DNA of 64,000 nucleotides. It comes from Coprinopsis marcescibilis. Lineage: Eukaryota; Basidiomycota; Agaricomycetes; Agaricales; Psathyrellaceae. The position numbers were made by a program, and so were the translations under genes. Below the pieces are notes generated by a model, which was given only the letters and a program-made list of their open reading frames with translations, ran no database searches and was not told the origin of the DNA. The number at the start of each line of letters is the position of its first letter. Position 1 is the first letter of the stretch. The stretch lies in assembly GCA_004369085.1 (NCBI GenBank), contig ML210273.1:1-64000 (forward strand). Direction: 5' to 3'. Positions 1 through 64,000 of the stretch are shown here, piece after piece.

Positions 1-1775
1 CCCCCCGCAGGCCAATACCCCCCGCCCCCCGGCGCACCCTACTACCCTCCCGCCGGCTTCCCACCCCAAGGCTACCCCCAATACCCCGGCTACCCACCCC
101 ACGGCCAGCCGGCGTACAGTCCCGGGTACTACCAGCCCTACGGGGCCCCACCCGCGGCGGGCTACGCGCCTTACGGTCCTGGGGTGCCTTACGGGCAACC
201 TCCTCAACAGCCTCAGCAGCAGCAGCCAACCGCACCCGGGACGCCATATGGCCAACCCCCAGCCCCTGGGGCGCCTTATGGCGCTCCACAGGGATACCCA
301 CCTCCCGGTGGACAGTACCCCCCGCCGCCTGGTGCACCCGGCGCACCTGGTCAGCCGGGCGCTGAAGTGGTCGGGTTCCCTGGTACCCCGGCAGGGGCAC
401 CGATGTACGGTGCGCCACCTGTAGGTGCGGAGGTGTGGTACGCGGGGATCAAGATCGTGGACCCGAATGCGTCTGCGGCGCCGCTTGGCTCGTTTAAAGT
501 CCCTGGTTACGACCCTACCCGTGATTTTGACAAGCTGAAGGCGTTTTGGGGGTTGTTGAAGGAGGGGAGGACGGAAGAGAATAAGAGTGAGTGTTTTTTT
601 TTGTTGGGCGTGGTGTGGATGGTGGGGTGTTGTGGTAGAAGACAGGGTGATGCTGATTTGGTTCCTTTGCAGTCATTTCGATCCTGTTGCCGTTGACGGT
701 GCACGAACGGGACGCCTTGAACGACTATGCGCTTGCAAAAGTCGGGAAGGATATCTCGGGTTTAATCGAGCCCTACACATTCTCGGGTGAAGTGTGAGTT
801 GCACCCCCTTGCAAAGTGTACCTTAAATATAACTGACTGACTGTGCCCGGCTGGTAGACGGAACATTGTGCGTGCGCTGGTTCTCGGTCCGTTGAACTAT
901 GACGTCGAGCTGGCGAACAAGTCGCTATCTGGCATCGGGTGAGCTTTTCTCCTCCGTCTCGGCGGCAGCTACGCGTTTCTAACTGCGTTTCAAGGACGAA
1001 CGAGATGCTGCTCACCGAGCTCATTCTGAACCGCTCGCAGCAGGATCTGAGGATGCTGCGGGAGGCGTACAAGAAGCGGTACAGCAAAGACCTCGTTGAC
1101 GCTGTCAAGAGCGATCTATCGGGTAAATTCGAGCGGCGTACGTGCATCCCCGTCCACTTTCCCGCCATCGTTACTTATTCAGTGGCTTTACCAGTGTTCG
1201 TGATGGCGCTCAACACCCAGCGCACACCAGACACCGTGCCCGTGGACATGGCGCAAGTAACCGCAGACGTCGAGCGGCTCATCAAGGCCGGCAAGAACAA
1301 GGAGGAGATCCACTTCATCGAGATCTTCGTCAACCGGAGCCAGCCGCACCTCGCTACTGTAATCACGCAATATGGACAGAAGCATAAGAGTCTGAGCAAG
1401 GTTATCAAGAAGAGCTTGTGAGTGTCTACATAGCCTCTATCCATCTAGCACAAGCTAACACCTCCTTCCTCTCTATGCAGCTCGGGCGACATGGAAAATG
1501 CCCTACTTTACATCCTGAATGGTGTCAAACCGAAGCGAGATGGGCAGGGAATATGGCGCGATGCCAAGTTGCTCGAGAAGACGATGGCGGGGCTTGGGAC
1601 GCGGGATTCTACGCTCGTTTATCGTGTTATGCGAGGGCATTGGGATCGCGCGAGGTTTTCCAAGGTCAAGGCGGCGTATAAGAGTAGATATGGGAAAGAG
1701 CTGGAGGGGAGGATTAGGGGGGAGACTAGTGGGCCATACAGGGAGGCGATTTTGGCTGTTGTCAAGCTGAGCTGA
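1..1775 (+). CDS. Annexin, 5'-truncated by the window edge
   Basis: Coding exons are 1-586, 673-793, 858-938, 995-1137, 1195-1417 and 1481-1775, giving 482 residues with the reading frame open to base 1, so the true start lies upstream. The first ~140 residues are a Pro/Gly/Tyr/Gln-rich tail of PYGQPP/GYPP type, as in fungal and annexin VII/XI-type annexins. This is followed by annexin repeats: GTNEMLLTELILNRS, then LREAYKKRY and LSGKFERLFVMAL, and a last repeat ending RGETSGPYREAILAVVKL. Annexins bind acidic phospholipids in a Ca2+-dependent way at membranes. The loops are not classical GxGT-(38 residues)-D/E type-2 calcium sites in every repeat, so calcium dependence may be reduced (inference). 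The intron at 1138-1194 was placed so that the exon joint restores the ERLFVMAL helix. Confidence 0.9.
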
Positions 1776-3238
1776 AGGAGTAGGTGCGGGGCTGTGAATG
1801 AATAAATGTAAGAATAACCGGATGCGGTGTAGTGCGCTGTACTTTGTCGCTTCTTGTATGTACTTGTCTAGGTTATTGAATTGTGATACCTTTAGGAATC
1901 GTTGAATCTTAATCCGGCTCTTGTTTCAATTTCCGTCTGTTGTACTATGTCATAAGTTCGGTCACCAGTAGCAGTAGAGTATCGATCGCAGCACAACGCC
2001 TGTACAAGGCACACGGCAAACCACAAGACACCTCCAATAAATGTGGCCTACGCTGCATTAGGAAGGTACCATGAGCCAGTGTGATATCGCGGAGTAGAAA
2101 GTATTCATAGAACACAGGAATCCAGACGGAATAGGCATTTTGGAAAGAACATGACACTTCGTCCGATGGAATAGCATTTTTGAGTACCTTTCGGGGTCGA
2201 TAAATTGTGTGTGGAATAGACTACTTTGAAACGTTCCTTGCTGGAATAAGCAGGTTGGAACCTCTGGAAAGTGTTTGCGTCAGGGTGTGTTCTAATGTGA
2301 TAGTCTCTGCATCTTGAGATAACGGCCTTCCTCCCTAGGCCTTCTCGAACTTTTCTGCAATGGGAAGTTCTGTCGGAACATGGGATACCTTAGGGACTGG
2401 TAACGGTAGTGCTGTGTGATAGCTTGTGTTTGGGAGGTGGGAGCAGTGGCGTTGGACAAGCTCTGCGGGGATTAACCGAACTTGATCCTACCGCTGCTAC
2501 TCGAGCTGAGGATGTGAGACGGGGAATGCATCTGCTCTCCCGATATTAAGCGCCTCCCCTTCGACGTCACTCTGCCGACATGGTAGGGAATAAGACAGGG
2601 CTGTGGGCATCGGCATACCTCGGTTACTTAATTGTATACCCAGATGCGAAATTTTCAGTTGTAGTTGTTCGGTCGTGGAGACGAGATGACGGAGACATCA
2701 GAAATTTGAGAAAGGCCTCGAGGCATACACGTGTTGGTAGGCGGAGACAGCGTGTGATGGGGAAACAGGCCGGACTGTTATATACACTCGACTGATCCCT
2801 GCAGGTTCCCCCTTGACTTTCCTTTTTGCGAAACTACGACCCGATGCACAGGCTTTGCGTTTAAGCACTCGACTTTGTCACCACAGATAGGCGGATCTTA
2901 CGGCGCTTAACTGCTTTACAGCTCTACAGCAACTTCCTACTACAAAACAATGAAACCAGCCTTTTGCGTCTCTCCCAGAATCTGCACTCTCTTCCTCCGA
3001 TAAGTTATCGACCACAAGAGTACGGCCAACTGTAATCTGCTTCGGCAAGCCACACCGACGACCGAAATCTCTATCTATCTATAGGCCAATCAGGAAGCGT
3101 GCTTTCGGCGAAACTTGGCCAAGACCATCGCCATATCTCTCTCCAATCGCCCGCCACACAGTCCGTGTCCCTCTCCTCTGTTTCTCTGCCATTCACTCAT
3201 CGTCTACAGCCAACAGGGTGTCATCGTCGTCATCCAAG
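1776..3238. other. Intergenic stretch, no gene seen
   Basis: No open frame here has a family motif or a plausible exon set. The 3' flank of the annexin gene (about 1776-1900) is followed by unremarkable sequence. A TATATA element at about 2780 lies 450 bp before the next start codon and could belong to that gene's promoter. Confidence 0.5.
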
Positions 3239-5448
3239 ATGTCGTCCTCCACCGTCGCTGTCGCGTCGCCGTCCATCAACACCACCTCCACCGACGATCT
3301 CCACTACTCCAACGAATCCCCAACGATCAACATCCGTGATCTCCTCAGCAGAGACACCACCACCAGCAGCTTTGACTTTTACTCCCCAGCCGTATTCGAC
3401 GCGATGATGAACAATGTTGACGAGGTTGATGCTGTTGAAGAAGTCTTCATCCGTGCCCAGCGAGCCGCTTTCGAGGCTCTCGACGATGCCGCGCTTGCCA
3501 AAGCCTTGATGGCGAGCGAGCGAGAGGCGGTTGAAAAGGAGCGGGGCAGACAGTGGGAGCTCACTGTGCGCACCGGCAGCACCAGCACGAGCAGCAGGCG
3601 CACTGTGCCTGTTCCGATCCCGGACAGATATGCGTTGGTATCGCCTAGCGAGCTAGGCCAATACCGCGCCCGGTCTGCGTTCCACTCGAGGACTGGCTCC
3701 TCGTCATCCTCCACATCCTCGGCGTCCTCATCGACGTCCTCCTCCGCCTCCTCCGCCTCCTCCTACACATCCACCGCGACCTCGCCCCCCTCTTCGCCAC
3801 CCAAAAACACAGCACCATACCCAGTAACGACGGCTACGACCTCAAATCATAGAGTAAATTATCCTTATCTACATCATCAACAGCAATCCAACACAACCAT
3901 AACCGTTGCCGCCAAACCCGCCAGTGCAAACTCAAAAGTATCGATAGCCCCGGAATCAGGATCCGGATCTTCCAGGTCTTCTCAGTTCTACCCTCCCCCT
4001 CATAATTACAAATCGAGCCCTCAGTCCATCCCAATTCCCTTTCCTGGTAGCAAGCCTTCCAGTTCCCGGGCGACGGTGCCCAGTGCGCCGTTGGCCTCGT
4101 CTTCAACCCTTCCCCGACATCCTTCGCCCTCAACATCCTTGCGGTCCACAACGTCCACCATCACCGCACCAGTCGTACCAAAAGCCGTGCCCGCGCGGAC
4201 CTACACGCCAGGGCCGTCGACATCGTACTCTTCCTCATCGGCTCGTGCGATGCGGCCGAGATCATCCAACGCAGCGGCCTCTGCGAGCGCAAGAGAGGTC
4301 GCGATGGGCATGATGGCCGATTCTTCAGCCAAGACCGACCGACCGATCAGAAAAGCCCCCTCCTATTCTCCAGGAAGAGGAAAGCTAATGTGCTCAAAAT
4401 GCTCCTACATCATCTCTCTCGACGCTGGCCGCGATTCCCAGCGTACTTTGGTGAGTCCCTTGCGTCATTTTTAACAGCATATATTCATGTTTGTATCTCA
4501 TAACAGGACTTCACGGTCCCCAACTGCGCATTCTCTGAGCTCGTCCTCCGCGGGCTGCATGTCTCATGCCCGAACTGCACCGCGAGCTTCTGCCGGGGAT
4601 GTCTAGAGCGAGTGGACGCCTCCTCGTCTGAATACGCGTCCAAGAACCTTTGCGGCCGGAGTTGCCAAGGCGGGAGTGGGTGCAACGTCAAGGCGTGCTG
4701 CAAGGACGTCTGCGTCGTCGCGATCGCCAACTGCCTCGGGGTGTTTGATGCGCATCTGGGCAAGATGCGGGGGGCGTTGAGCAGCGATGCCTACCTGGAG
4801 CTTATGCTCTCGCGCAGCGACCGCAGCACCAAGGGGCTCGAAGATGTCGTGAGCGGGCTGCTCGACTGCGTGTACGTGTGGCTCGGGCTCTACCGCGAGC
4901 TCACCCAATCGCAGCCGCACCCCGATAACCACCATCCGCATCCGTACCCCCTTACCAACCCTGACTCTGCGGAATACGCGGGCGCGCCCGCTCTCCACCG
5001 CCGCTTATCCCGCCTCAGCTGTCTGCCGCCCACACTCCCCAGCTCGCGCACGACGAGCAAGCGGCTGGCGGAAGATACGCTCCTGCCCCAGATCCTGCAC
5101 GTGTTCTTGCGGAACGAGAATGTGAGCGATTGGATCCGGTTTGCGGGGGTGTATGGGCGGGTGCTGGGTGTGTTGCGGCGGTTGGTTGAAGCTGGGCTGG
5201 GGGAGGTTTTGGAGTGGACTCGGAAGGTGCAGGTGCAGAAGGCTGGTGCCTCGGGCTTGGGTTCGCAGGTTGGCGCGCGGGCGGTGGCGGAGACGAGTGT
5301 GAGGATGTTGGTTATGAGGTTGGAGACGCATACGAAGAGTCAGTTGATGGAGTGTGGGAATAGCATTAGGTTTGGGGGTACGAGGGAGAAGGTGTATAGG
5401 TTGTGTGATGGGATTATGTGGTTGTTGTTGCAGGATTTGACTGCGTGA
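3239..5448 (+). CDS. Cys-rich IBR-like zinc-binding protein, Ser-rich N-terminus
   Basis: Two exons, 3239-4450 and 4507-5448, encode 717 residues; the first in-frame ATG is at 3239. Residues ~110-380 are very rich in Ser/Thr/Pro and probably disordered. A cysteine cluster spans the splice junction: C385-x2-C388, C411, C425-x2-C428, then C433-x2-C436 in the form CPNCTASFCRGC. That is the spacing of the in-between-RING (IBR) half of RBR ubiquitin ligases. More Cys pairs follow (LCGRSC, GCNVKACC). No complete RING1 or catalytic RING2 is visible, so ligase activity is not shown. The C-terminal ~230 residues look helical with no motif I recognise. A role linked to ubiquitin is inference from the Cys pattern only. 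Confidence 0.75.
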
Positions 5449-6493
5449 GTGGGCGGGTTGTTGTTGTTTTTTCGGACCTCGGACTCGCTTTGAATGTTCT
5501 TTTTCATGACTTTTACGATTTCATTCTGGCTGGTGTTGCACATCCTTATTTGTTGGTTCCTTTTATCCTTCTTTCTGTCTATCTGTCTGTCCTGCTGTCT
5601 GCTGTCTGATTTTGCATGCTATCTGTCTGTGTCTGTGTATTACCCCGCATTGTTCATGTGTTCGTGGCTGTAGCTTGCTACATTATTGCGTCTAGCTATT
5701 TTATCTTACCCATCGACATTTCTAGTTCTAGTTCTGCTTTCTTTATTTGCTGCTTTTTATTGCTTCAGTGTTCATCCTTGCAGTGTATCATCGTCTCATC
5801 ACGACCCCATCGCCCTCATATATCACCCACCCACCACCCCAGTGTATTTGTTCCAGCTTATCCAATCTTTCACCATCCCCGTTGTTGACCCGGCATATCC
5901 CTATCTTTCAAGTTCACCCTTCATCCTTCACCCATTGTACTTGTACGCATGCATGCACGCATACACATCATCATTTCTCCTTTCTCCTTCTGCATCCTGC
6001 TTTCTGCACCCCTTCCGAGTCTAAAGTTGACCGGTTTACTTACTTTCCATTGCTCTTGGTAGCGCCGTTTGGTGATAGATTATGATTTATGACTTTTTTT
6101 TTTACTTCCATGGCACATGCTATGTATTATACTATACTGCATAACTACGACTGCTACTGCTACTGCTTACTATTGCTGCTGATTACTTTACCTGCTGCGC
6201 ACGAATACTTTCAACTTTCCTTCCTCCCTTCATTCCTGCGTGGACCCAAACCTTATGATTTATTGTACTATGTACCCTTTTTTACTTTACGCCTACATAA
6301 CCATAACTGTATGCTGGCTAACTTTATGCATCTTACTTGCTGCGACTCGTTCTACCTAGTACCGACCAATACACATAGCCTCTTTTCCACTCAAGATGGG
6401 TTGCCAATCGAGTACTGAGTACCAGTACTAGCACTATCGCAGGTATCGTCGAACCAAAACAAAATAATAAATGTAAGCAAAAACAAAAATAAA
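5449..6493. other. Pyrimidine-rich intergenic stretch
   Basis: The + strand is strongly T/C-rich from about 5450 to 6400. Its open frames are low-complexity products of that bias. No gene is supported. It separates the IBR-like gene from the tRNA-Asp cluster. Confidence 0.5.
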
Positions 6494-6565
6494 CTCTCTG
6501 TCTGGGAGTCGAACCCAGCTTTCGCGCGTGACAGGCGCGTGTACTAACCGATATACTAACAAAGA
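6494..6565 (-). tRNA. tRNA-Asp(GTC), intronless copy
   Basis: The minus strand folds as a 72-nt tRNA. The acceptor TCTTTGT pairs with ACAGAGA (one G-U), the D stem is GTAT/GTAC, the anticodon stem is CGCGC/GCGCG with loop CTGTCAC (anticodon GTC), and the T arm is CTGGG-TTCGACT-CCCAG. The discriminator base is G, as expected for tRNA-Asp. T-runs directly downstream on the minus strand fit Pol III termination. This is the only one of the full copies without an intron. Confidence 0.95.
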
Positions 6566-6744
6566 CTATACATTTCGACCAGCCCTCTTCCCTTTGTACC
6601 TACCCAGCAGCATGATGCGGAAGGAGTGTCCATGAAAATTTGAGATTCGAGAGGAGGGAGGGAAGGAAAAGAAACGACAAGGATAACTGGAGAACCAAAA
6701 AAGACGGTGTGGTGCTTGGTCGTCGCAACAAAAACGAAACTCGT

Positions 6745-6828
6745 CTCTCTGTCTGGGAGTCGAACCCAGCTTTCGCGCGGACGTTCATAAATGACAGGCG
6801 CGTGTACTAACCGATATACTAACAAAGA
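6745..6828 (-). tRNA. tRNA-Asp(GTC) with 12-nt intron
   Basis: The mature body matches the copy at 6494-6565. A 12-nt intron lies at 6780-6791 (minus strand TTTATGAACGTC), exactly between A37 and C38, the canonical site for tRNA endonuclease splicing. A TTTTT run follows downstream on the minus strand. Confidence 0.95.
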
Positions 6829-6972
6829 CGGTATCTGTTCTTTGCCTCGTGACAGCACGGTGCCGAGCCATATCCATCGAAACTTTGAACCCAGAGGATC
6901 GCAAAAAAAAAAAAAGAATTTCCAGCCAGAGACAAGCAAGACTGCAGCAAAAGCAAAGCATCTCTCTCGGAG

Positions 6973-7055
6973 CTCTCTGTCTGGGAGTCGAACCCAGCTT
7001 TCGCGCGGTCGTTCTTAGTGACAGGCGCGTGTACTAACCGATATACTAACAGAGA
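6973..7055 (-). tRNA. tRNA-Asp(GTC) with 11-nt intron
   Basis: Same body as its neighbours except that the 5' acceptor strand is TCTCTGT, giving a fully Watson-Crick acceptor stem. The intron at 7008-7018 is only 11 nt (minus strand CTAAGAACGAC), again after A37. A TTTT run lies downstream on the minus strand. Confidence 0.95.
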
Positions 7056-7255
7056 ATCTGCTGAAAGCGTAGCGTAAAGAAAATAGACGACCTCTCCATG
7101 CCCATACCTGAACCACTCAGAAGCGCTTCACTCCATGCTCACACATGTCGAGAGTGAAAAAAAACGAAAGCATTACTATTGCCGTTCTACAACTCCTCTC
7201 CGAAACGCTAGAATCTACTCTAATCACGATCCCATTCCAGAAATCGGGCATGGTG

Positions 7256-9306
7256 TTACCGATCGACCTCGCTACATGCGGTTCAGAATGGTGCTCTGGC
7301 TGGAAAGAAATAATTCGAGTGACGTACCCGAACACAAGATCCATGGTACCGATGATGGCTACAGCATCAGCAAGCATGTGCTAGAAAAAGGTAAAAGGTG
7401 AGTGGAATGTCCTGGGGCTCTCTGGTCCATAACGTACATCTAAAGACGGTATGTTGGTCAGTAAACTATATCCTGGCATAAACGGGAAACACGTACGTCT
7501 CATCATGAAATCCGAGCCAGCAAGGTGGGCGAATCCAGGGGCACGGATACTGCACCGGTATGGTCGGTTGGTGCCGTCGCTAGAATCGTATGTTCATGAA
7601 ATGTCCACAACGCAAAAGGACAACAAAACTTACGAGACAAGGTAGACACCCATCTCTCCCTTGGGAGCCTCGATGGCGCTGTATGTCTCACCAGCGGGAA
7701 CAGAGTAACCCTCGCTGAAGAGCTGCACAGAAAGTCGTCAGCAACGAAACAACGCAAGTTCCTCATAGACTGTACCTTGAAGTGATGGATCAAGCTCTCC
7801 ATGCTCTCCTTCATCATCGCACGTGGTGGTGGGCTGAGCTTGTGGTCGTCAACCTTCACGACACCAGTGGGCATCTTGTTGAGGCATTGGTCGATGATGC
7901 GAAGCGACTCTCTCATTTCCTGCACACGGCACAGGTATCGGTCATAGCAATCGCCGTTCTTGCCAACAGGAACATCGAACTCGACCTGCAAACAGCAATA
8001 ATTCAGGGAAAGCGCATGGGAGAACAGGTCAGCCAGATACATACCTCGGCGTACTTGTCGTAGGGCGCAACCTTTCGCAAATCCCAAGGAACACCGCTAC
8101 CTCTCAGCATGACACCACTGAAGCTGTAATCCAAAGCTTCCTTGGCTGTCACCTTTCCGATACCAATTGTTCGCTCCTTCCAGATACGGTTGCCCGTTAC
8201 AACCTCCTCAATTTCGTCAACTCTGCTGGAAAATTGGGTTGCCCATTTGAAGATATCTTCCAAGAGACCGTGGGGAAGATCGAACGCAACACCTCCAGGT
8301 CGGACGTAGGCGGCGTGAAGACGAGCACCAGACACACGCTCGTAGAACTCCATCAACTTCTCTCGCTCCTCGAAACCCCAAAGGAAGGGGGTAAGACCAC
8401 CAACGTCCATGACGTGGGTAAGGATGGCCATCAAGTCTGGAACACCGTTAGCGCTTAGGGAAACGCGAGAAACAGAACAACGCACGATTGAGAATACGGG
8501 TAATTTCACCAAATAACGTTCGGATCCATTGTGCTCGTTCAGGGACTTGCACGTTCAGGAGCTTTTCGACAGCGAGAGAGTAGCAAAGTTCGTTGGTCAC
8601 TGTTGCAATAATTTAGCGAATTCGACCGGAGAGAATGCTGAGTTGACCTACTCATAGAGACGTAGTCCAGACGATCAAAGTAGGGAAGGGCTTGCGTATA
8701 AGTCTTGTACTCGATGAGTTTTTCGGTTCCGCGGTGCAAGAGGCCGATATGCTAGGTAATTCGTTTGAAGTTGGGGTCGACATGCAAGAAGTCAAATAGA
8801 GGTGTAAGTTTGCATTTTCCAAAAGACTTTAAGAGCGCCAATACTGACAGGATCCGCACGCAGAATTTCCTCTCCGTTCAACTCGAGAATCATTCGAAGC
8901 ACACCGTGAGCTGCAGGATGTTGGGGTCTATCCACCCAAATTAATAACCAGAGCTTGAGGTATAATACCCAAATAACACTCACCCAAAGTTGACTGTTCG
9001 TTCCCCACAATGAAATATGTTCCATCAACACCAATATCCTGGCTCCCAAGACTTCTACGACGTACCGGTAAAGTGCCTCATCTTTGAATCAGCTTCAGAA
9101 CCAGGTTCAGGCAGGATTTCACTTGCATGCAAGCCCTGAAGATCCTCGACGGTATGGTAGTCGTGGGCGGTCTTGGCCGCCTCAGGCTTCTCGGTTTGTT
9201 GTTGGCGGCGAGCTGCAGTCGTCGAGAGCGTCCTGCGTACTGCGGAGGTACTACACGACGCTGTCCTCGCTGAACGCGCTATCGAGCGCAAGAGCATGGA
9301 GGACAT
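7256..9306 (-). CDS. NADH:ubiquinone oxidoreductase 49-kDa subunit (complex I, mitochondrial)
   Basis: Twelve coding exons on the minus strand: 9306-9066, 8993-8984, 8927-8849, 8751-8652, 8599-8486, 8436-8045, 7985-7776, 7722-7634, 7579-7497, 7439-7438, 7380-7328 and 7271-7256. They total 1389 nt (462 residues), the usual length of the family. The Arg/Ser/Thr/Ala-rich N-terminus ([15 protein letters not shown]) is a mitochondrial presequence. Hallmarks in order are [63 protein letters not shown] and the C-terminal VFGEVDR. The subunit helps form the quinone-binding site and contacts cluster N2 in the matrix arm of complex I. The exons of 10 nt and 2 nt are required for the frame. The gene is divergent from the MRH-receptor gene across a 250-bp promoter. 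Confidence 0.93.
7438..7439 (-). other. Inferred 2-nt microexon of the complex I 49-kDa gene
   Basis: The minus strand reads ...ATGAGAC|gtacgt...ctttag|AT|gtacgt...ttctag|CACATG.... This gives two introns of 57 nt each (7440-7496 and 7381-7437) around the dinucleotide AT. Splicing through it yields MMR-H-HMLADA. Removing the whole 116 nt as one intron leaves the coding length at 1387 nt and shifts the frame before the conserved C-terminus. The human protein also has one residue between the equivalent basic residue and HMLAD. Confidence 0.75.
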
Positions 9307-9556
9307 CGTTGCTGTTCTAAGGAAGTATTTTGCCAACGGCGAGGACGGCAGCTACGACGACGAGGACGTTGGAAACTCTGTTTTCGGGGTCGAGCGGGAT
9401 CCAGTGACGTGACATAGATTTTGGGGCCACGTGACTGGGCGTGACCAATGGCGCACGGACGATTATGATGTGGTGCGGCGTGCGCGCTTCGAGTTTGCAA
9501 ACCTGTGCCTGTTCAGCGACCACTTGTCACTCAATGCTTTTATCCTCTAGACGGCC
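9307..9556. promoter_or_regulatory. Bidirectional promoter (complex I subunit / MRH receptor)
   Basis: Only 250 bp separate the two divergent start codons. The segment contains CACGTG at 9428-9433 (within CACGTGAC, a Cbf1/bHLH-type E-box), CCAAT at 9445-9449 (a HAP/NF-Y-type site common in respiratory gene promoters) and TGACGTGA at 9405-9412 (CRE/bZIP-like). Motifs are seen directly; binding is inferred. Confidence 0.6.
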
Positions 9557-11423
9557 ATGAAGACTTATACACTACTCTCTACCGTATTGGCGACTCTTTT
9601 GGCAGCGGGTGTCGCTGCTGGCGAAGATAAACCGTGTACCATCCATGGAAACGGGAAATACTTTGACCTGACACCTTTGAAGTCGCCGTAAGTCGTGATG
9701 AACACCTTTTAGAACTGCGGGATAAGGATCATTGACGCGGGTTATTTCAGACAAGATTTCCAGGTCACTGGGCTACCTGATCACGATGAATTCCATATAA
9801 ATATGTGCCAGCCGGTGAAGACGGAAACGTTTGGATTGAAGGATGAGTTCAAACAGAATGAGGTGGCTTCGTTTATTCGCAGGGAGCATGGGGATTTTGT
9901 CATTGGGTGAGTAGATATTGCATAGATTGCACCGATTGCCACTAACGCTGTTGCAGAAAGGTCGAGGATAAGCTGGATTTCTACTTGGATCATCCCAGAC
10001 TCTTGATCTCCTCTGGTTCGCGCTGCAAGTCGTCAAGAAATGAAGCCCAGAACATTCGAGCATCCGCCCTAATAGACTTCCGCTGCGACCCGTCAGCTGG
10101 GCGAGGGCAACCACGTCTTATAGCTCAACTGCCGCCAGGACCTCCAGACGAAGGGTGTGCATATGTTATCGAGTGGAGGACACAGGTACGCATTGTACGA
10201 GCACTATGGTCACGATCTTGGTTTAATTAAACGCTACCAACCCCGCAGCATGCGTGCCCTACCAGCGAAAGCGGTATCGTTTGGACCCTCTTTATAACTC
10301 TCGCTGTCGTGTGAGTGCATTTTCTTATGCCACTCTCATTTTTTTGTTCTTTCTGTTCTTTGCCATCTGCCGTCAGCGGACCACGTATCTTTGTATCCCC
10401 TCGGCGGTGGTCTCGAGTACGACGCTACAACATCACGAAATGCACTTCAGCAGGACATTTTGTCCAGGATACGCAGTGATTGGAGCTGGTCAAGCGCAAT
10501 CTATCGTTCATATCTATTTGAGGGTGTCCCCCTCCCTATAGATTTGTTCGGCTATTTCTTTCCGTGTACTTTCGCTGTTTGTGTCTCCTAGAGACCCTCT
10601 GTCTGACTGGTCTCCTCGCAGCTTCCTCACCCTGTTATTGGCCTACACCATTCTGGGCACCTTATACAACCGCTTCGTTCTTCAGCTCCGGGGAGTCGAT
10701 CAAATTCCCCAGTTCTCCATCGAGTCGATGAGATACCACGCCACCGAAGCAATCGACTGGGCCAAAGATGTCTTTGTGACTGGCTACCATTCTCGACCAG
10801 GTGCCTCGGGTGGATTCTTCGGTGTTCCAGGTACTCCAAACCCCGTCAGTCATCAAACCAGCGTTGGGATCAATATCCGAGACGAAGACTTGGAATCCAG
10901 GGGAGGGAGAGGATTTGTCCGACCACACCAGCGCACATCGTCTGTATCCTCAACAACTGCCACCTTTTCGCGTACTCCACAACGCTCTGTCGAAACCAAC
11001 CCAGTGTCTCACCAATCTCAAGTAAACGCTGAACTGGAGAACATACGCATTCAGTCACTATCCCAACCACGCGCTCAGCCTCAAACACTATCACAGTCGT
11101 CGTCATCATCCTCATCTTCAGATGACAGCCCTCTAATCAACATTTCCGACTCTCGCTCTCCTCCAGCAGTCCCGCCTAAATCGATTGCTACACCTACCAC
11201 ACCCTCGGCTGCAGCTGCAGCCGCATCTTTCGCCTCCCGTCCTGCTATCCCTCCTACTCCTGCTACGGCTGACCGAGAATTTCAACTCGGTGATGACGAT
11301 GACGACGAAGAGCAGGATTATAACGAGTACAACATGGTGGATGATGACGCTAAGGAGCTTAGTGACTTCAAGAGACCTGGTTCCGTCTCGACACCTACCA
11401 CCCCAAAACCCTCTGCACCCTAG
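9557..11423 (+). CDS. MRH-domain type I membrane receptor (Atg27/Mrl1-like)
   Basis: Exons 9557-9687, 9751-9906, 9957-10185, 10249-10310 and 10622-11423 encode 459 residues. There is a signal peptide (residues 1-21) and then a luminal mannose-6-phosphate-receptor homology region: C-x5-GKYFDLTPL near the start, an ALIDFRC segment with the likely sugar-binding Arg, and CAYVIEWRTQHAC at its end. One membrane span covers about residues 182-208. The juxtamembrane stretch YNRFVLQLRG-DQIPQFS is typical of fungal receptors of this group. The ~245-residue cytosolic tail is Ser/Pro-rich with an acidic run (DDDDDEEQD). Family members cycle between Golgi, endosome and vacuole, and Atg27 also serves autophagy; which role applies here cannot be told. 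The last intron is 311 nt, far longer than the others (50-63 nt). Confidence 0.82.
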
Positions 11424-12141
11424 ACCTCCATTTCTATTCCTGATGTATGTTTTCGCCGTTCAATTCTATCTTGAGTCGCTCTATTCTTTGTTTGGGACAG
11501 CTTCGATTCCATCCTTACATCTGGCAACCGAATTGGTCAATGTTGGGGTTTACGAGAATATCGGTTAGTGTTTGTTGGAGACGGGGCGGCAAGGATACCA
11601 ATATAGTCCCCCGCAGCGCAAGGGGAGAATCTACCGCTCTCGAATCTCGACTGAGCCACTTTGATGGCTTTTCTTTGACTCCGCAGTCCGGATTGAGCGC
11701 CTATTTTGGCATGCGGCTTACACAAAACATCAAACTGCGTATGCAGTCGCCAACTTGGGCCTAGGAGTTGGAACGTGGCCGCGGCGAGTTCGGGCATCAT
11801 ATCCTTCGCCTGTAACAATGAATGAAGGACAAACAGGAAACACCAGAAACGCCTTCCTTTATTCCGTGCCACTTGGGCCACACATGCATGCCCAGCCATA
11901 TAAGCAGGCAAATTTTGAAATTCGAACCTAGACGTCCAGGCTTCATTGGGACTCCTTTCCTACTTCCTTTCATAACTACACGCCAAATCAGCCGCTGGAC
12001 GTTCTGGATTCCGCTCTTTTTTACGAAAACGCCTCTATAAATCTTTCGCTTACGCGTAACAAAAGGACTTTGCACCTTTTAGAGGTCATCCATTTATCTA
12101 CACCTAAAACCCTTCACAACCCCCACATCGACGCGACCACA
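11424..12141. other. Intergenic stretch, no gene seen
   Basis: This holds the 3' flank of the receptor gene and the upstream region of the next gene, both on the + strand. No credible coding exon, RNA gene or repeat was recognised. Confidence 0.5.
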
Positions 12142-13770
12142 ATGCCGCGAACTACCTCCCTTAAACGCGTAGCCAAAGCCATATCTGCACAGACCCAGGA
12201 CAAGTCTGACACAGAAAACACCAATCCTCGGGATTCGCGGAATCCGCGCCAGCGGACTGGATCTTTCCTGTCTGTGGACACGGTGGGCAGCGGATGCCAC
12301 AATCCATCATCAAAGCTCTGGGCGCTCTCTGAGAGGTTGAATCGCCTCCAGGGCTCCAACAATACCCACAAAAGCACCGCTGGAGATAACGGCGGACCCA
12401 TTCCCGTGGCATTTAGCGTTCCACCTCCCCTTACATTCAACCGACCCGCCACCACCAGGATCCCCGTGAAACCAAAGACCAAACGAGGGCCACCAGTCAA
12501 GAAGGAGCTTCGCAAACTCTCAGCCAAAACACCGCCTTTGTCGGATTCCATAATATCGAGGGTCCATGCCGGTCATCAGAAAGATGACAGTGTCGTTAAC
12601 TGCAAGTTTGATATTAATTCGCTTCCTTCAATCCCAAGTCCTCCTGGGAGTCCCCCTACCCGTCCCTTGAACCCTCCCTCCAAGCTCCCCGACTCCGCTG
12701 AGCTTTTGGCGGAGATTTTCAGCGCCAATCTCGATCAGGCGCGTCAGGCACCTTCGACTTCGAGCTCAGTCGCGTTTCCGACAGATAACGACGATCGACT
12801 TTCTACTTCGAGCTCCAGCACCTCTCTAGTCGGGTATCCGAGTCTTCACAGGAAGCCCGTCAGAAACCCTTGGAACGACCCCGGAGAACGTTTCCACCTG
12901 GAGGGAATCGCGAGCGAGTCATGGTCTGCGAAAGCAGACAAGTGGGGGTGCGTTCATCTTAGCGCCTCTGACTGTCAATTGTTCGTGTCCTTTCCCGACA
13001 CGCCACATTACGAGGCCTGGGACATGTCTGACGAGTACGCATTTTGTTCGTTTGGCTTCTGCGGTTGATTAACGTCTACTTGTAGCGCCATAATCGCGTG
13101 CCCTGCATCGTTGCACATTATGGCTCGCGATACACACCTTTGGGAAAACGCCCCCCTCGCAGCTCCTGACGTTGCCCTCATCAACATCGAATGTCGTACG
13201 AAAGCTACCTCATCTCGATTCTCCGATCACCACCGTGGAAGTGATCAATGGACTTGCCACTTCGAAGGCCTCGAAGTGCTTAGCAGCAGCAACGACGAGT
13301 ATTCGCCAGCACTCCAACCGGACAGTCTATCCATCGAAAACAAGTGGACCAGGGTCTACGCTAAACCCATCATCGGCAAGGGTTGCCGGGAAAACATACC
13401 GCCCGGCACATTTGAGGGAACACCTCCCCCGCCTCCTCCCATGAGGCTATCATCCACCACAAGTCTTGCGTCACTGCTGTATTCTACAATCTCCAGCTCA
13501 CGGGAAGAGCTGGGTCCCACACAAGTACATGCACCATCAGGGCGAGGATGGGTCATGCGGTTCTGGATCCCCGTTCCAACGTACCTGTTTATCAAGAAAG
13601 AAACCCGGGTATTTGAAATCTCCGCCAAGGTGTGGTTAGCGCCGAATCTGAGCGACAATGTCTTGTACCGCGCAACTGCTGCAGATGTTATGGACATGGG
13701 CTCGGATTTCGTCGAAGGTAAAACGGAGATGACTGTTTCTCATCTTCGAAGCGAACGCGAGATGGCTTGA
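12142..13770 (+). CDS. Hypothetical protein, Ser/Pro-rich N-terminus
   Basis: Two exons, 12142-13034 and 13086-13770 (intron 51 nt, GTACGC...TTGTAG), encode 525 residues. I do not recognise the family. Residues 1-270 are basic, Ser/Pro/Thr-rich and probably disordered (PPSPPGSPPTRPLNPP-type stretches). From about residue 275 the sequence looks folded: it includes WGCVHLSASDC, a segment running across the splice site (MSDDAIIACP), RGWVMRFWIPVPTYLF and an aliphatic/aromatic C-terminal third. No signal peptide or membrane span is visible. The splice joint keeps the frame and codon use is uniform, so the gene is likely real; its function is unknown. Confidence 0.75.
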
Positions 13771-15290
13771 ATAGATAGACATTTTATGACTTTCGGACAT
13801 CTGTGCTGTTGGCGCAAAAAAGGACAGTTTCATCTTATACCTGTATATACCCCCATTTCTCTTATATCTACCCCCAGCTCCGTTTGTCCATGCGCAATTT
13901 ATAACAATATTTTCAAAATATCTTAGGCGTTATCCGGATCATGCATCCGTTGCCGTTGATGCAGTCTGCTGCTGCGATCTCTTCCTCACGAATGATGAAG
14001 ACGGAACGTTGGATAAATCCTGATCTAACAGCGGTAAAGACGTAGTAAAAACCTGCTACTGCGGTGAAGTTACTTGTTGAATTCAGTTCAATTCGGACAC
14101 TCGGACTCTGACCCGGACTCTATCTAAATTCAGATAGGCATCAAAATGATGGAAGAGATGGGCTAGCAACACGGAGAGCGCGCAAGATCGATCTTTCATC
14201 TCTCGCATCTGACTTTGTAAGTACGGAGAATTCGCTCCTCTTCCACAGTCACACACATGACACTGATACATATCCATAAGTACGCTTGTGAGTATCTTCA
14301 TCACTGCCAGTGTTTAGCAAATCTGACTCGACTGTACCACTGGAACGGCCACATTTTTCGATCTCTGAAGGATGTTCGTGGTCGTCTATAATCCAGCAAT
14401 CAAAAAGCCAGATTCCGTCGGAAATTTTGGACGAGGTTTGCTTATCTATGCCACGCCAGACTGAACAATGACGAAAATTCGAGGAGTCTATGTCGCGATC
14501 CCCCGACAAGAGCATGCCGGCCCACATTTTCGTCTCACATCCGGTGGTCAAGGGCATGTCAAAACGGCTGTATTCCGACTTGATTCCAGCCCTTTCCTCC
14601 TGCGAATACTAGACACCGCAGTGATTCCCTGGTTCTTTTCTTTTTGAATGACGTCATGTTGAGTAAATATATCGCCTCTCCTGCTCATTCAACTCTGGGT
14701 TTGACCTGTTGATAGGTACATACAGGCCAGACACGCTTGGCCAACTTTTGCGCCTTCAATGCTCCCGCATCTGAACAACATGGGGTCGCAGAGAAATATG
14801 TGCTGCATGCCCCATATCAAGTTGATGGCGGGTTGCTCTCAGCGCTACCTTCCAAATCTCCCAGATATGTAACAAGATATTCATCTTTGGAATGATAGCT
14901 GTATTATAAAGTGGACCACGAGTCACTGCACAAGTCCCAAGTTTTCGGCGGCTTTTGCCTCTAAACCTACTTTGTAAATACAACCGGGTCGTCGCATCGG
15001 CTAAATCTCTGTTTGTGAGTCTCTCCACTTTCCTAGATCCTTTTGGCTCTCATTATTGCCACTTCTCAAAAACCCTGTTTTGGAACTGTATGGAAGCTTC
15101 CAACGACGTTCAATGCTTTGGCTAGTCGGACAGCGGTAGTGCAGCCGTATGCATTTCACCCATGTTGCACCGTCCGCAATTCTTGACATAAAATCCAAAG
15201 GAGGGTATGCGGTTGCGTTTCTGGGGTAAGCTTCCAGTGGTCTAGTGCGGATGTAAAGCATGGCCGACAGTCCACGCCGCTCCCCTTAAT

Positions 15291-15397
15291 ACACATCATC
15301 AAGAAATGTCAAAATTTAGACACCGGCAAGCCAGACAGTCCTTGATGTCCTTCAGCCGCTTAGTAGACATCATCAAGGAATTTCAAAATGTGGACAC
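15291..15397. repeat. Imperfect 33-bp direct repeat, 74 bp apart
   Basis: Units at 15291-15323 and 15365-15397 share CATCATCAAG, TCAAAAT and GACAC, with about five mismatches over 33 bp. The intervening DNA is not repeated. Confidence 0.6.
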
Positions 15398-16348
15398 AAG
15401 AAAACGGCTGCAGAAGATGCCCTCTTGTTTTCCGTTTGTCCTTGGGTCAACACACATTCCACAAACTCTAAAATACCCGCAAATTAGCATTCAAACTTAC
15501 GAACTTTCCGAAACACCGGGAAAGGCGCTGTTTCAACCGCCCCACCTCTAGCGTTGCGCGTATATACCGACCTGACCAGTCCGACAGCCCGGCGCGAAGC
15601 GGTGAAGGCACTCAATGCTTCAATCGCGGTCGTGTCTGGTCATTTGGACGGTGTTCGACGGTCAATAGTAGATTTATCGTGGCGACTACACCGATGCTTG
15701 ACCTTCATGACAGTGACACACAAACCTACAAGTTACACCGGGCCCCTTCATATCCCGACGAATCCAACTGGAGGTAAAGTTCTTCTAGAACTAAAGCATC
15801 ATACATCCTTATACTCCGGTATGATATTTCTCGCTTCTCCCGAAAGCATCTACAATTTATGTATTGACCACAGAAGTAAGTGCGTATGCTGCTGACGGTG
15901 GATGATCTAAAATAAAGCGATTTCATGCAAATTTACACTCGAAAAAAGAGATAATGTCAGCCAAATTTCTGCGAGCAGTAATTTCTGTAAGGGGGCTTAC
16001 TACTCGCATTTCATGAAAGTACTGCGTGTTCACTGTTCTCAAAACGCAAACCCAGAAACACTCGCGAACCGACGGTGAGCTCCAGCACACCGTCGTCAAC
16101 GGTCGAATATTTCAGTCCTAATCTCGATTGAACTGTTTTTTTTTTCGGAACATTGTTCGGGAGGTTGAACCTTCGGACCGTTATTGTATTCAATCCCCAG
16201 TCTACATCGAACGTTGTCTGATAGAACCTTCAAACGTTACGCGAACGCACCGCTTCTTGGATTCAAGGTGGCAAGTATGTATCTTGATTCTGAATCTTGT
16301 TGAGATCTAGCGCTGCCACCCACCAAGATTGTCCGTTTCTGATTAAGG

Positions 16349-16376
16349 GGGATACTCTGGGATACTCTGGGATACT
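16349..16376. repeat. Tandem repeat GGGATACTCT, about 2.8 copies
   Basis: GGGATACTCT occurs twice in full and is followed by GGGATACT. It lies in gene-empty DNA. Confidence 0.8.
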
Positions 16377-17415
16377 GCACCATTCCTCCGTTTCTACTCT
16401 AGTTTGCCTAACACTACATATCGGTATTTCTGGCCATCGTTGAACCAAAGCGCTCTGAAATATTTGCAACTGGTGATGGTTCTGACCTGAGAAGGAAGAC
16501 ACTGGGAAATCTACGAAAGTCACTTCTATCCAAAGAATGCGACTCATCAAGGTCACTGGCCGCTACCTGCCCGACTACAGTGTCTCGAGGCTCTCAGTTT
16601 TGCATTCCCAAAGGCCAAGCTCGGTGCCCTCTCCGGACGATTTAGGACCTTGAAAGCGGCTGTCTTCAGCTGAAAAGCCCGTTCCTTTGGATTCACGAGA
16701 ATTCTCCAGACCACTCTCTGGACTCTGGACCCTTTGTCCTTCGATTGTCAAGCTTCAAAGTACGCTGACCACGACTTCACCTTGACATGGCGCCTGGGCA
16801 TTTAACTGAAGCATCCAGGACTGCCTGAGTCTCATACTCCCGTAAAGTATCCCACTGTTAGGAAATCCTCGATGCGTCCCAGACCGTCCATTTAACAAGT
16901 CACCGCTATGGGTAGCATGTCCGCACTTGACCTTCCAGGCGCAAGTGAGTCTGCTTCAATTCGAAGCTCGGCTCCAATTGGACTCCAGATGAGCACCGAC
17001 CAGACCCACAGGGACTTTTTGGCCTTTCTACCGAAGAGACCTTCCAGAACGCAGGATCTAGGGGGTTTCACGTAGAATTGAAATACAGACGTTGGATATT
17101 TCCTTGGAGGAGGATGTACAACTTGGTGGTAAAATGTACTCGCTTGACTACCAATTTTCATGTCACAGTCCGTACTGGTCCCTCCTGCAACGAGGAAATC
17201 CCTATCCAGTTGGCTCAGTCTCCAGATATCCGGCTTACCTGGCTATTTTTAAGCAATGCGAGGGTTCGGCGGAGCGCATCATCCTTGGATCTCCGTCACC
17301 CTTCCAAGACTGTCAAGTGCTATGAGGTATTCTTCGTATTCTTTGTTGAAAAGGTAGTAGTTGTCTTCAAGCCTTGGATAACAAGTGTTGATATGAAAGA
17401 CGCGATTAACGAGAA

Positions 17416-18450
17416 TTAACCTCCTGGAGTAGATATACCGAGAGTGGCACGCTGGAGGGAGGGGAGACACAATCAGTTCACAGTTGAGGGACATTTAAGC
17501 TGCAGTTGAGACACACAATTTGGATGTACGTAGACCGTTGCTGGGGTGGAAGGGCATGAATTTGGTCTGGTGTCATTGAGATGACTTGCATTATGAGGGC
17601 CTGGGGAACGTAGTTCAGATTGAGGCTCATAAAACATAAAAAATAAGTCTAGCGTACCTTTTGATCTTCAGGAATGGCAGCAAGGGTTTCTGACAGACCT
17701 GGTGGGGGCATGGGTGCGGACTGCGGTGGAGGCATTCCCATAGATTGTGGTGGGTACCCAGGGTATCCGTAGGGTGCTCCTGTTGGCTGTCCTGGCTGAG
17801 AGTATTGGCCTGGCGGCGGAGGCATGTTGTTGTACCCATTCGAAATCGGGTAACCGCCGTAGACGGCTTGCGGTGGTGGAGGCATTCCCATACTCATGGG
17901 AGGAGTTGGTGTTGGGTGCGGTGGTGTTGAGGTGCGGTATCCCGGATGGCTGTTGGAGTATCCTCCCACCATTTGATGCATGTGGGGTGGTAGGGCCGGT
18001 ATTGGTGTCGAAGACGACGAATGTGAGTGCGTTGGTGTCATATGAGGTGGCAATGGGGGTGGATGAACATGCCCTATTGATGATGTTGGCTGATGTTGAG
18101 GTGCTGGGGCTATCGGTGCGGGTACAGGCGCAGGAGCGGCCTGTGAAGCGCTCGCTTGCAACGTTTTCTGGTCGAATTTCGATTCGGGTTATATTCGATA
18201 TAGATCTGTGATAACTTACTTGGAATACTTCAATATTTATGGCGTTCATAGCGACCATAAGTTTGATCAACGCGTATGCAATTGCCGGTTGGCCATTGAG
18301 AATTGTCCTCGCCGACGCGGGTGTGGTTTTCTATGGCGAAGATGTAATGTGTCAACAAAGCTGTTGCAAAGGCATTATTCCAATCATTACTTTCAATGTG
18401 ACCATAAGCTCTAGTAGCTGCTCTGTTGGAAGATTTGGAGCGTTCGACAT
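17416..18450 (-). CDS. CstF-64-like hinge plus C-terminal domain protein without RRM
   Basis: Five exons on the minus strand, 18450-18391, 18330-18220, 18167-17658, 17600-17517 and 17451-17416, encode 266 residues. The N-terminus (from TEQLLELMVTLKKTTP through ILNGQPAIAYALIKLMVAMN to VFQKTLQ) matches the CSTF2 hinge that binds CstF-77/symplekin. The C-terminus (IPEDQKALIMQVISMTPDQI, then LPPQQRSTYIQIRATLG) matches the CSTF_C three-helix domain that contacts Pcf11. Between them lies a ~130-residue Pro/Gly/Met/His-rich linker. CstF-64 homologues act in mRNA 3'-end cleavage and polyadenylation, but the usual N-terminal RNA-recognition motif is absent: the ATG directly precedes the hinge. The protein may be a partner or competitor of a full CstF-64 encoded elsewhere (inference). 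Confidence 0.85.
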
Positions 18451-19298
18451 GGTTGCGGATGTGGTGCGGTAGAAACCAGCAGAGCGCGTTCGGGAAGGAA
18501 CAATGAATGTGGTCCGTGCACTTCACTGATGAGTAAGCGTTCCGACGGGACATCCGAGTCGAGCGGGCTAGACATGTCTTCTTGGTTCCTTTTGGTTCAT
18601 TTAATGGCTACCTTCAAGTTCACACTCAGAATTAAATTACTGAACGGCCTTTATTACTTTGGGCTGCAAGGAATACCTCCTGACTCGTAGAAAAATCTCC
18701 GTTCTCGCCAGACTCGCTTGGTCGAAGTTGGCCTCGCTTTGAACGAAGGAAAGAAGGTACGACGTTCAATTTCTGACCATGACTCGCTCAAATTCTCTAT
18801 TACCTTCTCTTGGAACTGACGCGCCTTCGATAGGTTCACTTTGGAGCCAAGGGATTGTTATATCTCACAGTCGAGCATTAAAACGTTTCCTCCGCGGTCG
18901 CGATAGACCGCAGTCCGACATGCCTAGCCATGTCCAGCATCTTTGAATGCGTATTCGGAAAATCTCGTTGACGTTGCGACCTTTGTACGGGCTGATGGCA
19001 CTTTATGAGCGCCTATCCTACGTGCTTTTATCTGCTTTGGAAATGCCGCTTTCATGTGTGTGATCACCTGACGGATCCAGAATGCTGTGAAGGATCAGGG
19101 ACTCATCGTGGATGGGTGAGAGACTAGATAGATCGACCTTATCGACCTTCATAATTCTCAGTCTCCGGGGCGGAAAGAGCACGTCTACCTGTCCCAGTGC
19201 GGATCTAATCATTTCACGAGCTAATGGGCGGAGCATTTTCAACACCTGTGAGCGGGATGTCCTCAAGTTAGAGAAGCAGTACGCTCACCTTTGTTTAG
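18451..19298. other. Intergenic region between divergent genes
   Basis: The CstF-64-like gene (minus) and the NACHT-ankyrin gene (plus) diverge here. The short first exon or true start codon of the NACHT gene probably lies in its last part, but I could not place it. Nothing else is supported. Confidence 0.4.
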
Positions 19299-22200
19299 GC
19301 CCAGACGACTCTCGACGGCGGGCCCCATGCCTTCAAGGGGGCCAAAAATGTGAACATCAGCGAAAGCCACATGAACGTCGTTGGAAGGGACCACATCATT
19401 AATCATATCACATACAAAATGGACGGATCGTCACTCTGCACTAGGGAAGGTACGATGAGCAATGTAGCTTTGATCAACATGTCGCAACTCACCCCAACTG
19501 CTTATCCATTAGAAATCGAGAGAATCGCAGATTGGTTGACTGTAATTACACATCGAGCCTTCTTGATAGACAACCTGAGCAAGAGGGCACCTGGAACAAT
19601 AACCTGGATTTTCGAACTCTCTGAATTCAAGGCTTGGCTGGCTAGTCCGTACGGCATTCTCTGGGGTACTGGCATGCGTACGCCTTTTTAGCAACAGCAG
19701 CTGATTGTCCCGTACTCATTCTTTGCTTGTGTTTAGCCGGTGCAGGGAAAACTGTCCTATCGTAGGTTATCGCAACTTCATCCAGATGGTCACTCACTGG
19801 GTCGAAAGATCCGCTGTCACAGCTCATCTCCAAAACCTCGCAAAGTCGCAGAAGAACGTATGCGTGGTTGTTGCGTTCTGTCGCTATACAGACCCCATCC
19901 CTGTCAAAGACATTCTTGCGGCCATTGTTCGCCAGCTTCTCGAAGATTACCCATCTACTGGTCAATTCATCAAGCCAATGTACGAATATCACAAGCAACG
20001 TGGCACTCGCCCGTCACAATCTGAACTATTCGAGCTGCTCGAGAATATCTCGACTTCCGGCATCTTCTTGAAATCCTTCTACGTTTTGGACGGTCTTGAC
20101 GAGGCGCCGAGTGACATTCAGATCGATGTCCTCACCTCCCTCTCATCATTGCGAATCAACTTCTTCATCACTTCCCGACCGCTGGACTCGCTCAAGGAGA
20201 TCGTTCCAACTGCTGTGTTCATCGACATTGTCGTACAAGACCGGGACATCGAAATTCTTGTGGACCAGAAGACCACTCGGATGCCCGGTCTGCGCAAGCT
20301 ACTTATGATTGACGGTTGGAGGGATAAAGTTATCTCGAAAATCTTGGAGAAATCTTCTGGAATGTAAGTGTTTAGGGCTGGGTTCTGACGTCTGGAGCCT
20401 AAACTGATTTAATCGTCGACGATCCTAGGATGTTATTGGCCTCACTTCAACTGGACATGCTTCGTGGATGTCTATCTATCCGGGATTTGCGGGACTCCCT
20501 AGAACTTCTTCCAAGTGGAATCGATCTTCTGTACGCTGTAACTTTGGAACGGATCAAAACCGAAGGCCACATTGACTTGGCCACCCGGGTTTTCATCTGG
20601 GTGATCTACGCCTATCGGTCCTTGTCCATCGGTGAGCTGCAAAAGGCAGTCGCTGTCTGCCCAGAAACATATCAATTCGATCCCGAACGGATTGTCGACG
20701 AAAGCCTCCTTGTCTCTGTTTGTTGTGGGTTGATTACTGTGGACCAGGAAAGTAGGCTTGTCCGCCTCGTCCGTAAGTGTTGCATTGCACAATCGCAGTT
20801 TATCGGTGCATTCACTGATATGTATTCACTTTGAAGACTACACAGCGCGCGACTACCTGAAACCAACGCTCGACAATCATTCCCCGCTTCCACACACAGT
20901 CATTTCTTCCACATGTGCTGCATATCTGCTAGCTTGCAGGTTCAACAATCGGAGGTTCCGAGAACAATTCGATATGATGGACCTTTTTCAAAGGGATCCC
21001 TTTCTTGACTATTCCTATTCAAACTGGGCCCCTCATGCCCGGGAACATAATCCGATATCCGGCGTAGTCTGCGACTTTGTTCGGCAGTGCAATAATTACC
21101 CCATCCATCTCCGCACTTTCTACATGTACACGCATATGGATTCGCTGAATTCGCTCCACGTCGCAGCGTCACACGGCCTTACGGAGCTCCTTGAAGTCAC
21201 AAACACAGCAGGCAATAAACCGGACATTAACTCTTGCACCACTCCCGGCAATGCAACAGCGTTGATTTTGGCAGCACAATATGGCTTCCTACAGGTCGTA
21301 AAACACTTGCTCCAAGAAGACAACATTGACGTCAATGCCCAAACTATCGCTGGTGTCACGGCATTAATGGCTGCATCCAGTGATGGTTTCGTCGCAATTG
21401 CGAAATCCCTGTTGGAGTTTCCAGGCATCAACGTCAACGCCAGAAGCGTTCACGGTTTGACGGCCCTCGCTTCTGCTATCGACAATGGCCACACAGCTAT
21501 CGCGAAGGCTCTTGTACGTGCAGAAGGAATAGACGTGAACCACATCGGCATGTATGGCCAGACCCCCCTGATCAAGGCAACTCAGTTCGGGCTACCTGAA
21601 ATTGTCTCTGACCTGGTCAATGCAACAGGAATCAAGATCAACTTTTCGGATAACTTTGGAAGAACCGCCCTCAGTCACGCAGCTTCCAGTGGCGACCTTT
21701 CTGTAGTCAAGACCCTTCTTTCAGTGCCAGGGATTGATATCAACTCCAGATCCAATAGAGAATCGGCCCCGTTGAAAATGGCGTCCCTCTTCCGCCATGT
21801 AGAGGTCGTGAAAACTTTGCTCGCTGCAGGGGCAGAGTTAACGGAGGAAGATTTGATCGATGAAACGAGAATGGGGTCACTAGAGGTCCTCGACGTTCTG
21901 CTAGCGGTTGAAGGAATCAACGTCAATGCTCGCATCGAGCGTAGCTACGGGGATGGGGACACGATGCTATCTGCAGCTGTCAGGCAGGGCCCTGAATTGG
22001 TGGAAAGATTGCTACAAGTGGAGGGGATAGACGTGAACCTAGCAAAGGGACGAGGGGCTACGCCATTGATGGAGGCGTCCAATCACGCAGCCCCTGAAGT
22101 GGTAGCTTTGCTCCTGGGAACGGTGGGGATTCAGGTCAACGCGAAGGACGACGATGGGCGCACCGCCCTCTGGCATGCATCGAATGCTGCCCCTGTATGT

Positions 22201-22494
22201 ACCAAACGTCGGCGTGTGGTGGAACTACTGCTGGCTGTTCCAGGTGTTCGCGTCAACATTGCGGATTCGAGGGGCCACACCCCCCTTGCCGTGGCTTCGT
22301 TGAACGGTAGCTTGGATATCGTTGAGCGGTTGTTGCAGTTTGAAATGACCGCCATCAACTCCAGAGACAGGAAAGGAAAGACACCTTTGGACCTGGCAGT
22401 GGGAGCTAACCATGGCGAGGTAGTCCAACACTTACGGCGTGCCGGGGGGAAGACAGGGTGGAAGGAGCAGGGGATCAGTCGCCTCAGTGAATAA
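19299..22494 (+). CDS. NACHT-ankyrin STAND receptor (fungal NLR-like)
   Basis: Exons 19299-19677, 19737-19761, 19809-20363, 20429-20772 and 20837-22494 give at least 986 residues. The 5' end is uncertain: the frame is open back to a splice acceptor at 19298, and the first in-frame Met is ~25 codons later. The N-terminal GAKNVNISESH and VVGRDHIINH resemble the segment before NACHT in Agaricomycete NLRs. The NACHT domain follows, with Walker A PGAGKT on a 25-nt exon, CRYTDPIPVKD, Walker B YVLDGLDEAP and the sensor FFITSRP. A winged-helix-like region ends at LVHYTARDYL. About ten ankyrin repeats of the type GINVN...G.TAL..A...G...VV..LL fill the last 430 residues. Such proteins are thought to sense non-self or stress and to oligomerise on nucleotide binding; ligand and effector are unknown here. 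No N-terminal effector domain is visible. Confidence 0.88.
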
Positions 22495-22764
22495 GAGTGT
22501 GGTTTGCTGTACCAAGTTCCAATTACACAGATCCAACTGCAAATTTTGCACAAAGGACGTACAAGGGATAGCCTGCGTCTCTCGCGATTTCCTTGATAGG
22601 GGTGTCCTTCGTTGTATAATACAAATGCAGTGGTACATGGCTCCGAGACTAATAAACAACGGAAGAGAAATTAGGGAATATTATACATGTCATAGAAATG
22701 GTTTAGGCTCCAGTTTTCCGTCCTCAAGTGTCGAAAGGATTTCTGAATTCCGAATGGCGATGGG

Positions 22765-23713
22765 TTAGTTGACATCGATGGCAACGGGCAGCTCCTTGCG
22801 AACGGTTTCGAACTTCTTGGTGGCATTCTCAGCTTTCTCAACAGTCTTCGCTAGAGTCTCCTGCCGTGTCTGAAGCCGTTGGTCCATCCCAAGAACGAGG
22901 AGCTTGATCTGTTCCAACTTGGCGGCCATAGCTTGTTGCTTCTGGTGCTGCACATCAGCATCGATACTCCTGTTTCCCGATTGGTCGTCGGTCTGGCTTT
23001 GCGTAGGGTTGGCGTTGCCGCGGAAAGGAGAAGGAGATGGCGGTGCTCGTGGATGATGGAAGCCAGAGAACGTGGATGTGTGCAGAGGCGAACCAGAGCT
23101 GATTGTCGCGGAACGCTGGTGGCCGAGAATCCCTGACCGGCTCCCAATCCCAATGGTTCCTGCAGCAGGGGGAATATCTAATGAGGACTATAGAGGTACA
23201 TCCAGTAAGCCTAAAGTCATTGCTACAGCAGGTGTATGGCTTACCTGCCAGTTTTCTCCTGCCAGTTCGCAGAGCTTGCGTTCAAGAAGCTTCTCTCGTG
23301 TTTTGGCTCTAGTGTTGGAGATGGCTAGTTTGTTTTGGCCTTCCGAGAGATAAAATTCACCGACCTGTCAAGATCAGCCATGCAACGCTCGTTTTCACGC
23401 TGCGTTCCCTGCAGAAGGAGCTCAAGATTCTTGTGTTCTTTCTTGAGCTCCTGTATGTGTTCGATTGGCGGTCGTTCGAGGAGCATAGTTTGTAGTTGCT
23501 GGACTTGTGTAGCCAGCTGAGTACCCATTAGCTTGTAGCCTCTCGACAAATTAACAGAAACCTCACCCGTTCCACCTCCCTGTCGCGTTCCAACAGCTGT
23601 TTCCTCAAAACGTCCTCATCGGACTCTCCTGGTTCCCTGAGCACGCCAAGGTCATCCGAAGCAAGAGCCAGTGACTGTCGTGGGTAGTTTCTAACGCTCT
23701 GTGCGCGTCTCAT
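22765..23713 (-). CDS. Coiled-coil protein of unknown function
   Basis: Four exons on the minus strand, 23713-23567, 23516-23365, 23308-23245 and 23187-22765, encode 261 residues. Two helical, heptad-like segments flank a Ser/Pro/Gly-rich middle. The first runs from about residue 35 to 120 (VLRKQLLERDREVER, LATQVQQLQTMLLE, EHKNLELLLQ, REKLLERKL). The second covers the C-terminal ~80 residues (KLEQIKLLVLGMDQRLQ, KTVEKAENATKKFE). I do not recognise the family; a structural or cytoskeletal role is possible but unproven. The exon joints keep the heptads continuous, and the shortest intron is 48 nt (23517-23566 is 50 nt). It is divergent from the SNF1 gene, with 585 bp between start codons. Confidence 0.75.
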
Positions 23714-23797
23714 TTCTACAGTGTTGTCCAGTGGCCAGCCACGCTGATGAACCCAACGCGAGGGACAGATTCTGTAGAGATTACTAGTACGCGCAGC

Positions 23798-23865
23798 TCG
23801 GCGGCTCGAACCCACGACCTCAACGCGAGGCTGATTGCACCCACGTGAGCGAGAGCTTTGACCTC
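23798..23865 (-). repeat. tRNA-like Pol III promoter remnant (possible SINE fragment)
   Basis: The minus strand reads GCTCACGTGGGT (A-box-like) and, about 30 nt later, GGTTCGAGCC (B-box consensus), with an intervening GCGTTGAGGTCGTGG as in tRNA anticodon and variable arms. The T stem does not pair properly, so it is not a functional tRNA. It lies in the promoter region between the coiled-coil gene and the SNF1 gene. Confidence 0.35.
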
Positions 23866-24298
23866 AATCAGAAACAAATAATGCGGCCCGTTGTCTGCCG
23901 TTCTACCGTGCTTGATCATGGTATATACCGGCATTACGAGCTTGTTATCATCTACTCTTATATCTATCACCGTGCAGAGATCCCAGGACGCCCTGGTGAG
24001 TGTTCAGTACTACGGGAAATTGGAAATCGCAGGAGTTATTGACCTTTGACGCCACCTTTGGGCACAAATTCCAGATTCAGCCTCCTTTACGGAATCAGAT
24101 AGTTCCTTTTCTGAAATCAGCGACGTTGGAGCGGTCGGAACCTAGATTTCGGGTTGCTTTCGACCACCATTGCTTGAGTGGCACTTCTGCATCTATACGT
24201 CTTCGACAAACACCTAGAATCGGCCAAATTGAAGAGGAAGATCGCCTCAACAGTGCGTTTGCAACGACAGTCACGACAGCAACGACAGCGAGGTAGCC

Positions 24299-26535
24299 AT
24301 GGACGAGACAGAGATGTTCACGCCGTCGAAGCTCGGTGAATACACCGTGCTCTCAGACATTGCAGAAGGAACATTTGGCAAGGTCAAAAGTGAGTGCGGC
24401 CCTTGTTCTGGAAAAGGACAGAACTACATATGTTATTGAACAGTGGCCGTCCATACGATTACGGGTCACAAAGTGGCCATGAAATACATCTCAAAAGCAG
24501 TAATCCAACGAGAAAAGACCAAAACCCGCGTCCGCCGTGAATTCGAGTATCTTCGGACCCTTCGCCACCCGCATATCATCAAACTGTGAGTTCATTTGTA
24601 CTCTTATGACGCAGACGGAAGTAAATTCTCAGCCTCCAATCCCAGATACGAAGTAATCTCAACACCCACCGACATTATCTTCGTCCTCGAGTTCGCTGGT
24701 GGCGAACTTTTCAACTATATTGTGCAGAACGGGCGTATGCCCGAGCTTCAAGCCCGTCGGTTCTTCCAGCAGATCATCTCTGGGATTGAGTACTCCCACA
24801 GATTGAAGATTGTCCACCGGGACCTCAAACCAGAGAACGTACTGCTAGACGACGATCTTAACGTCAAGATCGCCGACTTTGGCCTCTCCAACGAAATCAG
24901 CGATGGTGATTTCTTGACCACGAGTTGTGGTAGTCCTAACTATGCTGCTCCTGAAGTAATTCGAGGAGGGGTGTACGCTGGGCCAGAAATTGATGTATGG
25001 AGCTCAGGGGTTATTCTTTATGTTATGTTGTGTGGACGACTTCCCTTTGAAGACGAAGATGTCCAGGTCTTATTCCAGAAGATCAGTCGTACGTCTGTCA
25101 AGACTCTGCATTCTCTCTGGTTATGGAAACTGACGTCCTTCACAGAGGGCACTTTCCACGTCCCATCCTATATGTCGCAAGATGCTCGGTCGCTAATCAC
25201 CCAGATGCTGGTTGTGGATCCAGTGAAGCGAATTTCGGTGGCTGATATTATGGAACACCCGTTCTTCAAAGTAGACTTGCCCCGGTACCTCACTCCACTT
25301 CCTCCACCGCCTGGCCCCGTTTTGGGCATGCTTACCTCTTTGGTGGCACCTCAAAAACAGTTGGACTTTGAGATTATAGAAGGACTTGGGCGGATCGAAG
25401 AAGATGTTGTAGACCAACTTGCGAATCGAATGATTGGCGTCACCAAGGATGACATCTGGGAGTGTTTGAGGAGGGACGATGGTGTACAAGGCAACGCGGT
25501 CAAGGTTGCTTATCTGCTCCTCCGAGACAAGAATCGGCTCGGGAAAGATTGTACGTTCCCACTAATCTTTCCTATTCCAGAATACTAATATTTTTCTCTT
25601 AGTGACTGTGTTTGCCGAAGCCGAACGCGATGCTGAATTGGCTGCCCTCGATGTGAGAATCCCAAATGCCGTCACTTCTGTTATCTCTTCTGACATTCTC
25701 TTAGCCTCGCAACACTGCCCTATCACCCGCAGCCCTATCCCCAGCTGTGACCGAGATCGAGAATTCCAACCCTTTCGAGGCAGAGCTGGCCGCCGAGTAC
25801 GATGAGGAAGAAGAAGTCGAAGAAGATGAACTAGACCTTCTAACAGCACACCAACCTCCCATAGATTCAACATTCGCCGTTCTCAATTCCTCCCTCCCTG
25901 AACAACTCCCCGAACAACACCACCTCACCTCCTATGTTTCCGCTAAACGTTCGGCACGGACCGGCGATAAGAAACAGCACCGAACCAAGTGGCATTTCGG
26001 TATCAGGAGCAGAAGTCCGCCAATGGAAGTCATGCTAGAGATTTACCGGACGTTGAAGACAATCGGTATGGAGTGGAAGGAGAAGAGGGACCTAGGAGGG
26101 CTGGGCGGTCTGCAGGCGAGGCGTAGTGATCATTTACGGCACCCTGGCGATCGTGGACGAGCTTCGATCGAACGTGCCCGAGAGTATGATGGCGAAGGTG
26201 TGGATTTGCGCGCTGCTGCCAGTATCTACTGCGTGGAGACGAGATGCAGGGTCCAGGACGTCGTTGTGTTGATGAACTTGCAGCTTTACATGGTGGACTC
26301 CATCAATTACCTTGTGGACTTTCATCACAAGCGAACGTACAAAGCGAGTACGGAACCGGGCGCTGGACGGTACGATATGGCACATTTCGACATTCCTTCG
26401 GATAGCAGTGACAGCTCGAGGTCGCTCAAGGAGAAGGACGTAAACCAGATCAAGGAAGACGAGGTCGTCTCGCCTTTCGTCTTTATGGATGTTGCCTGTC
26501 GTTTGATCCTAGAGCTGGCTGGTGGCGGAGAGTAA
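24299..26535 (+). CDS. SNF1/AMPK catalytic alpha subunit
   Basis: Exons 24299-24389, 24444-24585, 24646-25088, 25146-25550, 25603-25652 and 25705-26535 encode 653 residues. The kinase domain spans about residues 15-265: a Gly-rich loop (IAEGTFGKV), catalytic Lys44 (VAMK), HRDLKPEN at 135-142, DFG at 155-157, and an activation loop FLTTSCGSPNYAAPEV with Thr170 as the expected upstream-kinase site. After HPFF come a UBA-like autoinhibitory stretch (DDIWECLRR, VAYLLLRDKNR) and the AMPK C-terminal beta/gamma-binding region (WHFGIRSRSPPMEVM, YRTLKTIGMEWKEK, ending in RLILELAGG). It phosphorylates metabolic enzymes and repressors under glucose limitation, in cytosol and nucleus. The first Gly of the usual GxGxxG loop is Ala22. 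Confidence 0.95.
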
Positions 26536-27152
26536 ACTGTTAGACTGTCCTCTTCCCATCGAAATGCTGTGAAATATTTGTATGTTCTATATCCGGCTAC
26601 ACATATCCTTCTCGTGCCTCCTCCAACCTGTTCTTATATTCCCACTTGTTTAGATTTTGTGCTCTTTCCACCTTTCACTTGGTTAGGTTTTCCTACCTCG
26701 TTCGTTTTCTTCAGATGCTGCTCACTTCCGGCCTTGCTTGATAGTTTCCGTCGTCGATTCATGCCCAGTTCTTCGTTCGTTTACCATGCTTTCCTTCTTC
26801 GATTGAGACCCCTCGAGCTATGCCTTCCATCCCACTCACCCATCTTGTGTAGCTTCTGATGCATTTCTGATGCATCCAAAATGGCGCATTCGGAGCACCA
26901 TCTATCGTTACCCGCGTCGTTGAGATTTGATGTATTTACATACCACCGCATTCATGGTTCTACCCATTCCCTTTGTCGCTCTCCATGTCATTGCTCTTGC
27001 TTTGCATTCTATGTACTGTGTAGGCTACCTTGCATGATGAGTGCAATTCTTGTATAACTATCAAAATAAACCCAGCACATATATTCGGATTTCGTAAATA
27101 CTAGCTGAGTATTCTGAAAGATCCCTTCAAGTATATCCTTCCCTGCAAGACA
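26536..27152. other. Intergenic, between convergent 3' ends
   Basis: The SNF1 gene (plus) and the F-box gene (minus) converge here. The T-rich 3' flank of SNF1 and an AATAAA-like signal near 27064 are seen; no gene is supported. Confidence 0.5.
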
Positions 27153-28593
27153 TTACTCTTTATCGAAAGTGTGTTCAACATCAACAGAGATACCACGGGA
27201 AGTTGCGCTCGAGAAAACCTCGTCCAGGAAGGGTTGGAACTCCAACCAATCTTTGTAGTTGGGGTCGGAGGTTTGCCACCACGGACTTAATTCCAGATTG
27301 AAGCGGATACGCTTCAAGGAACGAAGCAAACCTTGTCCAATAAGGCCGTCCAATGTCTTCCAATCCCTCTTGAGGATGTCCGAGAAGAGGTTGGGGGAAA
27401 ACATCCATGTGATTTTAATCTCCAGCAAGGAGAGGCGGGGGCATGCGTCGAGAAGTTTGCAAGAGTTGACCATCCACTCTGCCACCTTGACGGGGACGCC
27501 TGACAGGGATGGCTGCGGTGTCCAGGCCGCATCGTCTAGGCAGTCTATTGCGGAGATGCGGAACTCGAAGTGGCGGAGGGACGAGAGGGTGCTGAAAATG
27601 GGCCTGTTTTTTAGATCGAGAATGTTGGACGACAAGCCTACCGTGATTGTTTTAGCGTACTCGCAGAATCATGGGCCACAGGAAATTTGGGACAGTATGA
27701 GAAGACTTACTGGCGTGTCTGCCCCCAGCCGAATTATTTGGCATAGTATAGGTAATCTTCTTGAGCGTGTCGCTTGATCTCTTGAGGATATTTGACACCT
27801 GTTGGTGGTTGATCTCGAAGCTGCTGGAGAAATCCAGGTGCTCCAGCCTATCCATGGAGATCCCACCCCCAGGGGTGATCAAGTCTTGGATGTAGATGCG
27901 ATTGAAGGTGTAGGTATGAGAATGACTGGTTGCATAAACGAAGGCAAAGGACTTCAGATAGATCTGTTCACGGTCCTCTGACTCCTGACAGACGTCTGGG
28001 ACAATCTGTACGGATGCGTCTTCGACGCGAAGCCTTTGTAGGTTAGGAAACCTTCGCAAGAACGAAAGCGGGACCTCATTGAAGGTCACACGTTTGAACT
28101 CGAGGGTTGACAACCGGGGGGAGGAAATGGATTGGAAGAATTCCGGAGATCCCAATTCAGGTGATCCCAAGGGAATACGCTCAAAGCCATCGCAGTCATT
28201 GCAGATGATTAGCGTTTCCAGTGACTTGAGCAGAGAAAGCAATGGGCAGAAAGCCTCCCGAAAAAGCTGGTTGGCCGCTGGAAAATCTGTAGCATCATCT
28301 GGCCCCCATGCCGATTCCAGAGAGATCGTGATGCTGAGGGTCTTGATCAAGTTGGATAGCTCTGGTCTTTGCGATAAGCATTCCTGCAGCCCTAGTAGCC
28401 TTGTGTGGAGTTCCGATTTTCCCAAAGCTATGTGTAGGACGATAGTCTTGAAGAGATGCTGCCGACAGTATCGGGAAATGAGCCTGCTCGTCGTGCATAT
28501 AACTGCTAGCGTCTCCAGGTCGGATGCCAGAATATCGACAATATCAGGCCATAGGTCTTCTGAAATATAGGGGTAGAACGATGAGGATGGCAT
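27153..28593 (-). CDS. F-box-like protein with leucine-rich region
   Basis: Two exons on the minus strand, 28593-27711 and 27637-27153 (intron 73 nt), encode 455 residues. Residues ~8-50 (ISEDLWPDIVDILASDLETL, then TSRLISRYCRQHLFKTI) have the Trp/Pro and Leu pattern of Agaricomycete F-box-like domains, which bind Skp1 in SCF ubiquitin ligases. The rest shows irregular leucine-rich repeats (LSTLEFKRVTF, LQRLRVEDASV, LEHLDFSSSF, LSLLEIKITW, LKRIRFNLEL) typical of the large expanded family in mushrooms. The substrate is unknown. A tRNA-Asp gene sits 58 bp upstream on the same strand, inside its promoter region. Confidence 0.82.
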
Positions 28594-28651
28594 GAGCTAA
28601 AGGTCGCGGAACAAGAGAGACTGGTAAGGATCCATCACAAACAAAAATAAT

Positions 28652-28735
28652 CTCTCTGTCTGGGAGTCGAACCCAGCTTTCGCGCGTTATGGATTCCATG
28701 ACAGGCGCGTGTACTAACCGATATACTAACAAAGA
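28652..28735 (-). tRNA. tRNA-Asp(GTC) with 12-nt intron
   Basis: The mature body is identical to the copy at 6494-6565. The intron at 28687-28698 reads TGGAATCCATAA on the minus strand and sits after A37. A TTTTT run follows downstream on the minus strand. Confidence 0.95.
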
Positions 28736-29717
28736 CGATGTAATTGATCTGCTTGGCTCAATAGCGACCGAAGATCTAGTAACGATTCCATCATGTGGCC
28801 CATCCCATCCATCTGCCCATCTCACTACGATGTTGGATCCACTCTGTACCTGCAGAATGCAGGGAGACAGGCATCGGTAATGAGACCACAAGTATCGAGC
28901 TCTGTGAATAGGAGAAATCTGGTCGTCTAGAATGCCCACACCAGCCGGATCACTGTTCGTGGTCACCAGGACAGTGCCCAAGTGGCAAGAACAAGCAGCA
29001 CGACTTCGTTTTGACAAAAGGAATTCATGCAGCATGCAGTCTTTACCACGGCATTTCGGTATCGCCTAATATCGCCTCCCTATCAGAACACAAACGTCGG
29101 CTCCAAGGACCAATACCCATTTGTTATCTCTTGAAACCCTACTTCGGTTCACGAAGACATTCGTTTACCTCACCAGCGTTACTAGGGGCGACAGAGCGCC
29201 GCCAAGTATGGTGTTTGCGGCATCCCCACATTGCATCTCTTTGACGAAGTAGGCTTATATGGCTCAACCTACAGACCCCACCCGCAAACGGCAATGGAAA
29301 CATTCTATTTTTAATTGTACGTCGTGTTCTCACTAGCTTCTGAGATGGAGGAGTGACTGTGCGACTGATGACTGTGTCTCCCTATAGAGGTTTTCTACTT
29401 GCACAGCACCCCCCACCTTGTGGACGACATCATGTCTGAACTTCGCAGTAAAACAGTGATTTTGGAACCATACGAATACTTGGATGATTTGCCTCAAATG
29501 AGACCGCAACCACGTGGAATATCCGTTCCTTCCCTCGAAGAAGCTTCGACGTACGCAAGGGAACCTGGCGGAAGTGGTGCTCCACCGCCATGATATGTTG
29601 CGCAATCGGGTTCTTGTTTATGTTATTGCAACAACCGAGGAGGTATTTTAAGCGAGGCAATTTCGGTTCCTCCATCCCATCTCGTCCCTCCTCTCTCCCT
29701 AAACCTCTTTGATTATC
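28736..29717. other. Intergenic, mostly without recognisable genes
   Basis: It contains one small open frame (29432-29593, listed separately) next to a possible splice acceptor. The rest shows no motif. The last 60 bp before 29718 (CTCCTCTCTCCC) look like a fungal pyrimidine-rich core promoter. Confidence 0.4.
29432..29593 (+). CDS. Possible small protein (53 aa), weak
   Basis: ATG at 29432 opens a frame of 53 residues rich in Glu/Pro/Ser (EPYEYLDDLP, RGISVPSLEEAS, GGSGAPPP). The frame continues upstream to about 29385, where CCCTATAG could be a splice acceptor. An upstream exon starting with ATG at 29259 followed by a GTACGT donor creates an in-frame stop when joined. It may be a genuine short gene, the end of a broken gene, or chance. 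Confidence 0.25.
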   Translation: MSELRSKTVILEPYEYLDDLPQMRPQPRGISVPSLEEASTYAREPGGSGAPPP

Positions 29718-31500
29718 ATGGCACGCATGTTGGGAGCTGGGCTTGTTTTCGCCGCTATTTTCTCCTCTACCTTAGCCAAGGAGATCGCCGATCCTCCCTA
29801 CCAGGAGCGCTATGTCAGCGGTCAAGTCCACCAGGAGATCATGGACCGAAAACACGCCTTCTGGGCGGAGGAAGCAGCAGCGGGCGTATTCAATTCCTCT
29901 CGCTTCCAGGCAATCACTGAATTCACCCCTTGCGTTGATGGTAAGTCTATAATTCAATTAGAAGCTCAGCCTTCCCCCTTGGCATTGAAGCGCTTCTAAC
30001 GAGTTCATTTTGTTAGGCCGTGCTGGCGAATTCCGCTGCAGCAACATCGATTTGTACTCTTTCTACTCCCATGCCGAGCTCGGTAGCCAGACTGGAGAGG
30101 GAAGCAGCTCTTGGGGCTGGATTGTCGATGGCCGCGAATTCATCATCATCGCACAGGCGGATGGCGCTGCCATCGCTGAGGTTACCGCAGATGGAAAGCT
30201 CGACTACTACGGTCGTCTTCCCAAGACTCCTGGCGCCGACAACGCCATATGGCGAGGTGGGTTACGGTGTCCTGCTCTCCCGAACAAGCTTTTGACACAG
30301 ATTGTTAGAACTCCGCGTGCTTGACAACTGGCTCATTGTCGGCTCTGAAGCGGTTAACCACCACATCCAGGTCTTCGACCTTAACAAGGTTCTGGAGATA
30401 ACACCTGAGGAGAAGCCCAAGACCTTCAACGCGACGACTGATGTCACCGGGTTGTGGAAGGGTCTCCCTGTTGGTCGCACCCACAACATCGTTATCAACT
30501 GGGACCGAAAATACGTAGTCTCTGTTGGCGCTGCTCCCAGAAATAACACCACCTACCGTGGTGGTCTTATCTTCCTTGATATCAGCGACCCTGCTAACCC
30601 CGTGGAAGTTGGCAAGCAGGCTGAAGATGGTTATGTGCATGAGTAAGTGCATCTCTTCTTTGAATAGGATCACAAAGTTCTAACCAGGCTATCTATCTAT
30701 AGTGCTCAATGCCTCACCTACCGCGGCCCTGACACCCGCTACGTCGGCCAGGATATCTGCTATGGCTACAACGAAGACACTCTCACCATTTATAGTGTGT
30801 AGCCAACTTCCTATGATTTATCCTCATCCTTACCATTCAATTTTTAGACACCACCGATCTGGCCAATGCTACTATCATCTCCCGAACCAGCTACGAAGGT
30901 GCCGCTTACACTCACCAAGGGTACGCCATTCTTTGCCTTCCATTCTAAAATCTGCCTGACCTTCTGGCTATAGATGGGTCTTGGATCCCGAGTGGCAAGA
31001 ATACCTCATCCTCGACGATGAACTCGACGAGGTAAACGTCGTTGGTCCTGCTGCAGACGGACATGCTGTCACCTACATCTGGGATGTCTCAGACCTCGAG
31101 AAACCCAGACAGACTGGTCTCTTCAAGTCCCCCGGTATCACCATCGACCACAACCAGTACGTCCATGACGGCAAGGTCTTCCAGTCCAACTATGGCTCCG
31201 GCCTGCGAGTCGTCGACATCTCGTCCATCCCCACCGACCCAACTGGCAACAGCGTTAAGGAGATTGGTTTCTTCGACATCTTCCCCGAGGATGATAACGC
31301 CCCAGGCGGAGGAGCACTTGATTTCGTCGGAAGCTGGTCCAGCTATGGACTGTTCCCCAGCGGTAACATTATCATCAATACCATCGAACGTGGTGCTGTG
31401 AGTATCTTCTCGCTGTCTGCAGTTTTCTTCTGGTGACTGACCAATCTTTTCCCTTTAGTACGTCGTGCGACTCGCCGACGAAAACTATAGGGCTGCATGA
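29718..31500 (+). CDS. Secreted LVIVD-repeat (choice-of-anchor B-like) protein
   Basis: Seven exons, 29718-29940, 30017-30256, 30309-30642, 30703-30794, 30848-30920, 30974-31397 and 31459-31500, encode 475 residues. The start at 29718 gives a clean signal peptide (LGAGLVFAAIFSSTLA). The body contains beta-propeller-like repeats: SWGWIVDGREFIIIAQADG, LRVLDNWLIVGSE...IQVFDL, GLIFLDISDPANPVEVG and VTYIWDVSDLEKPRQTG. These are the LVIVD and 'DISDPANP' elements of the choice-of-anchor B family. Basidiomycete homologues are often annotated as regulatory P domain proteins. There is no GPI or membrane anchor at the C-terminus. Function is unknown; a secreted propeller scaffold is inferred. Confidence 0.85.
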
Positions 31501-31610
31501 TCATGATGACGGACAAGGTAACATTCTGTGCCGCGTCGCTTCCTATAGAGTATATGCCACCTTCTCGCGATCTTTGTATCGATGTAATAAGACAACGAGT
31601 CTGCAATTGT

Positions 31611-31642
31611 ACACCACACCACACCACACCACACACACACAG
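31611..31642. repeat. CACAC-type microsatellite
   Basis: Repeated ACACC units followed by (CA)n, 110 bp downstream of the LVIVD gene's stop codon. Confidence 0.8.
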
Positions 31643-31772
31643 TTACTTGGTCTTGGTGAAAACGCGTCAGAGTCGGACAGTCGGACAGACCGTCAGAGTC
31701 ACAAACAATCCAGAGATATATATTCTATTGGGGTCAAATGCCGCCAGTCAAAAAATGAACCCTCGGTTTCAG

Positions 31773-31836
31773 CTCTCTGTCTGGGAGTCGAACCTAGCTT
31801 CCGCGCGTTACGGATTTACATGACAGGCGCGTGTAC
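31773..31836 (-). pseudogene. Truncated tRNA-Asp(GTC) with 13-nt intron
   Basis: From the 3' end it matches the other tRNA-Asp genes through the acceptor strand, T arm, anticodon arm and part of the D arm, then diverges at 31837. The 5' acceptor strand and half the D arm are missing. Two substitutions lie in the body (AACCTAGC instead of AACCCAGC, and TTCCGCGCG instead of TTTCGCGCG on the + strand). The intron at 31808-31820 is 13 nt (minus strand TGTAAATCCGTAA). Confidence 0.85.
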
Positions 31837-32054
31837 CGTTCCCATCTTCCCAATATCTAGACGTCTACAACGAAATGAATAAACGAAATAGAGTACGTAC
31901 CAGCTCGTCCTCAGCCTTCAGGAAAGAGCCTACAATGCTCATATAGATTTAGCTGTGGGAAAATGCCGTAGGTGTTTCAGCGACAACGATGCAGGCGATC
32001 TGCGCAGTGGGCACTGGGACAAGGCCAAAAAATTGAGGCAAGCATAAAAAAGGT

Positions 32055-32138
32055 CTCTCTGTCTGGGAGTCGAACCCAGCTTTCGCGCGGTCGTTATGAA
32101 ATGACAGGCGCGTGTACTAACCGATATACTAACAAAGA
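32055..32138 (-). tRNA. tRNA-Asp(GTC) with 12-nt intron
   Basis: Intact body identical to the copy at 6494-6565. The intron at 32090-32101 reads TTTCATAACGAC on the minus strand and sits after A37. A TTTTTT run follows immediately downstream on the minus strand. Confidence 0.95.
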
Positions 32139-32444
32139 CATATATGTATGTTAACCGCTGGACAATAATAGCCTGGCGTAGACTCTGGCCACTCAGAACA
32201 CCGGTGGCATGGGCTCTTTCGAGTATCGCAACACAACGACAGTGAATAACTGCTCTTGCATCGAATGTGGGCTCGGATATGACGGAGACTGAGGTCCCAT
32301 GAGCCAACGATCGATTAAACAGTATGTACAAAATGTTTATCCTAAGAATGCTCCCACTTCCCCAAGTCCTCAGACCACCAGCAGGAATGTAGCTTGACAC
32401 TCGAAAGGTGAGTTGGCGTCCGCCCTTCCCCTTGGCCGAGTGGT

Positions 32445-33269
32445 TTAGAACCCTCCTAGACAGCCCTCGAGGGCGGGATCAGGCGTCGAGCCAAAAGCCC
32501 CGTCGTACGTCGCCCGGCGATACGAAAGTTCGCCTGCCTGCAGGCGGCTGTCCCTGAGCTTCTTTTTAACACCCTTCACTTTGGGTTTGGCTCCGGAGGG
32601 TACGAGAGAAAAGGTTGTACCGAGCGCGCCTTGGTGCACGTTAATCGCGCCTACAACGTCGCTGTACCCCTGACCGGGAGGAATCGTGTCCGCAGTGTAT
32701 GAGCCTCGCGAGGTTGAACTGGAGCTAATTGTCCGGAGGCGCAACGACAGCTGAGTAGCAGACATGTTGGTCGGGGATGCTGGAGAACCAGAGTTACCAC
32801 CCTTTTCTGAAGCGTCCGAGTCAGATGACGAGTTGTAGTCATGTGCTTTGGTGGCAAAGGGGGACGGAGAGGATGGAGAGGATGGAGACGGATTGTAGAG
32901 GTCTCGAGCCACAAATGCGAGGGACTGCGATTCGCCTGACCAGCCTTGCATCGAATGAATGGGGACTGGGCAACGTGGGTGGAAATAGCTCTCTTTTGCG
33001 CTTGGAGGAACCGTAGACTCTGTAGAAAAATAGGTCCTAGCTCCGCGTTCCGGAAGGGCACAACTGTTTGGCGCGACGTTGATGGGAGCCCTGTCGTAGA
33101 TATGGGGAGAGTGTGTGAGCGCGATAGAGGTGAGGGTGGGTGTAGGCGGGAAATGAACACGGGGTGAATCCAACATCTGAGCCGAGGATGCGAAGGGGAG
33201 CGGTGGAGACCCGTAGTCCCACCCGTCGAGTTCCAGCCTGTGAGGTTTCAATGCAGAACGGGGGGCCAT
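32445..33269 (-). CDS. Hypothetical Ser/Pro-rich protein
   Basis: A single exon encodes 274 residues; the start at 33269 (MAPRSALK) was chosen over an upstream in-frame Met because the basic Pro-rich start fits better. No catalytic or targeting motif is recognised. The first 90 residues look the most constrained (LDGWDYGSPPLPF, PRVHFPPTPTLTSIALTHS, YDRAPINVAPNSCALPERG). The middle is a Ser/Pro repeat (SPSSPSSPSP) and a Ser/Asp run; the C-terminus is basic (KPKVKGVKKKLRDSR) and ends EGCLGGF. It reads as a disordered, possibly regulated scaffold. I believe such sequences recur in mushroom genomes as unnamed proteins, but I cannot verify that here. Confidence 0.7.
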   Translation of the reverse strand: MAPRSALKPHRLELDGWDYGSPPLPFASSAQMLDSPRVHFPPTPTLTSIALTHSPHIYDRAPINVAPNSCALPERGARTYFSTESTVPPSAKESYFHPRCPVPIHSMQGWSGESQSLAFVARDLYNPSPSSPSSPSPFATKAHDYNSSSDSDASEKGGNSGSPASPTNMSATQLSLRLRTISSSSTSRGSYTADTIPPGQGYSDVVGAINVHQGALGTTFSLVPSGAKPKVKGVKKKLRDSRLQAGELSYRRATYDGAFGSTPDPALEGCLGGF

Positions 33270-34315
33270 TATGAACCAGTTGAGCAACAGCTACTACTCT
33301 AGCAGAAAAGTCAAACAACCCTGCGGCTGATCAGTCGTCTGGTGGCATAGGATAGGGGAGCTGGGTCAATGCGATATACCTGTCAAAGACAATGGGCGCC
33401 AGGGAAACACCCGTAAGAGGCCAGCGCAACGGGCACGGAGGCCAGCCAAAGCAAAAGGGCGAAATGGACACCAGGACACCTACAGGACACCTACAGGACA
33501 CCATTCGAGGCATGTCCCTTTTATATGATCGTCGAAAAGGATACTCCGGAATGCGAAAAGGCCTAGACCATTACCCGTTCCGCTCCAACATATGCAGGGC
33601 AGTATCCAATCATAATGAAGGGATTCACCCCAAGGATGGTTGGGCACGGCATGGTCGCTTGGAGAAGCTTGGAGCGCCCGGAACAAGGTTTTCCAAGACA
33701 AATAAACAGATCTCATCCTCAACAACGTCAGCCAAGGATGCTTTTGTAAGGCAGTCCTAGTGGCTGCAATTGTCAGCCCTACAACGGTATACTGTAACAG
33801 CTTCCAACATGCTCTAAAGATGAAAACGTACCAAATGGCCCTAAACTCTTGATAAGAATGTAACCCCCAAGGCGCAGGGTCCAGGGCTAAAGACCCCATG
33901 CAATCGCAACCGACATGGCAGGGTTGTAAAAACTTATGCAGGACGGTGAATGGCACGAGAGATGCCACCCTATGGTTGCACACAACGGTACGCGAATATG
34001 GGGGAGTGTGGCAACAGGAAAGGAACAATGGATAAACTGCCACAGGCTTGGCGGACTCGATCGGACTCTCGGAATTCATTCCCAACACCATGATTTGGAA
34101 CTGGTCAGTTCAGATGATTTTATTAGGTCACTGTAGCAAGCAGCTAGACTATACAGAGATACACAACTACAAGGAAAGACAGATCCACGAGCACCGTACT
34201 AGAAATCGTCAACAGACACATCCGATCAGGACGAACAAATACTTTTGCGGATGTCTCACAACTTGCCAGTTCGGTCATGTCAGGGCAATGACGTTGAATA
34301 TAGCATATTCAGTAC
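33270..34315. other. Intergenic, with a short tandem repeat
   Basis: It lies between two minus-strand genes. An 11-bp unit, AGGACACCTAC, is repeated 2.7 times at 33473-33502. No coding exon or RNA gene is supported. Confidence 0.5.
33473..33502. repeat. 11-bp tandem repeat AGGACACCTAC x2.7
   Basis: Two perfect units and a partial third lie about 200 bp upstream of the minus-strand gene that starts at 33269. Confidence 0.8.
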
Positions 34316-35630
34316 TCAGTACCGCCTGTCATCGTAGCGGCGCTCATCGCGGTAGCGGTCGCGTTCACGATCCCTGTCATAGTCCCGTCTGTCGTAGTCG
34401 CGACGGGGAGGATAGTCATCGTAGCGACGTCTTTCCCTCCTGTCGTCGTAGTCGCGGTACCGGCTGTCATAAGGCCGAGGATCGTATGGTCGCTCGACTA
34501 GGGGGCAATTAGCAAATACTCATGCAGGTAACGGGAATAACTCACAGTCGAAACGCTTAGGAGGTCCATAATACCTGCCAGGCGTCGGGGTTCGGGCGCG
34601 GCCACGACGTGCCTGAAAACATTTCAGCCAAGTCCAGATATGAACTACAAACGGTACGCTACCTTCTCGATGCTGATCACCTTGCCCATGATTTCGGTGT
34701 TGTGAAGACCGGCGACGGCTGCATCTGCTTCTTCAGCAGTTTCCATTGTCACGAAACCAAATCCGCGAGATTCTCTGGTATGAGGGTCATACATAACGGA
34801 AGCCTTTTGAACCTACCAGATCCGGGTAAGCAAGAAGGATCCCAGTTTGAGGAGCAAAATTTAACGTACCCTACCAAGTTTAGCAAAGGCAGCCTCAAGT
34901 TCTCGAGAATCAATTTTGTGACTGAGACCTGAGACGTGCAAATTGTTTCCTGGGTTCTGACCGCCGTCTCCACGGTCTCCACGATCACCACGGGGGCCAC
35001 GACTACTTTCGATAATTAGCAGAGAGAATAACAGCAAATGAGTGGCACGTACTCTCCGCGGTCGCCACCGCGAGCAGGGCTACGGCTCCTGCTCGATCTT
35101 CTAGGAGGGTCATGCCTCTCCCGTTCCCTCTCACGCTCCCTGTCCCGACCAGGGGAGCGGCCATTTCCGTTCCAGTTTTGTTCGTCCGCAGGAGCGCCGT
35201 TGCTGATGCCACCGTCATGCGTAGGAATGCTTATTCCGCCAGTAGGAGCGATATCTTGAGACTGCCATGCTGGATAAGAAAGGTGAAGGTGTCAGGTTGC
35301 TGTCATTTCGGGGTGCGCTGAGGTTGCAATAGGAATGAATGGCCACGTGTGATTTTTGAAAAATGTGCAAAGTCGGTCGTAAACCAAGGAAGAAAAACTT
35401 GAAAGACAGCGAGTGGTGTGGTCCCTCTGCCGAAAGGAAAACGACTATATCGATTTAGGCGCAGAACGCTTTGTCGGCCGTTAGCCAACTACTGTGTCGA
35501 ACGCCGTGAGAAACGCATGGTGCTGTGCTGTAGTAATTACTGGTCGACCTGGCGGTGGCCCGGAGAACAATGGTGCAACTGAAGACTTTGTCGTCGTCGT
35601 GGCTGATGTTGGAAACGTACCGTCATCCAT
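34316..35630 (-). CDS. Tra2-like SR splicing regulator (RRM protein)
   Basis: Six exons on the minus strand, 35630-35621, 35269-35053, 35002-34870, 34812-34663, 34612-34546 and 34497-34316, encode 252 residues. The N-terminus has an RS-type segment (RERERERHDPPRRSSRSRS) and RGD-Gly repeats. One RRM spans about residues 96-170: RNP2 LHVSGLS, RNP1 RGFGFVTM. Directly after it comes RARTPTPGRYYGPPK, the linker diagnostic of Transformer-2. The C-terminus is Arg/Asp/Tyr-rich (RRDYDRRDYDRDRERDRYR). Tra2 proteins bind GA-rich exonic enhancers in the nucleus and promote exon inclusion. The first coding exon is only 10 nt, and the first intron is 351 nt against about 50-60 for the others. Confidence 0.9.
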
Positions 35631-38600
35631 GTTGAGCTCGTAGTCGAAATTGTCGTGGTGGTTGAAGGAAGGCAAGAATGACAGCGCGCACCACATGAAT
35701 TACTTGCATTAAAAATAACGACAAATAATGCTGCACAGCATTGATGCCGTCTCGCCCGCTAAGGGGACTGACTAGTACCTTAGGTTACTGCCACTACGCG
35801 GCGCAGTTAAAGTCCAAGTTGAAGTTTATCAGAGTCATTTCTACAACATTTTGAAACAGCTAATTCCTTGCGAGGTGGACAAAATCCCTTTTGGCATCAA
35901 GGTCCGACTTGATTCAAAGTTTCCCTTCCAACCACACGATCTTGAAATTTCTTCGATGAGTTGCCTGAGGTCCTCAAAGCTACTGCCAGTGCTTCTTCAC
36001 ATTGAAACCACAACTCCACAAGACTTCAAGCTCATCACTAGAGCTATGGAAGCATCGACTTAGGGTCTGCGATTACTGTAATACTGACGTCTCTTCTCTG
36101 CGCTTCTGAGTGGTATTCGTTGGTATTCGTCACGTAGTAAATGAGAGGCACTCTGACATCAAAGCAGGAAGCTCGCTTGAGCCAATCAGGTCCTCTAGGT
36201 GCTGCGCTATTTAGTCAGGCTTATGTTGCCTGGATTCGAAAGGTATATAGTCGAACATAGGAACTCTTAGTATATACTGGTCACGAAAACAGTTCGAGAG
36301 CACCCTTTTTGAGAGTCGGCATATTTTCAACGCAGGAGCTCACAGCTCCGTAATCCATCTCGAGTGGGAATTGCATCGGCGGAGGAAAGGTTAACCACCT
36401 AGATTTTCGAACACGTCTTGAAGAAAGCCGTTACGAAACCGGTCTCTTCAATGCAAAAACCAAAGGCAGCCAAAGACTCATCGAGTCTTACTCTTGATAA
36501 GTCCGTTTAACGGTGAACCGAGCGATTCGCTGTGACTCAGGGAGGCCTCAGGCCATTTCGTCCCCATTGACCAGGTTGAGCGCTAAATAATCAAAATAGT
36601 TTTAGAATGACCTCTCATGTGGTTCACCACATTTTTACGTTATGCACATAATATACCCGTATGGAGTGTGTTTACAAGCCCGTATTGTGATTAGTGCATG
36701 GCATACGGTAGATATTTATGTGCTGGCAAGCAAAAGATCGGAGGTTACACTGTGATCGAGGTCAGGTCGTATGTAACGACTCCATGCTGCCAATGCCATT
36801 TGACAGAGCGAAGCTTGCGAGCCCCATCTGGTAACCTGGGTACCGCGAAACAAGCGCAGTTACCGTGATACAGACCAACAGAAACGGCCTTCAGCTTCAC
36901 TTGAATGTCGTAAATGCCAGTGACCCACCTGGCTCGCAAATAGAGCGCACACAATGACAAGGAAATAAATATTCGCCGAAGTCCCATCTCGCCTTGGATG
37001 GACCCTTACATTGGCACAAGATCTTCGAAAAGCACACCCGATCTCCAACAGAACCTCATTCAAGAATTCTGACAAGGTATCCCATCCGAGGATAGCTCTG
37101 TTCTGATGAGCAATGAGCGTTTTTACCGTGTCAACTTGTTCAGGAGCTGTCACCTTATACTCTAGATCTTAACGTCGAACAAGCCGGCTCCCTGCCTGTC
37201 TAGGCGAATCGAGGTGCCCAAGATTTCGCCAAATCTTTCTCAGATTCCTATAATATATATACAAATACTCTGCCATAGATGCCAATTCATGAAATCAGAA
37301 ACTCGACAAAGAACGTCAGTTCAACTCATCTGAAAGGAACGAGCCCGTAATTCGAGGAAAGTATCGCCCGAGACGTGGTACGCGTCCGGAGGTAGAGCTG
37401 CGGATGTATTCCCAGCGTAATGGCGAAGGTCAAGAACCCTGAGCATGCGCAAAATCAATCAGTCTCATCCATAAATATACTCCAACGATTTTGACATACA
37501 TCGCTTCAGACTTGTCTTTCCAACTGAATGGCATACCATAACTCCGTCACTAGAATGGGTTTGAGGCGTAGCCGTGTGTATTTCTTGTGGAAGGCCTTTA
37601 TCAAGTGTTCTAGTGGCCATGTGTAAAAGTACGCCTTGTGGGCACAAGGACTGGAGTTTCGAGGACGTGCCACCAATGCTGTAAGTCAATGGAAGCGAAC
37701 GAGATAAGGCCTTGGCTCAGAACCTAAGGCCGTTTTGTGATATAATTAGAGGTTTAGGGCACCTCCGAGCGAGCCTAGCTGGCAGATGCATACCAAATTT
37801 GTCGCGAAGAAGCTGGAGATTTCCGGTGCATTGACACTCCGCACAAGATGGGCGTTTCTTTCGAAAACACTCAAAATCGTTCAATCCCCGCAGATATGAT
37901 ACACCGCGGTATACACATAATATCACATTGACAGGGGATTGCCAAGTGTGTCTGTTTATGTCAACGTCAATCTGTGTGATTACTTGACCTTAAAGCGCAT
38001 AATAGAAAGGTACGCGTCGTCGGACGAACCACTTCTCACACACGAGCCCTTCCCATACCCTGGTTTGCGAAAAATGGAACGAAGTTGATCGGTGTTGACC
38101 TTGGACCTTCGGCTAACGAGAGCTTCTTTGCTCGCTTCCGTCATAGTCTAATATGGTCCCTCCGAGGTGGAAGACGGTCACAGGCAGCATGGGCTAAGCC
38201 TTCGAGTGCCGTACGGACTTGTTAAAAATGCATGTGGGTCATAATCGTAACGTTACTTCACGCAAGGACTTGGACTTGGGTGTTAATTCCTACAGACCAA
38301 AATATCAAGTTCTACGCAACAGCAGAAATATCAAGAGGAGCTCGCATCGTCAAGCTTCGGGTACCTGATCCAAGAACTACCTCAGAATTGGAGGCCAGTC
38401 GGGAAGGCCGTCACTTCGGCCCCAATTATTCACCTTTCCCTTCCTTCGTCACTTTATCGCTTCTACCTTTCGATAGAAGCTGGGTATCTTTCTAATTTCC
38501 CCACACATCCACATAAACCACGATTGGGGACTCTTTGACCTTGGTCACCTTTCCGGCCTAAGTGCTTCCATATGGAGTCTTCTCAGATAGGCGCTTGCCG

Positions 38601-41600
38601 AAAAACGAGTTTCTAACTCGTCGATTAAGCCAACGTACGGTATGCAATAGGCTATAGCTCTGGCTTGCTAACGCCGCAGACATCGTACTGAGTCCGGTAT
38701 ATCCTGGCCGGTTCGTTATCTGCCCAGGCTGCAGCGGGCGGTAGCCCCTTAATTGGAGGAGAAGTGAGCAAATTGGTACTGTATCGACTTTGACCAAGAC
38801 GCGACGACCTCTTATCTCAAGCTCATCAGTTGACACTTCACCGGAAACTCAAGCCCCTGTCATGGTTTTATTATTTATGTTGCGTTATTAGACCAGCCAA
38901 TAACGCCCTTCCCCGAGGAAGCTCAATTAATATTACATCTTTCGCAGGTTTTTGCGTTGAATGTCGGCGGAGTTGCTTAATTAAGTTCTTTCCTAAAGAA
39001 ATTCTCTCTTTGTCAGTCAGGGGTACAAGCATTCCACACTGCCCGTTAATTAGTCGTCCACTTCGGCAGACATTCATAGAATACAGCGGCCGTGCACGAA
39101 TAGGGAGACCTTCTATCAACGGGTGCTGATGTGCAACACTACGATCTGGTGGCATGCGGAAAGAACACATAATCGATGCCAACCTTTACCACGCCTCAGT
39201 GTTCCAGTCAGAAAACTTCAAGTGGCCAACTTGCCGGGTATCTTCTTGTACTCGATTATCCGAAGGGCAGTTACGAATCTGTTACCTTCTTGATTTCCGG
39301 TCCAATACCGTTTTTAATATATCATAAACCTGGTGTCGCTTGACGGTTAAACTACCATGCACCAAAAGCAGTTCACTTTCCGCAGACACTCACTGACTCA
39401 TGGCAATTAAAAAGCTACCATCTATCGACTAGTCAAACTCGTGGCCTTCCTATTACTCCAAAATTACGGGACAGTGTACTGCGGACCAAGTATAGACAAA
39501 ACTTGACAGCCACGTTCCCTCATAGTTCAACCGTTTGTGATTTTTAGCGCGTATCTAATAGTCAAGCGCCAGCAGGAATTCCGCCGGTGCACGGCAAATC
39601 TGCAGATCCAATATTTGGACCTGATGCGGAGCTGATCAACTATGTGATGGGGAGGCGCGACTCTACTGCACGGTGGATGAGCGCTTATAATGGAACTTGA
39701 AGGGTGACAAGGAGCCTTCTGAACCGAGTCGCTTGCCACATACAGCACCACGTTGTCTTTGCAAACCATCCATCGAGCGCGGAAGAAGAACCGCTGGCTG
39801 GATCCGAACCGACAACGAGGAAGCGGCGAGCCAGATAATCTGGAAAGCTTATTTCATCGTGGCCTTACCTGTTTCCCCAACCAAACCTAGCTTGGGGAAC
39901 AATGCTTTGCCACAACTGAATTGCACAGCTTTGAATATGAATACGAATTTCGGTCGTGGTCTAGTACCGTGTACTCGGGTGATTAGAGTGAAGAATTCAA
40001 AGTTCTTCTGAATACGCTGACCTACGGTTGGAAGTGAGTATCCAAGGTGTTAAACTAAATCAATAGAGGTTCGCTCAGCGTTGGGCCGTTTCAATGCCGT
40101 GGTCACCGGTTTGAGCTGCAAGCATGTTGGGCACTATGCTCTACCGACCAGCTCGACATGGAGGTCTACCATACCAGGTCAAGTTGCTGACAACAAAGCC
40201 TGAACGTTGAGCCCTCGAACTAATGCCAGCTTCTGCGTTTTCAGCTCTTCTTTGCTTTCGGAAGCGCTCATTAGGCTGATCGCTGGCGGGTTGATAGATC
40301 GATAGAAGAATGGAAAGAGTAAGGCAGGAGTTCATTTAGAACTCCTGCGACGTCGTGCCTTTGGGTCAAATTTCAATCATCCAACGCGTCATTCGAACCT
40401 TGCCCTGTTGCTGGGCCTGGCAAAATCCAAAAGCCCTAGACCGAGCCAATGAAAAAGTCTATCCATATTCGCCTTGAATCCGGTTTCCCCGAAGCAAGCT
40501 TGCGTCGCAAGAAATACTTCTGAAGCTCAAAAATAGGATCGATCGAAGCGCATTTAAAGCTCTCTGCAACGTTACCCACATTACACAACATTACATTTCA
40601 CCGTCAATTATATTTTTCTGAATCAACGTCCAAGTCTGAATTCTGACCTTCTCAACTTCGGCCATTCGTGCGCGGAAGATCGCTACTCACGACAGGTCGA
40701 CGTAGCGGGTCGAGACTTGCACCCTCCACAGGTCGAGTTCCACAGCACTGAGTAGCAGAAGCGCTTAAGAAACACACTAACCCTCGGCCACACTTTCCTC
40801 ATCTTATATTCAAGTATGAGGTACATCGTTATTGCAGTTAGACGAGCACGTCATCGTTCGCACCGCATACCCTCGTGTACATAAAACTCACCTAATGTTT
40901 GTACAATGAGACCGAGGCTCGGACTTGGATGAACCGTCCGGACGCCCACCTGTTATCTATCTCTCGGCCGAAGAGCTCATGTTCTATGGAGCTCGCTACA
41001 AGGGGGATTCAGCTCGACGCACGAACGGCAAGGCGCGACGCAAAGCCAAGGTGATTCATCCAACAACCCAACCTCCCGCGAGTTCCGCGAGTCAAAAAAA
41101 GGATCAAAACATCCACTTCCGACTCGAGCCAAGCCACGAATTCCAACTGGCACCGAATGGAGTAGGGTAGAGTTTACGCCGCCTTTGCGTGGTATGTGAG
41201 GTCATCGTCCGTTTGCAGCTGAACGGGCTATGTCCCTGGAAAACCGGTTCGCTTGACCAACCTTGTTTTCTATTGTGTAAAGTTGGTAGGGGCGTAAAGT
41301 GTCGTTAAAGCCTGTTGCTAAAATGGCTTTAACGCCGGTGGGCAGAGCTTGTTCCGGGTGGCTCCATCAAAACTGACACTACGAGCTCCTCCTCCATTTC
41401 TTATCGTCCACATCTGCTGATTATCGCTGGGAACGATGAGAAAGTAAGAAAACGAAATCAACATGATCCGTGCCGTAGCGAATTACCTGTGAGAAATTGT
41501 CAGACAAACCGCGGAGAAACCTGACCGGGTTTTCTTCCCAAGTGGTGCACGGATGGATGGGACCGAGCAGATAAGCTATAATGCGCTGGAGCTACCCGGA

Positions 41601-43725
41601 AGATATGTTATCCCCCACCAGGCACAGAGAAGGGTGAGTCTATCGTCTGAAGCAAAAGAATCACCTCGGAATCAGGTCATTTGCAAAAAGCTCGCTCCCT
41701 CACCTCGAGGCATATACTAGCGAAAGAAAAGGCAAGTTGATGGCGGAGGAGTCATCCATTGAAGCTACCTAATCAGTCTTGGACCGTATTCATGTGCAAT
41801 GGAACCATGCACCATAGGGGAAATTCCCAAGACAAGCGCCCAGTGAAATTTGGATTTTGCTGACTTTCAGTCACGAAATTATATCCGTCCCTTGAGCCTT
41901 GGGGAAGAAAAAGAGAAATTCGAGAATAACCGTGATGACCGCAGCTCACCGTCGGAAATGACCGCAAACCGCAAAGCTTTCAGAGGACAAGGCGACCCGC
42001 GCGGATGGGGTCGAATGAGGTTACACACAAAAGTTTTCATTTTCTGAAAACGTCAACCGGGGGCTGGATTTCCATCTTGAGAATTGACTTGCCACAAAAA
42101 TAGATGGCTTGGCGACAGACGAGAATCAATTACGCGAAACGTTGGATGTAAAGGCTCTGTGGGCATGAAAGCCGATTGTCCGAAGGCCCACCGGTCGCAA
42201 AGGATGCGACCTGAGGTACTGTCGTGGTCGGGGAGTTCAGTACTCCGAGAATGGATTTGGGAAGTACACTGACTTCAATCCGAAGTGAATCGGTTTGCAC
42301 AACGAGTATCAGGCCCAAGGGAACGCTCCACAAAACTCCGAACAGAAGTAACGAGGATGAGGGAGAACCACCACCAATTTCATAGTGGGCGTCATTCGAA
42401 GAGAGGATCGAATCAATTGCGAGGTAGAACTCGCAACGTTGCAAGGATCCCAAACATCATGGTACGAGCCAATCTGTCGGATATCGACCTAGTACCTGAA
42501 CTGTCTCTACGAAAAGATATGATAGCTCAAGCTCACCGTATTAAGGGCCTAAATCTCTAGGTACCATCGAGTGACAGTCGGCTGGTGTTGTGGCGAGGAC
42601 AGAGAAATGATAAGGGCGACCGAGAAAAAGGATAACGATAGCCAACAACCGAGTCGCCCCGCAGGAGAACACTCACTTGCGCCAGTGGCGGTCTAGAACC
42701 ACGTACAGTGTTCCAAATTCTGATACAAAAAAGGGTTGATGAGGAAGCCGTGCGCCTGGTGGACCTCCCTTGGCAAGGCAATCTCCGGGCGTTCTCGAAA
42801 TGTTCTGCCCGAAGGTCTTGGACCAGCAAGCGCACCCCGAAGGTAGCGGCGACGCTGATCAAGCTTCGCAGACGCCAACAGGTCATTCACAAGAAGTCCA
42901 CCTTTCCTCTGCCCAATATCGCTCCACGATTCCACGCCCCAGTGTGTGGACGATGAAGCAGAGCCAGAAACGGACATGAGGTGATGCTTCCTCGAGGATC
43001 TGCAGAAACATCCCGTTTGGCGGAGTTATAGAATAAGTGACGAATGTCGAAGACGCCACAGACTGGCCATGGCCACAGGCTGGCGCAGATTGATTATCTG
43101 AAGATACGACGAACCTGAACAGCGGCGTTCTGTGATATCCTGAAGCTGGGTCAGCCGACACGAGCCCAGCTTGTTGGCACATCCTTCTTTCTCCTTAAGG
43201 TCTCGGGGAGAAATTTTTGGAGCGCTGTATGAAATCAAACGAACTGGCCGCTCGGTGGTTGCGAAGATCGAAACAACGTCGGGTATGAAATGTGCTCTTC
43301 AGAGCTGGTTCGGTGTGACTGAGGGGAAGAGTTGGAGACAACAACGTCATAACCGGGAGTTGACGTAGCAACTTTGCTCGCTGATTGATATTCCGTTGAA
43401 TTTGGAGGTAGAAACACAATCATAAGACCAAGGATGGTGGCCGCAAGTGACAAGAAAACGTGGAAATTGGCCGACAAACTTTGGCTTTGTGTACGCGAGC
43501 CACGCTCGATCATGTGACCGGCGCGCGTGCCACTCGCGAATCGAACGGTGACGACGGCCACGGTTGAACTTCTGTTTAGCTCCTACCGTATCCTCCTCCT
43601 CCTCGATAACCTTGAACCCCAAGGTCTTACATCGAACTTCTACCTTGACGGCAAGTCTCAGCACCCGTTATGACGATAGGCCTTACTAAAATGTGGCTTA
43701 TTAACAGATTAATAAAGATTCGGAA
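35631..43725. other. Gene-empty stretch of 8.1 kb
   Basis: All open frames are short and none shows a family motif, splice-consistent exon chain, reverse transcriptase or transposase residues, or long terminal repeats. Local structures are a tandem TGGTATTCGT duplication at 36111-36130 and a perfect hairpin at 41303-41334. Candidate explanations are decayed mobile DNA, non-coding transcription units or fast-evolving orphan genes; the sequence does not choose between them. Confidence 0.5.
41303..41334. repeat. Perfect 10-bp inverted repeat (hairpin)
   Basis: CGTTAAAGCC at 41303-41312 and its exact complement GGCTTTAACG at 41325-41334 flank a 12-nt loop. Confidence 0.8.
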
Positions 43726-46011
43726 ATGTCACCCTCATTTGAGCAGGGTGAAGGCCTGAGTTCGAGACATCTTCCAGATGAATCAGACGGCTCTTTCTCC
43801 TTCCAGATCCCTGCAACGACCAGAGGAGACGACCTTCTTGCAGATGACGGCGAGGACTTCTTACGGGGTGCTGATTTTCTGGCAACACCAGCCCCGCCTT
43901 CTAGATTCGCCCTCGATCCATTAACTCTCAGCCAACTTACGCCTAGACCATCGGACAGACAGCTCTACAAATCTCCGTCTCCACCACAGCATCAGCTTGA
44001 CACATCAGAAGCCCCCCAACCTGCTCAACGAATCACGAAGACCCGTGCCAATAAGGCCAAGCCGAAACCAAATGCCATCACAAGGGTGAAGCAGCGGTCT
44101 TACCCTGTTCAAGCATCTCCCGCTGGGGAACGCATCGACAATCTCAAAGCCCAGGTAGAACGGTTGACAGATGACCTGGATGACATCGCAGGCAGCCTGC
44201 CATCGAATCTAGAGTCCAACCCACCGCTCTTTCCCACTCGACATAGCCTGAATCGAAAAGAAGGCTCCAATCCCCAACGGCAGAAAGAAAATGCCATCCG
44301 CGTATGTACAATTTCTTCGTCGTCCCTGGTTCTTTCTTGATTGACATGGACGTAATTTCACTTAGGTCCAGCCTGATTTAACTAAAGGTCGCCAGGAAGA
44401 AGGGAGCACCCTAATATCTAAAGACTTTGATGCCGCTACGGCACATACACGAAGAGAACCCTCATCTTCACTTCCCTCGATACCCCAATTTCTCGATGGA
44501 GGTGATCATATCATTCCCGACAGCACCGTGGGCTCAGAACGTTCGGAGAGCTTGGATGGTGTCGCAAGACGTCTATTAATATACAGCCAAACACTTGTGG
44601 CAACTACCGGGTGTGTTCTCCTACTCCTTTTGCGTTTATGAAGGGGCGAGGACTCAAACACAATCATTTGTTACTATTCAGGAATGCCGGTGGCAAGATC
44701 TCAAACAAACGGACAGAAAACCCATTCGCACTCTCACATGATGCGGGCGCAAGCAGGCCGGCTGCACCAGCCCCGCAGACTAGCGAACAGGATGACAGGC
44801 CATTGACGGTGTCGCAGCTCTCGCCTGAGAAAGGTGGTCTGGAAGCACCGCAAATTGCGCGCAAGCGTGTTCGAGGAAAAGTCGAGAAGCCACCGACCTC
44901 GTCGTCTTCGAAGAGGCCGGCGACTTCAAACAACAGCTCGGACGAGCCTCGCTCACGGAAGAAGGCCAGACCCAATCCCCAGGATGCCAGTGCACCCGCA
45001 GCATCTGGGAGCTCACAACCGACCGAAGCTTCTGTGATGCGACCGCCGATTCGGAAGTCTGCTCGACGTGTCGCGTCGAGTTCTAGAACCAATTCGACCG
45101 CTAGGGCTCCGAACGCCAGGGACGGCAGGCTGGAGGCTGCTGGCTGCACCACGGGAGCGGCCAGACCTTTAACTCGAGCACGCGCTGATTTGGGCAAAGG
45201 CGGCTCTGTTGCGTCTGCCTCGCGCTCGACACGATCATCCTCATCATCATCAGTGCACGCCAGCATCAACAGCAATAATAAGGGCACTAGCACTGCGTCA
45301 CATCAACGTCATCTGCAAGATTCACACCCTAAGAGTCGTTCATCCAAGATCAAATCGGCTGGCACGTCCTTGTCGAGAGGTGCAACCGAACAGGAGGCGG
45401 CGGGCGGTTCGACCAATGCGAACACCAAGAAAACTGTGCGTTAAAATAGCTTTTTATCTATGCTGTGGAGTTGATGAGCTAACGGTAACGTTTGCTGTTA
45501 ATGCGTTTTTGCGTTTTTGTGTGCGACTATCTAGGGTGTTGTTCGCGCTACGATACCGCACGAGTTTAGGTTCCTTGTCGATGCCCGGCTAGAAGCACGG
45601 AAGAGCGAGTCGGAGAAGCCAGTTGCAGGAGTAGATACGGAGGCGGGTTCCACGACTAATGGTGGCAAGCAGCAGCAGCAGCAGCCCCACGGTGTCCACC
45701 CGATACCCGATTTCAAAGCGAGCCATGCAGCTCAGGAAGCGGAGAGTGCGCTACGAAAGGAAAACATTCGGCCTGTCGTTCCCCTGCCTATCAGGTTCGA
45801 AACGGATGCGAGGTTGAAAGAGCGGCACAAGTTTGACGAGCTGATCAGGGAGAAGGAGGCTCGGCGGCAGCTGGAGCTGGAGCAGAGAAGGAAGGAGAGG
45901 GAAGAGCAGGATGAGCGGGAAATCCGAGAGCTGCGCAGGAAGGCCATTCCAAAGGCACATGAGGTGCCAGAGTGGTATAGGGAGGCGCCGAAGAAGGTTA
46001 AGGGTGTTTAG
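43726..46011 (+). CDS. TPX2-domain microtubule-associated protein
   Basis: Exons 43726-44301, 44366-44610, 44682-45435 and 45535-46011 encode 683 residues. The C-terminal ~150 residues carry the TPX2 signature: TIPHEFRFLVDARLEARK, then PIRFETDARLKERHKFDELI, a long charged helix (EKEARRQLELEQRRKEREEQ, ELRRKAIPKAHEVPEWY). A coiled-coil stretch (RIDNLKAQVERLTDDLDDI) lies near residue 145. The middle is Ser/Lys/Arg-rich and disordered, with possible nuclear-localisation patches (RSRKKARP). TPX2-type proteins bind microtubules and, in animals, activate Aurora A and spindle assembly; whether this one does so is not shown. The last intron (99 nt) was placed so that it removes a TAA and joins ACT to GGT in frame. 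Confidence 0.8.
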
Positions 46012-47667
46012 CTTGGTGGTCATGCAGATGATCTGTTGGGGGGCGAGGTTTGTTCTAGGTGGATGGATTGCATCGTGTATTACTTAGTGTGCTGTTTATG
46101 ATGACGCATCTCCCGGGATTTTGATTTGACGCAACAGCACTTTTTTTTCTTTTTCCCTTCCCCTTTCCCCACTCTGGCGTCTCTCTCTTTCTCTCTCTCT
46201 CTCTATGAAGGCGCGTGGCTTTCATCTTATTTTTGCGAATCACAGAACCCGGTGTGGATTCGATAATGAACTTGTGGCCCATTTGGGGTGTGGATGCCGG
46301 GTGCCTGCAAGATAGCGCTAAATCACCGTAAAGGTCGCGTTGAAAGAACAGGTCATTTTCTCATCTTTTTGATAATAATGACGATTTCCTTTTGTAGGCC
46401 GAACTTTGATGCAGTTGGCGCGACCGTTGCGGTTGGGATCCCCAATGGCTATATCCTTTTTTTTCATTCTTTGCAACTCGACCAGCTGCAGATAGAGAGA
46501 TCGATCTGCTCTTCAGGTTGAAGACTTGAACGATCGTGCGTGTGGTTCTTTGTTGTCGATGGTGTAAATCAGGAGGGGAAGCGCAGGCGATTCTTGGATC
46601 GCACAGCTGAGCTTGCCTCGTTCCCGAACGTCCCGGAGAGCTCGGAAAAAGTTGTTCAGCGCCAAGATTCGGCGTCCTTATCGTGTTGCAGCTCCGACAA
46701 GGCTCCTCCCCATCCGACGAGTGGGACAGCGCTTTCTTCTCCTTATCGTCGTCTGCGCTCAAAGGCAAGCCAGAGCACGCCGTAAGTGATGATCTCACAA
46801 CACAGCTGTACTAAATCCCCTTTGTTCTGATCATCCTTTGGTGTCTGTCTGTTTCTTGTTTTGGTGGATTGTCCGGCCGATTAATTTTTATGAATCGCTG
46901 TGCTGTTTCTTTTGTCTCAGGCTGTACGGGTGTATGTCAGACGGGCTTGTTCTTTTTTGTGAAAGGACGGAATAGAACGTGTTGCGGTGATGGGTTTAGA
47001 CTTGCGAGGTGCTGGGCTTTGCGCGTGCGGGGCGCGGCCCTGTCAACTTTCAAAGAGCTGACGGACAGAGAGGAGGAACTGAGCCCCATGAAGGCGAAAT
47101 TCATTCTCACGACTCTATTCATGCATGAGAACGACGAGAGACTGGTTTTTCAAAAAGCAAAGCCCAAGAGAACACATACGTCAACGACATTGACAAGTGG
47201 GTTGACGGCAACTGTGTGCCTTTCTGCGTGGCGATAAGAGTACAGTGCTCTCTTGAGTGCAGGGGGCGTGACGCTCTCTTCTTTCCGGAGCGGGTCCGCA
47301 AGCCGGGGATTATCGATATTTTTATATTCTGGTTGGGAGATTGCGTTCGCAGATGGGTGACAGGCACGTTCCAGGGTCGCATGGCGGCTCGCCTGGTTTG
47401 GTTCCGGATGGGGATGGGGTGGTTCGGCTAGATTCAAATTTAGATGGCATCGCCAACTGTTTGGATCTGGAGATTCGTGTTCAGTTTTGTCATACCAACG
47501 GCTCAAACGGAGGCACGGGAGCATCAACAGCACCCGCCGATTTTCTCTTCGGACAAACAGCATGATCCCGATTATGGGGGCCTGCAAAAGCCATAAAAGC
47601 AACTCCATCCAATCCTCAAACTGCAGTCAACCAACTCTCTTCTCCTCCTCCAAACAACACAGTCACA
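46012..47667. other. Intergenic, with long polypyrimidine tract
   Basis: A C/T tract with (CT)n runs from about 46139 to 46204, just 3' of the TPX2 gene. No gene is supported. The final ~70 bp before 47668 look like a 5' untranslated leader (CTCTTCTCCTCC). Confidence 0.5.
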
Positions 47668-47859
47668 ATGTTCTCTACCTGCTCTCCCATCATCGCCGAG
47701 CCCGGGCTTTCAATCCAATACCGCGACGGTGCTTCGCCCTCTCCAGCCTGCCCCGCCCTATCATCATCACCAGCAGCCTGCACCAACGACAGCGCTCCCC
47801 AATGCTGCCACTGCGGCTGGAGAGGAAGCCACTCCCCAGACTGCCCCTTCAAGTCCTAA
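47668..47859 (+). CDS. Small Cys-rich zinc-knuckle-like protein, 63 aa
   Basis: A single exon encodes 63 residues with eight Cys. The C-terminal CCHCGWRGSHSPDCPFKS holds a CxxC...H...C arrangement (Cys-x2-Cys with a later His and Cys), compatible with one zinc ion. The N-terminal part is Ser/Pro/Ala-rich with spaced Cys. There is no signal peptide, so it is more likely intracellular than a secreted effector. The start is preceded by a CAAACAACACAGTCACA leader, a good fungal context. I do not know a named family; this is an inference from motif and context. Confidence 0.5.
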   Translation: MFSTCSPIIAEPGLSIQYRDGASPSPACPALSSSPAACTNDSAPQCCHCGWRGSHSPDCPFKS

Positions 47860-48804
47860 GTTCTGAACATTAGCATTGGTATGTCTTCATCGCGTCTTCA
47901 TCAAAAACAAAATATCTTAACGGCATTCTCCTCAGCTATCTTGCCTGTTTCGACCTTCATCTCATCGCTATTATTCGCTTTCAACTCTCTCGCATGCATG
48001 CTCCTTGTATGTTATTCGACACTGCAAGCCATATCACTCCACGCAACTGTATATCAGCAACAACAACACCCCATCCCACATCCAGCACCTCATGTACCAT
48101 ACCATTCCCCAGCCCGCGTTGGCTTAGTTGACTACTGCTAGTACTATTTATTCGGCCTATACCGATTGTAAGAATGGAAAAACTAATCATCAAGTCATAC
48201 CATTGTACATGTACCTCTTACCTAGCAACGACAATCATATATCTTGTCTTTTTTCATTCTTGCATGCGGATTTCGTCCCGTACAACCCGCTCCAGCTATA
48301 ACGTTCACTCCAAGATGCCTCGGCGTTCAATTTCTTTTGATGACTTGCTGATATCGTGATAAGATATGGAGCCTTTTCCCACTTGGGTTCCTGATGACGA
48401 CACTGGGCCAAGTGCGGCTCTGAGGTGGGGGGAGAGATGTCCACATGTGTTCGCCACTCCCTTCCTCCGCACGATGTTCCGTGGAGGTACCACGTTCGCA
48501 CGCACCGGAACTGCGCCCAGCTATAGAGTCCTTCCCGGAAGACGTGTTGGGACACTCGCAACCGCGTTCAGCACTTTATGACCCCCTATGAATGCCAATT
48601 CGACCAAGAACAACACCAAGCAAAGCTAAGGCTTCCTCCTGTGGGGGTGAAGAATACGCCATCAGAACTTTGCCGGCAATCTGATGTGCCGAGCGCCGGG
48701 TAGAAGTTGGCCATTTAGCGCGGGGGTGCCGCTCTATTAGTGTAGAACGCGCCCTTGTCCAGTGCGAAGCCACACATAGTCCTTCTCATATCCACCACTA
48801 CACC
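47860..48804. other. Intergenic, no gene seen
   Basis: This holds the 3' flank of the small Cys-rich gene and the upstream region of the enoyl-CoA hydratase gene. No coding exon or RNA is supported. Confidence 0.5.
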
Positions 48805-51200
48805 ATGCCTTCTGTCAATCCGCCAAACACGTCGAACCAGCTCCTCGTTTCCTTTCCCTCAGAACATGTCCTGCTTCTCACGTTGAACCGTCCAAAGCAA
48901 TTGAATGCTATGACACCACAGCTCACTGAAGACTTGAGGAAGGTGTTAAATTGGTTTGAGGAGGAGCCGTCTCTATGGTATGTGGCGGATTTCTCAGAAT
49001 CTAACGGTTTACTTATGGGCATTAATCGTCATACATAGGGTCGTCATAGTGACTGGAGCGGGGAGAGTATTCTGTGCGGGGGCCGATTTGAAGGCGTGCG
49101 TTCATGTTCAAATTTCACTTGTGCCGCCGGGGACGATGCCGACGTTTCTGTCTAACACATTACCTACGACCGCGGGGACCCGATACTTACTTATCTTATC
49201 GTCTTTTTCATTTATTACAGATGGAATAATGACCAGCAACAAGGGGTTGTAACCGAACAGGAGGGTGTGGCCACAAATCCGTACGGCTTTGGTTCCATCT
49301 CCCGCCGACAGTCGAGAAAACCGTTTATTGCGGCGGTGGCTGGCGGTGCGTACGGGGGTGGCCTGGAGATGGTTCTGAACTGTGACTATGTCATCGCAAG
49401 CGAAGATGCAAAGTTCGCACTCCCTGAAGTTAAGCGCGGGGTAATCGCCATCCAAGGAGGTAAGAACCCCTTTTAAGCTTCAGACCCTTGTTCTCTTTCA
49501 AAGTTCACTGTGGCTCTACGCGGCCTAGCCTTTGGAGCTGACCGTTTTTGGAGCTGAGTTGCTTATAACCCTTTTTGTCACGGACCTCTGTCTTGTGAGG
49601 AGCTGAATACCCATTTCGTTTCGGGCTCGGACTCTGACTTGTATCTGCAATGACTAACATCTCGGCATTGAATTTTTTATCGATGTAGGGATCCCTCGAC
49701 TTTCCCAAATCGCTGGACACCAGGTTCGTTACCCCTTCCATCTTTTCTCACTGCTTGACAGCTCGATCGCCCTCCTATGAGCTCATAGCCAAGTACTGAC
49801 TCGAGCTTTCTATCCCTTCGGTTTCGCTGGTATCGAATTTCAAAACTCACCCCAAAAATTAAAACGCTGTCTTGATTCGACCACTGACGTCTGTGGCCTT
49901 CTCCCGCGAAACGTGCTATAGCTCGCGTCTGAACTTCTTCTACTGGGAAAGACTATCAGCGCCGATGAAGCCCATCGTCGATTTGGATTGTGAGTCCCAC
50001 TCCACTTTTCTATTATCAGTTTTGCATCGGGATTTGGCAAATACATCACTTTCACTTTCAATTCTTTTCACTCAAGGTCATCTCCGGGTTCAATTGTCTT
50101 TCAATTTCAAATCTGCAAACCAGCCCTACCCCTTTTCGACCTTCGAGCTCCGCACGACGCTTTCGTGTGCAGTCAATTATGCACCCTTGATTTGCCTTGT
50201 CAAAACGCTGGTTGCTATTCATAGCTTTGACTGCGGCGCTGATGCGTGTTGAATTTGAAGCACTCAGCCAATGGGGCTCCTCCTTATTTACTTCCACGCA
50301 AGCTCTCTCAAGTGCACAGGCGTGACTTTCGTGCGGGGATGACCGAGCGTTTGGCGCCTGGCGCTCGTATTCACGGCCTTGTCACATATATCCGTGTTCC
50401 ACACCCTTTCGCAACCCAGCGGACCATGGACTCATCCTGGCGCGCTCTCGCTACCTCAGGTTGATTTCACATTCGAGTTGTGTCATATATGATGCACACA
50501 CTCTCTTTGTTTGTTGACAACCGTCACTTGGCAGTACGCCACCCCCAGCAGATCTCAGCAGCACGCTAACCTAACACCCCCCAATATAACCTTTTAGCGT
50601 AAACCAGGTCGTGCCCGGGTCAGACTCGGTGCTGCGAGCTGCAGCTGCGGTGGCGGAGCAGATGAACCTCAACTCGCCCGATGCCGTGCAGGCGACGAAG
50701 CGCGCGCTAGTGCTTGCGCAGGAGTTTGGGCATTCTGAGATGCTCACGAACCATGTATGGGGCCCGGAGAGCAAGAGGACGTATCGAGGCGAGAACATCA
50801 AGGTGAGGTTATCTATTTCATCTAATCGTTCCATCGAATGTTTCGCGCTTACATACTTTGAAAACGAAATGTTGGGACAACGACAACGCCTATCGCCGGT
50901 CACCTCACCCGACCTTACCCTGTTATGTACTTGCATTACGACATGTGTGCAGGAGGGCTTGAGAGCTTTCGCGGAGGTAAGCGTTGGATTGTGCTTTTCG
51001 AGGTGGTTCTGGGACCTGGGTTGGCCTTTGTACACATTGTACCGGCACGGCGCATGCGCCGCGAGCGAGATGTCGTCACTCGTTTGTTTTCGTTATGGGT
51101 GTTCACTTGAAAGGATCTAAGAGGCGTTGATGGTTAACGCACACTTTGCTTTTCTATACAGAAACGCACCCCGCGATGGACCAGCCCGGCGAAGCTCTAG
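48805..51200 (+). CDS. Enoyl-CoA hydratase/isomerase family protein, PTS1-like end
   Basis: Eight exons, 48805-48977, 49039-49095, 49221-49459, 49689-49723, 49922-49989, 50598-50802, 50953-50976 and 51162-51200, encode 279 residues. The crotonase fold is clear: VLLLTLNRPKQLNAMT, VIVTGAGRVFCAGADLKAW (CoA/oxyanion loop), FIAAVAGGAYGGGLEM, CDYVIASEDAKFALPEVKRG and the C-terminal EGLRAFAEKRTPRW. It should hydrate or isomerise a short acyl-CoA in fatty-acid or amino-acid breakdown; the exact substrate is not readable. The protein ends in AKL, a variant of the SKL peroxisomal signal, so peroxisomal location is likely (inference). Intron sizes are atypical for this window (up to 608 nt), and one exon is only 24 nt. 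Confidence 0.88.
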
Positions 51201-51824
51201 TGCTCCGAGCTCCAGTATGACTTTATTGCTATGTGTACATATGTGTGCTGGGAGCTGGAGCTATCAGCTAACAGTTATCAGCCCTACTAGGCTCGGCGTA
51301 CGCAATGTTCCAGGAGAATAATCAGACTGGTTACTGGATAGAACAGAAGTTGCAGAACAGAACAGAACAGAACGTCTTCGTTTGTACATACGCACCAACA
51401 AATTTGATTCGAGTCGATGTGTGTAACGACCAACGCGATCGCGAACTCGAAGTCTGGGGTGCAGTCCGCCGCGCTGTTTGGAATTCGCAAAGCTTCTGTG
51501 TGGCATTATCCCCTTGGTATGCATATGGTTCACGCAACGTCCCCAGCGGCACAGATGAGCATCGACGACAAACCTCTCGCTTCTCACTCGCTGTCGTAAC
51601 CTTACCCTTTCGGAAATCCGTTGACACTTTCCATCAGACACACGCCTGTCTGTCACGTCGGTCAACCTTCAAGTTGGCTCTCTGCGGCTTTGCCCGCTCG
51701 ATGCAAATGATCTCTCTCTCTTTCTCTATCTATCTCTCTACTTGGCACTTGTGTCGGCTCTGTGGCAGACAGCAACGCAACACGACACGAGACGTAGGAC
51801 ATATTAGACGTTGGACGTGCATCG

Positions 51825-51935
51825 AAAAAAGGGGGACGGGTTGGGAATTCGAACCTGTTACCTGCTTTCGGTGCTTGGCTGGCGTTGTTGGATCGTAGCC
51901 CCTGAATTGGACGTCTCTGGGCCAGCCGCTCCAGG
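51825..51935 (-). ncRNA. Candidate tRNA-derived Pol III unit (SINE-like)
   Basis: On the minus strand, TGGCCCAGAGA (51914-51924) matches the Pol III A box at 10 of 11 positions, GGTTCGAATTC (51845-51855) matches the B box at 10 of 11, and a T6 terminator lies at 51825-51830. The tRNA arms do not pair properly, so a working tRNA is unlikely; a tRNA-derived short element or small RNA gene is the better reading. Confidence 0.35.
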
Positions 51936-52851
51936 CCTCACGGTTGACAGAGTGCGATCTTTCTTGCAAGTAGATCTCTTAGTCTGTGCCCTGTCTGTTT
52001 GGTGATCTTCGCATACTTACCAAAGCGTACGATCTCTTTCTCTCATGCTAGCTAGTAGCCTGTGCTAGGCTCCCTGCTGCTTATCACTCTTCGTTTCTGT
52101 CTTGGGATGTGTTCGTACATCGTGGTTCGGGATGCATCGTCCGCAGAGTGCTTCGGGTGATAGAACTTGTGTTGCAAGCTGCTTGGCCCAAACGGGCACT
52201 CGGACATGGCTTCCAAAATTCTAATCGATATCTTTATCTGTATAATTCTGACTAGAATTCCTGATAGAAGGCAGACCCGAGACCGGGGGAAGGGGAATTT
52301 GTGAAAGGAAGGTGAAGCCAAACCTTGTGTGGTTTGTTTCGATCCTGTTTCCGGTCTGCTCAGCTGAGTGGCGTCGTTTGTGCCTTTGAAGTTTGTGCGC
52401 ACGCGCGGATCGCCTTCCTTGAGCGAGAGAGATCTTGAGAAGAACTGTGTATGTACGTAGACGAAGGGCAAGCACATATGTCTATGTCAGACAGGAAGGT
52501 GCCAGGGACAGGCAAGCGTGAGCTTCAATCTTGCACACTTCCGACGACGTCCGACAATTTGCATTGTATGGATGTGGGGATGACGGAATGAGCAGCTCTG
52601 AGACGAGGTTCCGCTATCTGGGTGCTCCGGTGATAGATTGCCCATTGGTAGTGTGACAACTGCGACTTTGGGATGATTGGGATCTGGCCAAAGCTAAACT
52701 TAAAACTTTTTGTTTGGGTTTTCTGACGGTTTCACGTTATAGTTCTGGACCCCCCTTGGTGCCAGAGTACACAGGGTAATGTATTGAAAGGGGGGGGGGG
52801 TGGAAGAGTCCGAGCTCAGATCTTGACGTCCAGGGTCGCATCCCATGTTAC

Positions 52852-52873
52852 TTATGTGTTATGTGTTATGTGT
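52852..52873. repeat. Tandem TTATGTG x3
   Basis: Three perfect 7-bp units about 50 bp after an 11-nt G run (52790-52800). Confidence 0.8.
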
Positions 52874-54557
52874 TCTATGGGAGGGGCTGGAGTCGGGAGT
52901 GGGCCTGGACACATGAGCAGGAATAGATTCAGACGCCAGTTTGAAATCAAAAAGTAGCCTCGTCACGTCGGTTCGTCACCTACGAACCTTCAAGCTTCAA
53001 TGTCAAACGGGTTCTCAAAAGACGCGCGCGTGAGGAGCAGTTTGTCACTCTGCATGGTCGCAAACTCCACCAGTACGACCGTGACCGCCTGCGCATGCTG
53101 ACTCCAAAATGTGACAGAACAGAAGAGGTATGTGGCCCACGGCCTCGAGGCGGTTTGAGCACCTTTCCTCGGCACGTATCACCACTCTGCGCATATCACA
53201 TTACAATTACATACAGGAAGCTCATTCTCTAAACCCATCACCACCATCATATCACCCTTACGTTTTCCACAGAAATTCCGAGAACAATGCAATCCTCGGG
53301 TCGCACCTGCTCTTTTTAAGCGTTGCAAGACACCGGAAATAAGAAGCTTTTTGCTTCTTTTCTTTCAGAATCAAAGGAAGTCGTATCCGAGATTACCAGT
53401 GTGACTTGACACTTCCGTGGGCCGTGAAAGTAACCTCGGCTATTCCATCCCACAGATGACCTCACCGATATCCGATGCACCTGTGATTTGATTATCGGGT
53501 GACCTGTTGCATTCGAGTTTTCTCCTTGGACTTTCTCTCTCTTGTGAGGCGGAGAGACAAAGGGGTGCGCATGATGATGGGTTCGGAGAGAATGTGTCAC
53601 GGAGTTGACCTTATGATTATTGAGGTTGACCCTGTGAACGCGATGGCCTCATCGCATATGTGCGATGGAAATTCCACCAAAGTTGTATTGCATTCAACCT
53701 ATTTGGGTAGTGTTGGTGAGTTGCCTTGGTTCATAAATGAGTTGGCGTAGACTCTCCATAGAGCCGTACACACCGTACCGGAGTTGAAAGCGATGGGCCC
53801 TTTCAGAGCCTTTCAGAGAAGATCACAAAGAGCTCGCCAAGGACGTACCCTCATGTTATGGGGACGCGGGGGATGCGGGGTAGACAACGCCTTGGCAATG
53901 CCACCTTGGGCTGCTTCGAATCCGAATCCAGTTCGAGCTTATCGCCATGGCGCAGGTACCATCCTCCTTGTTTCAAAACATCAATACAATCTTCTTCGAA
54001 CGCGAGTTTTAAAGGGGCCCCCTCGGTCCTTGGGGCGGACTTCCTCCATGGCATAAACAAAGCCTAGCCTGGAACTCCTCATCCACACCTCCTTTGTTTC
54101 GTTAGAGACCTCGAAAGGCCCCGCTCAATTCTGACCTGCGGCTCGACTCGCCCTCACCCCCTCGCTCGACTCGTTTGACTGGAACCTATAGTTCCCCCTC
54201 TTACGTACATAATCATTACCGTTCTCCAAACGAGGAGAAAGCAAATTTGCTTCCGCTCTCCTTTTTTCGGAAAAGCGCGAATCCCCAGGGAAAGGACCCA
54301 TTAAATCTCCTTTCAGCCCGTAATGACACAACCGATTTTGCGGTTTTGTTGTGATCATATGCGTTGATGGTCGTAAAGCTCATGTGAAGGCTTACTGTGT
54401 GAAAAGGAGAGCTGCGTCTCTATCTGATGTATAGGGACGTGGAGCAAGCTTAGGATCCTATTCATTCGTCAAAGTATTACTGGATAAATCTTTTTGATGC
54501 ATCCAAGTCCATTTGTACAACGTTGCAAGTTTGGACCCTAGCCAGAGAGGCTTGACT

Positions 54558-54606
54558 GTGGCGTTGTATGTATACACTGCGACGTGATGGTGGCATACAA
54601 CGCCAC
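54558..54606. repeat. Perfect 13-bp inverted repeat (hairpin)
   Basis: GTGGCGTTGTATG (54558-54570) and its exact complement CATACAACGCCAC (54594-54606) flank a 23-nt spacer. An ATG at 54587 lies in the spacer and opens the frame at 54587-55012. Confidence 0.85.
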
Positions 54607-55012
54607 GCATGTCGAAGACAAGTCGTCAATTGATACGACCGTGTTTCCCGAGTGGGTACGACATAGTCTCAGGAAGAGGCGGCCATCGCGGGCAAGGATG
54701 CTAGTACGGAGGCGCCCGCAGGGGAAGCAGAAGGGGATCGCTGCGAATTCGAAGCTGCGGGTTGAGAGCGATTATGCTCGTATGTCGTCAGAGGGATCTT
54801 CGGCTTCTAGTTTGTATGCCAGAGACGAGTTCGACAGTCCAATAAATCGTCTTGGTCTGCCGTCGAGCCGTTGCGCTCTGTACGGTTCTCTGCGCTATAC
54901 AAGGATCACACAAATACGCACCAGTGTTCTACCGGTATCACCTCGCCCTCCGATTGGTACCAGTTCGCAGAAGGCCAGTAATTCCCAACGCCTACTCCGA
55001 AAGGTAAATTAG
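54587..55012 (+). CDS. Doubtful hypothetical ORF, 141 aa
   Basis: An uninterrupted frame from an ATG inside a hairpin encodes a basic, Ser/Arg-rich product (RHSLRKRRPSRARMLVRRRP, then SSEGSSASSLYARDE). No domain, targeting signal or splice support is visible. It is kept only because it is the longest ATG-started frame in this gene-empty stretch and its codons are GC3-rich like those of nearby genes. Confidence 0.2.
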   Translation: MVAYNATHVEDKSSIDTTVFPEWVRHSLRKRRPSRARMLVRRRPQGKQKGIAANSKLRVESDYARMSSEGSSASSLYARDEFDSPINRLGLPSSRCALYGSLRYTRITQIRTSVLPVSPRPPIGTSSQKASNSQRLLRKVN

Positions 55013-57110
55013 CGTTCAGAATCCAGATAAAGCCTGCGAAATAAATGTCGACCGCAGTAAACAGCGAATCTCGCATCGTTGTCGTTCGGTTTCGTTCACA
55101 CAGTCCATTGCAGAATTTGATTCGTATTTCCAAAGCAATATATTGCCCAGAGGCCCAAAAGGTAACTGTTGGTGATGAGAAGCGCAAAGGAGACAGCAAC
55201 GATGTGTGATTGATCAGCTGGGCGGTGGACACGAGACTGCGAGTGAGAACCGCCTGACCAAGATAGAGCACAGAGAAGGTTTAGAGTGACGCCAGTTTCC
55301 TGGTGTAAGAGCAAAATAGAACATAGAAAGTGCGCGCAGCCGTATCTCGCTGTAAGGTGTCAGGGGACCCATAGGCGCCGATAGCATATCAGTTTATGCA
55401 CAGTGCATCTCGCGAACGCCCGGGAACCAGGCATTTGGTGGACATTTAGAACATTTGCATGTTTCCGCCATTGGGCGCCTGCTGGAGAGAATATATGGTT
55501 CGAATTGATATGATAAGATTGGGATGAACCAAGAGCCGCACTGAACGCGCGCAGCCAACCGATTAGCCAATAGCCAGTCTTGGGAACAGAGGTTTGGGCG
55601 GAGTATAGGGCAGTGCATTTATTGAGCTGAATTTAGCGCTTGGAAAGGTACAGTTCGCATGTCGTCAGGGTAGGATCCAGGTAAATGTTCATAGAGGGAA
55701 GAGAGGGAAGAGTGTGTTGATTGTGTCGCCTGAACGCGGATGTTGCGAGATGAGTGATCGGAGCGGAGATCAGTTCAGGGAATAGGCACCAGCACAGGCC
55801 GGAGGGCGAAAACAAAGAAACAGAGAATACATCGGATACGAGGGTCGGTCCAATGGGAAGCCCGGTAGGTTATTTTACAGTGAGCGTTCCGTGTGTCATG
55901 ATGGAGGCGGGGAAGATAGCTCAAGGTTTGCGCATTGGCCGCAACGCGGTGCTAAGAAAGGCAAAAGCCTTGAGGAGGCACTGCTCGTTTGTAAATTTGA
56001 ATGAATGCATGAGTGCCTGAGATCAAGTGTCACCGCTGAGAACATCAAGCGAACCATGTCAGTGTCAAGCGGAACAGACTGGTTCCCTTCTATTTCTTAC
56101 TCACCGTTCGAATCTATCAAGAAAACCGATCTGGAAAGGGAGAAAATGCGTGGCTCTGACATCGGGCTTGGAGAATGGTTGAAAGCTTGTGAGTCCCGAT
56201 CGCTGTGGCTGACCGAGAGATTCACCTACATGTTTAGATTGCTGATTAGGTGAAACAGTTTCTAAAAGCCGTTTACAGTCCTGTCCGGAGTCATGGCGTC
56301 CGAATCAGTCACTTGCATGGCGAATGTCATTGTAATCTACGTTGCCTGCGGTATTGGCGCCTATGGTCAAAATTGCCGATAATCTGGGCAAGTCCATGGG
56401 TGTACGCGGACCTGGGTGAATGTAGGCTTGCAATGATTAAGAATGAAATGAGCTTCGCATTCTCGTTACTCGGCTTGAAGCGCCCAAATTCCGGTGAACA
56501 AGGCTTCGCAATGCATTATGTGTGCGGTTAGTCGTCGCCTTACCGTGCGTAGGCGATATCTGGGTAGAGGTGGCATTACGTGGGAGTGATAACTGGCACA
56601 GTGCTCCTCTAAGTTTCAAGGCCTATTGAGGCCATTGACAGCGTCACATGGAGCAGTGTTATTGTCACCCGTCGCAATCGGCAGCCAGATATTGCACTGA
56701 GCGCAGTCGACATGCCTCGAGGCAATTAGTCTTTACGGATTTGATCTGAGGATGTTGAGACACACTCCGAGGACAGCTTGTTATAAATTTCCTTGTATTC
56801 TTCATCCCAATGGTGATCCACCGCAAACTCTTAGGAGGCGACCAAGAGGCGATGCGTCATGCTGCACGAGACTTGAGTAATATGAGTAATTTCTGGCCTC
56901 TGAGGACGAATTCTGTACATGCTCACCGATAGATAAATAATAGCCGATGCAATGTGCTGGTTCGACAGGCTAATTCGCCCCTTGTGTCCTTGAGGAGAAA
57001 GGAAAAACGAACGCTGTTACAGAGTCGAACTCGACGGTGTGCATCGCCACGTGGTTTGATCAAGCCGAGCTGACATCAGTCCGGCAAACCGTGGGAAAGC
57101 TTCACTGAAA

Positions 57111-58088
57111 ATGGGATCGGAAACGCGAAGCCTACACAGAGCTGACACGAAAATGTTTCCGGGTTCGTCTCCCTCCAATTCAGCTGGCTCGTCTAGTGAA
57201 CCCTCGTCATCTAAACTTCCCCAGGACCCCAGCAACTTGAGCGCATTTGAAAAATGGAGACGAAAGGCCATGCTCGTCACCGGACTCGGTGTCACGGATG
57301 AAGAGCGCATGCAGGACCTACAAGAGTCGCGGTTGCACTGGTGCGAGAAGGACAAGCAATACTTGATGCATTCCAGTGCGTGTCTGCCTATCAGTCTGGT
57401 TTCTCTGTGGCTGACTTTGAGATTTAGGCCCTTCGGTAGTCTTCATGCTCAAGCAATTGAAGCTGGCTGGCTGTGATGTTCCTTCGCAAAATATAGTTTG
57501 TGCACCTTGCGACCTTACTCGTTCTGGCGGCTTTGAGCACAAGCGCGGCGCGGTCGTACTATGTGCTGGCAACTTCTTCAACACCAAGCACATGGAGAAC
57601 ACCTTTGTCCATGAGCTGGTCCATATGTTCGACCAGTGTAGGTTCAAGGTGGACTGGACCAACCTTCGGCACCATGCCTGTAGTGAGGTGCGCATGGCCA
57701 ATTCTACCTCCAACCAAACCCCGTCTGATCGATCCTCGCCTTCTTAGATCCGCGCAAACAACTTGAGTGGGGATTGCAGATACGCACGGGAACTCCGTCG
57801 AGGGTTCTTTACCTTCTCGAAGCAACACCAGGTGCGGCTTAGCTCCAACGGTTGTACAGATGTTATATGGCTAAATGATCATCACAACTAGGCATGCGTT
57901 CGTCGCAGGGCTGTGGAATCGGTCATGAATAACCCTGGATGCCCCAACGAAGCTGCGGCTGAACGTGCAGTGAATGAAGTATGGGACAGCTGTTTTAACG
58001 ATACACGCCCGTTTGACGAGGTGAGCAGCCCGAGTTCATCCTGGCCTTCTGACGCCTTTCTGATGCGAATCATCGTCAGATTTATTAG
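57111..58088 (+). CDS. ATP23: Atp23 mitochondrial inner-membrane metalloprotease
   Basis: Exons 57111-57375, 57428-57687, 57748-57831, 57892-58020 and 58080-58088 encode 248 residues. The zinc protease motif HELVH is at residues 150-154. Family hallmarks are VCAPC (112-116) with SGGF, CAGNFF, the [12 protein letters not shown] segment, [11 protein letters not shown], a conserved [10 protein letters not shown] and the end [12 protein letters not shown]. In yeast, Atp23 trims the Atp6 presequence and acts as a chaperone in F1Fo-ATP synthase assembly, in the intermembrane space. The Ser/Pro-rich N-terminus has no obvious cleavable presequence, as expected for a twin-Cys imported protein. The last coding exon is nine bases (ATT TAT TAG) and is needed to complete the conserved DEIY end. 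Confidence 0.92.
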
Positions 58089-58455
58089 CGGCGCACCGGA
58101 ACAAATCGTCATGAGTGGAGCCCATTGGTCATGAGATTGGGATTAAGGCTGGATATTGGCAGGAGAGGCTGAACTCCTCTCTATTCTCTCCGTTTCAACC
58201 TTCAGTCCCTGGCCTTGGATCAAACTCGAGAGGGATTTGCAGAGGACTGACAGGCGAAAACGAGTCAATAGTTGATCAGGTTCATATTAGTTGAATTAGG
58301 GGCAGTGATCTCATTGTGTACTGTTGTTTGTAGTTCTGTTATAAAATTCTTGTGGTGGTCTGGCAGGTTTTCATCGTTCCCATCGTTCTCGCCGTTGTTC
58401 CCTTCCCACCACCAGCCAGACGTTTGTATCCCCCAGCGGATTCTACCTTATAACG
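58089..58455. other. Short intergenic stretch
   Basis: This is the 3' flank of ATP23 and the promoter of the Kre9-like gene. It ends in a CCACCACCAG/CCTTATAACG leader. Nothing else was recognised. Confidence 0.5.
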
Positions 58456-59282
58456 ATGTTCTCCAAAGCCAGGTTCGTGAAGTCGCGTTTGTGGGTTGTC
58501 TATGGCGCGCTGATAGTCTTTGTGGTTGAATGGTAGCCTTTTCGCCCTTTGCGCCGCACCCTTGTTGGCCTCGGCTCTCATCCTTCACGCACCGTCGGCT
58601 CCGACTACTCAGGGAGAAGTTACTATCACTTGGGATCAGCAGGCAGGCGACCCGTGAGTTTTGCCTGGATTAAGTAGTGTTGGCGATTTTGAACAGAATT
58701 TTTAGAGAGTCTTTCACCCTCGAGCTCAACCATCCGGATTTTAATGACGCCCTCGCCATTGCCAACAACATTGACCCAGCACGAGGATCCATCACTCTTG
58801 TCATTCCCGTCGTTGCTGCAAAGTGCGTCCTCTTCTCGGCTTGGGATTTCCTGATTTTCTCTATTGACGCTTTATTCCCATTCAGGGGTGGCTATACCAT
58901 CGAGGCCGTAAACATTGGCAACATCAACGACGTCTACAGCACTAGTCCAGAGTTTGCCATTGGTGAAGTCACCGACGCTTCGTCTATTACTACAGCCAGC
59001 GTTACTGGTTCTGCGTCAAATGGTGTTTCGACTGCAAGCAGACCCACGTGAGTTCATCTTGGCATTTCACACATTTCTCGTACTGACGGGAATCGTAGCA
59101 GCTCCAACACGCCTTCCGCATCGTCCGCATCGTCGGCTCGGTCTACCTCTGTCCCATCCTCTCCCTCTTCTTCAACTTCAGCCCCTCAGGTTACCAACCT
59201 GGTCGGCGGCTCTGGTGCCTCTACCACCTTTGTCTCCAAGGCCGGGCTTCTTGGCGCTGCCCTCATGGCTTTCTTCCTCTAG
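58456..59282 (+). CDS. Kre9/Knh1-like GPI-anchored cell-surface protein
   Basis: Exons 58456-58472, 58537-58653, 58706-58822, 58886-59047 and 59102-59282 encode 197 residues (198 if the alternative acceptor at 59098 is used). It has a signal peptide (SLFALCAAPLLASAL) and a Kre9/Knh1 N-terminal domain: a PSAPTTQGEVTITWDQQ start, FTLELNHPDF, and GGYTIEAVNIGNINDVYSTS. A long Ser/Thr-rich stalk follows, and the C-terminus is hydrophobic (AGLLGAALMAFFL), preceded by a small-residue site (GGSGAS), which fits GPI attachment. The family is found in beta-1,6-glucan/cell-wall surface proteins of mushrooms. The first coding exon is 17 nt and splits the signal peptide. The acceptor at 58705 was preferred to 58696 because the resulting DPESFTLEL matches the family better. 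Confidence 0.82.
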
Positions 59283-62200
59283 TCATACTGCTGCGTGAAA
59301 TCGTTGAGGACACGGCTATCATACCCACACCTTTCTACTATCATATCCATGGACGCGATGCATAGACTATTTTGGTTGTTCTTAATCTCCCTTTGTCAAG
59401 TTGGCACCTGTAATCGGACTTGAATTGTACATTTCATGGCTTGTATATGCTTTTCTCTGCCAACATATACCTCGGACTTTGATATGTTATGCCGTGCTCC
59501 TATCCCGGTTACAGGCGTTCTGGTGGGGTTATCTTTATAGGGCTCCCTTTCTGTGTCTAGACCTTATGATTCTGGCGAATAGCGGCTTGTGTAGCATAAA
59601 CTAGTACCTTCCTTTGAATCTACTCTCTTTGGTTAATGGTGAACGGTCTATTTTTAATGGATAAGGGTTGATTACCTTGTCGTTGCCTTTGCGGCCCTGG
59701 TGGGTGGGCGAGTGGGGCGCGTCACTCTATTTATATCTCATGTATTTATTTATATACCTGGCATGGGGGATCGGCATCACTCTTGAGTTAGACCACATGT
59801 TCAAAAGCTCAACATGTAGCCATCATATGTCGTGCCTCTCACTCCGGGGTCTTCTCACTGGTGTGCAGGAATAAGAGCGCGTCATTTAGAGCTCGGAGTA
59901 CCCGGTACGACTCTTCCACATCAGTGCTCTGCGTTCTGCCATTACTGGCAGGATAGTGACGCCACGAGAGAGTTCCCTCTCTACGCGTACTTCGTTGGGC
60001 TCTGCCTTCAGGCAATAGGGTCAGCTAGATACTATGTTTCGGGACTCGATTACCCGATGGGCTCTGGTGAAAGTCGTAAGCAAGGGTCAGATGATGATTT
60101 CATTTAACAAACCTCCGAGCGTTGCAAATAGTTGTACTTGGCTGAGACCCTGGAAAGATGTCGGCACGTAACCAGTCTTTTTCGAAGGCGCCTAGTACCG
60201 TGAGTGCCGGTAATATGATAGCGTTACCTCGGTCTTACAGGTATAATATGGATTACTGAATAAATTGCCCGGTGTGGGTAGTTTTGGGTTGCGTTATATA
60301 ACTTGGCTCTCTGAGTCCGGGCACTTAGTTCCCGCGAAAGAGCTACCCTGACTGACAGACATTGAGGCCCGGAAGTCGTAGCGGTCGGTAGTACATAATG
60401 GAGGTTGGCCACCAGAAATTTGTCTGGAACAGCGAGTTTGATAGTTACTACAGTCTTGATTAGCTGTTCTAGCGTATAATCATGCGGTAAGCTAAACGGG
60501 AAATGCTTAGGTTGCCGTTTATGCGGCGTGTCTGTCTCTGGCCTGTGCGCTGCTCGTCATCGCAGCTTGATATGAGCGCCTAATCTTATCAATAATCGTC
60601 AGCGTCCAGTACGTTATATATAACTCGACCCGAATTCTGAGTTGGATCAGGTTTGAATCGATCCAAGCAGATACTTCAACCGAGCGAGCCAACGAACCCT
60701 AGCGAACCGTGGACACAAGTTGCCACCACATTGAACCCCATTCAAACAGACATCGATCGCAAAACTCAGGACTTCCCCAAGTAACCACATTGGAAGCCAT
60801 GCCATAATGTCGCCGTAACTCAATTGAATTGCAAGGGGACAAGGGTTGATTATGTGTTTTGATTATGTACATTCCTGCGCTTGGAGCTCTGGCCCTCTTG
60901 TTGCCAATAATGTCATCCTATCCGTGGGTGTCGCATCTCGGGTGACTTTGATGATGGCTAGGGTCATTGAATTGGTCAGTCAATGGTCACTGGTAGAAGG
61001 TGGTGTAAAGTGTGATTGGTCCAAATTCACGGTTCAGTATTTTTAAGGATGTCATTGGGTCCATCGGGTAGCAGGGTGCCTGTTTATAAATAGAGCATCT
61101 GTAAAGCTATGATATAGTTGGATGCTGGTTCCAGCTTCCTGGTGTGCAAGGTGCAAGTGCATAGTAGCTAACCTTAATGTATTGAAAATACCTGCTAAAT
61201 AAGAGACATAGGGAGCTCCGTAAATGATAACCACATATCCGTTGTATTCAGTACAACCAATTTCGGTCCAGCCAATTCGAGCTTTCACTGGGCGCTCAAG
61301 CCACCCATCCACGTGCCCGAATATCTGGCGAGCTGTCGTCGCATAAAAAGCCACCATCACGCAGATAAGATCCCATATGATACGCCTCAGGCTCTGTATA
61401 TGTTAAGCAAAGAGGAATCTACATCTACAGAATAGCAGCGTGCCCACTGTACACGCTTCTTCGAGATAGTTATTCCCACCTGATGCTCAGTGCGTCCGGG
61501 AGAGGTTCTCCATCCCCTCTGAATATATGCTTTATCAGATAGTCAATTATCAGCCATCCGACTCTCATGTTATCGTACCATCTTGACAACACTCGTCGTC
61601 ATATATGAGTTCATCAGAGAAGAAACACGGACGAAATTGTTTCAGCTTCCCGCGTTTCTCGCATTACTCTTCTGAGCGCGTGCAACATTCAGGAAAAGGT
61701 TCCAGTGGACGCCAGGTGGATCGGTCGCAGAGCAGTAAGGGGGCAGTGAAGCATATCCGGAAGAAGTTTGTATGCGAGTCGTTCTAAAATCGCAGCCAGT
61801 ATCTACCGGACAGCTCGTGAGTCCCTTACTACAAATTTGAAGTACAGTTCAGAATCGAGCCCTCGCGTTGGCGACGATGCCGTCTCCAGCTGGAAAAGGA
61901 GAAAGACAAGCCCCATTTGTTGGATCAGTCAGGGAAGCTCTGTGTGAACGTTATATTTGATGTCTTTACTCGCAGTCAGAATGTCCATGGATTTATCAGC
62001 CCGAGGCTTATATAGGTTCTGCACCGTTATTTTATTATATATCATTACACATCGCTTAGATTAGACTCAAGATAGACTTGATCAGTGTCTGGGGGCTTAC
62101 ATGAGAAAGTACAACCCGAGTTTGTGACCTGCGATGGGAGCGTATCCCTCGGCCTGTTGCCGTCCCTTTTCTTTGATGCAGCTCACGTACATAGACACAT

Positions 62201-64000
62201 AACGTCATAACGCCGGCCAACGCATCTAGCTGAGCCTGCTCTTTCAGCCACGGCATTTCCTCTCCATTTTTCCTGTCTATCCATGCACCTTCTTTATCAG
62301 CACTGCTTTTTTGCTTCCGTCTGGAGACGTCCCAGGCTGTCTCCGGGTGGTATCACTTCAAATTGGCGAGATAAGCCAGGAGCAGTTAGAGGTCTCGGAA
62401 GGGGGTGCTCAGTGGAAACGTGGGTAAGTGGACTTCAAAGCGCCGGAGAGGGCATGCGTTCCCATTGCCTTTGATTTGGGTTCTTTAAACGGCCCAATCG
62501 CACGATGGACGGAGCAACGAACGTTCAATCGGCCGAGTATACATCGCTACGCTTCTATCACTCGCCGTTACAGTCATACCCAACTCGACTCTTGAACACT
62601 ATTATGTGCAATTCCGAGTCAATGGAACTGTAGTACCCTCAGCATGCTGCGCAGAAACGTGTGTACTGTAACACATTCATATTTTAGAACACCGGAGTCC
62701 AGCCAAAGAGACCGGTAGTAGCTGCTATGAGGCAACGCCCACTGTGCTGACATTGGCGATGTCACGGTAAGTACGCCCACCAACTGCCAACCGCTCCATC
62801 ATCACCATCATCATCATCAAAACCAGAGTTACTGGCCGCTACAAGCATAATTATATTGACCATGAGACAGGAAACGTGATGGATATGTGTCTAACTTGTG
62901 TGCCAAGTGACATGGTCATTGTTGTCCAGTTCAGTCCGTTTAGTATAGTAGACTGCTCCTCTGGTAATCATAGGACCCATGTCAAAGTGGAGCTTACCCT
63001 CTCGGGATGTGGGCAATGCTTATTGTCGGGAATTATGTCTGAATCTCTACGCATGCGACTCGCTTTAGGTCTGCTGAACTTGAAAGCTGAGAGCGCTGGG
63101 GCCGGGGTACTTGAAGCCGGTGAATTACATAGTTGGGCAGTATGGGGCTTCGGGGACGGCCTAAGCACTGCCCAAACGGTCGCTGCATGCCCGGCAGATA
63201 GGTAGGCAAAGGGATTATATGTAGGTTGTGTGTGTATCCTGAGGTTACTAAGGAGTTCGTCCCTCTCGTCAGACTGACAAATGCACCTGGAACAAAGGAC
63301 GTTCGAGCTCGCGGTCGTTTCTCACCGATATCACCTCAATAATTTCGTCTCGGTTGTCAATCTCGTTATGAAATATAAATACACATCCAGCTGAATATAA
63401 CTGCTGACAACTCAATTCATTCGCTCGAGAATCGGCTTGAAAATTCTGTATATGTAGAAAGAGTGACGTTAACCAACTTCAAGGACAGGATCTGAATGAA
63501 TGGCATTGTCACGCAAGTTTGAGATACATGACTTCAGCACAAATGAATTGGAATAAGGGTGAACGTGTTCGGTCATCAGTTGAGTTAAATATAACCTGAC
63601 TTGTAGTAGCCGGTGTGACGAACGGGCGAGTCTGGGGAAGCTTCAGAAGACTAACATAGCCCAGGTAGACTGACTCCCCGGTGTGATTTGTGAACAGCCT
63701 TACGGTTGTCGTTGGAAGAGTATGTCTTTACTTAGCTCAAACGTAAGTAATTAAACCTCTGAAGTGGGTGAGCGTGGGTAGGTTGTAAAGGAGACGGCTA
63801 TAGAAGCAGATTTCCGAGTATTGAATGCACGGTAAATGCAGGTTCCTTGATTTACGATAGAATTATAGCATGCCGATTAGTATTCGGGGCAGAGACTCGA
63901 ACCTCGAGGAAAGCCCGACAGTTATTTAGAGCCTGGGGATAGATCTCAATCAAGGAAGAAAATACATAACTCACCACCGAGTGTTTCTTGCGCTTGTCAA
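59283..64000. other. Gene-empty stretch of 4.7 kb to the window end
   Basis: Only short frames, no motifs. A CATCATCAC microsatellite lies near 62803-62819. A B-box-like TTCGAGTC element on the minus strand near 63897 lacks a pairing tRNA body. No transposon or gene can be supported. Confidence 0.5.

Follow-up and report, generated by a model that had tools for sequence, protein, structure and literature searches.

A predicted 2-nt microexon in the complex I 49-kDa subunit gene of Coprinopsis marcescibilis and its apparent traces in protein records of other Agaricomycetes

Introduction

The P450 gene CYP621A of Fusarium contains an exon of 1 nt, which its authors called the first fungal case, and the same article cites exons of 2–5 bp in Arabidopsis, Drosophila, and humans (PMC12940212). 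In land plants, 1-nt exons of APC11 and VPS55 were shown by RT-PCR together with RNA-seq (PMC8831610, PMC4674806). The shortest exons given for the P450 genes of Phanerochaete chrysosporium are 6 bp long (PMC1184071).

Here we describe a predicted 2-nt exon, AT, in the gene encoding the 49-kDa subunit of complex I (NDUFS2) of Coprinopsis marcescibilis, which lies in a window of 64,000 nt (positions 1 to 64,000 of contig ML210273.1, assembly GCA_004369085.1) analyzed as a whole. Like the Fusarium CYP621A exon, the NDUFS2 exon is a fungal, ultra-small exon that lies in a conserved motif, was revealed by exon phases, and had been missed by annotation (PMC12940212). The Fusarium exon consists of one nucleotide, occurs in P450 orthologs, and is documented by transcript reads in two species (PMC12940212). 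The NDUFS2 exon, in contrast, has two nucleotides, belongs to a core respiratory subunit of Agaricomycetes, and is predicted here from sequence. The introns of placozoan cox1 are mitochondrial and not spliceosomal, unlike those of NDUFS2. The 1-bp exon of that mitochondrial gene is the subject of a smallest-exon report (PMC5436844).

With the plant APC11 and VPS55 exons the NDUFS2 exon would have in common its minute size, great age, wide distribution, and omission by reference annotations, whereas those exons are from plants and 1 nt long, and VPS55 also has exon-losing forms (PMC8831610, PMC4674806). The small introns and very small exons of a white-rot basidiomycete are a likeness to the Phanerochaete P450 genes; the exons there are at least three times longer, and they belong to a gene family and not to one conserved site (PMC1184071). 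Stwintrons, as defined in the abstracts consulted, are also close, short fungal introns that need two successive reactions, but they are nested, one intron lying inside the other and interrupting a splice element of it, whereas the introns of NDUFS2 are adjacent with two coding bases between them (PMC9024468, PMC12403724). Under these definitions the locus was rejected as a stwintron: both of its introns are complete, and removal of the entire 116 nt shifts the frame. A 2-nt exon in NDUFS2 was named in none of the titles and abstracts on microexons and stwintrons that were consulted, mostly from the open literature, and it could still have been published.

Results

The NDUFS2 gene is located at 9306–7256 on the minus strand and was modeled with 12 exons encoding 462 aa. 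Its product matched the Pfam profile PF00346 above the cut-off and was similar to PDB relatives over the length of the protein, as expected of the complex I 49-kDa subunit. Exon limits were placed by homology and by GT-AG ends, which gave exons of 241, 10, 79, 100, 114, 392, 210, 89, 83, 2, 53, and 16 nt, in this order, separated by 11 introns spanning 49–97 nt each. Exon 2 (8993–8984, minus strand) is a 10-nt microexon, TCAACTTTGG (T-VNF-G), and the 16-nt exon 12 (7271–7256, minus strand) is the last coding exon, ending EVDR-stop.

Exon 9 (83 nt; 7579–7497, minus strand) ends ...ATG ATG AGA C, and exon 11 (53 nt; 7380–7328, minus strand) starts CAC ATG. The 116 nt between them (7496–7381, minus strand) consist of a 57-nt GT-AG intron, AT, and a second 57-nt GT-AG intron. 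Intron 9, upstream of the microexon (7496–7440), reads GTACGT...CTGAC...CTTTAG, is in phase 1, and is free of in-frame stops; intron 10, downstream of it (7437–7381), reads GTACGT...CTCAC...TTCTAG and is in phase 0, and its retention ends in TAG. Exon 10 (7439–7438, minus strand) supplies bases 2–3 of the His440 codon. The first-pass annotation had reported two 57-nt signatures around AT at 7381–7496, and its coordinates and lengths proved right on the minus strand. With AT, the coding sequence is 1389 nt (462 aa); the same annotation had held a coding sequence lacking AT to be impossible, which the gene model confirmed, in that skipping AT puts the frame off by two and gives an early stop four residues on (...MMRPHAC-stop).

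AT completes His440, the single residue between MMR and HMLAD. With phmmer, 54 relatives in PDB scored E-values of 1e-30 or lower, possibly with a human chain among them, and this spacing is conserved in relatives: the site is ungapped in the five of these alignments that were viewed (7zm7_C, 9iho_D, 6gcs_C, 7b0n_D, and 6g2j_D, with 7b0n_D near-identical to 6gcs_C). This bore out the earlier argument, made from human NDUFS2, that exactly one residue lies between a basic residue and HMLAD and that C+AT encodes it here as His. 6g2j_D, which we take to be the mouse protein, reads K-G-HMLAD across the site. Both the reading frame and the conserved protein require exon 10, as expected of an ultra-small (1–2 nt) microexon.

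Models joining exon 9 to exon 11 through a single intron (35 nt or longer, with a GT or GC donor and an AG acceptor) were enumerated from the 28 donor and 11 acceptor dinucleotides within 7579–7328. The frame remained open to the end in 14 pairs, and none of these 14 models left exactly one residue between MMR and HMLAD; AT was the only one-residue solution among the enumerated models. The least damaging single-intron models either added 19 residues (removal of intron 10 alone) or reduced nine residues to one Pro (intron ending at 7359). Among internal exons of 3n+2 nt with both introns at least 30 nt long, the 116 nt accommodate AT and a 32-nt exon only, and the 32-nt exon was ruled out by two stops.

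The longer intron would extend from 7496 to the acceptor CTGTAG at 7359 and produce an in-frame MMR-P-IIGT, with Pro in place of the nine residues HHMLADAVA. It is among the 14 in-frame models, and similar residues are skipped in the annotations of Lentinula edodes, Gautieria, and Sistotremastrum. However, it removes a block that is found in the five PDB relatives viewed and is aligned in 32/32 of the non-Agaricomycete named records listed (see below), and it leaves the second intron signature unexplained, so that we regard it as highly improbable.

Both introns flanking the AT exon have a donor, a branch-point-like motif, and an acceptor, in keeping with an ultra-small (1–2 nt) microexon, with CTTTAG being the weak element. 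Scored with a small splice-site PWM built from the nine other introns of NDUFS2, the GTACGT donors of introns 9 and 10 reached 8.67 bits each, more than any other of the eight GT sites within the 116 nt. Introns 1 and 11 have GTACGT as their donor as well. The A of CTGAC in intron 9 and that of CTCAC in intron 10 each sit 18 nt before the 3′ end. The intron-9 acceptor CTTTAG scored low with this small PWM, at 1.74 bits against 5.70 for ATATAG and 4.39 for TGCCAG, both of which lie upstream. When the interior was shuffled with dinucleotides preserved and the outer hexamers fixed, the strict 2-nt arrangement (YAG-2 nt-GTRNGT plus branch motifs in both introns) recurred in 2/20,000 shuffles. An origin by intron duplication found no support, the interiors of the two 57-nt introns being no more alike than shuffles (477/1000 scored as high). 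The simplest history, as a conjecture, might be that a new intron was inserted two bases from an existing one.

Conservation in relatives was read from protein records. Two protein searches, each contributing its 120 top-ranked hits out of about 7,990 scored, gave a pool of 132 records, 112 of them with an organism name. The first search was ranked on the whole protein, which favors clean ends, and the second was scored on residues 90–436 to lessen this bias; counts pool both searches. The 20/132 records lacking an organism name were left out of the counts; at the site, 17 of these are clean, whereas P0118 and P0128 depart from the alignment shortly before it and P0122 shortly after it. The 112 named records were labeled as Agaricomycetes or others by their names, with only Tulasnella, Gautieria, and Sistotremastrum looked up.

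Among the named matches listed, 53/80 Agaricomycete records were broken at the AT site, including a Psilocybe record (P0004) classed by eye, 26/80 were clean, and one ended earlier. None of the 32 non-Agaricomycete named records among the matches listed (by name Tremellomycetes, Dacrymycetes, Ustilaginomycotina, Pucciniomycotina, Ascomycota, Mucoromycota, and Glomeromycotina) was broken there. Broken records came from 36 of the 54 Agaricomycete genera among these matches, or 37 with Psilocybe, and some genera were counted several times in the record totals (e.g. eight Lentinula records). "Clean" refers to the AT site alone: errors occur farther along in several clean records, and the Steccherinum record is damaged from a point upstream. 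Rhizoctonia, Serendipita, Pyrrhoderma, Schizophyllum, and others are clean at the site, and the 26/80 clean records may reflect loss of the exon, its absence, or good annotation. In the first search alone (76 + 28 named records among the matches listed), insertions at residues 435–442 were present in 42/76 Agaricomycete records versus 0/28 others.

An alignment indel or end within three residues of the AT site was found in 51/80 Agaricomycete records among the matches listed. Beside the 10-nt exon 2, 25/79 and 23/79 Agaricomycete records in the same list were broken, and at the 16-nt exon 12 an indel or end occurred in 26/77. At six junctions between larger exons the corresponding numbers were 1, 4, 3, 7, 5, and 2 of the 80 Agaricomycete records listed, and the alignments of the 32 listed non-Agaricomycete records had one case across all junctions. 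The contrast between 51/80, 26/77, and 23–25/79 on the one hand and 1–7/80 on the other indicates that annotation damage tracks tiny exons.

These records also bear on a sequencing or assembly error, in which the gene would truly have a single intron and the frame would be restored by missing or extra bases. No second copy or allele of NDUFS2 was found in the genome assembly of the same organism; the locus is single-copy, and base calls there consequently go without a check from a second allele, which leaves room for such an error. A small base error, however, would not produce another complete set of donor, branch motif, and acceptor, and the same position is broken in records from many species that were sequenced separately. 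We consider an error the least probable of the three alternatives weighed here, with a chance close to nil.

The wrong residues in the broken records could in part be decoded as translated intron. Reading C+GTRNGT predicts R followed by an RNG codon and a TNN codon, as would result from translation of the donor of the first intron. MMR-R occurs in 24 broken records, in which the second residue fits an RNG codon in 22/24 and the third fits a TNN codon in 18/24. In 16 broken records (Psilocybe by eye) His comes first, and Val follows it in 11 of them: Cristinia, Moniliophthora, Lentinula aciculospora, Phlebiopsis, Hohenbuehelia, Tulasnella, Russula emetica, Fomitopsis, Laccaria, Suillus lakei, and Hericium. 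The residue after His-Val is R in 7, S in 3, and T in 1 of these, matching CAT followed by GTNCGT or GTNAGT. The conserved His is regained after the insert in 35 broken records (Psilocybe included). The insert ends in Asp in 5/35, matching YAG-AT-CAC (TD in Psilocybe and in Phlegmacium, LD in two Lentinula records with the same insert, and SD in one Lentinula), and in Gln in 9/35, matching the acceptor of the second intron as CAG-CAC; the remaining 21/35 end in neither, and their joints were left undecoded. Decoding was qualitative and drew on broad residue sets, with the His-Val group being the sharpest, and the decoded groups together agree with the four splice sites that a twin-intron arrangement would have.

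The first-pass annotation had proposed a comparison with related Agaricomycetes for the same 57 + 57 structure. The joints fit other records, whereas the lengths seem not to be conserved: the 19 residues read through in Phlegmacium imply a first intron of ∼54 nt, and the 22 in two Lentinula records imply one of ∼63 nt.

Four contigs were taken as cDNA-like because they are without introns. In P0012, P0023, and P0104 the ORF makes up 86–96% of contigs of 1.2–1.5 kb, and in P0005 it makes up 67% of 2070 nt; none of the four has intron-sized inserts over the covered parts of the query, and all are clean at the AT site. P0023 has a 408-aa ORF (95% of a 1298-nt contig) and shares 377/385 residues up to MMR with the annotated Phlegmacium glaucopus protein. 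At the AT site P0023 has one His, whereas the Phlegmacium annotation has 19 residues, RMYF...STD. Such a difference would be expected between the cDNA of a microexon gene and an annotation retaining the first intron. Elsewhere the Phlegmacium annotation contains another insert, of 17 residues, which marks it as error-prone in general. Taken together, the mistranslated introns and an intron-free relative with only His indirectly point to the same splice sites in other Agaricomycetes. A separate 563-aa record from an ENA contig (P0121) contains a NuoD-like N-terminal stretch twice, with the rest of the protein after the second; this duplication is possibly an artefact of assembly or calling.

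The stretch assigned to intron 9 might instead be no intron, or be regularly retained, with only intron 10 removed and 19 in-frame residues added. Its 57 nt are in frame and stop-free, and the outcome would resemble the annotations of Phlegmacium and of two Lentinula records. Such an insert is nevertheless missing from the cDNA-like Phlegmacium relative P0023, from the five PDB alignments viewed, and from 32/32 non-Agaricomycete named records listed. The stretch moreover has a top-scoring donor, the CTGAC motif, and an AG end, and His-Val directly after MMR in 11 other records runs contrary to retention. We therefore consider it very unlikely, while placing it above the longer intron.

Discussion

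We infer that exon 10 of C. marcescibilis NDUFS2 is a constitutive 2-nt AT microexon, spliced in through two successive, intron-defined removals, and assign this reading a probability of roughly 0.94; with high probability the finding is real. Short fungal introns are recognized across the intron, and splice-site complexes cover far more than two nucleotides. Each 57-nt intron would be recognized by intron definition through its own donor, branch-point-like motif, and acceptor, and the two would be removed one after the other, because two nucleotides cannot hold a 3′-splice-site complex and a 5′-splice-site complex at once. Removal of intron 9 replaces GAT by CAT before the donor of intron 10 (base −3, G to C) and raises the match to the U1 consensus from 6/9 to 7/9. 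Because of this improvement, there is a weak hint that intron 9 may leave first. The mode of action is predicted to be that of the published ultra-small exons. The earlier description of a 2-nt exon as near the physical limit of exon definition had to be reworded, because 1-nt exons have been published (PMC4674806, PMC8831610, PMC12940212), and because two intron-defined reactions fit better.

Judging from the decoded records, the microexon arrangement was probably already present in the ancestor of much, if not all, of the Agaricomycetes. Tulasnella, a member of the His-Val group, belongs to the Cantharellales (looked up), which we assume to branch near the base of the class; if its record is rightly read, the arrangement dates back near that base. 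On balance we lean toward the 2-nt exon predating the split of the crown Agaricomycetes, Cantharellales included, and having been kept since then in an essential respiratory gene. If this ancient origin is true, a class-wide 2-nt exon has been mistaken in most public gene models and would offer a natural test bed for the ordering of two splicing reactions across two nucleotides.

A very small exon in a core gene that is single-copy in this assembly appears to be common to many mushroom-forming fungi, its breadth across Agaricomycetes being unusually legible from annotation errors, and the long-term persistence of so small an exon is now directly testable using existing RNA-seq. Many Agaricomycete 49-kDa records carry errors at a conserved site near the C-terminus (53/80 named records among the matches listed), and these would carry over into phylogenies, proteomics, and models that use them. 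In the search for relatives' genomic DNA, viral contigs contained no match to the motif and, when scanned with the protein, yielded no relative. Among bacterial and archaeal genome contigs, the motif occurred in two stretches of bacterial-titled records, which were taken as chance.

Downstream of NDUFS2, three spaced tRNA-Asp(GTC)-like genes were observed on the minus strand at 6494–6565, 6745–6828, and about 6972–7056, one detected by ARAGORN, two by Rfam, and the third by eye. Tandem Repeats Finder reported no repeat for this cluster. Two of the three copies seem to hold short, differing insertions after the anticodon that resemble tRNA introns.
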